From Methanobrevibacter sp. (GTDB taxonomy: Archaea > Methanobacteriota > Methanobacteria > Methanobacteriales > Methanobacteriaceae): DNA of 64,000 nucleotides. The translations under genes and the position numbers were made by a program. The stretch is taken from positions 186,001 to 250,000 of the forward strand of contig NZ_JAUNXR010000002.1 of the NCBI RefSeq assembly GCF_030539665.1, in the 5' to 3' direction. A model generated the notes under the pieces. The model was not told the origin of the DNA. It did no database searches and was given only the letters and a program-made list of their open reading frames with translations. This document shows, one piece after another, positions 1 through 64,000 of the stretch (position 1 is its first letter; each line of letters begins with the position of its first letter).

Positions 1-802
1 GGATGAAAGATTGGACAAGTTGGGATGCATTCTTTATGGGTTTGGAATATTGCTCACAATATACGGGTTTACAATAATTAACTCAATAATCGGATTTGTA
101 GTTACTGCAATTGGTTTGGTTCTTTTGCTCTCATTTATCATATGGGAACTTAAAGTAAAAAATCCGGTATTCAAAATAAGATTATTTAAAAACAAAGTCT
201 TTCTATCAGCAAATAGCGCTTCATTCATAAGCTATATAGCTACATTCATTGTGAATTATCTGTTGAACTACCATTTCCAGTACATATTGAACCTCAATCC
301 ACAAACTGCAGGTTTAATATTGATTGTGAATCCTTTAACAATGGCTATCATAGCACCAATATCCGGAAGGTTATCCGACAAGGTCAATGCTCAAAAATTA
401 GCTGCTTCAGGTATGGCAATAGTGACTCTCGGATTGATAATGCTGATCTTTTTGGATCAAGCCACACCACTTTGGGTCATTGTAGTTGCCATGATGTTTG
501 AAGGTATCGGATTTGGAATATTCACATCCCCGATTACGAATATTGTGATGAGTGCTGTTCCTCCAGAAGACAGCCCATTTGCATCAGTGGCTGTAACATT
601 TATGAGAGTGGTTGGACAAAGCACTAGCTTAGCTATGCTCACAATTATTTTTACAGTGATAATGGGAGATGTTATAATAAGCACATCTAACTTTAAAAAT
701 CTGATAGTAAGTTCACAAACAACATTTATTATATCAACTATTCTATGTGTAATAGCTACTTTTGCATGTTTAGTTGGAATAAAAGTAAAACCCAAAAATT
801 AG
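1..802 (+). CDS. MFS drug-efflux transporter (DHA2-like), 3' part
   Basis: C-terminal part of a major facilitator superfamily proton-driven exporter, cut by the window edge; the reading frame is open from base 2, so the first TTG at 11 is not the true start. It aligns by eye along its length with the second half of the two complete exporters at 44718-46097 and 46951-48333. Shared landmarks are VRLFKN-like text before a membrane helix, a SGRLSDK loop and the GFGxFxSPxTNxxMxxVP stretch. Seven or so hydrophobic helices are visible. Substrate is unknown. A hairpin overlaps the stop codon. Confidence 0.85.
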   Translation, partial: DERLDKLGCILYGFGILLTIYGFTIINSIIGFVVTAIGLVLLLSFIIWELKVKNPVFKIRLFKNKVFLSANSASFISYIATFIVNYLLNYHFQYILNLNPQTAGLILIVNPLTMAIIAPISGRLSDKVNAQKLAASGMAIVTLGLIMLIFLDQATPLWVIVVAMMFEGIGFGIFTSPITNIVMSAVPPEDSPFASVAVTFMRVVGQSTSLAMLTIIFTVIMGDVIISTSNFKNLIVSSQTTFIISTILCVIATFACLVGIKVKPKN

Positions 803-824
803 TTATTGATGATTTTCAATAACT
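801..824 (+). terminator. Hairpin terminator after MFS gene
   Basis: Nine-base arms AGTTATTGA and TCAATAACT enclose a six-base loop and overlap the MFS stop codon. A moderately T-rich stretch follows. It lies between convergent genes, so it may serve both. Confidence 0.5.
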
Positions 825-853
825 TAAATTTTATTAAAAAAAAAGTAAATGAA

Positions 854-1144
854 TTATTCGATTTCGATAACTCTTTCTCCATCATCATTTATATGACGGA
901 ATTCAATTAAATCATCTTTAATTTCGTTAAAATCAATTTCAACAGTCTGGTTTAAGATTTCACCATTTAATTGTAAGCTAACCCTAAGACCTTCTCCAGT
1001 CTGTTCGTCTTCTTCAATAATATTTAAAACTTCACCAGGAGCAAAAATCCTATTGTAAGAAAGTTCTAAAATATCCCTAATTTGAACATTGTTCCTAATA
1101 TACTCAATTGCTTCATCCACAGGCATTCTAATTTCTTCAACCAT
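854..1144 (-). CDS. Small conserved methanogen protein (DUF2097-like)
   Basis: A 96-residue acidic protein with no membrane segment. The ATG at 1144 is chosen because GGTGG precedes it; reading further upstream would run into the end of fwdC. It starts 34 bases after the fwdC stop on the same strand and is probably the last cistron of the fwd operon. Visible features are an N-terminal helix (EAIEYIRNN) followed by an SH3-like beta region (DILELSYNRIFAPGEVLNI). I believe it is DUF2097, a methanogen-specific family of unknown function, but that name is recalled rather than checked. Confidence 0.7.
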   Translation of the reverse strand: MVEEIRMPVDEAIEYIRNNVQIRDILELSYNRIFAPGEVLNIIEEDEQTGEGLRVSLQLNGEILNQTVEIDFNEIKDDLIEFRHINDDGERVIEIE

Positions 1145-1178
1145 TGAAACCACCAAAAAAGAAAAAGAATAAAAGGAA

Positions 1179-2045
1179 TTATAAATTCCTGTATTCTCTA
1201 ATTGAAGTATATTCGTCGTCGATTTCTCCATATTCAGACATTTTTTCTCTGTTAGCTTCAGCGTCTAAGTATAAAGAACCTTTACCGTTAAGACCAATGT
1301 CCCCAGTATATTTGATGTATTTTCCTTTGAAGGTTTCTCCATCTACTTCAGGATCTTCTACGATACCGTTGTAAATGAAACCTTCGAGTAATCTACCTAA
1401 TTTACCGTGGATAACGATAGTACCGTTTTTCATTTGTCCACCAGGCCAACGGTTTACGTTACCATCAATTTCGATAATACCTTTGGTCATGTGAATACCA
1501 GCTAAAATATCACAGTCACCTTTGACACGGATTTTACCACCAGTTAAACATTCACCACATTGTTTACCAGCATTACCGTAAACGATGATTTCTCCACCAG
1601 TCATACCTCTCCATTCACCAATGTAAGAAGCACCAGTGAATTCTTTGGTATTTCCAGTAATTTCAAGAGTACCACCAGACATTTCTCTTCCAGCGTGAGC
1701 AGCTGCATTTCCGTATACTTTAATGTGTCCTCCGGACATTTCAGCACCCACGTGAAGGTCTACGCTACCATTACATACAATGTCACCATCAGACATTTTA
1801 CAACCGATGTATTTAACTCTGTTTAAATCTCCGTTGAGAACCATTTTTACATCGCCAGCGCCAGCAGCTTCTCCTTCAACAGTAATGTCAAAGTAATCTG
1901 TAATTGGGAATCTGGAATTTCCAACAGGAACTTCATATTTTGCAAAATCTTCTTCAGTCCAGGTGTAAATTTCATCTGGAATTAACTCATCAAATTCTAA
2001 AGCGATTGAAGAAGTTTTTATTTGATCGAAAGTTATTGTTTTCAA
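1179..2045 (-). CDS. fwdC: Formylmethanofuran dehydrogenase subunit C
   Basis: Subunit of the tungsten/molybdenum formylmethanofuran dehydrogenase, which reduces CO2 and attaches it to methanofuran in the first step of methanogenesis. About 288 residues. The second half is a right-handed beta-helix built from repeats of the form GxxMxGGxIxIxGN, typical of FwdC and of the glutamate synthase C-terminal domain. The TTG at 2045 sits eight bases after a GAGG ribosome site, whereas the GTG at 2054 lies within that site, so TTG is preferred. Last recognised subunit gene of fwdHFGDBAC. Confidence 0.93.
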
Positions 2046-2059
2046 ACTAAACACCTCAT

Positions 2060-3766
2060 TTATCTTTCAACATCTATTCTAATTGGGTTTGATAAGTAGT
2101 GATCATGTACTGGATAGTTTTCCCATTTTACAGAGTAATATTGAGTGAAGAATGGCATGATTTTATCAATTACAGCTTGTTCTTCGTTTTCGTATCCTTT
2201 TACGTTAACCCAAATGTTTTGACTTTCTTTAACTTTTACGATTTCTTTATCTTTTACTAATATTTGACCATCTTTAATAGTGTATAAAGCAGTGTTGAAA
2301 CCTTCTTCAATAGCTGCGTATTCTCTATTAGGATCAATTTCATTAGGGTTTATGTCGTAAACAGCAATGTCAGCTTTGTATCCAGGAGTAAGTGCTCCTC
2401 TGTCAGCAAATCCGTGGATTTTAGCAGGTGCTGCTCTGGAAATAGTTGCAATATCATAGAAGTCGTAAACTCTGTCAAGTTCTGGAAGACCAGTTCTTTT
2501 GTGAGCCCATTTGTGAACTTCGTTGTCCATCATTTCTTGTCTTCTGTCACTACTCATTAACCAGGACATAATTCTTGGGTATCTTATGAATGGACCTGCG
2601 TTAGGGTGGTCAGTAGTTAAACATACTTTCCATGGGTCGTCAATTCTTAAGAACAATTCAAGACCAATAGCCCATTGTAAGGCACTAACTGGAGCTTTTG
2701 GTGCGTAGATACATGGAATGATACCAGCAGCGGTTTCACATTCAATATCTTTGTTAGCCCATTTTAATCCGGATAATTTGAATAAGTCGTATTCCATAGG
2801 TGCGTCTGCAGTCATAGTAGTTGTTTCATCGAGAGTTACTTGACCGATATCACAAGTTACGTGGTCAGCACCGTTAATGTATTTAGCAACTTCTTTTGCA
2901 CCTGAGTCAGCATCTTTCCAGCTGTTTCCACCGTAGGAGTGGAATTGAAGGTGACAAATGTGTACAGTTTGATCCCTGATAGTAGCTTTAGATGATTTTT
3001 TAATGTTTTTAATTGAATCTAAAGTTTCAAGAGTTGTAGGTACGTTTCCAGGGTGTCCTAAATCATTAGGGTGGATGTGGATTGAGTGAGGAAGACCTAA
3101 TTTTTCGTTTGCTTTAGCTAATGCTTGTACAACTTCTTTGGAGGTTACGTCAAAGTATGGTGCTTTGTCATTGTAACCGTGTACGTTCATACCCCAACCC
3201 CATGCTTCACTACCACAAGGGTTTACGATTTTTACACCGTATCCTTTGGATACTTTTAACCATGCAGAGATAAATGCTGCTAAATCTTCAATGTTGTTTT
3301 CTCTTGCATATTCCATTACAAACCAGTTGTTACCGAATAAGGATAATGCTGGAACATCTATGTTAGGAATAGTTGCGATTTCTTCGTGAGTGTGTTTTGC
3401 TTCAAGAGGTGGCATAGCTGCTTCTACAACAGTACCGTAACCTAATCTTGAGTATCTGTAACCAGTTGCAGGACAACTTGGGATAGAGAATCCTGATTCT
3501 GATCTTAAAATTTTAGTTTTTTGGGTTACTCCTCTTCTTGAATCTTCAGGTCTGTATAACCTTCCTACTACTAATTTTGGACCTGCAACGTGAGCGTGAG
3601 GGTCAACTCCAGCTGGCATAACTACTTTGTCAGTTACGTCAATTACTTCAGCATTTGGAGAAACACTGTCGACAATAATGTCATCTTTAATCATTATGTC
3701 CATTTTTTCTCCGTTTATTCCATTAGCTGGATCATAAACAATACCATTTTTAAGTATATACTCCAT
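2060..3766 (-). CDS. fwdA: Formylmethanofuran dehydrogenase subunit A (amidohydrolase)
   Basis: Binuclear zinc amidohydrolase subunit of Fwd that condenses formate with methanofuran. 568 residues, the family length. The metal-binding HxH is at residues 57 and 59, and Lys179 lies where structures of the family show the carboxylated metal-bridging lysine. A histidine-rich strand (HSIHIHPND) and the catalytic aspartate region TTDHPNAGP follow in order. The ATG has a good site (GGTG). Gaps of 8 bases to fwdB and 14 to fwdC indicate one transcript. Confidence 0.96.
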
Positions 3767-3774
3767 TATATCAC

Positions 3775-5151
3775 CTATAATGCGTTTGGATTTGGCACGT
3801 ATTTAGGAGCTACATTTGGCTCCGGCCTGAGTTTCATAACTCTTTCTTTAAGTTCTCTGACAATCCATTCGTCGTCACGACAGGTTTCTGGTTTGTCAAT
3901 AGCTTTTTTCATCCAAATAGGAACTCCGTCCATACGGTAACTTGTTCCTCCACATTCTACCGCAATGAATGAACCTGGTAATACTACATCAGCAAGTTCG
4001 GTGGAAGGTCCCCAGTGGATATCGATTTGAATAACAGGAATGTCAGCTAAGTGTTGGTTTGCTCCGTTAGGGAAGTGAGCACCAGGGTCAGCTGCAATAA
4101 CCATGAAACAGTCTGGTTCTTTTCTGGTTAATAAATCGATAGTGTTGGTTTCTCCTAACATATATCTTGGAGTACCTCTAGCGAAGTCAACACCAAATGC
4201 AAATCCAGTTTCGAAAGCCATGAAAATGTTGAAACCGTTTACGTTAAAGTGACCTCTCATAGGAGTAAGTCCCCATTTACTGTATTTGTTTAAGTCTTGA
4301 ACCATTTTAATTGCAATATCAATGTTTCTTTGTTTTGATAAAGTGTGGGTTAAACCTAAACCGAAGAATAAAACACCGAATTCAGCAGCTTTCATTTCTT
4401 CTACTAATTCGTAAATATCTTCTTTAGGAATTCCAGAAATTACATCTTGGTATAATTCTTTTCCTCTTAATACAGCTCTAATAGCATTGTAGAAACCGTA
4501 GTCCCCGTTTTGTTCGAATCCAATCCATTTGTCAGACATTTTTGCAGTATCTGAGAATTTAGGATCCATGGTAACAACAGTTCTGTCGAATCTTCCTCTT
4601 TGTCTGAAGTATCCACGACAGAATACAGCATAACGTGCCATGTGTCTTGGGTGAGAGTTCATTGCGTTACTTCCAGAGTATGCAACAACATCTGCTCTGT
4701 TTTGAACTTCCCCTAAAGTTTGAATAGGGTAACCTGCGTTTTGAACAGCTTGTAAACTTGGTCCGTGACAGATAGTAGCTTGGTTATCTAATACAGCACC
4801 GATGTATTCACCTAATTCTAAACCTTCTTTCATACATTCGGTGGAAGTTTCAGACCAACCGTAGAATACTGGTCTTACAGAGTTTGCAATGTATTCTGCA
4901 GCTTTATCTAAAGCAGTATCCCAGTCTACTTCCATAAGTTCTCCGTTTTCATCCCTAATCATAGGAACTAATAATCTTTGGTCCATATCTTCCATAATTT
5001 TACTTGCACCTAATCTGCAAGCGTGTCTTACAGCTACAACATGACCATCTTTTACTAAATAATCTAAATCATCACAGTTACATCCACAGAATGCGCATGT
5101 ACAGTTTTCTACAATTTCATCGTAATCTGTTACAGGTGGCTCATAACTCAT
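3775..5151 (-). CDS. fwdB: Formylmethanofuran dehydrogenase subunit B (Mo/W catalytic)
   Basis: Catalytic subunit holding the bis-pyranopterin tungsten or molybdenum site, where CO2 is reduced to formate. Numbering from a TTG at 5157, a [4Fe-4S] set C21-x2-C24-x3-C28 with C47 precedes the metal ligand Cys130 (ATICHGPS). That ligand is an ordinary TGT cysteine, not selenocysteine. I prefer the ATG at 5151 (GGAG ten bases upstream), which overlaps the end of fwdD by 11 bases. Gene order D-B-A-C differs from the D-A-C-B order I recall for Methanothermobacter. Confidence 0.95.
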
Positions 5152-5710
5152 GATCAATCAACTCCTTCCATTTACGTCCTTTATATACTGGTAATTCTCC
5201 TAATGATTCCATGTTTTCAACTACGTCATCATCATCTTCATCGACGTATTTTTTGTAAACCCATCTCATTAAGTCAGCCATGAGTAATACTTTTCTGTCG
5301 GTTTTTTCTACAGTACATTTAATTCCTTTGTAGGTAGGGTCAGAACAACAGTAAGTATCTGGACTTACGATGGTGTTAGCCCAAGGTCCTTTACAAATGA
5401 ATACGGTACCTTCGTGAGGTGCATCTCTTGAAACTGCAGCGTTTAAAACAACTTCACCCCAGTCGGTTTTAACAAGTACAGTATCCCAGTTGTTTACACC
5501 TAATTTTGCCATGTCTCTTGGATCCATGTAACAAGTACCTGAAGCGTTTTTGTATTCTTCTTTTAAGGTTGAACCTCTTTTCTTACAAGCTCCTTGGTAG
5601 ATGTCTGATCCAGTATTTAACATACATTTGAGAACGTCAGTGGTACCTTCTCCAGTAATTTTTACATCTGGTACTACTGGTTTTTCTAAATAAGTATTAG
5701 CGTAATGCAT
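5141..5710 (-). CDS. fwdD: Formylmethanofuran dehydrogenase subunit D
   Basis: Molybdopterin-dinucleotide-binding subunit that caps the catalytic FwdB subunit. The ATG at 5710 (GAGG nine bases upstream) gives 189 residues; reading upstream would overlap fwdG. The beta-barrel core contains [10 protein letters not shown] and [12 protein letters not shown], typical of the family. As I recall, FwdD of Methanothermobacter is about 130 residues, so this copy has an extra C-terminal segment with a DEDDDD acidic patch. It overlaps fwdB by 11 bases. Confidence 0.92.
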
Positions 5711-5721
5711 ATTATCATCCT

Positions 5722-5952
5722 CTATTCTAACCATATAGCGTTTACAGGACAGAACATTTGACATGTTCCACATTCCTCACAGTTTTCGACAGTAAAAAGT
5801 TTAATGAATCCATTTTCTACCATCATGATAACTTCTTCAGTTTTTGCTCCGTTACCACCAGCATTTTCCGGACTGATACGAGCATTTACAGGACATGCGA
5901 TTACACAAACACCGCAACCTAAACAATTATCTTGATTTACTCTAAGTTCCAT
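5722..5952 (-). CDS. fwdG: Formylmethanofuran dehydrogenase subunit G, 2[4Fe-4S] ferredoxin
   Basis: A 76-residue ferredoxin with two complete CxxCxxCxxxC sets: C10, C13, C16, C20 and C58, C61, C64, C68. It passes electrons between the polyferredoxin FwdF and the catalytic subunits. The two cluster motifs are separated by an unusually long 37-residue spacer, expected for this subunit. AGGTG precedes the ATG. It lies 8 bases after fwdF and 11 before fwdD. Confidence 0.93.
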
Positions 5953-5960
5953 CTTATCAC

Positions 5961-7052
5961 CTAGTTTTTAAGTGCGTTAATAGCATCAATCCAAGTTTCG
6001 GATTTAGTAGGAGTACAGTTTACACCAGTTCTTGTTACAGTAATAGCGCCGTTTGGACAACCATTAGCACAAGCACCACAGCTAATACAGTATTCTTTTT
6101 TAACAGACATGTGTTCTAATCTGTCACCTGGTTCTTTGGAAACAGGGAATGCTAATGCATCACATGGACAAATATCTACACAAGCACCACAGGTTTGACA
6201 TAATTCTTGGTCAATGTTAATGTCTCCTTCAAATGGTTTAGAATGAGTTGCTGCTCCGGTAGGACAGACACCTTGACACCATCCACAGTATACACAAACG
6301 GTTTCATCTATAATGGAGTTACCTTTTGTAACTGCTTTTGCTGGGTCAATATCATATTCACCGTAGGAACAAGATCTACATACTGCTTTAATAGCTTTTT
6401 CAGGACAAACTTTTTTACAGATAAGACAGTAAACACATTTGTCTTTGTCTATTACGATAGATTCTTCACCGGTAACAGGGTCTACGGTAATTGCTTCAGC
6501 AGGACACATTTCTTCACAAATACCACAGTAAATACATTTTTCATCATCTACTGAAATTTCACCAGATACTAAGTCTCTACGTACTGGTAATTCTCTTTCG
6601 ATGGTGATTGCGTCACGAGGACATGCAATTTCACATTTTTCACAGTAAATACATTCATCATCATCAATAGCGGAATAGCTAGTGTAATGAGGATATGCTT
6701 CAATTTCACTGATTGGAACTCCGTCAATGGTTAATTGTAATGCTCCAACAGGACAAACTCCACTACACATACCACAGAGAACACATTTGTCTTCGTTGAT
6801 GTTTAATTTTTCAGCATCAATATCTGCTATGATGTTTTGTGCGATTTTTTCATGACCACTGAAATAGGTGTTGATTCTACGACGAGCGTTAGTAGCAATC
6901 GCATTTAAGTCAATAGCACCAACAGGACAAGTTGATTCACAAAGACCGCAACCAATACAAATATGATTTTTAAAAGACAAATCTCTGATTTCCTCTGATG
7001 ACCTAGTTATTTTAAAGTCATTGCCTTTAACATCTTTTATATTATTGATCAT
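5961..7052 (-). CDS. fwdF: Polyferredoxin subunit F of formylmethanofuran dehydrogenase
   Basis: Polyferredoxin of 363 residues with eight CxxCxxCxxxCP cluster motifs, enough for eight [4Fe-4S] centres, forming the electron wire that feeds Fwd. Two additional cysteines (CRSC) lie between the fifth and sixth motifs. The ATG at 7052 is one base after the fwdH stop, with the GGAG inside the end of fwdH, so translation is coupled; a longer frame upstream would overlap fwdH and is rejected. Confidence 0.94.
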   Translation of the reverse strand: MINNIKDVKGNDFKITRSSEEIRDLSFKNHICIGCGLCESTCPVGAIDLNAIATNARRRINTYFSGHEKIAQNIIADIDAEKLNINEDKCVLCGMCSGVCPVGALQLTIDGVPISEIEAYPHYTSYSAIDDDECIYCEKCEIACPRDAITIERELPVRRDLVSGEISVDDEKCIYCGICEEMCPAEAITVDPVTGEESIVIDKDKCVYCLICKKVCPEKAIKAVCRSCSYGEYDIDPAKAVTKGNSIIDETVCVYCGWCQGVCPTGAATHSKPFEGDINIDQELCQTCGACVDICPCDALAFPVSKEPGDRLEHMSVKKEYCISCGACANGCPNGAITVTRTGVNCTPTKSETWIDAINALKN

Positions 7053-7053
7053 T

Positions 7054-7503
7054 TTAAATCTCCAAAATTTTAATTGAGTTTGTTGGGCACTCATCTACAC
7101 ATAGATTACATCCACAACAATCACTGGAGTCTATTTGAGCTTTAAGAGATTCTAATTTAATAGAATTCATAAAACACAAATTTACACACAATCCACAGCC
7201 AATACAAGTATTGCCTATATGTCCTTCAAATTGTTTATCTTGACATATTTTAACAATTTTACGACATTTTTCCGGTTCATCAAAAAGAACTTGGGACATT
7301 GATAAAAAATCTGCAGGAGTTAATTCTGTAATTGTTTTAGCAACATCTATAGAATTCCATGATAAGTTTCGACCATTCAAATAATGAGAAACAGTAGACC
7401 TATCAATACCTAACTCATCAGCTATATGCTGCTGACTTTTACCTTGTTCTTTTAACTTGACTGCCGCCAAGTATTTTAAACCAGATGCAATATGTTTTGG
7501 CAT
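7054..7503 (-). CDS. fwdH: HTH-ferredoxin protein, first gene of the fwd operon (FwdH-like)
   Basis: A 149-residue two-part protein. Residues 11-46 form a helix-turn-helix of the Xre/Cro type (SQQHIADELGIDRSTVSHYL). Residues 100-139 carry two [4Fe-4S] sets: C100, C103, C106, C110 and C129, C132, C135, C139; the first lacks the usual proline after its fourth cysteine. I chose the ATG at 7503 because GGTGG lies five bases upstream. The symbol follows gene order and may cover a regulator rather than a structural subunit. The 19-base palindrome at 7514-7532 lies just upstream. Confidence 0.8.
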   Translation of the reverse strand: MPKHIASGLKYLAAVKLKEQGKSQQHIADELGIDRSTVSHYLNGRNLSWNSIDVAKTITELTPADFLSMSQVLFDEPEKCRKIVKICQDKQFEGHIGNTCIGCGLCVNLCFMNSIKLESLKAQIDSSDCCGCNLCVDECPTNSIKILEI

Positions 7504-7513
7504 TTCATCCACC

Positions 7514-7532
7514 ATGTGTAATATATACACAT
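7514..7532. promoter_or_regulatory. Palindromic operator at the fwd start
   Basis: Perfect palindrome ATGTGTA-ATATA-TACACAT ending 11 bases upstream of the fwdH ATG. A plausible TATA element (TTTATTAATA read on the minus strand) lies at about 7543-7552, which puts the predicted transcription start inside the palindrome. That position would suit repression. Two related sites lie at 7591-7609 and 7837-7855. Confidence 0.7.
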
Positions 7533-7590
7533 ATGTTTCCTATTAATAAATACTTGTTGTCTAGAATTAAATAGAAAGACATATATATTA

Positions 7591-7609
7591 TTGTGTTGTA
7601 TCTACACTT
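7591..7609. promoter_or_regulatory. Degenerate copy of the fwd/mobB operator
   Basis: TTGTGTT-GTATC-TACACTT matches ATGTGTA-N5-TACACAT at 11 of the 14 arm positions with the same five-base centre. It lies upstream of the putative fwd TATA element in the fwd/mobB divergent region. Confidence 0.45.
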
Positions 7610-7836
7610 TTTAAAAAAATTTTATGGGTTAAAACAACCAATAGAAACTAAAAACAGTTATTAATAAATATTAAATTAAAACAAGTTCAATTAAAACTAA
7701 TATAGTAATATGCATGATTATAAGTCCTTGAAATTACTATTTTTTAAGAAAAATGGGAAAATTTAGTAATAAAATATAGGTAAAAAAGTAATACAAAAAT
7801 GGCCTTTTTCAAGGAAAATTTTTAAGTTTGCCTAAA

Positions 7837-7855
7837 ATGTGTAGTTACTACACAT
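7837..7855. promoter_or_regulatory. Palindromic operator on the mobB side
   Basis: Perfect palindrome ATGTGTA-GTTAC-TACACAT, with arms identical to those of the site at 7514-7532 and the same spacing. It ends 70 bases before the mobB ATG and about 15 bases before a TATA-like stretch (TTAAATATA near 7870). The rest of 7533-7925 is AT-rich with no gene that I can see. Confidence 0.7.
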
Positions 7856-7925
7856 CATAAAACACCAAATTAAATATAATACAAAATACATATTATTAAT
7901 TAACACATTAAAGGAGCTAAACATC

Positions 7926-8642
7926 ATGCAAATAGTTTCAGTTGTTGGTAAAAAAAATAGTGGCAAAACCTCATTGACTATAAAACTTATAGAAGCTCTA
8001 AGAAAAAGGGGTTATAAAGTAGCCACTATAAAACATTCACATCACACAATGGAAATGGACAAAGAAAATACTGATACCTGGAGACACAAGCAAGCAGGAT
8101 CACAACTAGTAGTTGGAATTGGATCCACCACATTTTTCAATGTGCAGAATATCCTGGATTTGGACAGGCTACTGTTTCTAATTGAAGTGATGGATGATGT
8201 GGATTTTGTTGTAATTGAAGGGTTTAAAAACTACAACTATCCAAAAATAGCCACATCACCAAATGTTGTTGATGAATACACAATAACAGAAGTTAATTCA
8301 TTTGAAATAACACCTGAAGAAATAGAAGAATTAATTGACCTTATTGAACAAAAAGGTTATGGAATTGTAAATACCCTTTACAATGACGAATGCGGATACA
8401 ATGACGGGGATTCCATTGCAAAAGAAATAATAAAAGGAAACGTATCCCTCGATGAATTGGATTCAGTGGATGTGGCGCTATCCGTAGACGGCAAAGTGGT
8501 AGGACTTAACGAATTTGTAAGTGATTTTATAAAACAAACATTTCTCGGCATGCTTAAAACCTTAAACATAGAAAACTTCGGTGCAAAAGATTTAAATAAA
8601 GTGGAGTTACTAATAAGAAATACAAATCATGGAGATGATTAA
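7926..8642 (+). CDS. mobB: Molybdopterin-guanine dinucleotide biosynthesis protein MobB with extra C-terminal module
   Basis: P-loop GTPase that supports attachment of GMP to molybdopterin, the cofactor form used by Fwd and Fdh. The Walker A motif GKKNSGKTS is at residues 8-16, followed by IKHSHH and the conserved VVIEGFKNY strand near residue 100. After about residue 180 there is a separate module (GLNEFVSDF...LGMLKTLN) that recurs twice in the next protein. AAAGGAG lies 8 bases before the ATG. First gene of the plus-strand unit divergent from fwd. Confidence 0.9.
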   Translation: MQIVSVVGKKNSGKTSLTIKLIEALRKRGYKVATIKHSHHTMEMDKENTDTWRHKQAGSQLVVGIGSTTFFNVQNILDLDRLLFLIEVMDDVDFVVIEGFKNYNYPKIATSPNVVDEYTITEVNSFEITPEEIEELIDLIEQKGYGIVNTLYNDECGYNDGDSIAKEIIKGNVSLDELDSVDVALSVDGKVVGLNEFVSDFIKQTFLGMLKTLNIENFGAKDLNKVELLIRNTNHGDD

Positions 8643-8643
8643 C

Positions 8644-9003
8644 ATGCATTCAGATTATGTAAATGATGGAATTGAATTATTAGTAAACAATACTGAAATC
8701 GGTTTAAATGAATTTGCAAGTAGCTTTTTAAAAGACAGCTTATTTGGAATGATCAGTGCTTTAAACACTGAAGAATATGACATTAGCTCAATTGAAAAAG
8801 CTACCATTGAAATCGAAAAAATAAACCCTGAACATATGAATAGAGCAGAAATTGCTTTAACAGTCAATGAAAAAGCTATCGGCATTAACGAATTTGTAAG
8901 TGGAATAATGAAAGAGTCCATTTATGGAATGGTAAAAGCATTAAACACTGAAAAATTTGGAATCGATGCTATAGAAAACATTGATATAAAAATTGAAAAA
9001 TGA
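8644..9003 (+). CDS. Small protein of two MobB C-terminal-type repeats
   Basis: A 119-residue soluble protein made almost entirely of two copies (about residues 9-58 and 69-117) of the module at the end of MobB. Each copy has a strand (LxVNxxxIG), the signature NEFxSxxxK, an (F/Y)GM(I/V)xALNTE helix and a closing strand of alternating isoleucines. The ATG at 8644 follows the GGAG at 8631; an ATG at 8629 in frame is possible. Placement between mobB and moaA suggests a role in molybdopterin cofactor making or delivery; the biochemical function is unknown. Confidence 0.75.
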
Positions 9004-9007
9004 TTTT

Positions 9008-9934
9008 ATGAAACCCATTAAAGACCAATATCAAAGGCCAATTATCTCTTTACGAATAACAATAACCAATTTATGCAATGTAAACTGCATATACTGCCAT
9101 CATGATGGAATGGAATATTCTAAAGATGAAATGACATCAGATGAGATATATGAAATATGTAAAATTGCTAAAAATATAGGTGTTAAAAAGATAAGACTTT
9201 CAGGCGGTGAACCTTTAGTTAGAAAAGATATTGTTGAAATAGTAGAAAAAATATCTACATTAGGCTTTAAAGACATATCTTTAACAACAAACGGTGTCTT
9301 ACTTGAGAAATATAGTGAAGATTTGAAGAAAGCAGGCCTTCACCGTATCAATGTAAGTTTAGATACTTTAAATCCGGAAACTTATAAATTTATCACCAAA
9401 AAAGACTATCTTGAAAAAGTTAAAAGAGGATTGATAAAAGCCGTTGATGCTGGTCTTTACCCTGTTAAAATAAATATGGTTTTGATGAAAGGCATTAACG
9501 AAGATGAAGTAGAAGAAATGTTTGAATTTACAAAAAAACATGGCATGATACTTCAGTTAATAGAGCTTGTAGATAGTGAAAACTGCGAAGATGACAAGTT
9601 TAGTGAAGAATATCATTACAGTCTAGAACCTCTTGAAGATGAATTAGCTGAAAAAGCTGATGAAGTCGTAACAAGAGAATTTATGCAAAGCCGTAAAAAA
9701 TACTATATTGACGGTGGAGAAATAGAAGTTGTAAAGCCGATGGACAATACAGAATTCTGCAAAAATTGTACCAGACTTAGAATTACTCCCGACGGTAAAA
9801 TCAAACCATGTTTACTTAGAAATGACAATTTAGTTGATTTGGTGTCATATATCCGTAATGGTGATGGCGAAGATCAATTAAAAGAAAGATTCCTTATAGG
9901 AATAAACAATAGAAAACCATTCAATATGGAATAG
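9008..9934 (+). CDS. moaA: GTP 3',8-cyclase MoaA
   Basis: Radical SAM enzyme that converts GTP to the cyclic precursor in the first step of molybdopterin synthesis; MoaC, encoded at 50504-50971, performs the next step. From the ATG at 9008 it is 308 residues. The SAM cluster motif is C23-x3-C27-x2-C30, followed by the SGGEPLVR strand. A second C-terminal cluster set ([14 protein letters not shown]...C) binds the substrate. Upstream start codons would lie inside the preceding gene; no strong ribosome site is visible. Confidence 0.93.
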
Positions 9935-9938
9935 CATA

Positions 9939-9972
9939 ACTGTCGAAAAACAGTACTTTTTTTATTTTTAAA
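9939..9972 (+). terminator. Terminator of mobB-moaA
   Basis: ACTGT and ACAGT arms around CGAAAA, followed by a seven-T run and further T-rich DNA just after the moaA stop. Confidence 0.6.
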
Positions 9973-9987
9973 TTAATTCAACATGAA

Positions 9988-10015
9988 CTGTTGCTTTTAG
10001 CAACAATTATTTTTC
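9988..10015 (+). terminator. Second hairpin terminator after moaA
   Basis: TGTTGC and GCAACA arms around TTTTA followed by T-rich sequence. Together with the hairpins on either side it separates convergent moaA and fdhB. Confidence 0.45.
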
Positions 10016-10033
10016 TAAAAAAAAGAAAGATAA

Positions 10034-10052
10034 ATAAGGTTAGAAACCTTAT
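10034..10052 (-). terminator. Terminator of fdhCAB
   Basis: Perfect eight-base arms (ATAAGGTT and AACCTTAT) overlap the fdhB stop codon; on the minus strand T-rich sequence follows. Confidence 0.6.
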
Positions 10053-11254
10053 CTGTTATCTTTTGTTGGATATTCGGTAAATGGAATACAATCATCAGAT
10101 TTGAATCCACTAACGTATCCGTAAATTTCTCTAACTTTGTTGTTTACGGTGTCCCATACTTTAGCTACTGGAATTTCACAAGGGCATACTTCAGTACATT
10201 GACCACAGTTAGTACATGCATCTACCATGTGTACCATACGGGTTAAGTGGAAGAATGGAGCTGCAGGGGTGTATCCACCAGGTACCCATTCAGGTCCTTC
10301 AGCTTCAAGACAGCAGTCTTCACAGTAACATAATGGACATGCTTCACGACAACCGTAACATTTCATACATTTGGAGAACTCATCAGCATAAGCGTGGAAT
10401 ACATCAATGATGTCACCAGTGGTTCCTTCCATATCTTTTGCTTTTTTCTCTGCAGATTCTTTGAGCATGAAGTTGTTGATTTTGTCTCTGATTTCAACTC
10501 CTTTTGGAATTGGTTCAGCGGTTTCGATTACACCAGCTTCAATTACTTTGGATAATACATCTGCACCTTTTTCACTGAATACTTCAACGAAAGTAGCTTT
10601 TCCAGTGAGATCTCCGATTACTCCCCAGTTTCCTAATGCCATGTCAGCGTTGGATGGGATTTTAAGTTCACATCTTTGACAGTTGTCTCTTCTACCCATA
10701 CCTTCTTTTTCGAGTTCGCCAATTTTGAAACCTTTTTCTTCACCGTCAGCGGTTTCCATGATAAGGCTTCCTTTAGCAATTTCTTCTTTGACAACATCTT
10801 TAGGGTTTAATTCGTAAACATCTTCGATCATTTGGATGGTTGGAACAGGAGACATGGTTCCACCACAGTTTACACCAATCATGATTACGTTGTCTTCGAT
10901 GATTTTTCCTTTTTTCATTAATTCGGTAATGGTCATTGCGTCACATGGTTTACAGGTAACTGCAATTTTCATGTCACGGCAACCGTCAAGGTATTTAGAA
11001 ACAAATTTAGCTAAGTTTAAAGTTCCACAGTGGATGGAACCTGCAGATTTAATTACATCTTCAGGATCGGTTATGAGACATGGTACTGCATCATAAATGT
11101 CGCATCCTTCTTCGACTGCAACAACTGCATCAACTATGTTGTTTTCTAATAAGTATTTCATAATAGTTGTTACTACTCCACCGTATTCTCCTTTTTCTTT
11201 GATCTCAGCGTTAGCGGAGTATGCATAACATTTATCGCCTACATTTACAGCCAT
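10049..11254 (-). CDS. fdhB: F420-dependent formate dehydrogenase beta subunit
   Basis: Subunit that binds FAD and passes electrons from formate to coenzyme F420. 401 residues, usual for the methanogen FdhB/FrhB family. Seen in the sequence: an N-terminal FrhB-type region ([14 protein letters not shown]), CKPCDAMT, and two ferredoxin-like clusters near the C-terminus ([14 protein letters not shown] and [13 protein letters not shown]). The ATG follows GAGGAG and lies 5 bases after fdhA. The neighbouring fdhA argues for Fdh rather than a hydrogenase beta subunit. Confidence 0.95.
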
Positions 11255-11259
11255 TTTAA

Positions 11260-13323
11260 TTACTCCTCAATTTTTTCTACTTTAATAGCACATGCTTTTA
11301 ATTCAACCATTTTACATTTTGGATCGAAAGAATCGGAATTGGTTAACATGTTTGCAGCACATTCGGTAAAGTGCATTGGGATGTTTACGATTCCTTTCTT
11401 AATATCATCAGTTACTCTAGCAGGAATTTCGATTTCTCCTCTTCTGGAACTTGCTTTAACAATTTCGTTGTTGAGAATACCTAATTCTTTAGCATCTTCA
11501 GTATTAATTTCTATGAATCCAGTTTTTACTTCGTTGTCTAAAGTTTCACATCTTCTGGTCATTGCAGCGTGATAGTGGAATAATACTCTAGTAGTAGTTA
11601 ATAATAATGGGTATTCTTCATCAGGAACTTCAACAGGTCCTCTGTGTTCAAGAGCTTGGAACATACCGAATCCATGTGGGTGTGCGAATTTATCTTTGTG
11701 CATTAAAGGTTGACATGGGTCATCTTCAGATGGACAAGGCCAGTGGAGTGCTTCTGGAGTATCTAATCTTTCTCTGTTCATACCTGCCATAATTGGTGCG
11801 TATTCTCTGATTTCGTCGAAAATTTCTTCTGCAGATTCGTAATGGAATTGATCTTTGAGATCTGGGTTCATTCTTACTGCAATTTCTTCCATTATCTTCC
11901 AATCGAGCATTGCGCCTTCAGGTGGTTCTTGTGCTTTGTGTAAGCATTGAACTCTTCTTTCACCGTTGGTGAAAGTACCTTCTTGTTCACCCCAACCTGC
12001 TGCTGGTAATACAACATCTGCACATTCTGCGGTGTCAGTCATGAATAATTCTTGAACGATTAACATGTCTAAGTTAGCTAATGCTTCTTTAGTATGTTTA
12101 ATATCTGCATCGGAGAGAACTGGGTCTTCACCGTGGATGTATAATACTTTTAAGTCACCAGCATGAGCAGCGTTCATCATTTCAACAAGGGTTAAACCTG
12201 GTTTTGCAGGTAAGTTGGATCCGTAACGTTCGTTGAATAAGTCGGTAGTTTCTTGGTCAGCAACTTTTTGATAACCTACGTAATCAGATGGGAGAGCTCC
12301 CATATCACAAGCACCTTGTACGTTGTTTTGTCCTCTTAATGGGTTTACACCAGTACCTTCTCTACCAATGTTACCAGTTAACATTGCTAAGTTAGCACAG
12401 GACATTACGTTGTCTGCTCCGTGAGAGTGTTCGGTAATTCCTAAGGAGTATACAATAGCTGCTTTGTCTGCTTTAGCATAATCTAATGCTGCTTTTGTAA
12501 TTTCTTCTACAGAAGCTTCAGTAATTTCAGCAACTTTTTCTACATCGTATTTCATTACAACTTCTTTTAATTCTTCGTAACCTTTGGTTCTGTTAGCGAT
12601 GAATTCGTCATCTTGTAAGTCGTTGTCGATGATGATTTTCATCATACCGTTTAATAAAGCAACGTCAGTACCGGTTTTGAATTCAATGTAATCATCAGCT
12701 AATCTAGCAGTAGGAGTGTATCTTGGATCTGCTACGATTAATTTAGCTCCATTTTTTTGAGCTTGGATGATTTTACGACCGAATAATGGGTGTGCTTCCA
12801 TGTTGTTTGAACCAATACAGAAGATTACATCAGCTTCTTTAATACTGTCGAATCCGTTGGTCATAGCACCTGAACCGAAGGTGGTTGCGAGACCTGCTAC
12901 AGTAGGACCGTGACAGATACGTGCACAGTGGTCTACGTTTTGAGTACCACATGCTGCTCTTGCTAATTTTTGAGTAATGTAAATGTTTTCGTTAGGGGAA
13001 CGAGCACATGCGTAGAAACCTACTTTGTTAGGATCTTCATCAGATACTTCTTTAAGTTTGTTTGCTACTAAATCTAATGCTTCATCCCAAGTTGCTTCTT
13101 GGAATTCTCCATTTTCATCTTTTATTAACGGAGTGGTTAATCTGTCTTCTCTGTTAATAAATTCGTATCCAAAGTTACCTTTTGGACATACTTTACCCTC
13201 GTTTACAGGGTGTCTTTTGTAAGGTTCAACACCAACAATTTTACCGTCCTTTACTACAAAGTTGATTCCACAACCAGTACCACAGTAAGGACAAATTGTT
13301 TTTACGTATTCTATTTCAACCAT
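11260..13323 (-). CDS. fdhA: Formate dehydrogenase alpha subunit (Mo/W catalytic)
   Basis: Catalytic subunit that oxidises formate to CO2, giving the cell an alternative to H2. 687 residues. The [4Fe-4S] set is C11, C14, C18 and C46; the metal ligand is Cys137 (ARICHGP), encoded by TGT, so this is the cysteine form rather than the selenocysteine form. His138 is the conserved partner. The C-terminal third is the molybdopterin-dinucleotide-binding barrel. The ATG follows GGAG. Part of fdhC-fdhA-fdhB, with 81 bases between fdhC and fdhA. Confidence 0.96.
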
Positions 13324-13401
13324 TTTATAATCTCCAAAATTATATTAAAAAAGTTTAATGAAAGCTTATGTGAAATAAGCTTTCCGTGTTTAAAAGTCTG
13401 T

Positions 13402-14205
13402 TTATGCGTCGTCTGAATCTTTTAAATATACGAAGTAGTAGATACAAGCTACAAAGAGTCCTCCACCTACAATATTACCTAAGGTTACTGGAATAAGGTT
13501 ATTCCAAATCATGGTAGCCCAAGTAATTCCTTCTCCACCTAAGAACATACCTAATGGGATAAAGAACATGTTTGCTACACTGTGCTCGAATCCGATGGTT
13601 ACGAAAGCCATAATTGGGAACCAAATACCTAAAATCTTACCAATTATGTCATCGGATGCAAATGCAAGGTATACAGCAAGACATACAAGCCAGTTACAAC
13701 CCATCGCTTTGATGAATGCAACATCCCATGCTAATCCTACTTTACCAGTTGCAACTTTAATTGCTCCTGCTTGGATAGCTGGGTCAGCGGTAATTACTCC
13801 ACCCATGTATGCTAATACGTATGCAACGAATAATGCACCTACGAAGTTAAATATCCAACTTACAATCCAATTTCTTGCGAGCCCGGTAATGGTAGCTTTA
13901 CCATGTAAGAGACCCATAATCATATACATTACGTTTCCTGTGAATAATTCAGATCCTGCAATAACAACAAGCATCAAACCAACTGGGAACACTGCACCGA
14001 ATGCGAATTTTGATAACCCAATTGGGAAACCAGCTGCAACCATACCAGCGTTAGTTACTTCTGCTAATAATCCTCCAAATGCAATGTATGCACCTGCTAA
14101 GAATGAAAGTAAAATAGTATGGCTGAGTTTTGATGAATTTTTTACTCCACCAGTTGCAGCTACAGCTCTTGCTGTATCACCTGGACTTTTAAAAGATGAA
14201 CTCAT
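13402..14205 (-). CDS. fdhC: Formate transporter FdhC (FNT family)
   Basis: Formate/nitrite-family channel of six helices that takes up formate for FdhAB. 267 residues from the ATG at 14205, preceded by AGAGG at a normal distance; a TTG nine bases upstream overlaps the spacer. Visible family marks are the [11 protein letters not shown] helix, ELFTGN at the end of helix 3 and the [11 protein letters not shown] segment near the C-terminus. First gene of fdhCAB. Confidence 0.95.
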
Positions 14206-14697
14206 TTTTTTCAACCTCTTTTTCCTCTATATAAAAAATTTTATATAATACCCAGAACTCCCCGATATAATAAATTCATGGTATTATGTAAATTATATAT
14301 GCTCGTTATTATAAAAAGGATTTCTTATTAGATTGAAAAAGAAATACTTAAATAAAACGTATAATAGAATTATATATAATTTTGATTGTCAATTAAGACA
14401 TTTCACATCGACTTTTTTTCCTTAAAATTTAATTTAATATCCCAAAATACAATAAATAGATAAATAAAAACAGAAAAAGAGTTTATCTTATGAAATAAAA
14501 ATAAACATTTCTTTTTATTATAAAAAAATGTTAACAATTATTTAAAAAAATTTTATAAAAAATTAAAACTTCGTTATACTAATTAAAAATTTTTCAAAAA
14601 AAATGGATATTGGTTGAAAAAATTTAGTTTCAACTAAATAAAAATTGCAACAATCAATATTACAACCCATAACAATTCAAAATAGATAACCGAATGT
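14206..14697 (-). promoter_or_regulatory. fdhC promoter region and gene-free AT-rich stretch
   Basis: On the minus strand a TATA-like ATATATAA lies at about 14293-14300, about 90 bases ahead of the fdhC ATG, and would give a leader of some 60-65 bases. No copy of the ATGTGTA-N5-TACACAT site is present. The remaining part to 14697 is A/T-rich with runs of A and holds no gene that I can support. Confidence 0.4.
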
Positions 14698-16161
14698 TAT
14701 GGAAAAAATTATAAAGCTACTACAAACGTTAAGGGAGAGGCTAAACTTAAAATAAACCTAAAAACAGGAGTTTATACTGCAATATCCAAATATGATGGAA
14801 ACAGCATTTATAACCCTTCAATGTTCAAGTAAAAATAACAATTAGCCAAGTCCAGATCGTTAAAAATGCAACCAATGATGAAATCCAAAATATCATCAAT
14901 GGCACTGATGAAAACACTGTGATAAAATTAACAGCGAAAAACTATAATGGGATTTCAATTATCATCAATAAGCCAATAACATTAACCACCAACAGCTCCA
15001 TTATAAAAGGAGAAAAAAATAAGAATGTTATAACTCTTAATGTAGATGGAGCTAACATAAATGGGTTTGAAATAATAGTTGAAAATGCATCTGCAATTAA
15101 CGTTAATGGAAACAACAATAACATATCCAATTGTACAATTAAATAGTCTAAATCCTAGTTTAATTGACGATTATAATTCTGGAAAAATTACACTTCCAGG
15201 AAATGGTATTGAAATAATTTCCGGAGAAAACAATACCATAGAAAACAATGAAATTTCAAACTTCAAAAACGGAATATATCTTGAAAACTCAAAAAATACA
15301 ACAATTCAAAACAACACCATAACAAAAAACAATTATGGAATTGAATTTGGAGAAAATGTCTCCGCTACAACAATTCAAAGCAATAAAATAAACGACAATA
15401 TTGGACTAATCACTTTGGAAGTTGTTGAAGGACCATTAGGTTATGGAATAAGCATAAGAGACTCTGGAGTTGATGTAAATATCCTTAACAATGAAATAAA
15501 CAACAATTACATGAGAATATTTATTGATGCAAAAAATTGCAGTGGAATAAAAATAACTGGAAATTCCATTTCAAACAATACAATTGAAGGATTGACCTTT
15601 AATGAAAATTATACCTTTGCTGAAGGTTCTCCAGAAGTGATTGTAGAAAACAATGCGATTTACAACAATGCAAAAGGTCCAAGCATGATTATTCTTGGTG
15701 AAGTAAGTGCAAATCCTGCAGGAATTTATGGTCCTGGAGAATGGGACGATACTAAAAAGTTATATTTAAGGGCAAATTGGTATGGAACAAACAAATACAC
15801 AACATAGGAAAATATTACAGGCCCTGGAACAATCTGTCCAAGGATTTCAACTACACTCATTACTTTCAATATGAGCTGCATAGAACCTGGAAAGTATGAT
15901 ATAAGCTTCTACAACAATGGACAATTAGCTACTGCACTTCCTGATTTTAACATATATTTCATATTGAACTATTATACAGATAATGAAATAGAAGTAATTG
16001 CTAATGTGCATGAGGGAAAAGCTACAATCGAATTCCCTGTTGAAAACTATTATGATGCTCAAAACATAATAGAAGCTTCTTCAACATCACTATTCGATTC
16101 CAGCAGACCATTTAAAGTGATGTACACATATGCTGTTCCGGACAGCGAAATAAAAATATAA
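14698..16161 (+). pseudogene. Decayed adhesin-like surface protein (Ig-like piece plus parallel beta-helix)
   Basis: Remnant of a Methanobrevibacter-type adhesin-like protein. The first piece (14698-14832) reads as the end of an Ig-like repeat (GVYTAISKYDGN). Loss of one G near 14830 shifts to the frame of 14832-15146 and a second shift near 15140 leads to 15140-15807. A TAG at 15805-15807 then interrupts a frame that continues to 16161. The middle has N/I-rich beta-helix repeats (NNxIxNNxxGI). No start codon, signal peptide or cell-wall anchor remains. Confidence 0.85.
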
Positions 16162-16169
16162 AAAAAGTT

Positions 16170-16192
16170 GAATAGTAATTCAATTACTATTC
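16170..16192 (-). terminator. Terminator after the fmdE-like gene
   Basis: Perfect 11-base arms (GAATAGTAATT and its complement) around one base overlap the stop codon of the gene on the minus strand and are followed by a T-rich run on that strand. Confidence 0.65.
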
Positions 16193-16762
16193 TTCATCTT
16201 CAATTACTTGATAATAGGATCCTTCTGCACAGGATTTACAAAGAGGCTTGCCACCTCTCAATACATGGCGTTCGTCACCTACTTTTTCACCACATTCAGA
16301 GCAAAATACTGAAGTGTGCATTGCTCCTGGAAGTTGTGGTTCAGGCAAAGTCACTTTAACTCTTTCTACATTAAACAATTCTTCAGGAGGAGTTTCTCTG
16401 AATCTTTTTCTCATTTCTTCCTTAGTTTCTTTTGCCTTATCTTTTCTATTAGCATCAGCATCAGATACTCTAATAGCTTCCCCAGTATCCATATTATAGA
16501 AAGTTACTGCAAATTTACCATAATACATTTGTTTTAAGGAACGTTTACCCATTGTACATTTAGTAACAGCCTGAACAGCGTCTGCCATACATCTGTCAAT
16601 TTCAAGGAACACAATCAAATTTTTATGTCTTTTATTTAATTCCATTCCCATTAATTCCATACCGTACATTGCTAATTTGGTACCAATAGCTATTCCACCA
16701 CAGATTTCACCATGAAAATCACCTGCGATTTTCAATTGTTCATCATAATCTTCAATATTCAT
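16187..16762 (-). CDS. FmdE-family protein with C-terminal zinc finger
   Basis: About 191 residues. The N-terminal part matches the FmdE family (PF02663), a domain found beside molybdenum enzymes and ABC transporters of methanogens, with the cysteine-containing FHGEICGGIAIG motif and a second conserved stretch EIDRCMADAVQ. The C-terminus adds a four-cysteine zinc finger (CSECG...CKSC). The ATG at 16762 has GGTG six bases upstream; the upstream GTG is within that site. It follows a decayed ABC transporter by a few bases. It probably binds a metal or cofactor; no reaction is established. Confidence 0.85.
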   Translation of the reverse strand: MNIEDYDEQLKIAGDFHGEICGGIAIGTKLAMYGMELMGMELNKRHKNLIVFLEIDRCMADAVQAVTKCTMGKRSLKQMYYGKFAVTFYNMDTGEAIRVSDADANRKDKAKETKEEMRKRFRETPPEELFNVERVKVTLPEPQLPGAMHTSVFCSECGEKVGDERHVLRGGKPLCKSCAEGSYYQVIEDEE

Positions 16763-16771
16763 AGTTTTCAC

Positions 16772-17582
16772 CTATTTACTAAATTCAAGACTTAAAGAAA
16801 GGTCTGTTTTCATTGGGACACAAACTTTTCTATTTTCATCTAGATCAATTAATTTAACATCAATATCATAAGCTTTATTAAGATTTTCTTCATTAACCAC
16901 TTCCTCAGGAGTTCCAAAATCAATGAATCCTCCATCTTTCATAATAGCTACTTTGCTGGAGCTTATGAAAGTATGATCTGGAAAATGTGAGGACATTATG
17001 ATTGATAAGCCCAATGAATCTAGCTTATCAACTATTTCCAAAAACTTTATCTGATTTCCGAAATCCAAATGAGATGTAGGTTCATCTAAAATTAAAATAT
17101 CTGGCTGCTGAGTTAATATTCTCGCAAGAAAAACAAGCTGACACTCTCCACCACTCAAATTTGTATATTCCTTATCCTTTAAGTCATATATCCCCAAATC
17201 CTTAAGTGCATTTTCAGCTATTTCTATATCCTCTTCCTTTGGAGAATCTGTAAGAGCCAAATATGGAGACCTTCCCATTAAAACAACATCCAAAACTTTA
17301 AACGGGAATGTCGGAGTGTGAGTTTGAGGAATATAACCGATATATTTGGATATCTCTTTAAAACTTAAATATTTGATATTTTTGCCTTCCAGAATTATTT
17401 CCCCATTATCAATGTCCTGCAATCCATTTAAACATTTGATTAAAGTAGTCTTTCCAGTTCCATTAAGCCCTAGAATACATAAAATATCTCCCCTGTCAAT
17501 AGAAAAACTAATGTTCTCAAATATTTTTTTTATCGTCCTTATAATGAAAAGAGATATTTTTAACATCCAATAACTTTTCCAT
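16772..17582 (-). pseudogene. ABC transporter ATP-binding protein, frameshifted (FecE/BtuD type)
   Basis: ATPase of the family that drives uptake of iron complexes, cobalamin or similar. Walker A (GLNGTGKTT), signature (LSGGECQ) and Walker B (ILILDEPTSHLD) are intact. The natural ATG at 17582 (after AAGGTGATTTT) starts MEKLLDVKNISFHYKDDKK, but the frame breaks in an eight-A run (complement of 17524-17531); one A fewer restores the continuation into IFENISFS. It is either a recent frameshift or a homopolymer sequencing error. The permease and binding-protein genes upstream are clearly broken, which favours real decay. Confidence 0.8.
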
Positions 17583-17589
17583 AAAATCA

Positions 17590-17850
17590 CCTTAAGACCA
17601 TTCCAAATATCCTCTTCTAAGCAAGTACAGGAATAAAGGAACTCCCACAATAGCTGTTAGAATACCTATCGGAATTTCTATTGTTATCAATGCCCTTGAT
17701 AAGTTATCCATTATTAACAAGAAACTTGCACCAAACTTAAAGAAGCGGGAAGCAAAATTTTATTATCAGGACCTACAAGCATACGAGTCATGAGAGGAAT
17801 GATTAATCCAATCCACCCTACAATACCGCTTATTGATACTGCAGCAACAT
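17590..17850 (-). pseudogene. C-terminal remnant of FecCD/BtuC-type permease
   Basis: Only the end of the permease survives. AVSISGIVGWIGLIIP is the typical FecCD segment, although the usual histidine after the proline is leucine. Near 17745 a missing G shifts the frame; after correction the text continues to EIPIGILTAIVGVP and ends RRGYLEWS, a normal C-terminus for the family. The 5' end is fused to the binding-protein remnant. Confidence 0.8.
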
Positions 17851-18246
17851 CCCCATTTCCTTCATTAACAGAATCCAATATTAAATCCGGTTCAGATGCT
17901 ATAAATTCTTCATAACTACCTGTTTGTGAACCAAACCATCCTCCAACTACTGGAAGGTTCCTATATTGGTTTGGTATATATTTTTCTTCATATTGGTTCC
18001 ATGCAAAGTTTAATCCAGTTATTTTCTCTGGAGCGAGCATGTACATTATTGTAGTCATTGATGGTGATGTTGATACGACACGATCAACAGAAGCAGGAAT
18101 TTGAAGAGTCCTATTTGCCATGTCTGTTATATTCTTAGAACCTTTATTTTCAACTGTAGAAGGTGTTAAAAATAAGGTAGCTGCTATCCCACAAACAACT
18201 AAAATAATCAAGATCAATATGATAATTTTACTCTTTTTTCCATAAT
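17851..18246 (-). pseudogene. N-terminal remnant of the ABC substrate-binding protein
   Basis: N-terminal half of a periplasmic-type binding protein (PASVDRVVSTSPSMTTIMYM, then FIASEPDLILDS) joined directly to the permease remnant near 17851, so the rest of this gene and the start of the permease are deleted. The likely ATG at about 18249-18247 is out of frame by one A in an A run (MEKKSK... would be restored by one more A), followed by a hydrophobic export signal. As it stands the fused frame can only start at a TTG at 18217. Confidence 0.8.
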
Positions 18247-18383
18247 ATCAAAAAAATTATATAACACTTGACATATTATTCATAATAACTTTCATTAATA
18301 TGATATGAAAATATTTGTAATACAGTTTATAAATAAATTTCTAAGAAAAAAAATTGAAAAAAAAGAAATAATATGGTGAAATA

Positions 18384-19133
18384 ATGAAAACTGAAACTGT
18401 AAAAGCCATTAAATTTTATGATGGTGAAGCAAAAGAAGTGGATGAAGAAGTAGTTAAAGATGAAACAATAACATTAGTAATCAACAATTCCATAAGCCGT
18501 AGTTTGTCTGCACTAGAAGATTCATTGGAAGAATTTGCAATCGGATACTTATTTAACGAAAATTTAGTAAAATCATTAGACGACGTTCTAAATATTGATA
18601 TAGAAGGAAATAAAATTAACGTTGAAATTAATGACGAATTACTTAAAAATAATGAAACAGTCCTATGTTCTGACTCTGCTGGTGGTTGGAGAACTAAAAT
18701 TAACGATGTGAAACAAGTAAAATCCGAATTAAAAGTGACTTCATCCGAGCTAATAGCTAGAATTGAAGAATTGAAAAATAATGCTGAAATATGGCAAGCC
18801 ACAGGAGGCACCCATGTTGCAGGAATCGTATATGAAGACAAATTTGTTGTAAAAGAAGATGTAAGTCGCCATGTTGCAGTAGACAAAGTAATAGGATACG
18901 GAATATTAAACGGATTTGATTTGAAAAACAGTTACGTAATATATAGTGGCAGAATGCCTGCAGATATGGTAATAAAAATAACAAGGGTTGGAATTCCTCT
19001 TCTAGCTTCAAATGCCGCCCCTGCATATTCAGGCTATAAAATAGCTGAAAAGGGAGACGTAACATTAGTAGGATTTATTAGAGGCCAACGCTTCAATGTT
19101 TATAATAATTTAGGTAGAGTAATATTTGATTAA
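18384..19133 (+). CDS. fdhD: Formate dehydrogenase sulfurtransferase FdhD
   Basis: Delivers sulfur to the molybdopterin cofactor of formate dehydrogenase so that FdhA becomes active. 249 residues. Recognised from WQATGGTHVAGIV, EDVSRHVAVDKVIG and SGRMPADMVIK in the family order. The sulfur-carrying cysteine region is VLCSDSAGG with one cysteine, where bacterial homologues often have CxxC. The ATG follows GGTG. It lies some 4 kb from fdhCAB and is probably transcribed alone. Confidence 0.93.
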   Translation: MKTETVKAIKFYDGEAKEVDEEVVKDETITLVINNSISRSLSALEDSLEEFAIGYLFNENLVKSLDDVLNIDIEGNKINVEINDELLKNNETVLCSDSAGGWRTKINDVKQVKSELKVTSSELIARIEELKNNAEIWQATGGTHVAGIVYEDKFVVKEDVSRHVAVDKVIGYGILNGFDLKNSYVIYSGRMPADMVIKITRVGIPLLASNAAPAYSGYKIAEKGDVTLVGFIRGQRFNVYNNLGRVIFD

Positions 19134-19142
19134 ATATTTACT

Positions 19143-19733
19143 CTATTCTAAAACTGTGTGACGTGCCTTTAAGTCACTTTCAGTTTGTTTCATTACTTCC
19201 ATTAACTCAGATACCAACCCATCCAAGAACACAAGTGTTGTTAATTCAAATGCTGTTCCTAATGGAGTAAGGGAAGTATAATTTCCATGAATTTGACGTT
19301 TCATATAATTCTTATCGTCAGCTTCTACTTTTGTCCTTCCTTTTACGAAGATATAGGCATCAGCCAACTTTCCTAAAGTTGATTCTGGATAAGAAGTTAA
19401 AGCCAATACATTAGAACCTCTATTTTTAGCTATTTTAACAGCAGATACAATAGTGTTGGTTTCTCCTGAACCAGAAATAGCTATTAAACAGTCCCCCTCA
19501 TTAATTGCCGGAGTAGTAGATTCACCAACAACAAAGGAGCTTAAACCCAAGTGCATCAATCTCATTGCAAACGCTTTTGCTGCTAAACCAGATCTTCCAG
19601 CACCAATTACAAAAATATTTTTAGATTTTACAATAACGTCAATAAACTTTTGAACCTCATCCTCATCCAAATAACTTTCTGCATTTTTAATATTTGACAA
19701 AATCGCATCAATAGCTTCTTTCATTATCTCCAT
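19143..19733 (-). CDS. hxlB: 6-phospho-3-hexuloisomerase
   Basis: SIS-domain isomerase that interconverts fructose 6-phosphate and hexulose 6-phosphate, used by methanogens to make ribose phosphate via the reverse ribulose monophosphate path. 196 residues. The SIS core shows VIGAGRSGLAAKAFAMRL and AISGSGETNT, which bind the sugar phosphate. No hexulose phosphate synthase gene lies beside it. Divergent from the regulator at 19799 with 65 bases between start codons. Confidence 0.9.
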   Translation of the reverse strand: MEIMKEAIDAILSNIKNAESYLDEDEVQKFIDVIVKSKNIFVIGAGRSGLAAKAFAMRLMHLGLSSFVVGESTTPAINEGDCLIAISGSGETNTIVSAVKIAKNRGSNVLALTSYPESTLGKLADAYIFVKGRTKVEADDKNYMKRQIHGNYTSLTPLGTAFELTTLVFLDGLVSELMEVMKQTESDLKARHTVLE

Positions 19734-19798
19734 TTAATTGCCCCAAATTTTTATGTTATTCAAAATATTAATTATATATTAATTTATATATTAAATTA

Positions 19799-20665
19799 AT
19801 GAATTTCAAAAGTAAAGGATTGATTAGTTTGGAAATAGATGATGAAATCTATGACTATAAACTATACGATACCTTAAAATCACTTTCAAAAACTTATTCT
19901 CAAAGAAAATCAGCCAAAGAGCTTGGAATATCACATGCTGTTTTAAATAGACGTATCAAAAAGGCAGAAGACAAATTAGGAATCAAACTTGTTGATAAGA
20001 TCGGTTCCGGAAGTGTCCTTACAAAAGATGGAATTGGAATTTTAAATGAATTTCAACATTATTACAATCAGATTTCAAAAACAACAAACATAACCATTGG
20101 CGGAGGACATATTGTTTCTGGACTTTTAGAGTCAATATCCCAACCATATGAACTGTCTGTTTATAGCAGCAATGATTTGAATTCCTTTAAACTGGCTGAA
20201 CGTGGTGTTATAGATATTTTAGCATTGGATGATCCTTTAATTGCTTTTGAAAAAGATCTTAACTTTACTCCAATCGGTTTTGACTATCTTGTTTTAATCA
20301 CTAATAAAAATTCACACGAAATTAAAAGCATTAACGACTTAAGCAACCTTAATTTTGTATCTGTTGCAGGTTCTGCTCAAAGGTTGGCATGGAATACATT
20401 GGAACACTATGATATAAATTATAACATATCAAAAACTGTAAATTCGCAATTCGATGCCTTTAAAATGGTTAAGAATTCAGATAATTTATATAGTTTTTTA
20501 AATGCCAGTTATTTTAAAGGCAGTGACATATTGAAACATGACACACGCCATGCCATTAGTTTGGTTCAAATAAACGAAGAAAAAGAGGAAATTGTTGATT
20601 TTATTGAATTTCTATTAAATGACGGACAAAAAGAAATAATTAAACAAGGATTTAGTTCCATTTAA
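19799..20665 (+). CDS. ModE/LysR-like HTH regulator with solute-binding-like domain
   Basis: 288 residues. Residues 20-80 form a winged helix of the ModE/LysR type (YSQRKSAKELGISHAVLNRRIKKAEDKLG). The rest resembles a periplasmic-binding-protein fold (PF12727-like) that would sense a small ligand, possibly molybdate, tungstate or a cofactor. The ATG at 19799 has no ribosome site; TATA-like DNA about 25-30 bases upstream suggests a leaderless transcript. Divergent from hxlB. The ligand and targets are not shown by the sequence. Confidence 0.75.
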   Translation: MNFKSKGLISLEIDDEIYDYKLYDTLKSLSKTYSQRKSAKELGISHAVLNRRIKKAEDKLGIKLVDKIGSGSVLTKDGIGILNEFQHYYNQISKTTNITIGGGHIVSGLLESISQPYELSVYSSNDLNSFKLAERGVIDILALDDPLIAFEKDLNFTPIGFDYLVLITNKNSHEIKSINDLSNLNFVSVAGSAQRLAWNTLEHYDINYNISKTVNSQFDAFKMVKNSDNLYSFLNASYFKGSDILKHDTRHAISLVQINEEKEEIVDFIEFLLNDGQKEIIKQGFSSI

Positions 20666-20809
20666 ATAATACTTTTTAATTGCTCTTCGACAATTATGAT
20701 ACTTTTTAAGGATTGATATATCATTATGGAAGTTATGGCATTCAAGTCAAAAACTTAAAATATAATTCATAATTAATAATAAACTATCGAAAGAAAAAGG
20801 GTAATGCAT

Positions 20810-21730
20810 ATGGTGAAAAACAATGACTTATTGGCAGTCGGTCATACTGCACTTGATTATATTATAAAAGTAGATGAGTTCCCTAAAGCTAATTTTTCAG
20901 CACCGATAAACGATATGAAAACCTTTAATGGTGGTGCTGCGGCTAATGTAGCTATAGTTGGTGCAACACTCGGTTTAAACACAGCTCTCGTATCTGCAGT
21001 TGGAGGAGACTTTAAAAATAGCGATTACTATCGGAAAATGAATGATTTGAATGTAAACACTGAATCATTAATTATAGTTCCGGGTGAAACAAGCCCTACT
21101 GCATTCGTATTAACTAACAATAACGACGATCAAATAAGTTACTTCTACTGGGGAGCTGCGAAAGAATTTGCAGAAAGCAAGGTTCCTAAAAAAACTATTG
21201 AAGAATCAGAAGCTGTCCATTTAGCTACTGGAGACCCTGATTTTAACTGGAAATGCAGTAAAGAGGCAAAGGAAAATGACTTGTTAATTTCCTTTGACCC
21301 TGGCCAAGACCTGGGAATGTATTCCACTGAAAAACTTAAGGATGTTCTTGAGAACACCACAATCCTGTTTGGAAATCATTTTGAAATTGAAAGAATCTGC
21401 GACTCTTTGGAAGTAGATATTCAAGGATTAAGAGAACTCGGGCCAGAAATTGTTGTTAAAACATGTGGAGCCAACGGTAGTGAAATTTATTCAAATGATG
21501 ACAAAATCGTTATCGATGCAATTAAAACTACCGCTGCAGATCCAACAGGGGCAGGAGACTCTTATAGAGCAGGATTTTTAACAAGATTCCTCAATGGCGA
21601 ATCCTTGTACGAATCAGCCAAATTTGCTTCAACCGTTTCATCATTTATTGTAGAAGAACAAGGTTGCCAGACAAAGGCTCCAAGTTTTGATGAAGCATAT
21701 GAAAGAATGTCTGAATTCTACAAAAATTAA
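20810..21730 (+). CDS. PfkB-family sugar/nucleoside kinase
   Basis: Ribokinase-fold kinase of about 306 residues. Family marks: an N-terminal GGAAANVA motif that binds the sugar and the C-terminal [16 protein letters not shown] motif with the catalytic aspartate. It resembles archaeal nucleoside kinases (MJ0406 type), but substrate cannot be told from sequence alone. An ATG at 20804 is two codons upstream, but AAAGGG is better spaced for 20810. Monocistronic. Confidence 0.85.
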
Positions 21731-21896
21731 TTCTTATTTTATTTTTTTTAAAACTCATTTTAAAGCCAACTTGATTTTACTCAAAAATATTTAACTAGCA
21801 TCTTTAAATATAACTTTCACAATATTATAATTAAAGTTGATTTTATAACTTTATCAAGTATATTTTAATTAATTAAATCTAAATTAAGTGGTTTGA

Positions 21897-23195
21897 ATGA
21901 CACAAATTAGTGATGCAAAAAAAGGTATTTTAACTGAAGAAATGAAGATAGTTGCTGAAAAAGAAGGTGTAAGTGAGGATTTCATCTTAAAATCAGTAGC
22001 AGAAGGAACAATCGTAATTCCAAAAAATATAAATCATGATATTATACCTTCAGGGATTGGAGCAGGACTTAGAACAAAAGTGAATGCAACAATTGGAACA
22101 TCAACAGACATTGTGAACTTTGATGAAGAAGAACTCAAAGCACAGATAGCTATTGATGCTGGTGCAGATTGTTTAATGGAATTAAGTATTGGGGGAGACA
22201 TGGACGAAATCAGAAGAAGAATACTCAAAATGTCCCCATTACCAGTCGGAAGCGTGCCAATTTATCAAGCAGCTATTGAAACAATAAGAGAACAGGGTGC
22301 AGCAATATACATGGATGAAGATATAATGTTCAATACCATTGAAAAACAGGCAAAAGACGGTATTGACTTTATGGCTATTCACAGCAGCATCAACATTGAA
22401 ACTCTTACAAGACTTAAAACCCAAGGAAGAGTTGCAGGACTCGTTTCAAGAGGAGGGGCATTTATATCCTCATGGATTGTAGAAAACGAACTTGAAAATC
22501 CATTATACAAAAACTTTGACTATGTATTGGAAATTGCAAAAGAGTATGATGTGGTATTGTCACTTGCAAACGGTATGAGAGCAGGAGCAATAGCAGATTC
22601 AACAGACAGGGCACAAGTTCAAGAACTAATTGTATTAGGAGAATTGATTGACAGATCCCGTGACTTTGGCGTACAATGTATGATTGAAGGTCCAGGACAT
22701 ATCCCAATTAATGAAATTCCAGCAAATGTAATGATTCAAAAGAAATTATGTTCACAAGCACCATTCTACATGTTAGGACCTATTGTTTGTGATATTGCGC
22801 CAGGATATGACCATATCGTATCAGCAATTGGAGCAGCAGAATCTGCAAAGGCAGGAGCTGACTTTATTTGTTATGTAACTCCAGCAGAACACTTAGCATT
22901 ACCATCTCCAGAAGATGTAAAAGAAGGAGTAATAGCTACCAGAATTGGAGCTTATGCCGGAGATATGGCAAAAGGAGTGCATAACGGAGAAAGAGATTTG
23001 GAAATGGCATATGCAAGAAAAAATCTAGACTGGGAAGAACAATATAGAATTGCAATAACTCCTGATGTTGCACGTGCAAAAAGAGATGCAAGACCTCCAG
23101 AAGACTCCGATGCATGTACAATGTGTGGTAATTTCTGTGCTGTTAAACTCGTGAACGAATGGTTGGACAGTGGCGACCACGATATACTAAAATAG
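21897..23195 (+). CDS. thiC: Phosphomethylpyrimidine synthase ThiC
   Basis: Radical SAM enzyme that makes the pyrimidine half of thiamine from aminoimidazole ribotide. 432 residues, normal for archaeal ThiC. The C-terminal cluster motif CTMCGNFC (CxxCxxxxC) is complete, and the zinc-binding region around [11 protein letters not shown] is present. No TPP-riboswitch signature is visible in the 166 bases upstream. A clear terminator follows. Confidence 0.95.
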
Positions 23196-23235
23196 ATTGT
23201 CATTATCATATAATGACAATTACATTACTTTTTTT
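23196..23235 (+). terminator. Terminator of thiC
   Basis: Ten-base arms ATTGTCATTA and TAATGACAAT around TCATA, followed closely by a seven-T run. Confidence 0.75.
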
Positions 23236-23286
23236 AAATAAACTCATTTTTATAGAAACACTACAAATATAATAATAGGTGTGAAA

Positions 23287-23739
23287 ATGGGTCAAACAAT
23301 CAAACATAAATGTAATTCTTGTGATTTTGAATTTATTGAAGAAGATAAAGAGTTTTATTTTAATGAAGAATTAACAAAACTTACAGAAGAAACTCCTCTT
23401 TTTAACACATTCCAAAAAATAGCAAAATCACAACTATCCGGAAATATCTATTTGACATATTGTGACAATTGCAATAACTTCATAAAAACATATTCAGTTA
23501 CCAAAAACGAAACATCCCTGGACGATGAAGAGATTAAAGAACTAATTATTGAATCAGGTGCAAGCGAACAGATAACCAACGAACCGGTTGAAAAGCTAGT
23601 TTTAATAAGAAATGATGATAGGTTAATCAAATGCCCAAAATGTGAAAATGAAATTCTAAAAACATTAACACATGGTTCTGGCTGTCCCAAATGTGAAAAT
23701 GGAAAACTCTTAGCTAATATGTTTACAATAAATGATTAA
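23287..23739 (+). CDS. Zinc-ribbon protein of unknown function
   Basis: About 150 residues with an N-terminal CxxC (HKCNSCDF), a middle CDNC and a C-terminal pair of CPKC motifs, so one or two zinc ribbons. The ATG at 23287 lies five bases after AGGTG; a GTG two codons upstream is within that site. No membrane segment. I do not recognise the family; the middle is acidic and not conserved in any motif known to me. Confidence 0.7.
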   Translation: MGQTIKHKCNSCDFEFIEEDKEFYFNEELTKLTEETPLFNTFQKIAKSQLSGNIYLTYCDNCNNFIKTYSVTKNETSLDDEEIKELIIESGASEQITNEPVEKLVLIRNDDRLIKCPKCENEILKTLTHGSGCPKCENGKLLANMFTIND

Positions 23740-23830
23740 TTTTCATATTATTCCAACATAATTTTTTTATATTAAAAAGAATAGAATTATTATATTAATC
23801 TCATTTTTTTATTATTATTACGGTGATTTA

Positions 23831-25414
23831 ATGAAACATTGGACTGAAAGAATAGCTGATGATTTAAGCAAAAGAGATGTTGATGAACATGTAATAGCTA
23901 GTGGAACTTCAATATCTGGATCAATACATATTGGAAACTCATGTGATGTATTCATTGCAAACGCAATCGGAAAAGAGTTACGTAAACTCGGTAAAAACGC
24001 AAAAACCATATGGATAGCAGACGACCATGACCCATTAAGAAAAGTCCCATATCCTTTACCTGAAAGTTATGACAAGTACTTGGGAATGCCTTACTCAAAC
24101 ATCCCATGTCCTGATGGCTGTTGTGATAGTTTTGTAGAGCACTTCGAAAGGCCATTTTTAGGAGTGATGGATGATTATGGAATAGAAATGGAAACCAAAT
24201 CAGGTTTTGAGATGTATAAATCAGGAGCATATGACGAATACATAAGAATAGCTCTTGAAAAAGCACCTGAAATTAGAGAAATCTTCAACCAATACAGAAG
24301 AGAACCTTTAGCAGATGATTGGTTGCCATACAATCCTATTTGTGAAGAATGTGGAAGAGTAAATACCACATATGCTTACGATTACGATGGAGATACTGTA
24401 AAATACAGATGTGAATGTGGCCATGACGGTGAAATGGACATAAAAAGCGGAAATGGAAAACTTACATGGAGAGTTGAATGGGCTGCAAGATGGAAAATCT
24501 TTGGAGTAACCTGTGAACCATTCGGAAAAGACCATGCTGCTAGTGGAGGATCATATGATGTAAGTAGCGTGATTTCAAAAGAAATATTTGACTATGAAGC
24601 ACCATACCCAGTCCCATACGAATGGATTACACTTGACGGGGAAGCTATGAGTAAATCCCATGGAGTATTCTTCACACCAAAAGAATGGTTGGATATTGGC
24701 CCTGCTGAAAGTCTCAATTATTACTTATTTAGAAGCAAACCAATGAAAGCAAAAGACTTTTCACCAAAAATGCCCTTCTTGGACTTTATGGATCAATTTG
24801 ATAAAGTTGAAAAAGTATTCTACGGTGAAGAAGAAGCGCCATCTGAAAAAGAAGGTAAAAAGTTCAAGAAAATCTATGAAATTTCCCAAATTCACGAAGG
24901 AGAACCTTTACCATTCAGACCACCTTACAGATTCCTTGTAAACGCTTATCAAATAGCTGGAAACGATTTAGAAAAAATATTTGGAATTCTTAAAAGAAAT
25001 TCCCAATTAACTGAAACCTTCGAGGAAAAAACATTTGCTGAATTGAGTGAAAAAGAATTAGAACAATTCCAACAACGTGTGGATAATGTAGCTAACTGGC
25101 TAGATGCTTATGCTCCTAAATTTGTAAAATTCCAAGTTCAAGAGAAAAGCATACCTAAATTGCCATTAACTGATGAACAGACACAATTCTTGAAAGACTT
25201 AGCAGATTTAATGGACAATCGTGAATTTACAGAAGCATCAGATTTACATGATGCCATGTATGAAATTTTAGAAGCCCAAGGCCTCAAACCTCAAAAAGGA
25301 TTCCAAGCAATCTATAAAATGATTCTTGGTCAAAAACAAGGTCCTAGAGCAGCTTCATTTTTATTATCCTTAGATAATGACTTTGTAGTTAAAAGATTAA
25401 GAGGAGAAGCTTAA
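23831..25414 (+). CDS. lysS: Lysyl-tRNA synthetase, class I
   Basis: Charges tRNA-Lys. This is the class I form found in most archaea, not the class II enzyme of bacteria. 527 residues. The HIGH signature appears as HIGN at residues 33-36 and KMSKS as AMSKSHG near residue 277. Two zinc-binding CxxC pairs (CEECG and CECG) lie between. The 3' end overlaps the convergent GNAT gene by 4 bases. Confidence 0.96.
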
Positions 25415-25869
25415 TGGCTTCTTAACTCTTTTTTCATGCAAATACAAATGTCATCTTGTTTTAAAAAACCAAAATTTTCAATAATCTGATAACCTAATTT
25501 TTCATATGTTTTAACGGCAGGAATGTTAATCCTTCCTGTTTCTAAAAAAGAATATTTATAATTATTTTCAACTGCCACTTCCTCTAATCTTTTCATGATT
25601 TCTGTAGCAATTCCTTTTTTCCTATATTCTTTCTCAACAAAAACCCTCTTAATTTCGATGGAATCTTCTAAATCGAACTTCTTATAACTTCCACAACCAA
25701 TAGCTACCCCGTCATCGATAGCAAGCACAACAACATGAGGAACAGTGATGGCATTGAATTTTTGATATTTTAAAGCCTCATCTCCATGAACCTCAATATA
25801 TTCCTGATCCAATCTTTTTATAAGTTCTTGAAAATCAGCATTTTTATCGTCAGTTACTACAAATTCCAT
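25411..25869 (-). CDS. GNAT-family N-acetyltransferase
   Basis: 152 residues with the GNAT acetyl-CoA-binding motif [18 protein letters not shown] and the C-terminal motif B ([10 protein letters not shown]). The substrate is unknown. It starts within the stop of the deaminase gene (TAATG, one shared base), so the two are translationally coupled. Its end overlaps the lysS stop by 4 bases. Confidence 0.85.
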
Positions 25870-26339
25870 TAAATCAACTCTGTAGTGTTTCCCACTTTAG
25901 CCAATTCATCAGCCCAGACATCAGGATATTCTTCCAAATATATCTCAAAAAGTTTCCTGCATCTTTTATCGTTGAGGACTATTACCTCCACATTATTATC
26001 TTTTAAAAGATTTTCAGCGCCCATTAAGCTGGTATTGTCTCCAACAACAACTTTTGGAATATTATACAATATTACAGCACCAGAACACATTGGGCATGGA
26101 GATAATGTAGTAAAAAGAGTAGTCTTTTGATAATCTTCATAGTTGAGACGGCCTGCATTTTCAATTGCATCCATTTCTGCATGTAAAATTACAGAACTAT
26201 CCTGTATTAACCTATTATGGCCTTTAGAAATTACTTTATTGTCTTTAACAAGAACCGCACCTATTGGAATGCCTCCTTCATTTAAAGATTTCTTGGCTTC
26301 CTCAACTGCAATTCCCATAAAATATTCATAAGATTTCAT
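25869..26339 (-). CDS. Cytosine deaminase, yeast type
   Basis: Zinc deaminase of 156 residues. The zinc site is H53-A-E55 with C82 and C85 (PCPMC). Beyond the common motif, the sequence follows yeast Fcy1 closely as I remember it: GIPIG near residue 24, TTLSPC, the YNIPKVVVGDN stretch and a C-terminal EEYPDVWADEL that resembles Fcy1's DERPQDW. That makes free cytosine the likely substrate rather than tRNA adenosine or guanine, but this is inference. Confidence 0.8.
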   Translation of the reverse strand: MKSYEYFMGIAVEEAKKSLNEGGIPIGAVLVKDNKVISKGHNRLIQDSSVILHAEMDAIENAGRLNYEDYQKTTLFTTLSPCPMCSGAVILYNIPKVVVGDNTSLMGAENLLKDNNVEVIVLNDKRCRKLFEIYLEEYPDVWADELAKVGNTTELI

Positions 26340-26373
26340 AATTTTTTAAAAAAAAAGTTAATAGTTGATGAAT

Positions 26374-27192
26374 TTAATCATCAAATCTGATTGGTTTGTT
26401 TGAAAGTCTATCGAATAAACCTCTGTTTGAGTGTTCATTAATAGCTTTTTTATACCTGTTAATTTGTATTTTTAAATCGTTAATAGTTTTTTGAGATTCA
26501 TCATATAACCTATCGTAGTTGCTTTGTTTGGTATTTAACTCATGGTTAAGGTTATTTATGATGTCTTTATATTTATTAACGGTTTTTGTAGATTCTGCAT
26601 TAACTTCATCCTTGTAGTTGCCTAATTCAATAAGTTTTTTTCTTAAATCAAGAACCTCGGATTGTAATTTTGAAGATTTTTCTTCCAATTGTTTAATTTT
26701 AGAATCCTTTTCAGCTACACTTTTAGATAAAACTTCATTATTGTCTTTTAAAGAATTTATTTCCTGTACATCAAATTCTGCTAATTTAGATTTATAAAAT
26801 TCAGTTTTATCGTTAGCTTCTTTCTTAATGTTTTCAATTGTTGAATCCAATTTGTCTAACCTAACTTTATTTACAGCATGTTCAGCGCTTACTTTAGTTA
26901 AATTATCACTTAAAACTGCATTTATATCCAATTGTTCATAGTATTTTTTAGTGCTTTTTTCTAATGCATCAGTTAAATTAATTTTAACAGCCCTAAGTTC
27001 TTTAACCTCTTTTTTAAGATTAGGAATAATAGTGCTTGTCAAATAGGTTAATTCTTCTGATTGTTTAGCTATTCTTTCATCCTTTAAATCTTCTTCACTT
27101 TTTGCAGTTTCTTCATTTGAAGCCTCTATAGCTTCAACATTACTTTCTTCAACATTTTTTTCTTCAACATCGGTTAACTTTTCTTCAGACAT
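26374..27192 (-). CDS. Coiled-coil protein of unknown function
   Basis: 272 residues. The first 45 are strongly acidic and probably disordered. Residues 45-250 are a long, nearly uninterrupted coiled coil rich in K, E, L and N with heptad-like spacing. The C-terminus is a short basic tail (GLFDRLSNKPIRFDD). No membrane segment or catalytic motif. Transcribed away from polC, which is divergent with 198 bases between. It could be structural or chromosome-associated; there is no direct evidence. Confidence 0.75.
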   Translation of the reverse strand: MSEEKLTDVEEKNVEESNVEAIEASNEETAKSEEDLKDERIAKQSEELTYLTSTIIPNLKKEVKELRAVKINLTDALEKSTKKYYEQLDINAVLSDNLTKVSAEHAVNKVRLDKLDSTIENIKKEANDKTEFYKSKLAEFDVQEINSLKDNNEVLSKSVAEKDSKIKQLEEKSSKLQSEVLDLRKKLIELGNYKDEVNAESTKTVNKYKDIINNLNHELNTKQSNYDRLYDESQKTINDLKIQINRYKKAINEHSNRGLFDRLSNKPIRFDD

Positions 27193-27390
27193 TAGACCAC
27201 CATTAATATTAGTCTATTGTAAAATTCAACAACAAATTACTTAATAATAGATTTATTTGATTTAGAATATATAAACTTTTAGAAAATGAATTGGGCAACA
27301 TGAAAATGTGAATATCTAACAATGATTAAATACTAAATTTTATAGATATAATGAATACATAATTTTTTTAATCACACACTTGGAGATATT

Positions 27391-30300
27391 ATGGATTACT
27401 TTGATAGACTTGAAAGAGATACAAAAAAATTATATGAAATAGCTAATGAGGCCAGAGCAAAAGGGTTGGATGTTGAAACAGAAACAGAAGTTCCTCTTGC
27501 AAAAGATTTAGCTGAAAGAGTAGAAGGGCTTGTTGGTCCGAAAGGTGTAGCTAAAAGAATTAAAGAATTAGAGGAAAACATTACAAGAGAAGAAGTGGCA
27601 TTTGAAATAGCCGCCGAAATTGCATCTGGAAAATTTGAATTAATAGAAGAGGAAAAGGCCGACTATAACCAGGAGCAGAAATGTGATCAGGGATTAAGAA
27701 CAGCTTTAGCTATTTTAACAGAAGGAGTGGTAGCTGCTCCTTTAGAAGGTATTTCACAAGTAAAAATTAAAGAAAATTTCGATAAATCAAAATATATTGC
27801 AGTTTACTTTGCAGGCCCTATTAGAAGTGCTGGAGGAACAGCTGCTGCACTTGCAGTACTTCTTGGAGATAAAATCAAAGAAGCAATAGGGCTTAGCAAT
27901 TTTAAACCAATAGATGACGAGATTGAAAGATATGTGGAAGAAGTTGAACTTTACGAATCCGAAGTTACCAATCTCCAATATTCACCAACTCCTGAGGAAG
28001 TAAGATTTGCCGCCACACATATCCCAGTAGAAGTTACTGGAGAGCAAACTGATGCAGTTGAAGTGTCACATAGGGATTTGGAAAGGGTTGAAACAAACAA
28101 TATTCGTGGCGGAGCATTGCTTGCTATGATTGAAGGGGTTGTTCAAAAATCCAAAAAGATTCATAAAATCTCCAAAAAATTAGGTCTTGATGAATGGGAT
28201 TGGTTATCCGAATATTCCAAGCCAAAAAAAGAAGAGAAAAAGGACGATGAGAGTAAGGAAGAAAAGGCAGACATCGTAACTGAACCTAAATACATCCAGG
28301 ATATTATTGGAGGAAGGCCCGTTCTTGGATACCCTTCTGAAAAGGGAGGATTCCGTTTAAGGTATGGAAGATCCAGAAACACAGGTCTTGCCGCTATGGG
28401 AGTCCATCCGGCTACAATGACACTTCTTGATTTTTTAGCTGTTGGAACACAACTAAAAATTGAACATCCTGGAAAAGGTAACTGTGTTGTTCCTGTAGAC
28501 TCTATAGAGGGACCCATTGTAAAACTTAAAAATGGAAATGTTGTAAAAGTTGATACAATAGACAAGGCGAAGGAATGTAAAAATCAGATTAGTGAAATTC
28601 TCTTTTTGGGAGATATGCTGGTGGCATTTGGAGAATTTTTAAGAAACAACCAACCGCTCCTTGAATCAGGATGGTGTGAGGAATGGTGGAGTGGTATCTT
28701 AATTGAAAAAGGAGTAGCTGATGAACTTGATTTGGAAAGACTTGAAAAAGGAGATTTAAGTGCTGAGGAAGCATTTGAACTATCTAGAAAATATGAAGTT
28801 CCACTACATCCTCTTTACACATACTGTTACAATGACGTAACAATAAATGATTTGAATTCCGTTATTGACCTGATTCTTGAGAATAAAGACAAATACGACT
28901 ATGAAAAAGGATTGGAAATTCCTTTAGACTACAGGAAAAGAGTATTGGAAATTATTGGCCTCCCACATACCGTACAGGATCAAAAAATAATTATTGCTCC
29001 TAATGATGCTTATGCTTTAATCAATACGTTGACTAGGACATTAGACTCTGCAGATTCAACTTTGGATGCATTAAATGAAACAATAGATATTGAAATTAAA
29101 AATAAGGCTCCTGTTTATATTGGAACTCGTGTAGGTAGACCTGAAAAATCCAAAGAAAGATTAATGAGGCCTGCTCCTCACAGCCTATTCCCGATTGGGA
29201 ATTATGGTGGAAGCAGAAGATTGATTGCTGAAGCAGCGAAAAAGGGAACCATTAAGATTAACCTTGCAAGACGTATTTGTACAAAATGTAAATTAGGTTC
29301 TTATAATTCCATATGTCCTCATTGTGGAGCTCCAACAACAATCGGAAAATCAGGGGACAAATCAATTAACCTTGCAGGAATGCTTAAAAAGGCCTCTGAC
29401 AATGTAGGTGTCCGTAAAGTGGATGAAGTTAAAGGGGTTGTTGGTATGATTTCAGAATCAAAGCTTCCAGAACCTTTGGAAAAAGGAATTTTAAGAGCTA
29501 AAAATGAAGTATTTACATTTAAGGATGCTACAATACGTCACGATTCCACTGATTTACCATTGACTCATTTCATTCCAAAAGAAATAGGAGTTACTGTAGA
29601 AAAGCTCTTAGAAATGGGTTATGAACATGACTGCTATGGACAACCAATTGAAAGAGACGATCAAATCGTAGAACTTAGAGTTCAGGATGTTGTAATTTCT
29701 GACAACTGCGCAGATTATCTTGTCAGGGTTGCCAATTTCATCGATGACGAGCTTGAAAAATACTATGGAATGGACACATTTTATAATGTGGAAAGCAAAT
29801 CTGATTTGATTGGCCATTTAATAGCAGGTCTTGCTCCCCATACATCAGCAGGAGTTCTTGGAAGAATTGTTGGATTTACAAAAGCTTTAGCATGTTATGC
29901 TCATCCTTATTTCCATTCCGCTAAACGTAGGAACTGTGATAGTGACGAAGATGCAGTTATGCTTCTTTTAGATGCTTTGATAAACTTTTCAAAATCTTAC
30001 TTGCCAAGTACAAGAGGGGGAAGTATGGATGCTCCTTTAGTTTTGTCTTCCAGAATTGATCCGGAAGAGATAGATGATGAATCCCATAACTTAGACATAT
30101 TTGCAAGATTCCCAGTTGCATTTTATGAAAAAACTAAAGAACCATTAAAGCCTGCCGAAGTTCTAGATTATATTGACAACGTTGAAATGCATTTGGGAAC
30201 ACCTAAACAATATGAAGGTTTGATGTTCTCACATCACACTTCAAGCATACATGCCGGACCTACAGTATGTTTATATAAAAGGTTGCCTTCAATGAGAGAA

Positions 30301-30684
30301 AAGGTAGATGCACAGATTTCACTTGCCGAAAACATTAGGGCAGTAGATCAACGTGGTGTTGTTGAAAAAGTTTTATCATCCCACTTTTTGCCAGATATTA
30401 TGGGTAACTCAAGAGCGTTTTCAAAGCAAAAAGTTAGATGCACTAAATGCGGTGCAAAGTACAGACGCATACCACTTACAGGAAAGTGCAAATGTGGAGG
30501 GAATTTGATATTAAGCGTATCAAAAGGGTCTGTTGTGAAGTACTTGGAAATCTCAAGAGATCTTGTAAATAGATACCCAGTTTCCCATTATCTAAAACAA
30601 AGACTTGAAATTCAAGAATTTGGTATAAACTCTTTGTTTGAAAGTGATAAATCAAAACAAAGTTCATTAGATGCATTTTTCTAA
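27391..30684 (+). CDS. polC: DNA polymerase II (PolD) large subunit DP2
   Basis: Catalytic subunit of the euryarchaeal replicative polymerase PolD. 1097 residues, which is intein-free length. Recognised from AGPIRSAGGTAAA and GRPEKSKER, the zinc ribbons (CTKCKLGSYNSICPHCG and CTKCGAKYRRIPLTGKCKCG) and the catalytic aspartates in CDSDEDA and the surrounding segment. The C-terminus ends in a PIP-like QSSLDAFF that binds the PCNA clamp. GGAG precedes the ATG. The small subunit gene is not in the window. Confidence 0.97.
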   Translation: MDYFDRLERDTKKLYEIANEARAKGLDVETETEVPLAKDLAERVEGLVGPKGVAKRIKELEENITREEVAFEIAAEIASGKFELIEEEKADYNQEQKCDQGLRTALAILTEGVVAAPLEGISQVKIKENFDKSKYIAVYFAGPIRSAGGTAAALAVLLGDKIKEAIGLSNFKPIDDEIERYVEEVELYESEVTNLQYSPTPEEVRFAATHIPVEVTGEQTDAVEVSHRDLERVETNNIRGGALLAMIEGVVQKSKKIHKISKKLGLDEWDWLSEYSKPKKEEKKDDESKEEKADIVTEPKYIQDIIGGRPVLGYPSEKGGFRLRYGRSRNTGLAAMGVHPATMTLLDFLAVGTQLKIEHPGKGNCVVPVDSIEGPIVKLKNGNVVKVDTIDKAKECKNQISEILFLGDMLVAFGEFLRNNQPLLESGWCEEWWSGILIEKGVADELDLERLEKGDLSAEEAFELSRKYEVPLHPLYTYCYNDVTINDLNSVIDLILENKDKYDYEKGLEIPLDYRKRVLEIIGLPHTVQDQKIIIAPNDAYALINTLTRTLDSADSTLDALNETIDIEIKNKAPVYIGTRVGRPEKSKERLMRPAPHSLFPIGNYGGSRRLIAEAAKKGTIKINLARRICTKCKLGSYNSICPHCGAPTTIGKSGDKSINLAGMLKKASDNVGVRKVDEVKGVVGMISESKLPEPLEKGILRAKNEVFTFKDATIRHDSTDLPLTHFIPKEIGVTVEKLLEMGYEHDCYGQPIERDDQIVELRVQDVVISDNCADYLVRVANFIDDELEKYYGMDTFYNVESKSDLIGHLIAGLAPHTSAGVLGRIVGFTKALACYAHPYFHSAKRRNCDSDEDAVMLLLDALINFSKSYLPSTRGGSMDAPLVLSSRIDPEEIDDESHNLDIFARFPVAFYEKTKEPLKPAEVLDYIDNVEMHLGTPKQYEGLMFSHHTSSIHAGPTVCLYKRLPSMREKVDAQISLAENIRAVDQRGVVEKVLSSHFLPDIMGNSRAFSKQKVRCTKCGAKYRRIPLTGKCKCGGNLILSVSKGSVVKYLEISRDLVNRYPVSHYLKQRLEIQEFGINSLFESDKSKQSSLDAFF

Positions 30685-30798
30685 TGAGCTAAAATTTACT
30701 TTTTTTTCTAAAAAATCTTTGTATTTATAAGCTTGCAATAACGTTTAAATGCAGAATAAATTATAGTATTATTTACGAATTTTTCTAATATTTTTATC

Positions 30799-30822
30799 AT
30801 TGTTCGTAGCAAGGCGAACAAT
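30799..30822. promoter_or_regulatory. MsvR-like palindromic box at the nrdD promoter
   Basis: Perfect eight-base arms (ATTGTTCG and CGAACAAT) around eight bases, abutting the TATA element TTTATATA at 30822-30829. Inside it reads TTCGTA-GCAA-GGCGAA, which fits the published MsvR box TTCGTA-N4-TACGAA (recalled) at 10 of 12 positions. The fpaA promoter here has the same TTCGTA at a similar distance from TATA. Confidence 0.65.
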
Positions 30823-30857
30823 TTATATACAACAAAAAATAGAATTAATAATTAAGT

Positions 30858-30881
30858 GAATAGACCATTTATGGCCTATTC
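30858..30881 (+). promoter_or_regulatory. Hairpin in the nrdD 5' leader
   Basis: GAATAGaCCAT and ATGGcCTATTC form a hairpin with one mismatch and a two-base loop, placed after the TATA element and 27 bases before the nrdD ATG. Role unknown. Confidence 0.35.
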
Positions 30882-30907
30882 TTATTAAAAAATAGTGGGT
30901 GTAAAAA

Positions 30908-33223
30908 ATGGATAAAAGTTCTGATGTCGCTAACATATTAAATAACAATATCGATATTAGCGTAGTAAAAAATAATGGAATTAAAGAAAGATTCAGCTAT
31001 GAAAAGCTAGTAAAATCTTTAATCATGGTAGAAGTTCCATTCTTTGAATCTGACAAAGTAATTGCAGAAGTCATAAGTCAAATCTACGATGGAATTACAA
31101 CAAAAGAGTTGAAAAAAATTGTATATGAAACTCTCGTAGACATTGACGGTGAAATAGCTAACAAATATTTAGCAACCGCACAACTTAAAGTACGTACTTC
31201 AAGAGATACAATTGAAGCATTTGACATGGCTAAAATCGCAAACACTCTGATTGAAGAAACCGGTGCTTCACAAGAAACTGCATTTGAAATCGCTTCCGAT
31301 GTATGGAAAGAACTTAAAAAATTAAATGTGGAATATCTAACCGCTCCAATGATTAGGGAAATGGTTAACACTAAACTTTTAGAATACGGATTAGAAGATT
31401 TAAGAAAACAATATACTCGTCTTGGTATTCCAGTATACAATATCACTTCATTAATCGAAAATGGAGACCGTAGTAATGCTAATATGATTCACAATCCTGA
31501 AAGTATTCACAAATATGTGGCTGATGAAGCATTGAAACAATATGCATTGCTTAAAATGTTACCATCACACTTGGCAGATGCACACATGTCCGGTGATATT
31601 CACATTCACGATCTTGAATTCTTTGCAGGAAGACCATTGAACTGTATGCAACACGATATTCGTACTTTTATCAAATACGGATTAAAAGTGGACGGAACAG
31701 GAGACCACACTTCAGTAGCTGGTGCACCATCACACATGGAAACCTTAATGAACCATACTGGAGAAGTTATGTTGGCTGCTCAGCAAAACATGAGCGGCGG
31801 TCAAGGAATGAGTCTCTGGAATGTATTCGTAGCACCATTTGCAACAGGAAGAACCTACGATGAAATCAAACAATGTATCCAAATGCTCGTTTACAATTTA
31901 AACATGGCTTATGCAGCAAGAGGATCACAGGTTCCTTTCACAAGCATGGCTCTAGAATTTGGAGTTCCAAAATTCCTCGAAGATGTAACAGCATACGGAC
32001 CTAAAGGAGAAGTTGTAGGAACTTACGGAGACTTTGAAGACGAAACCAGACTTATTCAAAAAGCATTTACAGAAACTTTACTTGATGGTGACCAAGAAGG
32101 AAAACCACACTTATTCCCAAACACCATTTACACCCTACGTGAAGAAACCTTAAAAGGAGATTATGATGATGATTTACGTCTTGTGCATGAATTGTCTGCA
32201 AAATACGGTTCATCATACTTTGTAAACATGCTTCCAGATTACCGTAATGACATGGCAAACTACATGGGTTGTAGAACTTGTCTTCAGGATACCTGGACTG
32301 GTGACTGGGACGAAGACTGTCTCCGTACCGGTAACCTCGCATATGTAACCTTAAACTTCCCAAGAATCGGATACCAATCCAAAGACGAAGACCAAGTATT
32401 CGAATATCTTGACGAATACATGGATTTAGCTGTTGAAACCTTAATGATACGTAGACAACAAGGAATGAAATGTTTCGAAGACTTTAAAATATTACCATTC
32501 CTTAACCAATCAGTAGAAGACGACACATACTACCGTATCAGAAACTCAACATTGTCCTTTGGTTTCGTAGGACTTAACGAAATGTTACTCTCATTATTCG
32601 GAGCAGGAATCGACGATAAGGATGCAAATAAATTTGGTGTAAAATGTCTTGAATATATAAACGCAAGAGCAAAAGCATTACAAGAAGAAACCGGCCTCCG
32701 TTGGTCTGTATTACAAACCCCAGCAGAATCTACTGCATACAGATTTGCAACTCTCGATAAAGAACAATTCGGAGATAAAGCAATCGTTCAAGGAGAAGGA
32801 AATGCAAACTATTACACCAACTCATCACATGTGCCAGTAGACACTGGAGTATCACTTATTGACAAAATAAAAATCGAAGAACAATACCACAGCCTCACCC
32901 CTGGAGGACACATATTCCATGCATTCATGGGAGAATCATATGCAGATCCAGATTCATTAATGAGCTTAACTAACAAAATAGCTAAAAATTCAGACATTGG
33001 ATTCTGGGCTTACAGTTCAGCAATGAGTTTCTGTCTTAAATGTAAAACATTAATGAAAGGATTAAACAATGAATGTCCATCCTGTGGAGAAAAAGATGAC
33101 GTAGAATGGTATGATAGAATAACAGGATACGTACAGCAAGTAGGAAGAGCCAAATCATCCTCTGGAGGTTGGAATCCTGGAAAAAGACAAGAACTTTTAG
33201 ATAGAAAAAGATGGGAACAATAA
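30908..33223 (+). CDS. nrdD: Anaerobic ribonucleoside-triphosphate reductase
   Basis: Glycyl-radical enzyme that makes deoxynucleotides under anoxic conditions. 771 residues. The first 90 residues are an ATP-cone that senses dATP/ATP. The finger-loop cysteines are in MGCRTCLQD. A C-terminal zinc site (CLKCK...CPSCG) precedes the glycyl-radical segment RITGYVQQVGRAKSSSGGW. No intein. The ATG follows GGGTG. No clear nrdG activase is adjacent; the radical SAM gene at 33252-34109 is convergent. Confidence 0.96.
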   Translation: MDKSSDVANILNNNIDISVVKNNGIKERFSYEKLVKSLIMVEVPFFESDKVIAEVISQIYDGITTKELKKIVYETLVDIDGEIANKYLATAQLKVRTSRDTIEAFDMAKIANTLIEETGASQETAFEIASDVWKELKKLNVEYLTAPMIREMVNTKLLEYGLEDLRKQYTRLGIPVYNITSLIENGDRSNANMIHNPESIHKYVADEALKQYALLKMLPSHLADAHMSGDIHIHDLEFFAGRPLNCMQHDIRTFIKYGLKVDGTGDHTSVAGAPSHMETLMNHTGEVMLAAQQNMSGGQGMSLWNVFVAPFATGRTYDEIKQCIQMLVYNLNMAYAARGSQVPFTSMALEFGVPKFLEDVTAYGPKGEVVGTYGDFEDETRLIQKAFTETLLDGDQEGKPHLFPNTIYTLREETLKGDYDDDLRLVHELSAKYGSSYFVNMLPDYRNDMANYMGCRTCLQDTWTGDWDEDCLRTGNLAYVTLNFPRIGYQSKDEDQVFEYLDEYMDLAVETLMIRRQQGMKCFEDFKILPFLNQSVEDDTYYRIRNSTLSFGFVGLNEMLLSLFGAGIDDKDANKFGVKCLEYINARAKALQEETGLRWSVLQTPAESTAYRFATLDKEQFGDKAIVQGEGNANYYTNSSHVPVDTGVSLIDKIKIEEQYHSLTPGGHIFHAFMGESYADPDSLMSLTNKIAKNSDIGFWAYSSAMSFCLKCKTLMKGLNNECPSCGEKDDVEWYDRITGYVQQVGRAKSSSGGWNPGKRQELLDRKRWEQ

Positions 33224-33251
33224 ATCCCATCAAACCACTATTTTTTTTAAA

Positions 33252-34109
33252 TCAAATATTTCCCAAATAAACGTATTTCATTCCAAAATCCTTAGCTATT
33301 TCTTCCGCTTTAAAAAGAGAATCAACATTTGTCGGACCAATATCATTCATTTTATAGTAAGGAAATGCTCTTGAAAAGTGGATTGGAACATCAGTTGACA
33401 AATTTTCAGCAATAAACTTAACCAGAGCAGTTATTTCTTCAACTGAATCATTCTTATTATTGATTAAAAGGTTTGTTATTTCAATATGCTTTCCAACATT
33501 GTAGATCCTTTCAATATTGTTTAAAACGACATCCAAATCTGCCTTGCATATTTTTTTATAGAATTCCTGTGACATGGCCTTCAAGTCTATGTTAAATGCA
33601 TCCACAAATGTTAAAATCTCATCTATTGACTCATTTGACATATAACCGTTACTAACGTATATTATTTTAAGGTTATTCTGCCTACCCAACAATGAAACTT
33701 TTTTGTTGAAAGGCAAGTGTATAGTAGGTTCATTATAGGTCCAAGATATTGACTTACAATTATGATTAATTGCATTTTCCACAATTGTTTCTGCTGTCAT
33801 TTTAATTGATGGTGAAAATTCATTATACTCATGTGAAATACTATAGTTCTGACAGTGTAAACACCCCATATTGCATCCAAAACCACCTAAAGAATAAGTC
33901 ATGGTGCCTGGTAAAAATCTGGCCAGCGGCTTTTTTTCAATGGGATCAACATTAACGGCAGAAATTATTCCATAGCCAATATCAATCATTTCCCCATTAA
34001 CATTCTTAAACTGATTACACTTTCCAAATTTATCATCAGCTATTTTACAATAGTTTGCACATATTTCACATCTTAATTTATTACTTTTAGAGCTTTTTTT
34101 ATATCTCAT
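33252..34109 (-). CDS. AmrS-like radical SAM protein
   Basis: 285 residues. The SAM cluster motif is in GFGCNMGCLHCQNY (CxxxCxxC). An N-terminal cysteine set (CEICANYCKI...GKC) and the segment KKPLARFLPGT identify the AmmeMemoRadiSam (AmrS) group, often named pyruvate formate-lyase activating enzyme. It is somewhat shorter than the usual 330 or so residues as I recall. The target is unknown; proximity to nrdD raises the possibility of a radical-transfer role, but the genes are convergent, so this is weak. Confidence 0.85.
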   Translation of the reverse strand: MRYKKSSKSNKLRCEICANYCKIADDKFGKCNQFKNVNGEMIDIGYGIISAVNVDPIEKKPLARFLPGTMTYSLGGFGCNMGCLHCQNYSISHEYNEFSPSIKMTAETIVENAINHNCKSISWTYNEPTIHLPFNKKVSLLGRQNNLKIIYVSNGYMSNESIDEILTFVDAFNIDLKAMSQEFYKKICKADLDVVLNNIERIYNVGKHIEITNLLINNKNDSVEEITALVKFIAENLSTDVPIHFSRAFPYYKMNDIGPTNVDSLFKAEEIAKDFGMKYVYLGNI

Positions 34110-34172
34110 GCTTCCACCAACATTTCATCCAATAGATATTATACATTAAAGTATTTAACTGAAACCCCAAAT

Positions 34173-34823
34173 TTATCCAAAGGCATCTTTAAATTTTGAA
34201 AATCTTTTACTGGTAAATGTTGGTTGAGATTTGTCTGAAGATGTGCTAACTTCCACCGGTTCTTTTGAATATTCTGCAGAATTATCTGAAGTCGAGTGAG
34301 TTTTGACTGCATATTTAGTATAATCCTCAACATACATGCTAAACTCGTTTGTTTTATTTAGAACAACCCCATCATGGTTATTGATAACAATATTTACATG
34401 AGTAACATCAGTCAAATTTTCTAAAACCATACCAAAATGCAAGAATGCCTTATCCTCATGAGAAGACTTGTTCAAATAGTATTCATCATAACCTACCACC
34501 CCATCATCATTATAAAAATAACAGCAAAACCTATAGTTCTCATTAGTTAGGTTTACAATTGTGCACTCAACGCTATATACATAAGTAGGATAATCCCCAG
34601 ACAAATTACTGACATGAGCCTTAACGTCTTCGATTGCTATATTGTCCCTATTTTCTGCCGTATCATTAGTTAAAGGGACTTCATTTTTTGATTGAGCATA
34701 ACTTTGGACAAATGGCATTGACACTAGACCAATTATAATAAGAATAAAAATCCACTTTTGTAAACTTATTTTATTGAATTCTGTCGGTTTTTTAAAAAAC
34801 TTAATTGAATTTTCTTGAATCAT
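34173..34823 (-). CDS. Membrane-anchored extracellular protein of unknown function
   Basis: 216 residues. A basic N-terminus and one hydrophobic segment (about residues 26-44, WIFILIIIGLVSMPFV) followed by QSYAQS look like a signal peptide or anchor. The rest is a beta-rich soluble domain with several NxT/S sequons and a low-complexity serine/threonine tail. I do not recognise the family. The 265 bases upstream, to 35082, hold no other gene that I can see. Confidence 0.7.
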   Translation of the reverse strand: MIQENSIKFFKKPTEFNKISLQKWIFILIIIGLVSMPFVQSYAQSKNEVPLTNDTAENRDNIAIEDVKAHVSNLSGDYPTYVYSVECTIVNLTNENYRFCCYFYNDDGVVGYDEYYLNKSSHEDKAFLHFGMVLENLTDVTHVNIVINNHDGVVLNKTNEFSMYVEDYTKYAVKTHSTSDNSAEYSKEPVEVSTSSDKSQPTFTSKRFSKFKDAFG

Positions 34824-35082
34824 ACAAATCCTCTGTTTTAATCATATGATTAAATTGTCATTAAATCAACATTTTTTTGTTTCAGTGTAAAATAATTATC
34901 GGTTTTAAGCACGTACAATTTAATTAAATAATAAATCAAATATATTTGAAATTTATCAATAGAGCTTTAATAATTGAAATACAATCAAAAAATAAATCAA
35001 TTTATCTTTAAACGAAAATAAATAGCTTTTTATTAAATAAAAAATAATAATATACATAATTGTATGATATGGAGGAATTAAA

Positions 35083-35736
35083 ATAAATTTGAATTTTAAT
35101 TATTTGGAGAAAAAAATCATATTAATAACTGTGTTCTGTGTTGCTTTTGTAACAACAAATATAGTTACTGTTAAAATATTGAACTTAGGATTTTGGGGTT
35201 TAACTGTTCCTTGTGGAGTAATAATTTATCCAGTTGTATTTATTCTTACATCAGTTATAGCTGATGTTTATGGTGAGCGATCCGCTCAAAAAACCATCAT
35301 ATTTGGTGTTTTATGTAATCTGCTTTTCGTAGTCGTATCAACAATTGCATTGATTCTTCCTGCAGCACCATTCTGGGAAGGACAAGCTAGTTTTGCATAC
35401 ATTTTCTCACAAACACCAAGAATGTTGATCTCATCATTCACCTCATATTTAATTGGTAACTTCGTAAATGCTAAGTTAACCACCATGATTAAAGATAGCT
35501 CCGCTAGTGGAGATGCAGGATATAAGGCAATCGTTGCTATTGCAATTGGTGAAATCGTAGACAACACAATCTTCATTACAATGGCATTTGCGTTTGAGGT
35601 GGATTGGTACAACATAGCAATTATGATAATTGTTCACTTCTTAATAATGTTCGTATGGACATTTGTAGCTCAACCACTCACAGTACGTGTTGCTGAATGG
35701 GCTAAAAAAGGTAAAGGGGAAGCAATCACTTGCTAA
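35083..35736 (+). CDS. YhhQ/VUT-family queuosine (archaeosine) precursor transporter
   Basis: Inner-membrane transporter with six helices, 215-217 residues. The family is recognised from VPCGVIIYPVVFILTSVIADVYG and GEIVDNTIFI. It probably imports a 7-deazaguanine precursor used for archaeosine in tRNA. The best ribosome site GGAGG (35071) is seven bases before an ATA at 35083, in frame with the protein. The first ordinary start codon is a TTG at 35089, poorly spaced. I placed the start at ATA as the more probable one; TTG is the alternative. Confidence 0.85.
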   Translation: MNLNFNYLEKKIILITVFCVAFVTTNIVTVKILNLGFWGLTVPCGVIIYPVVFILTSVIADVYGERSAQKTIIFGVLCNLLFVVVSTIALILPAAPFWEGQASFAYIFSQTPRMLISSFTSYLIGNFVNAKLTTMIKDSSASGDAGYKAIVAIAIGEIVDNTIFITMAFAFEVDWYNIAIMIIVHFLIMFVWTFVAQPLTVRVAEWAKKGKGEAITC

Positions 35737-35881
35737 ACCTTACCTTTTTATTTAAATAACGTCATAAAACTTGTTATTGTTTGTTTTATGATATTTTCTT
35801 TTTTTCAAAACAAAATTTATGCAAAAATTTTATAAAAATATAAAATATACTATAATTAGAAAAAATTTTTGAGGACATACA

Positions 35882-36799
35882 ATGGTAACTTATATTTTTG
35901 GACATAAAAGTCCTGATACTGATACAATAACATCCAGTATAGTAATGGCTAATTTAGAACGTGAACTTGGAAATGAAGATGCAAAAGCATACAGATTAGG
36001 AAATATAAACAAAGAAACCGAATATATTTTAAATTATCTTGATATTGAAGCTCCTGAACTTATTGAAAGTGTTGAAGATGATGCGGAAGTTATATTAGTG
36101 GATCACAATAGCCCATCCGAATCTGCAGAAAACATAGAAAATGCAAAGATAACAAAAGTTGTAGACCATCATAAAATTGCTTTCAACACTGCACACCCAT
36201 TATTTGCAAGATTAGAACCAGTGGGCAGTACTCAAACCATCCTTTACAAATTATATAAAGAAAATGATGTTGAAATAACAAAAGAAATTGCTTCTTTAAT
36301 GTTATCTGCAATTATTTCCGACACATTGCTTTTAAAATCACCTACAACAACTGAAGATGATAAAAAAGCTTTGAAAGAACTGGCAGAAATAGCAGAACTC
36401 GATTATGAAACATATGGATTAGACATGTTGAAGGCAGGAACTGACCTTTCAGATTTCTCAATTGAAGAAATTTTAGCTCTTGATGCAAAGCAAATTGACT
36501 TCAAAGATGTTAAGTCAATCGTAAATCAAGTGAATACCGCAAGCATTGAAGACGTTTTGGAAATGAAAGACGAATTGGAAAAGGGCATCGAAGAAATTAT
36601 CGAAAGAGAAGGTCTTGATTTGTTCATGCTTTTAATTACCGATATTGTAAATAGCAATTCCCAAGTATTGGTTCTTGGAAATGCTGCAGATTTGGTAGAA
36701 AAAGCATATGGAGTAAAATTAGAGGACAATACTGCATTGCTTGAAGGTGTAGTATCCCGTAAAAAACAAGTAGTTCCAATTATGACAGAAAATGCATAG
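35882..36799 (+). CDS. ppaC: Manganese-dependent inorganic pyrophosphatase (class C, DHH)
   Basis: Hydrolyses pyrophosphate to drive biosynthesis. 305 residues. DHH-family motifs are clear: GHKSPDTDT near the N-terminus, VDHNSPSES, and VVDHHKIAF for the manganese site. The C-terminal DHHA2 domain ends in VSRKKQVVP. The gene stands alone with T-rich DNA after the stop. Confidence 0.95.
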   Translation: MVTYIFGHKSPDTDTITSSIVMANLERELGNEDAKAYRLGNINKETEYILNYLDIEAPELIESVEDDAEVILVDHNSPSESAENIENAKITKVVDHHKIAFNTAHPLFARLEPVGSTQTILYKLYKENDVEITKEIASLMLSAIISDTLLLKSPTTTEDDKKALKELAEIAELDYETYGLDMLKAGTDLSDFSIEEILALDAKQIDFKDVKSIVNQVNTASIEDVLEMKDELEKGIEEIIEREGLDLFMLLITDIVNSNSQVLVLGNAADLVEKAYGVKLEDNTALLEGVVSRKKQVVPIMTENA

Positions 36800-36893
36800 T
36801 ACTACTTTTCTTTTTTTTCTTTATTATTTATTAAAAGCAATAAGCTACATGAAACCTAAAAGTATATTAATATCTTTAAAGTAATAGATTAAT

Positions 36894-36912
36894 ATTATCA
36901 AGTTTTGATAAT
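36894..36912. promoter_or_regulatory. Palindrome upstream of rpl21e promoter
   Basis: ATTATCAA-GTT-TTGATAAT, perfect eight-base arms, lying just before a TATA-like stretch (TTTATAATTT at about 36919). Candidate operator of the ribosomal-protein operon; otherwise chance in AT-rich DNA. Confidence 0.35.
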
Positions 36913-36934
36913 TTTAATTTTATAATTTTTACAT

Positions 36935-36985
36935 ACTATGTTACTAGTATTATGGGCATTTATACTAGGTAGCTGATAACATAGT
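36935..36985 (+). promoter_or_regulatory. Nested hairpin leader before rpl21e
   Basis: The left strand ACTATGTTACTAGTAT pairs with two right strands: ATACTAG closes an 11-base loop and TAACATAGT closes the outer stem, with an eight-base bulge (GTAGCTGA) between. Five T's follow at once. It lies in the probable 5' leader of rpl21e, so it could be an attenuator or a protein-binding site. It is not a tRNA. Confidence 0.5.
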
Positions 36986-37024
36986 TTTTACCCAGACGCT
37001 ATTGATAAAAAAGAGGTTATACAA

Positions 37025-37318
37025 ATGCAAAGATCAAGAGGATTTAGAAGCAGATCCAGAAATAAAATGACTAAAGTAAACAGACCAGGTAGAACTAACC
37101 CAATCACCAACAGAATGCAAAGATTCGAAGAAGGAGATTTAGTTCACATTATTATTAACCCAAGTATCCAAAAAGGTCAACCACATCCTAGATTCCATGG
37201 AAAAACCGGTAAAGTTATTGGAACCCAAGGAAGAGCATACATGGTAGCATTAAACGATGGAAACAAATACAAAGAATTAATTATTAGACCTGATCACTTA
37301 AAACTTCAAAAAGACTGA
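37025..37318 (+). CDS. rpl21e: Ribosomal protein L21e
   Basis: 97-residue large-subunit protein. Recognised from the basic N-terminus ([14 protein letters not shown]), [13 protein letters not shown] and the C-terminal [15 protein letters not shown] precedes the ATG. First gene of a conserved euryarchaeal operon with rpoF, a DUF655 gene, ksgA and a HemK-type methylase. Confidence 0.96.
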
Positions 37319-37323
37319 TTCCT

Positions 37324-37665
37324 ATGATAGGAAAAAAAATAATTGCAACAGAACCGATTTCATCTGTTAAAGTAAAAGAAGTTCTTGACGAATATGCTGA
37401 AGGAAATGAACTTAATTACGAACAGAACATTACATTAAACCATCTTTCAAGACTTCCTCACTTCTCTCTTGAAGACAGTGAAAAAATTATTGAAGAACTT
37501 GAAGCTATGGATATAAAAAATAAAGTTGCAGTTCGCATTGTTGATTTAATACCAATCGATTTATCAGATTTAAGACTAATATTTGCAAAGGAAGTCAAAC
37601 AACCTTCCAAAGAAGAAATGGAAAAAATTCTTGAAATATTAGAAAAATATGATATCGAAGAGTAG
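37324..37665 (+). CDS. rpoF: RNA polymerase subunit F (Rpb4)
   Basis: 113 residues. Forms the stalk of RNA polymerase together with subunit E. Family features: an N-terminal strand (ISSVKVKEVLDE), the LNHLSRLPHFSLEDS region and the HRDC-like C-terminal helices. It begins 5 bases after rpl21e. A hairpin followed by eight T's just past the stop may terminate part of the transcription. Confidence 0.93.
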   Translation: MIGKKIIATEPISSVKVKEVLDEYAEGNELNYEQNITLNHLSRLPHFSLEDSEKIIEELEAMDIKNKVAVRIVDLIPIDLSDLRLIFAKEVKQPSKEEMEKILEILEKYDIEE

Positions 37666-37692
37666 TTAAATTAACACTCTACTTTTTTTTAT
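37661..37692 (+). terminator. Hairpin and T run after rpoF
   Basis: AGTAG and CTACT arms with an inner GTTAA/TTAAC pairing, followed by eight T's. It separates rpl21e-rpoF from the DUF655 gene. Confidence 0.6.
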
Positions 37693-37814
37693 TTTTAACT
37701 TAAAACTAGCCTTTTTTAGATATGTTTATTAAGCATCACTTTATAATATTTAAATATTAGCTAAACATTTGAAGTTTTACTTTAAATAATTTTAGACTGT
37801 AAAGAAGTGATATA

Positions 37815-38453
37815 ATGAACGATAAAAATAGAAAACATAGGGCACCTCCTGAAAGAAGAGAGGAAAATGCATTGATTTTGGATTATCTTAGTTTAGGATA
37901 TGTGAAAAATGATATGTCAAAATTTAAAGGTAAAGCGATTGCTCAAGCTATTGGTGCTGATTATTTCACTTTATTAGAATTAACTCCAATTGATGATAAC
38001 GAATTTGATATCGGAGATACAGTTTATATTGGTAAAGACCGCTCTAAAGCAAAAGCTAGAGTATTTTCTAAATTAGACTTTGAAAATTTAACAGCAACAA
38101 GTAGAATTGAACTTGATTATGCAATTCGTGACCTTGTATTAGCCCAAGAAGCTAAATTTGTTGAATTTTTCAATACTGCAGAGCCAATAAGTACAAGACT
38201 TCATAAATTAGAACTTATTCCAGGAATTGGAAAAAAACACATGTGGAAAATCATTGAAGCTAGAAAAGAAAAACCTTTCGAAAGTTTTGAGGATATTAGC
38301 GAAAGAGTTCCACCATTATCCGATCCTGTTGGAATGATTGTAAATAGGATAAAACAGGAACTGGACACAACCGTCACTAAAAAAGGTAAGAACAAATATC
38401 ATTTATTTACAAATATTCCTAGAAAAAATTTTAATAAAAATGTAAAAAAATAG
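37815..38453 (+). CDS. DUF655 nucleic-acid-binding protein
   Basis: 212 residues. Recognised as DUF655 by place and sequence: an S1/OB-like N-terminal half (FDIGDTVYIGKDRSKAKAR) and a helix-hairpin-helix region (ELIPGIGKKHMWKIIEAR). Probably binds RNA; the gene is constantly linked with rpl21e, rpoF and ksgA in euryarchaea, suggesting a part in ribosome making or translation. It lies 7 bases before ksgA. Confidence 0.88.
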   Translation: MNDKNRKHRAPPERREENALILDYLSLGYVKNDMSKFKGKAIAQAIGADYFTLLELTPIDDNEFDIGDTVYIGKDRSKAKARVFSKLDFENLTATSRIELDYAIRDLVLAQEAKFVEFFNTAEPISTRLHKLELIPGIGKKHMWKIIEARKEKPFESFEDISERVPPLSDPVGMIVNRIKQELDTTVTKKGKNKYHLFTNIPRKNFNKNVKK

Positions 38454-38460
38454 TGATAAA

Positions 38461-39357
38461 TTGAGTGTAAGCAACATCGATTCTTTAGCTAAACAAACTA
38501 AAAGTATTCTTAATAAGAATAACATAAAGTTAAACAAAAATCTTGGTCAGAATTATCTTATTGATAAAAATAAAAGAGACCAGATAATTAAATTTGGAAA
38601 TTTAACTAAAGATGATGTTGTTCTTGAAATAGGGCCCGGAATTGGGACCTTAACCACAGAATTATCAGCAAAAGCTAAAAAAGTAATAGCCATTGAGCAA
38701 GACCCGATTATTTTTAAAATATTAGAAGAAAGATTGGAAAAAGAGAAAATAGATAACGTTGAATTGATTAATAATGATGCATTGAATGTTGACTTTCCAA
38801 AGTTCAATAAAATTGTCTCAAATTTACCTTATCAAATCTCTTCTCCAATAACCTTTAAATTTCTTGAATATGATTTTGATAGTGCTATCCTAATGTATCA
38901 GAAAGAGTTTGCTAATCGTATGGATGGTAAAGTTGGCACTAAAGATTATTCCCGACTCTCTGCAATGCTTTATTTCAAATGCGATGTTGAAATATTAACC
39001 CAAGTATCAGCAGAATCATTTATTCCAAAACCAAAGGTTGATTCAAGTGTTGTAAAACTAACACCTAAACTACCTGAGCTTATAGGTAAATTGAATGCCA
39101 TAGAGAATGATGAGATTAGCGACCCTGCTTTTAAAACTTATTCTAATTTTACAAAAGCTCTATTCCAGCATAAAAACAAGAAAGCCAGAAACGCTTTAAT
39201 AGATTCAAGACATGAGGTGTGTAATCTGGATAAGAAAGAAATGAAAAAGAAATTGAATTCAATTACATCCCATAAGATTAATGATCTATTAGATCAGCGC
39301 GTCATTACAATTACGCCGGAAGAGATTTTATATTTATCCGAACATTTGACTTTTTAG
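38461..39357 (+). CDS. ksgA: 16S rRNA dimethyladenosine transferase
   Basis: Methylates two adjacent adenines near the 3' end of 16S rRNA during small-subunit assembly. 298 residues. The SAM-binding motif VVLEIGPGIGTLT and the catalytic NLPYQISSPIT are present. The start is TTG at 38461, giving MSVSNIDSLAKQTKS; there is no strong ribosome site, so coupling to the DUF655 gene is likely. Confidence 0.94.
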   Translation: MSVSNIDSLAKQTKSILNKNNIKLNKNLGQNYLIDKNKRDQIIKFGNLTKDDVVLEIGPGIGTLTTELSAKAKKVIAIEQDPIIFKILEERLEKEKIDNVELINNDALNVDFPKFNKIVSNLPYQISSPITFKFLEYDFDSAILMYQKEFANRMDGKVGTKDYSRLSAMLYFKCDVEILTQVSAESFIPKPKVDSSVVKLTPKLPELIGKLNAIENDEISDPAFKTYSNFTKALFQHKNKKARNALIDSRHEVCNLDKKEMKKKLNSITSHKINDLLDQRVITITPEEILYLSEHLTF

Positions 39358-39365
39358 GGATTTTT

Positions 39366-39944
39366 ATGGATTTTAAGATTGACACAATGGAAACCGTTTA
39401 CATACCTGCTGAGGATTCTTTTTTACTTGCTGAGAATTTGGCCATAAAGCCTGGCGATTCCGTTTTAGAAATCGGGACAGGGACTGGAATTGTGGCCATG
39501 TATGCATCGAAAATTACAGACAAGATAACCGTAACGGACATTAATTTGGATGCGGTTACCCTAGCTGAAAAAAACTTCAAGAAGAACAATATAGAAAACA
39601 TTGAAATCTTGTTTGGAAACCTGTTTGAACCTGTAAAAAATAGAAAATTTGATGTAATTTTATTTAATACTCCATATCTACCAACCGAAAATGGTGATGT
39701 TATAGATGATAATCTAAATTATGCATTTGATGGTGGATTAAATGGTAGAAAAGTAATTGATAATTTTTTAAATGAAGTGAAAAATCATTTAAATGAAAAG
39801 GGAACTGTCCAGATTATACAGTCTTCACTTTCAAACAATGAAGAAACTTTAAAAAGACTAGACGAATTAGGATTTGTAAGCGAAATAGCAGCTAGTGAAC
39901 ACTACTTTTTCGAAGACATTACATTAATTAACAGCTATTTATAA
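39366..39944 (+). CDS. HemK/Mtq2-type methyltransferase
   Basis: 192-residue SAM-dependent methylase with VLEIGTGTGIVA and the catalytic motif NTPYLPTE (NPPY in most relatives, here Thr for the first Pro). The short single-domain form resembles the archaeal/eukaryal Mtq2 group that methylates a glutamine of the release factor, but the substrate is inferred. It begins 8 bases after ksgA and closes the operon. Confidence 0.86.
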   Translation: MDFKIDTMETVYIPAEDSFLLAENLAIKPGDSVLEIGTGTGIVAMYASKITDKITVTDINLDAVTLAEKNFKKNNIENIEILFGNLFEPVKNRKFDVILFNTPYLPTENGDVIDDNLNYAFDGGLNGRKVIDNFLNEVKNHLNEKGTVQIIQSSLSNNEETLKRLDELGFVSEIAASEHYFFEDITLINSYL

Positions 39945-39965
39945 AAAAAATAAGAAGAATGGAGA

Positions 39966-40826
39966 TTATTGAATTTCTCCATCGAATACGAGTTCTGCAG
40001 GACCTTTCATTAAAGCTCCCAATTCACCATCTTTTTCATAGACATTGAATTCTAAATCTCCTCCAGGAAGATGTAATAAAATGTCCTTATCAAAAAGACC
40101 TAATTTAAATCCGGAAATTGCAGTAGAGGTTGCTCCAGTTCCACAAGCAAGAGTTACTCCAGCTCCTCTTTCCCAAGTTCTCATAATTCCCTCGTTTTCA
40201 GAAATCACTTGAACAAAATGAACGTTTATTTTTTCTGGGAAAACTTCATGACATTCAATAGCTGGACCGAATTTATCAATATCAACAGAGGCAACATCTT
40301 CAACAAATATTATTGCATGTGGGTTTCCAACGCTGATTGCAGTTATTGCATAGGTTTCATCTAAAACTTCCAAGTCCCCATCCAAGAATTCTTCTTCATC
40401 TGCAATCATTGGAATTTCTTTTGTTTTGAATGTAGCAGTTCCCATGTCCACCTTAAATAATACCGGTTCTCCATCTTCTACAGTGATTTCAATTGTTTTA
40501 ATTCCTGATTTTGTTTCTACAGTCATTTTTTCCTGTTTTAATATTCCTTTTCTGTAGACAAAATCAGCGAAACATCTGATACCGTTTCCACACATTTCAG
40601 CTTCACTGCCATCTGGATTGAACATTCTATATCCAATATCGGCCACTTCAGATGGAACTACAAAGAGAACACCGTCCCCTCCTACACCAAAGTTCCTATG
40701 ACACAAGAATCTGCATGCTTCAGCCTTTTCTGCTTCAGGAATAACTTCCCCTTTTGATTCGTCAATTATTGGGAAGTCATTACCGATTCCATGCATTTTT
40801 GAAAATTTTAATCCTTTGAGATTCAT
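39966..40826 (-). CDS. dapF: Diaminopimelate epimerase
   Basis: Converts LL- to meso-diaminopimelate in lysine synthesis. 286 residues. The two catalytic cysteines are in MCGNGIRCFADF and ACGTGATSTA. Downstream partner of lysA with 9 bases between; the pair performs the last two steps of the pathway. Confidence 0.95.
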   Translation of the reverse strand: MNLKGLKFSKMHGIGNDFPIIDESKGEVIPEAEKAEACRFLCHRNFGVGGDGVLFVVPSEVADIGYRMFNPDGSEAEMCGNGIRCFADFVYRKGILKQEKMTVETKSGIKTIEITVEDGEPVLFKVDMGTATFKTKEIPMIADEEEFLDGDLEVLDETYAITAISVGNPHAIIFVEDVASVDIDKFGPAIECHEVFPEKINVHFVQVISENEGIMRTWERGAGVTLACGTGATSTAISGFKLGLFDKDILLHLPGGDLEFNVYEKDGELGALMKGPAELVFDGEIQ

Positions 40827-40835
40827 ATTACCAAC

Positions 40836-42119
40836 CTATTGTAAGTGTTCTGGAATGGTTTGTTTTGCCATTAAGTCTTCAAAGGTTTCTTTTTCACGTA
40901 CTAAATGACATTTGCCGTTTTCAACAAGGACTTCTGGAGTTAATGGTCTGGAATTGTAATTTGAAGACATTGTAAATCCATATGCACCAGCATTTAAAAT
41001 AGCTAAAAGATCTCCTTCTTCTATTTCAGGCATGAATCTGTCTCTTGCAAACAAGTCTCCGGACTCACATACGTTTCCTGCAATGTCCACTTCTTGGGTG
41101 TTTGGCTCGTTCATCTTGTTAGCCACTACGATGTGATGGTATGAATCATACATTGCAGGTCTGAGCAATGTGTTAAATCCAGCATCTACACCAATGAATT
41201 TTCTGTAGCTTTGTTTAACACTGTTTACACGTACAAGCAATACACTTGCATCCCCTACAAGATATCTTCCAGGTTCTAGGTACATTGTTGGGTTGCCCAT
41301 ATCATATTCTTCAAGTTTTTCTTTGAACAATGCAATGTTTTCCTTTGCAAAGGTATCGATGTCTACAATATTTTCATCAGGAGTGTATGGAATTCCTACT
41401 CCACCACCAAAGTCAACAAATTCAAAGTCAATGCCTGCTTCTTGATGTACTTTGCCTGCAATGTCCATTGTTGATTCGATAGCTAATTTAAATGGTTCTG
41501 GATCAAGAATTCCTGAACCGATGTGAGAATGCATTCCAACTGGGTTGAAACCTAATTCTTTTGCAAGTTTGTAAACTTCTACAGCCTCATTATCCATAAT
41601 ACCGAATTTACTCATTACACCACCAGTGATACAGTGATCGTGGTGTCCTGCTCCAACCATTGGGTTTACTCTAAATGAAATTTTAAGTCCGTTTGGTTCA
41701 ATGATTTCAGCTAATCTTTTTAATGCAGATACTGAGTCTATGTTTAAAACTGCTCCTTGATCTAAAACAAATTTTAATTCATCGTTGGTAATGTTATTTC
41801 CTGTAAATAATATTCTGTCTCCTGAAAAACCCATTTTTCTTGAGATATATACTTCTCCAGGAGATACTGCATCAATACAACAACCTTCTTGTTCGAGGAT
41901 TTTTAAAACTGAAAGGTTAGTATTAGCTTTACATGCATAGAATACTTTAAAATCTGGATAATATTTTGAAAATGCTTCGTAAAATCTTTTATAATTATCT
42001 CTTATCCTATTTTCATCAATCACATAAACTGGAGTACCAAATTCATCAGCGATATCGCAAGCATCTGCTCCACCAATATCCAAATGACCTTTATCATTAA
42101 TTTTAATATTTAAATCCAT
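40836..42119 (-). CDS. lysA: Diaminopimelate decarboxylase
   Basis: PLP enzyme that makes lysine from meso-diaminopimelate. About 427 residues from the ATG at 42119, which has AGGTG upstream; a longer frame adds 13 residues without support. The PLP lysine is in YACKANTN, and the phosphate-binding glycine run GGGVG and the C-terminal CESGDLFA are present. Confidence 0.95.
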
Positions 42120-42277
42120 TTTATCACCTACGAAAAAAAAGGTATAATAAAACCTCAAAAAAAGTTATTTTTTTTATATTTGTAAAACATCATATATAAA
42201 TTTTAGGCATTCCTAAATTGAAATTATAAAATTTAATATAATAAAAAATTTTTATAAATTAACAAAGGAGTGATAAA

Positions 42278-42682
42278 ATGGAGAAAGGTTATGGGCTGAC
42301 AATGAGAGGAATAATAAAAAACGAAAATGGAGAAATATTACTTTTAAAACGTTGCCCCAATTGTCATTATGGCTCTGAAATGTGGGAACTTCCCGGCGGA
42401 AAAGTCGATAAAGGGGAATTTTTTGATGAAGCATTAATACGTGAAATAAAAGAAGAAACCGGCCTCAACAGCAAACTAGGAGATTTTTGTGAAGGAATAA
42501 GTGAGAAATATCCTCATAAAAGAACAGTACAGATCATAATGTATCTAAAAGATGTGGAAGGCGATGTAAAGATTAGTGATGAGCACATAGATTATATGTG
42601 GGCAGATATTGAAAAAATGAAAAAATTGGAAATAACACCTGCATTGAAAAAATTATTAGAAAAAAAAGAATTTAAAATATAA
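42278..42682 (+). CDS. Nudix hydrolase
   Basis: 134 residues. The Nudix box GGKVDKGEFFDEALIREIKEETGL is complete. GAAxxLLKRCPNC-like text before it suggests a small zinc-free loop variant. It may clean up oxidised or unusual nucleotides; the substrate is not predictable. GGAG precedes the ATG. Confidence 0.85.
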   Translation: MEKGYGLTMRGIIKNENGEILLLKRCPNCHYGSEMWELPGGKVDKGEFFDEALIREIKEETGLNSKLGDFCEGISEKYPHKRTVQIIMYLKDVEGDVKISDEHIDYMWADIEKMKKLEITPALKKLLEKKEFKI

Positions 42683-42692
42683 AAAAATGAAG

Positions 42693-43859
42693 TTATAAAA
42701 CTTCATCTAAAGCTACAATTAACTTGTCAATCTCTTCTTTGGTGACTGTTAACGGAGGAGCGAATCTTAAAACATTTCCGGCAGTACAATTGACAAGGAA
42801 ACCTTTTTCTCTCATGATGTCAACGAATTCGCCACCTTCTTTGTTAAGCTCAACACCAATAAGTAAACCAAAGCCTCTTACTTCTTTAATTATATCATGA
42901 TTGTCCATTAACCCTACTAGTTTTTCAGATAGATATGCACCCATCTCTACACAATTTGTAAGAAGATCATCTTCATAAAGAACATCCAAAACCGCATTAG
43001 CGGATGCACAAACAAGAGGACCACCACCAAATGTAGTACCATGATCTCCTGGTTCAAAGCCTCTAGCCACTTCTTCTGTTGCGAGGAAAGCTCCCATTGG
43101 AACTCCTCCACCAATACCTTTTGCAACGGACATGATATCTGGTTTTACCCCATAAATTTCATGTGCAAATAAAGGTCCGCATCTTCCAAAACCGGTTTGA
43201 ACCTCATCCACAATGAAAACAATGCCGTTTTCCTTACATAACTTTTCGATTTCAGGCAAGTAGTCATCATTAGGAATATTTACTCCACCTTCACCTTGAA
43301 TAGGCTCTACAATAATAGCTGCAGTTTCATCAGAGATTGCTTCCTTTATAGCGCCAATATCATTGTAAGGCACTTCAATAAATCCTTGTGGTAAATTCTT
43401 AACGTATGGAGCTTTATATTTTTCCTGACCAGTTGCAGTGACTGTTAAAAGAGTCCTACCATGGAATGAATGTGTTGTTGTAATAATTTCGCTTTTCCCA
43501 GTGTATTTTAAAGCTAACTTAATAGCTCCCTCATTGGATTCAGCACCACTGTTAGTATAGAAAATTTTATCAAAGCAGGTTAAATCAACCAATCTTTTTG
43601 CAAACTCAATTGCAGGTTCATTATAATAAATATTGGAAATGTGAATTAATTTTTCTGCTTGTTTACTAATAGCATCTACAACTCTCGGATTTTTATGACC
43701 TAAACAGTTAACAGCTATTCCTGCGAAGAAATCCAAATATTCCTTTCCTTCGGTATCCCATACCTTGAGACCTTCACCATGATCCAATACAATTGGCTGT
43801 CTAGTGAAAGTATTCACAAAGTATTCATCTTCAGCTTCCATTAATTCTTTAGTGTTCAT
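42693..43859 (-). CDS. argD: Acetylornithine aminotransferase
   Basis: PLP aminotransferase of arginine synthesis, which in methanogens may also act in lysine synthesis. 388 residues from the ATG at 43859 (GGTG upstream). Visible: NSGAESNEGAIKLA, TTHSFHGRTL, IVEPIQGEGG, FIVDEVQTG and the PLP lysine in SVAKGIGGG. Monocistronic. Confidence 0.93.
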   Translation of the reverse strand: MNTKELMEAEDEYFVNTFTRQPIVLDHGEGLKVWDTEGKEYLDFFAGIAVNCLGHKNPRVVDAISKQAEKLIHISNIYYNEPAIEFAKRLVDLTCFDKIFYTNSGAESNEGAIKLALKYTGKSEIITTTHSFHGRTLLTVTATGQEKYKAPYVKNLPQGFIEVPYNDIGAIKEAISDETAAIIVEPIQGEGGVNIPNDDYLPEIEKLCKENGIVFIVDEVQTGFGRCGPLFAHEIYGVKPDIMSVAKGIGGGVPMGAFLATEEVARGFEPGDHGTTFGGGPLVCASANAVLDVLYEDDLLTNCVEMGAYLSEKLVGLMDNHDIIKEVRGFGLLIGVELNKEGGEFVDIMREKGFLVNCTAGNVLRFAPPLTVTKEEIDKLIVALDEVL

Positions 43860-43933
43860 AATAATCACCATAAAATATTTTATATATAAGTAAATATATT
43901 ATTAATGATATTTAAAATTTAAGAAGTGGTATT

Positions 43934-44365
43934 ATGAAAAAAGCAATAATAGAAACTGAAAAAGGTACAATCGAATTAGAATTATTCCCTGAAGATGCAC
44001 CAGGAACTGTAGCAAACTTTGAAAAATTAATCAAAGAAGGATTTTACGATGGATTAACTTTCCACAGAGTAATCCCTAACTTTGTAATTCAAGGAGGCTG
44101 TCCTGTAGGAAACGGTACTGGCGGACCAGGATATACAATAAAATGTGAAACCGAAGGAAATCCCAATAAACATGGAACCGGTGCACTTTCAATGGCACAC
44201 GCTGGAAAAGACACTGGTGGAAGCCAATTCTTCATTACACATTCTCCACAACCTCATTTAGATGGTGTTCACACCGTATTTGGTCAAGTTATCAAAGGTA
44301 TGGATGTTGTCAATGAAATCGAACAAGGAGACAAAATGTTAAAACTTGAAGTAATTGACGAATAG
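43934..44365 (+). CDS. ppiB: Cyclophilin-type peptidyl-prolyl isomerase
   Basis: Single-domain cyclophilin of 143 residues. The catalytic arginine is in [34 protein letters not shown] follows. No signal peptide, so cytoplasmic. A strong terminator follows. Confidence 0.95.
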
Positions 44366-44391
44366 TTGTTTAATTAACAACTATTTTTTTA
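44362..44391 (+). terminator. Terminator of ppiB
   Basis: Nine-base arms ATAGTTGTT and AACAACTAT around five bases, followed by six T's. Confidence 0.75.
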
Positions 44392-44407
44392 ACTTTTTTA
44401 GATTTGA

Positions 44408-44698
44408 ATGGAAAATCAATTTGAATGTCCTGAATGCGGAACTGTTTTTGAAGAAGGACAGACTGAATGCCTGGAATGTGGATATAAAATAAGAAATTAC
44501 AAGTTAATTGCAGTTTTGGGTTACATTTTCTCCTTTTTATTCCCTATTGTTGGAATCTTTATTGGTTTTTATCTGCACGGCAAGCAACAGAAGAATGGAA
44601 AATATGTAGTTGTCCTTTCTTTGGTTATGCTTTTGATAATATTGCTTGTTCCTTGGGCTTCAGATATTAATCTCAATTATTACTATAGCTACAATTAA
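44408..44698 (+). CDS. Small zinc-ribbon membrane protein
   Basis: 96 residues. N-terminal zinc ribbon of two CxxC pairs (CPECG...CLECG) followed by two hydrophobic segments (about residues 33-52 and 65-83). This arrangement is common among small archaeal membrane proteins of unknown role. It lies between ppiB and a convergent MFS gene. Confidence 0.75.
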   Translation: MENQFECPECGTVFEEGQTECLECGYKIRNYKLIAVLGYIFSFLFPIVGIFIGFYLHGKQQKNGKYVVVLSLVMLLIILLVPWASDINLNYYYSYN

Positions 44699-44717
44699 AA
44701 AAAAAGTTAGAATTAAT

Positions 44718-46097
44718 CTAACTTTTATCATAATACGCCTTGGACCTGATTCCCACTAATGAAGAGAATATTGACACTACACACAGAACTGTACAAATTC
44801 CTGCAGCCAACTGACAGCTAAGCATTAGCAAATGATAATTAGCTGGAATAATAGGCACATTGCCCATAATATATGCAAATATTAGTGTAAACATTCCCAT
44901 ACTCAATGTTTGGCCTATAACTCTCATTGTAGCCACTGAAGCTGATGCGATTGGAGTATCCTTTGGATGGACAGATCCCATAATCGCATTTGTGTTTGGA
45001 GAGGAGAATAAACCGAAACCGAATCCCTGGAATGCCATTGCAACCATCAAGTAGATTAGAGGTGTTGTAGTATCCACAATTGAAATTAAAAATATTCCAA
45101 GAGCCCCGAAACCAATACCTACTGCAGACAATATTTGGGGATTAATCTTATCGGAGATTCTACCGGCAATAGGAGCCATTACAACCTGGAAAACCGGAGT
45201 TATTAATAATATCATTCCCGCCTGACTTGAATCTAGACCTCTGATATATTGCAGATAATAATTGATAATAGTTACAATTGCAAAAGTTGCCAAATAAGCA
45301 CAAAGGGCCGCAAAGTTAGCTGATGAAAATTTGGAATTTTTAAACAGTCTTACGTCAAATACTGGAGCTTTTACTTTAATTTCAGTTACTACAAAAATAG
45401 CTATCAAGATCAGACCTACTACTGTCAAGATAACTCCTGTTGTTTCATTTAGCATTGTAAAACCAAATATAAAGAGAACTATTCCAACAGCATATAAAAC
45501 AGAACCTTTTGTGTCAAGAGGTTTGTCTTTAAATGTAACCCATTCCTTGTTGATTTTTGTTATGAGCAATCCCAGACATAGGAATAAAAATGGAAGTGTT
45601 ATGTAAAATATTGATCTCCAACCAAATGAGAAGTTTAAAAAACCTCCAATAACCGGTGAAAGCGAAGTAGCTAAATATACCCCTACAACAGTAAGACCAA
45701 TAGCCTGACCTCTATCTTGTGGTTTGAATGCGGATACAACCATGGCCATTGCAGCAACGTTTAGAAAACCTGCACCTGCACCCTGAAATATTCTGCAAAT
45801 CAAAAACATGTCTTTAGAAATGGAAAATACACATACAATCGAACTTATTATATACAAAACCATTCCAAATACCATTGTCTTCTTAAGACCAAACTTTCCT
45901 GAAATCTGCCCTGCAGGGACTGTTACTGCTGCAACTGACAGGAAGAACAACATGGTAACCCAATTCTGAACAATATTGCTCATGCCAAATTCAACAGCCA
46001 ATGATGGGACTGAAATCATTACTGCTGATGAGAGAAATACTGTAAAGAATGAAGTTACGGCTGCTATGACCAAAACATATTTTTCAAAATTATCCAT
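44718..46097 (-). CDS. MFS multidrug exporter (DHA2 family)
   Basis: 459 residues with about 14 hydrophobic helices, typical of the DHA2 drug:proton antiporters. Motif A-like loop GQISGKFGLKK after helix 2 and motif C-like GGFLNFSFGWRS near helix 5. The ATG directly follows the TAA of the marR gene, so the pair is coupled. Closely related to the genes at 1-802 and 46951-48333. The substrate is unknown. Confidence 0.92.
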   Translation of the reverse strand: MDNFEKYVLVIAAVTSFFTVFLSSAVMISVPSLAVEFGMSNIVQNWVTMLFFLSVAAVTVPAGQISGKFGLKKTMVFGMVLYIISSIVCVFSISKDMFLICRIFQGAGAGFLNVAAMAMVVSAFKPQDRGQAIGLTVVGVYLATSLSPVIGGFLNFSFGWRSIFYITLPFLFLCLGLLITKINKEWVTFKDKPLDTKGSVLYAVGIVLFIFGFTMLNETTGVILTVVGLILIAIFVVTEIKVKAPVFDVRLFKNSKFSSANFAALCAYLATFAIVTIINYYLQYIRGLDSSQAGMILLITPVFQVVMAPIAGRISDKINPQILSAVGIGFGALGIFLISIVDTTTPLIYLMVAMAFQGFGFGLFSSPNTNAIMGSVHPKDTPIASASVATMRVIGQTLSMGMFTLIFAYIMGNVPIIPANYHLLMLSCQLAAGICTVLCVVSIFSSLVGIRSKAYYDKS

Positions 46098-46523
46098 TTA
46101 ATCATCCTCATTTAATTCTATGCTTTTTCTTGTTAATTTTTTAAAAGTATCAAAAAATTCATCGTTGATTTCATTTAATCCCATTTTCTCTTCCCAAGCA
46201 GAATTGATTTTTTTAAATTCTGGGATTAAATTTAAAGCTTTTTCAGTCAATTGCATTTTATATTGCCTTTTATCTTCAAGACCCTTGGATCGAATTATGA
46301 ACCCTTTGTTTTCCAAATCCTTAATTGATTTGGCCACATATCCTTTTGTTAGGAAAAAAATATCAGCCAAATCTTTTTGAGATACGTTGGAAAACTTATC
46401 AATTCTAATCAAAAATAACATCTGAATGTAGTTCAAATCGTATTTTAAGACATTGTCATTCAGATATTTGTGAAGATTTTTATTAAAAATGAACAATTGA
46501 CTTCCGAATGGTCCTTCAAACAT
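46098..46523 (-). CDS. MarR-family transcriptional regulator
   Basis: 141-residue winged-helix repressor. The DNA-binding region is NVSQKDLADIFFLTKGYVAKSIKDLENKGFI, with the wing SKGLEDKRQYKMQL. It lies between a VOC protein gene (5 bases upstream) and an MFS exporter (immediately downstream). This is the classic layout for an efflux pump controlled by its substrate. A palindrome at the unit's promoter is a candidate operator. Confidence 0.9.
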   Translation of the reverse strand: MFEGPFGSQLFIFNKNLHKYLNDNVLKYDLNYIQMLFLIRIDKFSNVSQKDLADIFFLTKGYVAKSIKDLENKGFIIRSKGLEDKRQYKMQLTEKALNLIPEFKKINSAWEEKMGLNEINDEFFDTFKKLTRKSIELNEDD

Positions 46524-46527
46524 GAAA

Positions 46528-46869
46528 TCACTGACTTAAAATAATATTAACCCCATTTGGATCTTTAGTGAAGGCCAAAGTATTGTTTGGTGTTTGCTCA
46601 ATGACTATCTCCAAATCAGGATTATCTTCCTTCATAATTTGCACTTCCCTTTTAACATCATTAACCTTGAAAACAATGCCAAAAAGACCTGTTTCTGGAT
46701 TTTTCTCTTTAATAAGTTCAATACCTGCACCAGACTTGTCTTTGAGGAAAATAATAGTCTTGTCTGGCAAATTTAATTGATTTTCAATTTCAAATCCTAA
46801 TGTTTTCTTATAAAAATTTAAACTCTCATCCATATCCTTAACAAGAATTGTAGTGTATTCTAATTGCAT
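46528..46869 (-). CDS. VOC/glyoxalase-fold protein
   Basis: 113 residues of the vicinal-oxygen-chelate fold (ILVKDMDESLNFYKKTLGFEI and a C-terminal DPNGVNIILSQ). Such single-domain proteins bind or modify small molecules, including drug resistance proteins. It is the first gene of VOC-marR-MFS, which suggests that it handles the same compound as the pump; this is inference. Confidence 0.83.
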   Translation of the reverse strand: MQLEYTTILVKDMDESLNFYKKTLGFEIENQLNLPDKTIIFLKDKSGAGIELIKEKNPETGLFGIVFKVNDVKREVQIMKEDNPDLEIVIEQTPNNTLAFTKDPNGVNIILSQ

Positions 46870-46898
46870 GAAAATTAATATCTTCCTATAAATATAAA

Positions 46899-46916
46899 TA
46901 GTTTCCTATGAAACTA
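46899..46916. promoter_or_regulatory. Candidate MarR operator
   Basis: TAGTTTC-CTAT-GAAACTA, perfect seven-base arms, placed immediately upstream of a TATA-like ATTTATATTTATA (minus strand) for the VOC-marR-MFS unit. Size and symmetry suit a MarR dimer. Confidence 0.55.
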
Positions 46917-46950
46917 AATTCCATTGAAAAAAAAAAATAATGGATAAAAA

Positions 46951-48333
46951 TTATCCACTATTATAATATCCTTTTGACCTGACCCCTATAATTGAAACAA
47001 CAACAGAAATTATACAGACAACAGTACAGATTACTGCAGTTATTTGTGAACTTTGAATCAATAAATGATAATTTTCAGGAATAATCGGCACATTACCCAT
47101 AACTATTGCAAAGACAAAGGTAAATATACCCATACTCATTGTCTGACCAACAACCCTCATTACTGAGTAAGATGCAGAAGCCATTGAAGTTTCTTTTTTA
47201 GGAACTGAACCCATAATCTCGTTTGTATTTGCAGGCGAGAACAGACCAAATCCTAAACCTAACAATATGAATGAAATTATAACCAGTACAAGAGATACCT
47301 CTTTTGAAAGGAATATAATCATTATAATTCCTACAGCACCAATAACTCCACCAATAGCGGCCAATATTTGCGGATTGATCTTATCGGACAAGGATCCTGA
47401 AATCGGAGACATGATGACCTGAAGAACTGGAGCTATAATCAAAAGCATTCCTGCTTCCTGTGAATTAAATCCCCTAATATACTGAAGATGGTAATTCATA
47501 ATTGTGAATATTACAGACATTGCAAAATAGGCAGCCAATGCAGCCACATTTGAAGTTAAAAACTTAGGATTTTTAAATAATCCCACGTTGAACACAGGAT
47601 GTTCTGTTTTAAGTTCCATAAATCCGAAGACCACCAATATAATCAAACCTGCAATTGCATAGATAATACCATCAGGTCTGTTTAAAGTTGTAAATCCAAA
47701 TACGAATAGGAATATTCCGAATGAATATAAAATAATTCCTTTAATGTCAATAGGAACCCCTTCAAGAGTTTTCCATTCTTTTTTAATTTCAGTGAACAAT
47801 AAAACTAAACAGAGTACTAAAAATGGAATTGTGAACAGGAAGATAGATCTCCATCCGAATGAATTATTTAAATATCCTGCAAATATTGGAGAAACAATAG
47901 CTGCCAAACAAATACCAATAGCATTGATACCTAAAGCTTTACCTCTCTCTTCTGGGCTAAATGCAGATACAAGCATTGCAGTAGCTGATACAGTGATAAT
48001 ACCGGAACCTGCACCTTGAATAATTCTTAAAATTAGGAACATATCCTGTGAAGTTGAAAACATGATAACTGTAGTAGTTATGATAAAAATAATCAAACCA
48101 ATTATCATAGTCTTTTTAAGTCCATATTTACTAGAAATTTGTCCAACAGGGATTGTTACAACCGCTAGGGAAAGTAAGTAAATAGTACTAATCCAATTTT
48201 GAACAATATTACTCATTCCAAATTCACCAGCTAATGTTGGCACTGCCATCATAACTGCTGAAGATAAAAAAATTGCAAAAAATGCTGTTAATGTAGTTAC
48301 AAATAAAACATAATTCTCTAGTCGAGAAGCCAT
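46951..48333 (-). CDS. MFS multidrug exporter (DHA2 family), second copy
   Basis: 460 residues and about 14 helices; roughly half of its residues look identical to those of the exporter at 44718-46097, including GFGLFSxxNTNEIMGSVP and NVPIIPENYHLL. A palindrome-bearing promoter region separates it from the marR unit downstream. An imperfect palindrome (ATCATCTCAGAGATAAT) lies about 30 bases before its ATG. Probably a tandem duplicate. Confidence 0.92.
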   Translation of the reverse strand: MASRLENYVLFVTTLTAFFAIFLSSAVMMAVPTLAGEFGMSNIVQNWISTIYLLSLAVVTIPVGQISSKYGLKKTMIIGLIIFIITTTVIMFSTSQDMFLILRIIQGAGSGIITVSATAMLVSAFSPEERGKALGINAIGICLAAIVSPIFAGYLNNSFGWRSIFLFTIPFLVLCLVLLFTEIKKEWKTLEGVPIDIKGIILYSFGIFLFVFGFTTLNRPDGIIYAIAGLIILVVFGFMELKTEHPVFNVGLFKNPKFLTSNVAALAAYFAMSVIFTIMNYHLQYIRGFNSQEAGMLLIIAPVLQVIMSPISGSLSDKINPQILAAIGGVIGAVGIIMIIFLSKEVSLVLVIISFILLGLGFGLFSPANTNEIMGSVPKKETSMASASYSVMRVVGQTMSMGIFTFVFAIVMGNVPIIPENYHLLIQSSQITAVICTVVCIISVVVSIIGVRSKGYYNSG

Positions 48334-48419
48334 AAATAATCATCCCCTAAATAAAGCATATAATCATCTCAGAGATAATATTTATAAAATAGTATAAAAA
48401 GGTTTTTATTATAAAAAGA

Positions 48420-49373
48420 TTATTTATTTTTTAACTTGACCATAAGACCAGATTTGCGAGCATAATGGAACAAATAGAGTTGGACATAACCTGCATAATC
48501 ACCAAATTCTTCCATTCCGAATTCCCTAACTTTAGGAACGCTAATGTCCTTTCCATCAAAAAACAAATGGGAAACAATCCTTTTAATCCAAACATCGGTT
48601 GGAAAAGCTTCTCTGAAATTATAGCCGTAAAGCAAAAGACAATCAGCAACTTTAGGTCCAACGCCAGGAATCATTTGAACAGTTTCAAATGCTTCATCGT
48701 AATTCATTTTTGAAATGTCCGAAAGGTCCATTTCAAGTGTAAAAAATTCGCTAGCTTTTTTTAAATAGGTAGAACGATAGCCGAAGCCGCAACTTTTTAG
48801 ATTTTTGTTACAATTACCAATATCTAAAATATTATCAGAATAAGCGAATTCTTCTTCATCGTCCTCAAAGCAAGAATTAATAGTGTTTACATCAGGAAAG
48901 GAGTAAAATTCTCCTGAAGGATAAGAAATCTTCAAACCCCATTTTTCCTTAAGCATTTGAATTGATTTTGTCCATCTGGCAATAGAATTATTAGAAGATG
49001 AAATTGAAGATAGAATAGCCTCGAATTTATTTTTAGCAATGAATAATCTCAATCCATTGCAAAAACCACCCATATCATTAAGCTTCTCATGGTTGTCCAA
49101 ATAGCTGTAAAATTTGCCTAGATTAAAATTTAAATCAAATATGGAGTTCAACTTATCCAATAAAACCTTGTCTGAAATATTAAAATCAGAATTTAAAGGA
49201 TATTCATAATTAAAATCTAAAAAATTGTCCTTCTGAGAAACTTTAAATAAGACCGGCTTATTCTCAACAAAAACAATATCTTTAAACGCATTATTCTCAA
49301 ATATCCAAGGAGGTTGGGAAGTTTGACCTGACAATTGGGTTAAATCAAGATCAATATTCTTTTCAATTAACAT
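48420..49373 (-). CDS. 8-oxoguanine DNA glycosylase (Ogg1 family)
   Basis: 317 residues. N-terminal OGG-type domain followed by a helix-hairpin-helix GPD domain with IPGVGPKVADC carrying the catalytic lysine and FPTDVWIKR with the conserved aspartate. Removes oxidised guanine and cuts the strand. The ATG directly follows the hisF TAG without spacing, so the genes are coupled. This eukaryote-like Ogg1 form is distinct from the archaeal AGOG type. Confidence 0.9.
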   Translation of the reverse strand: MLIEKNIDLDLTQLSGQTSQPPWIFENNAFKDIVFVENKPVLFKVSQKDNFLDFNYEYPLNSDFNISDKVLLDKLNSIFDLNFNLGKFYSYLDNHEKLNDMGGFCNGLRLFIAKNKFEAILSSISSSNNSIARWTKSIQMLKEKWGLKISYPSGEFYSFPDVNTINSCFEDDEEEFAYSDNILDIGNCNKNLKSCGFGYRSTYLKKASEFFTLEMDLSDISKMNYDEAFETVQMIPGVGPKVADCLLLYGYNFREAFPTDVWIKRIVSHLFFDGKDISVPKVREFGMEEFGDYAGYVQLYLFHYARKSGLMVKLKNK

Positions 49374-50198
49374 CTACAATCTCACTTTAACTCCGTTATC
49401 GCGCAAATATTCTTTAACTTCCAAAATAGGATATTCGTTGAAATGAAAAATACTGGCGGCCAATGCTGCACTAGCATCTGAAACTTCAAATGCTTCCAAT
49501 ATATGTTTAGGTTCTCCGACACCACCACTAGCAATTACTGGAATATCAACAGCATCATTAATGGCTTTTGTAAGATCCAAATCATATCCTGCTTTAGTTC
49601 CATCTCCATCCATACTAGTAAGCAATATTTCACCAGCACCCAAATCCTGACATTTAACTGCCCAATCGATTGCATCCATTCCAGTAAATTCACGACCCCC
49701 GTAAATACTGCAATCAAACCAGCAGAAACCCTTATCAGTTTCAATAACATTTTTGTCGGGAGCATCATTTGGGGAATCTACATATTTCCTTTTAGCGTCA
49801 ATCCCTATTACAACAGCTTGAGAACCTACAACCTTAGATGCCTCTGTCAAAAGTTCAGGATTTTTGATAGCTGCAGTATTTGTAGAACATTTATCAGCAC
49901 CTGCTTTAAGCATATTAATATAATCATCAACCTTCCTTATTCCACCACCAACACATATTGGAATAAAAACATTTTCAGTTAATCTTTTAATGACATCAGC
50001 CATGGTTTCCCTACGTTCATAAGAAGCTGTAATATCCAAAATTACAATTTCGTCAGCCCCCTCTTCATAGTAACGAGTAGCTAAGTCAACAGGATTACCT
50101 GCATATTTAATCTCTTTAAATTCAACACCCTTTACAACCCTTCCTTCAGGGACTTGTAAATCACAATCTAAACAAGGAATAATTCTTTTGGTTAACAT
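49374..50198 (-). CDS. hisF: Imidazole glycerol phosphate synthase cyclase subunit HisF
   Basis: Cyclase half of the enzyme that makes imidazole glycerol phosphate in histidine synthesis. 274 residues, a TIM barrel. Catalytic aspartates are in IPCLDCDLQ and TSMDGDGTK, and the phosphate sites GGGIR and ASGGVG are present. HisH is not in the window. Coupled to ogg. Confidence 0.95.
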
Positions 50199-50255
50199 TA
50201 TATTGCCTAAAGTTAGTTAATTTTTAAAAAAAAGTAGAGTTAGAATATTTAAATT

Positions 50256-50417
50256 CTAAGCTGAATATCTTAATACAAAACAGAAAATAGCTAAAATTAC
50301 AGTTATTACCACCACATGGTTTGGAGAAAGCTTTGGACCAACACTTTCTTCATCAAAGTATCTTACTAACCCAGCACCAGTTTGTGGCATACTCATTCCT
50401 TTATCTTTTTTTGCCAT
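50256..50417 (-). CDS. secG: Preprotein translocase subunit Sec61-beta
   Basis: A 53-residue protein that I translated directly from the sequence: an N-terminal basic start, MPQTGAGLVRYFDEE, and one C-terminal membrane helix (HVVVITVILAIFCFVL). That is the archaeal Sec61-beta layout. The ATG at 50417 follows AGGAG. It forms the third subunit of the SecYE channel. AT-rich DNA with a TATA element (AATATATAAAG on the minus strand) at about 50475 precedes it. Confidence 0.92.
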   Translation of the reverse strand: MAKKDKGMSMPQTGAGLVRYFDEESVGPKLSPNHVVVITVILAIFCFVLRYSA

Positions 50418-50503
50418 ATTAATCTCCTTAAATCAATTATTTAAAAAACAATTATAAATATTTATTAATTTAATAATATATAAAGTTGGCTTTTTATATT
50501 TGA

Positions 50504-50971
50504 CTAGATCTTTTCTTTTTTAAGAACTTGAATATTAGTTATCCTTGTATCAGGGTACTGTCCATCCTCATCCTTTTCTACAGCTTTGACCATGTCCCAT
50601 ATTGTAAGTAAAGCTACACTAACACCTGTTATCGCTTCCATTTCCACGCCAGTTTTTCCCCTCATATTTACAGAACAGATGGCCGTAATTTGGGTTTCTT
50701 CAACTTCAAAATCTATTTCAATGCCTGTTAGATTTAATGGGTGGCATAAAGGAATAATGGAAGAGGTGTTTTTAACTGCTTGAATACCTGCAATTTGAGC
50801 AGTGGTTAATACATTACCCTTTTTAATTTCTTCGTTTTGAATCATTGCTATAGTTTCTGGAGCCAAAACAATTTTCCCACTAGCTATAGCTTTTCTTTTC
50901 TGATCAATCTTGTCACCTACTTCCACCATGTGGACACCACTATCGGTTAGGTGTGTAAATTCTTTACTCAT
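50504..50971 (-). CDS. moaC: Cyclic pyranopterin monophosphate synthase MoaC
   Basis: Second enzyme of molybdopterin synthesis, acting on the MoaA product. 155 residues. Family marks [10 protein letters not shown] and [15 protein letters not shown] contain the catalytic lysine and histidine. It lies 11 bases after pus10. It complements moaA, mobB and fdhD elsewhere in the window. Confidence 0.95.
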
Positions 50972-50982
50972 TTTAAAAACCT

Positions 50983-52203
50983 CTATTTCTCACTTACTTC
51001 CAATACATCTAATTGTTCACAAATAGCGCCTACACCAAGAATTTCACCTACATTAGGACGTGTTCTATCTTCATCCCCAGAAATCAATTCTTTAATATAT
51101 AACCCTCCTTCTGTTTTAACAATCATTTCAAAAGTAGTATCGTCAATTGTATTTATTTTAACATCCTTCACATGCTTTACACGAACTTTATCGGCACGTC
51201 TTCTCAATACTCTCAATGGAGTTTGTTGTTTGATTTCATCCAAAAATTCCAAATCTTTTAATTTTTCGGAATCATATTCACGATCACATTTAACCAAAGC
51301 CTTGTAAACTTTAAATGTGTCTGGGGAAGACTGTTTGATTTCCCCTTTCCTATTTTTTTCTGTAAATTTAAGGTTGTGATATTGGGTCTTTCCCATATTT
51401 GCTTCATTTATTTCTTTTTCTAATTTTTCTAAATCAATTTTTCTAATTCTTGGTTCTTTGATTTCTAAAACAAATGGCCTTCCTGAGCCCAACATTAAAA
51501 CATCAATATCTTCTCTTCCAGCACCATGAAATTTAGCTTCATAACCATTAGTAGCTTCCAATATTTTTTCGGAAAGCAGTTCCTCAACAGATTCAGGATA
51601 CTGTTTTCCAGTGCCGTTGCAGGCTTCACAGCCTTTCCCCTTACATTTGCTGCAGGGCCATTTTGTTTGTGGAATCCCACGAATTAGCTTATTATACTTG
51701 CCTTCAATGTAAATAGGATTTAGTTGCAATCTGGCTTTAGGCTTGTTTCTTAAATCCACATTTACAACAATATCCTGTTTAAAGGAATTTACTTCCTTAT
51801 TTAAAGATCTGGCCAATTCATCACCTATTATTCTATTCAATTCTTTTTTAATAGATTCTGAATTCAGGTCCAATTCCTGAGAAAGCTCATCATCCCTTTG
51901 TTTTATGTCTTTGCTAATTGTAGTTCCAACCATAAATGTATCAAATTCAACACCTAAATGGTCAATTTTATTATAAACTCTGCCGTAGAGATAATCGTCA
52001 ACCTTGTCAAAGATATTTTCGCAAACAACACAATCATCTTCAGACAGATTCAGTTCTAAAATATCCAGAACATCATTTGCAATCTTAACACTGTCATTCT
52101 CTTTAACAAGTGTGGAAAGTTTTCTGCCAAAGCAATGTTTGCAAATATTTCCATTAGTTTTATCTAAAATCTCTTTAGCTTTTGTAATTACTAACTGATC
52201 CAT
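50983..52203 (-). CDS. pus10: tRNA pseudouridine synthase Pus10
   Basis: Archaeal enzyme that makes pseudouridine 54 and 55 in the T-arm of tRNA. 406 residues. The N-terminal zinc-binding THUMP-like domain has CKHCFGRKL and a CVVC pair; the catalytic domain contains the [17 protein letters not shown] segment with the aspartate. [17 protein letters not shown] cluster follows the typical insertion. It lies 10 bases after srp54 and probably shares its transcript. Confidence 0.9.
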
Positions 52204-52213
52204 AATATCAAAA

Positions 52214-53551
52214 CTATCTCATAAATTGACCCATCATACGATTCATAGCACCACTTCCAAGTCTGCCACGTCTTCCCATACCTTTCATTGCCTTTTTGGT
52301 ATTGTTGTAGTATTTGAGAAGCTCTTTTACTTCAGACTCCTCAACTCCTGCACCTCTAGCTATTCTTTTAATACGGGATTGTTTAATCAGTTTAGGATTG
52401 TCCATTTCCTTTTGAGTCATTGAAGACATCATTATCTTATATGTCTCAATTTTGTCTTCGGTCATTTTAGAAGCTTCTTTTGGTATCTTACCACCAAGGC
52501 CAGGAATCATATTCAGAACTTGTTGCATCGGACCCATATTATTCATCATCTCAAACTGATTTCTGACATCGGTTAAGGTAAATTTACCGCTCATCATGTT
52601 TTCCATGGTCTTTGATGCAATATCCTCATCAATATTTTCTTCAGCTTTCTCGATTAATGTTTGAATATCACCCATTCCAAGCAATCTGGAGATGAACCTT
52701 TCAGGATCAAACAGTTCGAAATCATCAATTCTTTCACCGGTACCGATGAATTTGATTGGTGCGCCGGTTTCAGCAACAGCTGACAATGCGCCCCCTCCTT
52801 TTGCTGAACCGTCAAGTTTTGTTATGATGATTGAACCAATATCTGTAGCTTGGGAGAATGCCTTTGCCTGTTCACCTGCTTGCTGACCAATGGTTCCGTC
52901 AATGACAAGCATAGCTTCAGTAGGTTGAATAATATTATCCAATTCATCCATTTCTGCAATTAAATCTGATTCTTCCTTATGTCTTCCTGCAGTATCGAAA
53001 ATGATGACCTTTTTGTTTTTAAACTCTTTTAAACCCTTTTCAGCCAAATCCAATGCATCCTTATTTTCAGGATCACCATATAAGGGGATTTGCATTTCCT
53101 CAGTCAATTGCCTTAACTGTTCATATGCTGCAGGCCTCCATGTGTCTGTACAAACAACAGCAGGGTTGAAACCTTTCTTTTGAAGATATCTGCACATCTT
53201 ACCTATTGTGGTAGTTTTACCACTACCCTGAAGACCTAAAAGTAAAATCTTATAAGGCTTTTGATTAATGTCAAGGCCAACTGCATCCTTTCCAAGAAGG
53301 TTAACCATCTCTTCATAAATAATTGTTATTACATGTTCTCTTGGAGTGATTCCCTTTGGAGGTTCTTCTTCAAGAGCTCTTTTTTCTATTTTTTTTGATA
53401 AATCCAATACTAATGCAATGTTAACGTCTGATTGAATTAAAGCACGTTGAATTTCTTTTACAACCTCTTTAATAGTTTTTTTATCGATGACAGACATTCC
53501 CACCAATTTTTTCATTGTATTAGTAAGATTTTCACCTAAACTTCCAAGCAT
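52214..53551 (-). CDS. srp54: Signal recognition particle protein Srp54
   Basis: GTPase that binds signal sequences and 7S RNA and targets ribosomes to the membrane. 445 residues: helical N domain, GTPase domain with [19 protein letters not shown] and [10 protein letters not shown], and a methionine-rich M domain ([25 protein letters not shown]). Starts the srp54-pus10-moaC unit. Confidence 0.97.
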
Positions 53552-53644
53552 TTTATCACATTAAAATTGTAATTAGAAAAATTATATAATTTATATATTA
53601 AATAATATATTTAATTAATAACTTTAATAATTTTGGTGCGAAGA

Positions 53645-54214
53645 ATGTTAGAAAAAACAATAGAATCATTGAAAAACTCACCTATTGTAAAGAAAGGTGA
53701 ATATAATTATTTTGTTAACCCCATAAGTGATGGAGTTCCTGCAATGGAACCTGAAATATTAAATGAATTAACTGATGTTATAATAGAAAAATTAGATTTG
53801 GATATTGATAAGATTGTTGCAGTAGAAGCTATGGGAATCCATTTAGCAACTGCACTTTCCTTAGCTACTGGAATACCTTTTATTGTAATCAGGAAAAGAC
53901 AATATGGCCTTCCAGGAGAAAAGCAAGTATATCAAGAGACAGGTTATGGCTCATCAAACCTTTACATTAACGGACTAGAGGAAGGAGAAAAAATACTTTT
54001 AATAGATGATGTTGTAAGTACTGGAGGAACCTTAATTTCATTATTGACTGCATTGAAAGACATAAAGGTTGATATTAAAGAAACAGTGGCCATAATAGAC
54101 AAAGGAGAAGGCAAGTCAATTGTAGAAGAAGAAACAGGAGTTCCTATATTTTCCATTGTGAAACTTGATGTGATTGATGGGAAAGTGGTTATTGAATCAA
54201 CAATCGTGGATTAA
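53645..54214 (+). CDS. hpt: Hypoxanthine/guanine phosphoribosyltransferase
   Basis: Purine salvage enzyme. 189 residues from the ATG at 53645 (GGTG upstream). The PRPP-binding motif is [14 protein letters not shown], with the N-terminal [12 protein letters not shown] loop. It resembles the archaeal HGPRT group (Hpt) rather than bacterial Hpt or PurR. The next gene begins one base after its stop. Confidence 0.92.
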
Positions 54215-54215
54215 A

Positions 54216-55223
54216 ATGTCATTATATAATATGGATTTGGAGAGAGTTATTGGAAAAATTAACTCTAAGAATGCAAAAATCGTAGGCCTCCAATTTCCTG
54301 AAGGCCTTAAAATGCAGGCAACACAAATAGCCAATATCATAGAGGCTCAGACAGAAGCTACCGTCATCATTTCAGCAGACCCATGTTTTGGAGCATGCGA
54401 TGTTACAGATTCAAAAATGAAAGATTTTGTTGATTTGATAATTCATTACGGGCATACTCCGTTGCCTTTAAAATATGAAGTGCCGGTTTATTTTGTTGAA
54501 GCGTTCTCGAACATTGACATAAAGCCCATACTGAACGCATCCATGGATAAGCTTAAGGAATATACGAAAATCGGCCTTGTGACCACCACACAACATTTGA
54601 ATAGATTAAATGAGATTAAGGACTTTCTAGAAGATAATGGAAAGGAAGTGGTTCTTGGATCATCAAAAAATACAAGAAGAGGACAAGTATTGGGATGTAA
54701 CTTCTCATCGATTAAGGGCCTTGACGCTGAAGTCTACTTATTTATTGGAAGCGGAAGCTTTCACCCATTAGGCATACATTTATTCACCAAAGAAAAGGTA
54801 TTGGCACTTGACCCTTACAACAATGAAATAAGGGAAATGGATGAATTTGCAGATAGAATTCTTAGAATAAGATTTGCAAGAATAACAAAAGCCAAAAGCG
54901 CTAGAAAATGGGGAATTATAGTATCATCAAAAGAAGGGCAATATAGAATGAAATTAGCTATGGACATTAAAAAAGAATTGCAGGATGCAGGAATGGAAGC
55001 TCACATCCTTCTTTTAGACAATATAAATCCTGATGCTCTTTTACCATATCTTGATTTGGATGCATTTGTAGTAACTGCCTGTCCAAGAATAGCTATTGAC
55101 GATTCGCAAATGTATAAAAAGCCAGTGATAACCCCACAAGAACTTGAAATAGTATTGAATAAACGAAAATGGGAAAACTATCAATTAGATGAAATCCTAT
55201 TTCATGAAAGATATGATAAATAA
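54216..55223 (+). CDS. dph2: Diphthamide synthase Dph2
   Basis: Radical enzyme that starts diphthamide formation on a histidine of elongation factor 2. 335 residues from the ATG at 54216; a longer frame overlaps hpt and has no support. The three cluster cysteines, one per domain, are in [14 protein letters not shown] and TACPRIAID. Coupled to hpt. Confidence 0.94.
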
Positions 55224-55285
55224 ATATATATAGATACTTCAACAAAATTATAATATTAAATTAAATTTCTTATTTAAGTGATAAA

Positions 55286-55858
55286 ATGAAAGTAAAAAAC
55301 GGAGAATTTGTAATGCCTGGAGATAAGCTCGGAATTATTGAGCAGTTCATACCGGGAAAAGGAACCTATGACAATGATGGGGATATTGAATCAACCGTTT
55401 TGGGTAATGTGAATATAAACTCTAAAATGAAAACTATCTCCGTTGAACCAAAATCAGGAAGTCCAGCTACATTAGAGGTTGGAGATAAAATATATGGTCA
55501 AATTACTGATGTTAAACCTCAAAGAGCTAATGTGAAAATAGACAGATTAGTAGACACTCAAAGAGATTTATCCCTCCCATATATGGGTTCAATACATATA
55601 TCCAAAGCAAAAGAAGGATATCTAGATAAAATTTCAGATGCTTTTAGAATTGGAGATATTATAAAAGCAGAAGTTGTTAAAATTACAGGAGATAATGTAG
55701 ATTTAAGCACAGTTAGTGATGATTGTGGTGTATTAAAAGCTATGTGTACTCGTTGTAGAGGATATATGGCAACTACAGAAAAGAAAAATGAACTTCAATG
55801 TAAAAGATGTAATAGAAAAGAAAAAAGAGAAGTTTCAAATGAATATGTAAATATATAG
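55286..55858 (+). CDS. csl4: Exosome subunit Csl4
   Basis: RNA-binding cap subunit of the archaeal exosome that degrades RNA. 190 residues: N-terminal strand domain, an S1 domain (about residues 65-140) and a C-terminal zinc ribbon (CTRCRGYM...CKRCN). It lies 7 bases before rpoL, the normal archaeal order. Confidence 0.94.
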   Translation: MKVKNGEFVMPGDKLGIIEQFIPGKGTYDNDGDIESTVLGNVNINSKMKTISVEPKSGSPATLEVGDKIYGQITDVKPQRANVKIDRLVDTQRDLSLPYMGSIHISKAKEGYLDKISDAFRIGDIIKAEVVKITGDNVDLSTVSDDCGVLKAMCTRCRGYMATTEKKNELQCKRCNRKEKREVSNEYVNI

Positions 55859-55865
55859 GATTGAT

Positions 55866-56174
55866 ATGATGAGCGGCGAAATTACAGAAATTGGCAACAC
55901 CAACATTGAAATTATTGAAGATAAAACCTTAGAACTTACATTTATTGTACATGGCGAAAGTCATGGTATTTGTAATGCTCTTAGACATAATTTGATGAAA
56001 AATCCTGATGTGGAATATGCTGTTTACAATATTGACCATCCTCTTACTGGAGAACCTGAAATGACCATAAAAACCAAAAGAGGAAAAAGACCTAGAATAG
56101 TTTTAAAACAAGCAGCAGAAGAACTTTTAGAAGAAACTGATGAATTGAAAAAACTTATTGAAGACAATATGTAA
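55866..56174 (+). CDS. rpoL: RNA polymerase subunit L (Rpb11)
   Basis: 102 residues. Assembly subunit that pairs with RpoD. Recognised from GESHGICNALRHNLMKNPDVEYAVYNIDHPL. Either ATG of the ATGATG at 55866 could start; both follow AGGATTGAT. Confidence 0.94.
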   Translation: MMSGEITEIGNTNIEIIEDKTLELTFIVHGESHGICNALRHNLMKNPDVEYAVYNIDHPLTGEPEMTIKTKRGKRPRIVLKQAAEELLEETDELKKLIEDNM

Positions 56175-56204
56175 CTCTTCAATAATCTATTTTTAATGGA
56201 TATA

Positions 56205-56624
56205 ATGAATAAATATAAAACTCCATCGTTAACTGCAGATATTTTTATATATAATGATAAAGAGGAGTTTATTCTAATAAAAAGAAAAAACGAACCATTT
56301 AAAAATTATTGGGCATTGCCTGGGGGTTTCGTGGATTATGGTGAAACTGTTGAAAATGCAGCAATTCGCGAAGCAAAAGAAGAAACCAGCATAGATGTAG
56401 AATTGCAACAATTGATAAATGTTTATTCTAATCCCAATAGAGATAGTAGAAGACATACTGTGACCGTGGCCTATACTGCTATCGGGAATTTTAATGATGC
56501 AAAGGCAGCTGATGATGCGGCAGATATTAAAATATTCAGGTTTGATGAAATAGAAAATATAGATTTGGCTTTTGATCATAAAAAGATAATTAAAGATGCT
56601 TTAAAGTTAATGAGAATACAATAG
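56205..56624 (+). CDS. Nudix hydrolase, ADP-ribose pyrophosphatase-like
   Basis: About 139 residues. Nudix box GGFVDYGETVENAAIREAKEETSI is complete. The LxQxVYSNPNRDSRRHTVTVAY segment resembles ADP-ribose pyrophosphatases, so that substrate is possible. An ATG at 56196 would add three residues; GGAT suits 56205 better. Confidence 0.83.
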   Translation: MNKYKTPSLTADIFIYNDKEEFILIKRKNEPFKNYWALPGGFVDYGETVENAAIREAKEETSIDVELQQLINVYSNPNRDSRRHTVTVAYTAIGNFNDAKAADDAADIKIFRFDEIENIDLAFDHKKIIKDALKLMRIQ

Positions 56625-56705
56625 GATAACGATGGATTAAATATAATTTATTTAAATAATGAATATCATATTAATACTATTGAATATATTGATGGAGGAC
56701 TATAA

Positions 56706-57020
56706 ATGGAGTTTTGTCCAGAATGTGGAGGAATTTTACTCCCAAACGGTGATAAAATTACATGTGGAACATGTGGTTATGAGAAAGATTTAGCTGGTAA
56801 GGAAGACAATTACAAACAAAAAGAAGAAATCCAAGCTAAAGAAACAATTATAATGAAAGGTGAGGACATTAATACCCTTCCAACAACTACAGTAGAATGT
56901 CCAAAATGTGGACACGATAAAGCAGCATGGTGGCTTCAACAAACACGTAGTGCAGATGAAGCCGAAACTCGTTTTTTAAAATGTTTAGAGTGCAGCCATA
57001 CTTGGAGAGAATATGATTAA
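56706..57020 (+). CDS. tfs: Transcription factor S (TFS)
   Basis: 104-residue homologue of the eukaryal TFIIS/RPB9 zinc proteins that rescues arrested RNA polymerase by transcript cleavage. The N-terminal ribbon CPECG...CGTCG and the C-terminal ribbon CPKCG...CLECSHTW are complete; the catalytic acidic pair lies in TRSADEAETRF. GGAGG precedes the ATG. Confidence 0.95.
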   Translation: MEFCPECGGILLPNGDKITCGTCGYEKDLAGKEDNYKQKEEIQAKETIIMKGEDINTLPTTTVECPKCGHDKAAWWLQQTRSADEAETRFLKCLECSHTWREYD

Positions 57021-57049
57021 GTTTATTTGATTAATATTGGAGGTTGAAT

Positions 57050-58123
57050 ATGAAGGATTCCAAAGAAAAAGAGCATAGAATTTCAAATTTGAAAAATATG
57101 TTAGATAACATTTCAGAAAATGATGAATATGCTCAAGATTCTTTTGAAGAGGCAAATATCTACAAAGAATTTGAAGACGCATCAGATGACGATTATGAAA
57201 TCGTAGATGCTGAAGAAATGATAAATACCTTAAGTAAAGATTATAACAAATATCCTAAGGAAGAATTAAAATTGGACAAAGAATTCATCTTTAAACCAAA
57301 TATTGATTCCAATATTATTGATGAAACCTCTGATGACAATGAAATTGATGAAGACTTCATAATCAAAACCAAATTAGAAGACAGCGAATTTCCTAATGAA
57401 GATTCTAGAATTTTTGAATTTGAAAATGAACCTGACTACTCTTATGAAGATGATGACTTTGTAAGTGAGAAATTTGATAGCTTATTAAATAAAAAAATTG
57501 CAGGACACTCAATATTTGCAATTGGTGGGCTAGTACTTGGAATCATATTCATTTTAATATCACTATTCCTTTTCAGTGCATCAACACAAAGAATAATAGA
57601 CAATGTATCCTCTGGAGAAGTTAATACAAGTGCAGTAGGATTTATTCTTGTAGGAATATTCCTTATTATTATTTCAGTTTATAAATTAAAAGCAATCAAT
57701 ACACCATTTGGTGGAGTTGTGGACTCAATAAAAAATGTCGAAAATGATAAAGAACCTGACTTTAAGGAAGATTCGAAAAAAGAAGATGTTGCTGAACCAA
57801 AACCTCTTGCTAATGACAATAAAGAAGTAAAAAAAATAGGTGAATTCGACATTAGCGAATTTAAAAACAAAATTGAAAAATCTACTCCAGAGCTTGATGG
57901 AGTAACCCACATTACTGAAAAAAGAACAGATGTTAAAATAGAAACTCCTTCTGAAACTGAAATTCAAACATCTGATGCAGAAGAAGACATAACAGATGAA
58001 AGAATTGAAGAAATAGAGTATGAAAAAGCTCTATTGGATAATGAATCTATTGATGATATTTTTGCAGATATGGAGGACATTGAAGAAGTCCCAATAATTT
58101 CAATTGATTCAAAAGACAAATAA
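57050..58123 (+). CDS. Acidic two-helix membrane protein of unknown function
   Basis: 357 residues. A long acidic, apparently disordered N-terminal half, then two hydrophobic helices (near residues 158-183 and 193-213, with a short loop), then a second acidic tail of about 130 residues. No enzyme motif. The ATG follows GGAGG at six bases; it starts 29 bases after tfs. Both tails face one side. Likely a scaffold or anchor; I do not recognise it. Confidence 0.75.
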   Translation: MKDSKEKEHRISNLKNMLDNISENDEYAQDSFEEANIYKEFEDASDDDYEIVDAEEMINTLSKDYNKYPKEELKLDKEFIFKPNIDSNIIDETSDDNEIDEDFIIKTKLEDSEFPNEDSRIFEFENEPDYSYEDDDFVSEKFDSLLNKKIAGHSIFAIGGLVLGIIFILISLFLFSASTQRIIDNVSSGEVNTSAVGFILVGIFLIIISVYKLKAINTPFGGVVDSIKNVENDKEPDFKEDSKKEDVAEPKPLANDNKEVKKIGEFDISEFKNKIEKSTPELDGVTHITEKRTDVKIETPSETEIQTSDAEEDITDERIEEIEYEKALLDNESIDDIFADMEDIEEVPIISIDSKDK

Positions 58124-58149
58124 CTAACTTATTTTCTTAAATTATTTTT

Positions 58150-58223
58150 GGGCCTGTAGTCTAGTCAGGAATGACGTAGGACTTCGGATCCTAAGGTCGG
58201 GGGTTCAAATCCCTCCAGGTCCG
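58150..58223 (+). tRNA. tRNA-Arg (anticodon TCG)
   Basis: A 74-base cloverleaf. The acceptor arms are GGGCCTG and CAGGTCC with one G-U pair and a discriminator G; the anticodon stem TAGGA/TCCTA encloses CTTCGGA, giving anticodon TCG for arginine codon CGA. The T-loop TTCAAAT lies on a five-pair stem. No encoded CCA. Its last base directly abuts the stop codon of the convergent helicase gene. Confidence 0.95.
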
Positions 58224-60089
58224 TTAATCTTTTAATCTTACAACCGCCTCTTTGAAAAAATCAGGAACCAATGATTTGTAAAGAGGACTCTTAAATAAGA
58301 TATTAATGTCACTATCTAAGATGTATGTATAACATGAATCATCCTCTGCACGCATACCTCTTCCGTAAGCTTGCATTAATGTCATTACTGTTTTATAGGC
58401 ATACCATCTTTTATCTCTTTTTTGACGCATATTGACTTGTAAATCTCCAAGATATGGGAATGGAACCTTGTAGATAATTTGGAATCTACATTTATCATAT
58501 GGAAGATCAACTCCTTCACTCATTGATGGTGAAACTAGTACCAGAGGATTTTCATCCTTTTCAAAATACTCCAAAACAGCTTCACGATTATTAGGAGTAT
58601 GAGCTATTAAACGTGAATTATTGAAGTGTTTATTGATATATTGTTGACACTTGTAACTATTTGTATGAATAAGACCCTTATCATATCTATGTTTTTTAAG
58701 AATTTTCTCCAAAATAGGAATAGTTTTAGGAGCTGTTTGTTTAATTCTATTTTTTGACATTTTTCCAGCCAAATCCAAAATGATTGGTCTTTTTTCACGT
58801 TCGAAAGGACTGTCTACCTTTATTTGATAAATTTCATTAGGATTTATACCTAACCATTTTGCAAATAATTTATGAGACAAAATTGTTGCACTCATGAAAA
58901 TAACCACGTCACCATACTGCAAAAGATTACTTTTAGCATAATGATGAACCTTTAACGGTTTAAATGAAACGCCATTTTCATTTGTGTCAATAACCCAATT
59001 TTTAGGCTCATTTTTAAGATTATTTGAAAGCTTATTCAATCTTCCAATCATTGATTCTATTTTGTCCGCTTTACTAGCTGACAACTCTTTAGTATCAATT
59101 TCATCATAATGATCAGCTATGGCTTCAACTTCAAGAATCCAATCTTCCACTTCACCATCTTTAAGAGTTTGTTTGGAAATAGCTTTGTTAATGTCTTTTT
59201 CTAAGATATGATTATATAAGTTAACCTCTAAAGAACCCATTAACTTATTTTCAATATTATGTGCCTCATCAAGAATTAATAAAGAACGTTTCCTGAAATG
59301 TTTAACATAATTTAATTCAGCCAAAGCATAATCATAATTCATGATAGTTATTGGAGAATTGATTGCATTTGCCTTCTGTTCCCAATAATGACAATGATCC
59401 GGAGATTGGTAAAAAATAGAACCTCCATAAGAGTCAAAAGCAAATTCCCCATCTAAAGTTGGATTTGCAGCCACACCATAAGGACAGACAAATTTAGCTG
59501 ATCTTGGAGTAGATTTACAAGTACCCATATCGCAAGTAGAATCCAATTGGTCATTTAAACAAGCAAAATTGCTCCTTCCTTTAACCAATGGAAATTCAAA
59601 CTCATTAGAATACTGTTTTTGAAGCTGTTTGGTCATTGTCAAAATATAAGCAGATTCATATATTTTAGCAAGAGTTGTAGCTATTGCAGATTTTCCTGTT
59701 CCTGTTCCCGCTTCCAAAATAATATATTTATATCCTTTTCTAATTGCATCCAGAATATCTTGAATGATATTTAACTGACCAGTTCTAGGCTCAGGAAATG
59801 GAAAATTCTCAATGATTTCATCATCAATATAAGAATATTGTTTTTTAAGCCCATCTATAATATCCTGATCCAATCGATGTTCATCAATAGAATAAACCTC
59901 CGGAATTTCGTCATCCACAACTACACTTGAAGGTTTTTTTGTTTGGAAACTAAATAAATTCGTATTTCCATTAGAATTTGAACTAGATTTATCAGCATTA
60001 TAATTTTTTAGTGAACTAGATTTGCTAGTTCCACATTGACAATTGGATTTTAACATACCACAATTTGGACAAAATATAGAATCAGACAT
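58224..60089 (-). CDS. DinG/XPD-like superfamily 2 DNA helicase
   Basis: 621 residues from the ATG at 60089; a longer frame adds a poorly supported hydrophobic N-terminus. An N-terminal zinc ribbon (CPNCGMLKSNCQCG) and a disordered serine-rich stretch precede the helicase. Walker A AGTGTGKSAIAT, DEAH box, and the four cysteines of a Rad3/XPD iron-sulfur site (C..NDQLDSTCDMGTC..CPYG) are visible. The last motif is QAYGRGMRAEDD. It is likely a repair or recombination helicase. Confidence 0.9.
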   Translation of the reverse strand: MSDSIFCPNCGMLKSNCQCGTSKSSSLKNYNADKSSSNSNGNTNLFSFQTKKPSSVVVDDEIPEVYSIDEHRLDQDIIDGLKKQYSYIDDEIIENFPFPEPRTGQLNIIQDILDAIRKGYKYIILEAGTGTGKSAIATTLAKIYESAYILTMTKQLQKQYSNEFEFPLVKGRSNFACLNDQLDSTCDMGTCKSTPRSAKFVCPYGVAANPTLDGEFAFDSYGGSIFYQSPDHCHYWEQKANAINSPITIMNYDYALAELNYVKHFRKRSLLILDEAHNIENKLMGSLEVNLYNHILEKDINKAISKQTLKDGEVEDWILEVEAIADHYDEIDTKELSASKADKIESMIGRLNKLSNNLKNEPKNWVIDTNENGVSFKPLKVHHYAKSNLLQYGDVVIFMSATILSHKLFAKWLGINPNEIYQIKVDSPFEREKRPIILDLAGKMSKNRIKQTAPKTIPILEKILKKHRYDKGLIHTNSYKCQQYINKHFNNSRLIAHTPNNREAVLEYFEKDENPLVLVSPSMSEGVDLPYDKCRFQIIYKVPFPYLGDLQVNMRQKRDKRWYAYKTVMTLMQAYGRGMRAEDDSCYTYILDSDINILFKSPLYKSLVPDFFKEAVVRLKD

Positions 60090-60182
60090 CAAACAATATA
60101 TTAATTTATTATAATATAAATAAATTATAGAAGTGCATAAGAAAACAAATATTAAAAAATTCAAATATGAAAATGTGATTAT

Positions 60183-60884
60183 ATGAGTGAAAAAGGCAAA
60201 TTATATGGAATAGGTGTAGGTCCTGGAGATGTGGAATTATTAACTTTAAAAGCTGCTAGAATACTTAAAACAGTTCCAGTAATCTGTTCACCAAAATCAG
60301 CAAAAGAAAAGGACAGCATTGCATTATCAATTGTTGAACCAATAATTGATGAAAGAGAAGACAGCAACAAAGTAATGCTTGTAGAACCTATTTTTCCGAT
60401 GATTGAAAATGATGAGCAGTTAGAAAAAGTTTGGGACAGTGCAGCTGAATTAATAGCACACTATCTAGATAGTGGTAGGGACGTTGCATTTGTTACATTA
60501 GGTGACCCATCTGTATTCTCAACATTTTCATATGTGCAAAAAAGATTAAAAGAAAAATATGAAGTGGAAGTAATTCCTGGAATTACAGCATTTACTGCAT
60601 GTGCAGCAGCGTGTGAAATTCCCATTGTTGAGAAAAACCAAGTATTAACCATTGTTCCAAAAATTGATGACAGACTAGAAGAAATAATGAATTATAGTGA
60701 CTCCATTGTTCTTATGAAAGCTTCTAGAAATACAAAAGAATTGGAAGAGTTAATAGAATCAAAAAATAAAGAAAAAATAATCTGTTCTGTAGAAAATTGT
60801 ACTCGTGAAAATGAGAAAATAATTGATGGTTTTTCTGAAGATAAACCATACTTAACTACAACTTTAATTAAATTTACAGAATAA
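60183..60884 (+). CDS. cbiL: Cobalt-factor II C20-methyltransferase
   Basis: Methylates C20 of the corrin precursor in the anaerobic B12 path. 233 residues of the uroporphyrin methylase fold with GIGVGPGDVELLTLKA, GDPSVFSTFSY and IPGITAFTACAA. B12 is needed for methyl transfer in methanogenesis. The gene stands alone and ends 2 bases before convergent msvR. Confidence 0.93.
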   Translation: MSEKGKLYGIGVGPGDVELLTLKAARILKTVPVICSPKSAKEKDSIALSIVEPIIDEREDSNKVMLVEPIFPMIENDEQLEKVWDSAAELIAHYLDSGRDVAFVTLGDPSVFSTFSYVQKRLKEKYEVEVIPGITAFTACAAACEIPIVEKNQVLTIVPKIDDRLEEIMNYSDSIVLMKASRNTKELEELIESKNKEKIICSVENCTRENEKIIDGFSEDKPYLTTTLIKFTE

Positions 60885-60886
60885 CC

Positions 60887-61564
60887 TTATTTACCTAAAG
60901 CTTCGATTTCAAATGTGCACATTTCATCTCCCATTGTGTAACATTTGATTTCAGTTACTTTTACAGGCATGTCAAAGTATAGGCTAAACAAGGATTCGAA
61001 AATTCCTGCATCCAAATAGCAAATTGGTCTACCAGTTCTTGGAAGACATTTACACTCAAAACAATCTTTAGTAGAAATCTTTATAATTTGGCCTAGTTCA
61101 GATGTTAAAATTCCAAGGCCCTTATTTTCCCAATATTGAGATATGTTATCAATAAAATCATCTAAGTTCTTAGAATATAATTCTTCAAACAAGTTGGAAC
61201 CTATTTTTTTCCCAGTATTGTTTAAAATAGGATCAATATTTACTCCTTCTTTGATTAACATTGATCTGAAAGTTTGATATAATAAAGTAGAAAATGGCTC
61301 ATCAGAGGCAATTAGCTCTTTAATAAAAACATTTACATTCTCATCCTCAACTCTACTACTGGAAACATCCATAGACCCCAAATATTCGGAATTCAAATAA
61401 AAAATCTTCTTTCTATTATCATTTGAATCAATCTTATAAGAAATTATATTTTCTTCCCTTAAAGATTTTAAATGGACAGAAATGGTAGATTTAGATTTTC
61501 CAGTATTTCTAACAATCTCCTCAAATTCCATCTCATTATTTCTCAACATTTCCAAGATAGTCAA
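60887..61564 (-). CDS. msvR: Redox-responsive regulator MsvR (ArsR-type HTH plus V4R domain)
   Basis: 225 residues from the first usual start codon, a TTG at 61564. Residues 1-45 are a winged helix (FEEIVRNTGKSKSTISVHLKSL). The second part is a V4R domain with cysteines at 168, 171, 173, 182, 208 and 216, some of which probably sense redox state. Divergent from fpaA, as is known for MsvR in Methanothermobacter. The frame is open upstream (NIGINVVKSPVK) to a TAA about 110 bases back without ATG, GTG or TTG. Confidence 0.87.
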   Translation of the reverse strand: MTILEMLRNNEMEFEEIVRNTGKSKSTISVHLKSLREENIISYKIDSNDNRKKIFYLNSEYLGSMDVSSSRVEDENVNVFIKELIASDEPFSTLLYQTFRSMLIKEGVNIDPILNNTGKKIGSNLFEELYSKNLDDFIDNISQYWENKGLGILTSELGQIIKISTKDCFECKCLPRTGRPICYLDAGIFESLFSLYFDMPVKVTEIKCYTMGDEMCTFEIEALGK

Positions 61565-61868
61565 TTTTACTGGACTTTTAACAACATTAATTCCTATATT
61601 TCCTTGTTTATTAGAGAAAAATTGAACAGGTTTTAGATTAGTAATGTTTACACCTACTTTTATTGATAAATAATATATGTAAAAAGAATATTAAATAATT
61701 AACTATATTTATTTTTTTAAAAAAATCCAATAGAATTAGCCATACCTTTAAAAACAAGATTTAAAATAAAAATGACTAAATTATTGTTAAATTAAAACTA
61801 TAATGAAAAATCTAACACTATAAATCTTTTATTTTTGATATGGAAAGTTTAGAATTAAAATTAAACTG

Positions 61869-61893
61869 TTCGTACAAAACAAAATTATATATA
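61869..61893 (+). promoter_or_regulatory. fpaA promoter with MsvR half-site
   Basis: TTCGTA at 61869-61874 lies ten bases before the TATA element TTATATATA at 61885-61893. The second half of the box is poorly matched (ACAAAA for TACGAA), so this is a half-site. The rest of the 396-base msvR-fpaA gap (61565-61960) is AT-rich with no gene that I can see. Confidence 0.55.
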
Positions 61894-61960
61894 TGACATC
61901 AAAACAACAATAGTTATAAACAATTAATAAGATTGTTTAATTAAAATTTTTAAAGGTAAT

Positions 61961-63190
61961 ATGATGAAAGCAAATGCCCAAAAAATAGGCGAAGGCGTAT
62001 ATTGGATTGGTGTGCTCGACTGGGACTTAAGAAGTTACCACGGATACACCTTAGACGGAACAACTTACAATGCATTTCTCATTTTCGGTGACGAGCATGT
62101 AGCATTAATTGACAATGCATACCCTGGAAAAACCGCAGAAATGATGGCTCGTATCGAAGATGCATTCGAACAAGAAGGAAGAGATGAAGTAATTGTTGAT
62201 TACATTATTCAAAACCATGTTGAATTAGATCACAGTGGTGTCCTCGTAGATTTACATAAAAGATTCCCAGAAGCACCAATTTACTGTTCAAAAATTGCTG
62301 TTGACGGACTCTTAAATCATTATCCTGCACTTGAAGGCGCAGATTTCATAACTGTTGGAACTGGTGATACTTTAGAATTTGATGGAAGAACTTTAGCATT
62401 CCTCGATGCATTTTTATTACATTGGCCGGACAGCATGTTTACATTACTTGTTGAAGATGGAATTTTATTCCCAAATGATGCTTTTGGTCAACACTTATGT
62501 TACAACAAAAGATTCGATACTGACATCCCAGAATATGTATTAATGGATGCAACTCAAAAATTCTATGCTAACTTAATTACACCACTTTCAAAACTTGTTC
62601 TTAAAAAATTCCAAGAAGTTATTGATCTTGGATTACTTGAAGGTATTAAAATGATTGCACCATCACACGGTCAAATTTGGACCGACCCTATGAAAGTAAT
62701 TGACGCTTATACCAAATGGGCAACCGGTGAGTGCGAAGACAAAATCACAATTATCTACGATACCATGCATTACTCCACACAAGCAATGGCACACGAAATT
62801 GCTGAAGGAGTAATAGCTGCTGGATACGACGTTGAAATGTACTTCTTACACGAAGATGAAAGAAGTGAAATCGTGAAAAGTATTTTAACCAGTAAAGGAA
62901 TCGCATTAGGTGACCCTACCATTAACGATGTACCATTCCCAAGTGTTGGAGACATCTTATTATACTTAAAAGGTCTCAGATTTGACAGAACAGGCATTGA
63001 AAGAAAAGCTATAACCTTCGGTTCCATGGGTGGAAAAGGAGGAGCTCCTGAAGAACTTGCAAAAGCTCTTGATGAATATGGATTCAGTGTAATAGACAGT
63101 CAAGAAATTAAATTCAGACCAAATGAAAGTGACAATACCACTAGCTTTGACTTAGGTAAAAAATTAGTTGAAGCATGTAAAAAATTATAG
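61961..63190 (+). CDS. fpaA: F420H2 oxidase FprA (flavo-diiron protein)
   Basis: Reduces O2 to water with electrons from F420H2 and so protects the anaerobe from oxygen. 409 residues. Metallo-beta-lactamase-type domain with H86, E88, D90 and H91 binding the diiron site (NHVELDHSG), then a C-terminal flavodoxin domain ([16 protein letters not shown]) for FMN. AAAGGT precedes an ATGATG. Followed by rubrerythrin as an oxygen-defence operon under MsvR. Confidence 0.95.
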
Positions 63191-63244
63191 ATAATTTATA
63201 TAATTGAAATAACAAAAATATTAATATTAATGGAGGTTAATAGA

Positions 63245-63661
63245 ATGGCAATTAAATATGAACATAAAATTGGATCAACTAAAGGAACTGGTGTAGAAAA
63301 AGAAGTACAAAACAATTTCATGGGAGAAACCCAAGAAGTAGGTATGTACCTTGCAATGTCTAGACAAGCATCTAGAGCAGGTTACGGAGAATTAGCTGAA
63401 GTATTCAAAAGATTAGCTTGGGAAGAAGCAGAACACGCTGCTAGATTCTGTGAAATGAACGGTGTTATCGGAGACGACCTCAAAGCAAACATCGAAATGA
63501 TGTTAGAAGGGGAAAGAATGGCAAACGCTGAAAAAAGAGAAGCTGCTGAAATCGCTGAAGCTGAAGGTCTCGAAGACGCTGCAACCTTCTTTATGGAAAG
63601 TTCCAAAGACGAAGGTCGTCACTACAAAATCTTAGAAGGAATCTTAGAAAGATACTTCTAA
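63245..63661 (+). CDS. rbr: Rubrerythrin-like protein, rubredoxin domain missing
   Basis: 138 residues from the ATG at 63245 (GGAGG eight bases upstream; an ATG at 63230 lies within that site). The ferritin-like four-helix core has two iron motifs, [10 protein letters not shown] and DEGRHYKI, with two further glutamates, so a diiron site that reduces peroxide. It lacks the C-terminal rubredoxin domain of classical rubrerythrin and must receive electrons from another protein. It begins 54 bases after fpaA. Confidence 0.92.
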
Positions 63662-63672
63662 ATAAAATAAAA

Positions 63673-63693
63673 AGAAAGATTTATTCTTTCTTA
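63673..63693 (+). terminator. Terminator of fpaA-rbr
   Basis: AAGAAAGA and TCTTTCTT around TTTAT, with T-rich DNA soon after. Confidence 0.55.
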
Positions 63694-63738
63694 ATTATTT
63701 ACTTTTTCTTATTTTAAAAATAACTAAAAAAAAAAATA

Positions 63739-63755
63739 AGTTTCTATAAGAAACT
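63739..63755 (-). terminator. Terminator of the M50 protease gene
   Basis: AGTTTC and GAAACT around TATAA overlap the stop codon; a run of T's follows on the minus strand. Confidence 0.6.
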
Positions 63756-64000
63756 ATAAATAATACTTACAACTATAATAATGGCCAATATAATTGAAAC
63801 TGCTTTTACGATTGGCTTATATGTTTCTTCTTTCAATTTATAGCTTAGAAGAATTTCAAACATGTGTCCGCCATCCAATGGTTTTAATGGAAGTAAATTA
63901 AATAATCCAATTCCAATATTCAATATAAAAATCCATTGGAATAGCTCAGCTACTGAAAACCAAATCCAAGGAAGTTGATTCCCCCATACGGCTGAGACAT
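63744..64000 (-). CDS. Site-2-type membrane metalloprotease (M50), 3' part
   Basis: C-terminal 85 residues of an intramembrane zinc protease, cut by the window edge. The frame reads from the edge to a TAG at 63744-63746. The conserved second metal motif is seen as PLKPLDGGHMFE within a hydrophobic helix (FILNIGIGLFNLLP), and a last membrane helix ends the protein. Such proteases cut membrane-bound regulators. Confidence 0.82.
   Translation of the reverse strand, partial: VSAVWGNQLPWIWFSVAELFQWIFILNIGIGLFNLLPLKPLDGGHMFEILLSYKLKEETYKPIVKAVSIILAIIIVVSIIYSFL

Follow-up and report, generated by a model that had tools for sequence, protein, structure and literature searches.

Formylmethanofuran dehydrogenase captures CO2 as the first enzyme of methane formation, and the Methanobacteriales include the main methanogens of the rumen and the human gut. 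Among described regulators, Tfx is an HTH protein encoded beside the Methanothermobacter fmd operon, and it binds downstream of the promoter (PMC3087415). The tungsten formylmethanofuran dehydrogenase of Methanothermobacter has been described as constitutive (PMC3087415), and in M. ruminantium fwdA was more than twofold higher in co-culture with a bacterium that forms H2 than in monoculture on H2/CO2 (PMC2812497). Two further systems bear on the present locus: C.Esp1396I uses three operators to control both its own gene and a second promoter (PMC4041747), and MsvR is described as a redox-responsive transcription regulator of methanogens that is modulated through cysteine residues (PMC3729527). 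In the literature searched, no regulator or operator was found for the tungsten-type formylmethanofuran dehydrogenase of Methanobacteriales.

The locus studied here resembles that of Tfx in that its first gene product, FwdH, likewise has an HTH and is encoded at a formylmethanofuran dehydrogenase operon. FwdH nevertheless belongs to a different protein family, and no ferredoxin domain has been described for Tfx.

Palindromes in the fwdH-mobB Intergenic Region

The window, that is, the whole stretch of 64,000 nucleotides analysed, carries on its reverse strand the candidate regulator gene fwdH (7054..7503), for which Pfam reports an XRE-type HTH and a 2[4Fe-4S] ferredoxin, followed by the rest of the operon in the order fwdF, fwdG, fwdD, fwdB, fwdA and fwdC (1179..7052, reverse strand, from ORFs and Pfam). 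The fwdH start ATG (7503-7501) is kept in all relatives fetched but one, and fwdF lies directly 3′ of fwdH wherever this was tested. On the forward strand, in divergent orientation, lie the Mo/W-cofactor genes mobB and moaA with an unnamed ORF between them (7926..9934; Pfam MobB 1.2e-32, Radical_SAM and Mob_synth_C). This middle ORF (8460-9003) had no Pfam match and is built of two repeats similar to the C-terminal portion of MobB (…GLNEFVSDFIKQTFLGMLKTLN…). MobB itself is longer in some relatives, reaching about 340 aa.

Three copies of the palindrome ATGTGTA-N5-TACACAT, with the 12-base core TGTGTA-N5-TACACA, had been reported between the divergent genes, and our recomputation returned the same three. 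The proximal candidate operator (ATGTGTATATATTACACAT, 7514..7532, reverse strand) is a perfect palindrome that adjoins the fwdH Shine-Dalgarno sequence GGTGG (7513-7509). The middle candidate operator (7591..7609, reverse strand) agrees at 11 of 14 arm positions and adjoins the BRE/TATA of fwdH. The distal one (ATGTGTAGTTACTACACAT, 7837..7855, forward strand), again perfect, is common to mobB and, from far upstream, to fwdH. Only 2 copies of the exact core exist in the 1.62-Mb genome, both of them in the fwdH-mobB region, and the reversed control pattern has none. When up to three mismatches were allowed, 5 matches were found in the 64-kb window versus 5.27 expected by chance, so that the third copy (7591-7609) is not significant alone; it is credible because its position is conserved across relatives.

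The main TATA box of fwdH, TAATATATATG (7580..7590, reverse strand), was read from the sequence and coincides with a TATATA consensus at this position in 93 loci. A possible second TATA, TATTTATTAATA (7541..7552, reverse strand), also read from the sequence, would have its start site within the proximal operator. The first-pass annotation had set one palindrome at the probable fwd transcription start, a placement that we refine: since the proximal site adjoins GGTGG and the ATG at 7503-7501 is the start codon, this site would lie in the 5′ leader or at the second start site, whereas it is the middle site that adjoins the main TATA box. Its placement of one palindrome upstream of the mobB TATA agrees with our reading, in which the distal site lies 70 bases before the mobB start and precedes the TATA-like TTAAATATAA (7870..7879, forward strand), the probable mobB TATA box.

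As the proximal palindrome belongs to the leader and can base-pair beside GGTGG, we also considered whether it acts as an RNA hairpin masking the Shine-Dalgarno sequence. This is highly improbable, given that the predicted fold is not unusual (z of −1.1 and −1.5), that one arm is lost in many relatives, and that the same sequence recurs upstream of a TATA box, where it is not transcribed by that promoter.

Conservation and Genome-Wide Specificity of the Sites

Conservation was assessed in 98 loci of the class (95 for the distal site) with a criterion of at most two core mismatches. Sites satisfying it were present about 28 bases before the fwdH start in 61 of 98 loci (proximal), about 106 bases before it in 79 of 98 (middle), and about 352 bases before it in 62 of 95 (distal), compared to 3 of 1663 control windows. 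Where both are distinct, the proximal and middle sites stand 77-80 bases apart, and in a locus with extra leader sequence (L072) the two sites lie at −299 and −220 with a 79-base spacing retained. In the Methanothermobacter group both proximal arms are changed together, to TGTGTG/CACACA. One arm of the proximal site is lost in about a third of the loci, so the complete set of three is not required in every locus. The first-pass annotation had asked whether the motif might be unconserved in relatives, or scattered at random positions with no link to Mo/W genes; neither was the case, and the alignment of relatives placed it at fixed positions and in association with fwd and, in some lineages, with Mo/W-cofactor genes as well. 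As computed, the sites are a real, class-wide set of candidate operators before the fwd genes of the order Methanobacteriales.

The distance between the middle and distal sites within the genus of the window is 244-248 bases in 38 of 42 loci and 256-257 bases in the other 4, values suggestive of helical phasing. DNA looping is nevertheless not claimed, since in other genera the distance ranges from about 244 to 305 bases with no single phase. Between these two sites, a spacer element at 7765-7800, roughly TAATAC-N14-18-TATTAC, is conserved in the genus of the window. In loci L183 and L190, of the Methanothermobacter group and family f2, a gene for a formate-dehydrogenase-like molybdopterin enzyme ends at about −100 upstream of fwdH, and the middle operator overlaps or adjoins its 3′ end.

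A search of 120 genomes of the family gave 118 exact core matches versus 21 for the reversed control. At least 105 of the 118 belong to fwd/mobB loci: 100 in fetched loci, one at the displaced mobB of genome G052, two beside mobB in G118, and two in G080, a pair that we assign to the locus from its fitting distance of 282 bases. The exact sites examined elsewhere fell within coding sequence or had unrelated genes as neighbours. A wider regulon in the genome of the window was considered and rejected, as 5 of 6 one-mismatch and 7 of 7 two-mismatch sites examined are inside ORFs. Two related genomes share a one-mismatch site ahead of a gene that, as read from the sequence, is grpE-like. Separately, TGTGTATAACTTACACA recurs in several genomes of the genus (L196, L197, L200 and L252) near a gene of von Willebrand type (‘VMDRSGSM’) and a small HTH-like gene, an arrangement that is probably unrelated to fwd.

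Features and Distribution of FwdH

The first-pass annotation had treated fwdH as an enzyme gene. This could not be maintained, as Pfam gives its product an HTH-ferredoxin architecture, with the HTH seen in the structural model too, which makes it the obvious candidate regulator. FwdH has 149 aa, with matches to HTH_3 (1.4e-06; 28.7 bits versus a cut-off of 23) and, in two stretches, to Fer4 (2.5e-09). The RST.SHYLNGRN stretch of the HTH is invariant across the class, as are, in the class sample, the eight cysteines of two CxxCxxCxxxC motifs and one further cysteine. The model shows a five-helix HTH region whose helices are predicted with high confidence, and a ferredoxin part of low confidence. 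A fold search against solved structures gave no match below E 0.001 and a weak resemblance to lambda cI and C.Esp1396I, which were also the best natural sequence matches among solved proteins, again weak (E 0.021 and 0.29, respectively).

No FwdH chain was found in the solved Fwd structures, which do contain FwdF and FwdG chains, and a query from the Methanothermobacter group gave the same result. FwdH-type proteins occur in 85 of 120 family genomes and in 112 of 152 genomes of the class and, among the matches listed, full-length ones are confined to Methanobacteriales. With an HTH of its own and no chain in the solved structures, FwdH is probably not a core Fwd subunit but a regulator. As an XRE-type HTH protein whose gene lies next to the genome's only exact sites, it is also the most economical candidate for the protein that binds them.

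The palindromes could instead be operators of another, unlinked factor, FwdH being just an accessory electron-transfer protein of Fwd with an HTH-like domain. The literature does call FwdH a subunit (PMC3087415), linkage of a gene to sites is no proof of binding, and regulators can be unlinked. We regard this reading as unlikely, since the exact site stands at no other gene of the genome and the near matches examined are almost all inside ORFs, while the HTH stretch does not vary within the class, solved structures include no FwdH, and this genome lacks Tfx. As for control by Tfx itself, this candidate was dropped because the TFX_C domain had no match in this genome in a search that gave matches in two control genomes.

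Loss of FwdH in One Genus

One genus, g3, which we take to be Methanosphaera (as we presume f3 to be Methanothermobacter and f4 Methanothermus), differs from the rest. Methanosphaera stadtmanae forms methane from methanol and hydrogen. Among 20 genomes of genus g3, FwdB was present in 19 and no FwdH was reported. The eight g3 loci fetched retain fwdG, fwdD and fwdB; FwdH is missing from them, FwdF is not seen at its operon position, and none has a convincing site. Six other FwdH-less genomes had no FwdB match either. In the genomes compared, FwdH and the sites occur together and are lost together. The co-loss in g3 takes in FwdF and cofactor genes too, so it should be counted as one event with several losses.

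Cofactor Genes and an Iron-Type Box

In the genus of the window, the distal site mostly stands some 60-70 bases ahead of mobB. Loci in which mobB has been moved away from fwdH (L049, L050, L055, L057, L058 and L195) have separate sites near mobB and near fwdH. Three of these loci, of Methanobrevibacter type (L049, L050 and L055), have a polyferredoxin gene of about 338 aa inserted between mobB and fwdH, its product in L050 having seven Fer4 motifs. In L068, from another genus, it is moeA, likewise a Mo-cofactor gene, that diverges and has a site. Genera with a tandem, non-divergent mobB-moaA have no site with up to two mismatches near mobB, and their fwdH sites are kept; a distal site or site pair also persists at about −350 to −410 where no divergent cofactor gene exists. 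Hence the earlier proposal of a single site type for fwd and the cofactor genes holds for mobB-moaA in the genus of the window and for moeA in another, but it is not general: the cofactor link is lineage-specific. Since the fwdH sites stay in place without a cofactor gene, the core target would be fwdH itself, with cofactor genes added in some lineages.

Directly beside the distal operator lies a DtxR-type iron box, TTTAAGTTTGCCTAAA (7821..7836, forward strand), with one mismatch to TTTAGG-N4-CCTAAA. With up to two mismatches allowed, 52 of 65 loci had such a box next to the distal site, usually at a distance of 1-4 bases, compared to 1 of 195 control windows. The genome has ten exact copies of the motif at five places, two feoB genes included; an exact copy at 42202-42217 lies between a lysA-like and a NUDIX gene. 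A one-mismatch box is located 61 bases before a DtxR-family gene (Fe_dep_repress and Fe_dep_repr_C domains). Judged from these sequences, iron control of the promoter that has the distal site is likely.

These data bear on the balance of enzyme against cofactor put forward in the first-pass annotation, considered here as the main purpose of the sites and with molybdenum or tungsten as the signal. Some genera do share a site between fwd and mobB-moaA or moeA, and a relative does have Tfx-type metal control of the molybdenum enzyme (PMC3087415). We nonetheless find it improbable, somewhat more so than an unlinked factor, as several genera keep the fwdH sites while mobB has none, FwdH has iron-sulphur motifs only and no known molybdate or tungstate domain, and the box beside the distal site is of the iron type and not a known Mo/W box. 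The reported constitutive nature of the tungsten enzyme (PMC3087415) also counts against a simple metal response, and against FwdH operators as well.

Discussion

Taken together, we consider it probable that the palindromes are operators of FwdH, which would use them for autoregulation and, in the genus of the window, for control of mobB-moaA, in response to an electron or cluster signal and in combination with the DtxR box. From the computed sites, their conservation, the protein architecture and the joint occurrence and loss, we infer FwdH as the binding protein, its sign of regulation, what it senses and the part played by the iron regulator. Weighing against this reading are the arm missing from many proximal sites, the weak HTH matches among solved structures, the low-confidence ferredoxin part of the model, the several losses that come together in g3 and the constitutive description of the tungsten enzyme. 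In this proposal FwdH, an XRE/lambda-repressor-type DNA-binding protein with a 2[4Fe-4S] ferredoxin tail and presumably a dimer, would control its own operon from the proximal site, in the leader beside the ribosome-binding site, and from the middle site, against the BRE/TATA. Sites in the leader and adjoining the BRE/TATA suit repression, and a site upstream of a TATA may also activate; negative autoregulation is thus the most likely action, with an activating role at low occupancy as a possibility. The opposite signs suggested in the first-pass annotation, repression on one side and perhaps activation on the other, are conjecture. Through the distal site, control by FwdH would be extended to mobB-moaA in this genus, and a DtxR-type iron regulator would probably act at the adjacent box. 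The ferredoxin tail would probably report electron supply or cluster status; the amount of formylmethanofuran dehydrogenase, a consumer of ferredoxin-level electrons, could in this way be matched to the supply. The rise of M. ruminantium fwdA in co-culture (PMC2812497) favors dynamic control.

A more specific version, which we put forward tentatively and hold to be somewhat less than evenly probable, makes FwdH an electron-supply sensor whose clusters read the ferredoxin pool, or cluster/iron sufficiency, and set the production of Fwd and, in gut methanogens, of the Mo/W cofactor, together with the iron regulator. If true, this would amount to a transcriptional control system devoted to the first step of methanogenesis in Methanobacteriales, exerted by a protein annotated as an Fwd subunit and here suggested to be a regulator. 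The candidate regulator now has a name, and its presumed 19-base sites have spacings that hold across relatives; together with the loss seen in one genus, this opens the control of CO2 entry into methanogenesis to direct test.

As regards known systems, the ‘subunit H’ of the tungsten enzyme (fwdHFGDACB) has the same operon position as the fwdH described here, a label with which the HTH and the absence from solved structures do not sit well. The DtxR-family iron repressors offer a second comparison, as the same TTTAGG-N4-CCTAAA motif is found near two feoB genes and before a DtxR-family gene, but their box would be the site of a second regulator, distinct from the palindrome. Finally, FwdH is like lambda cI and C.Esp1396I in being a small XRE-type HTH protein with two-fold operators of 17-19 bases and a gene beside its putative operators, and it is unlike them in having a ferredoxin domain and in being an archaeal protein that would face a TATA/TFB machinery; the sequence similarity is weak. 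We use the parallel with C.Esp1396I, which does not prove kinship, as a working analogy for FwdH.
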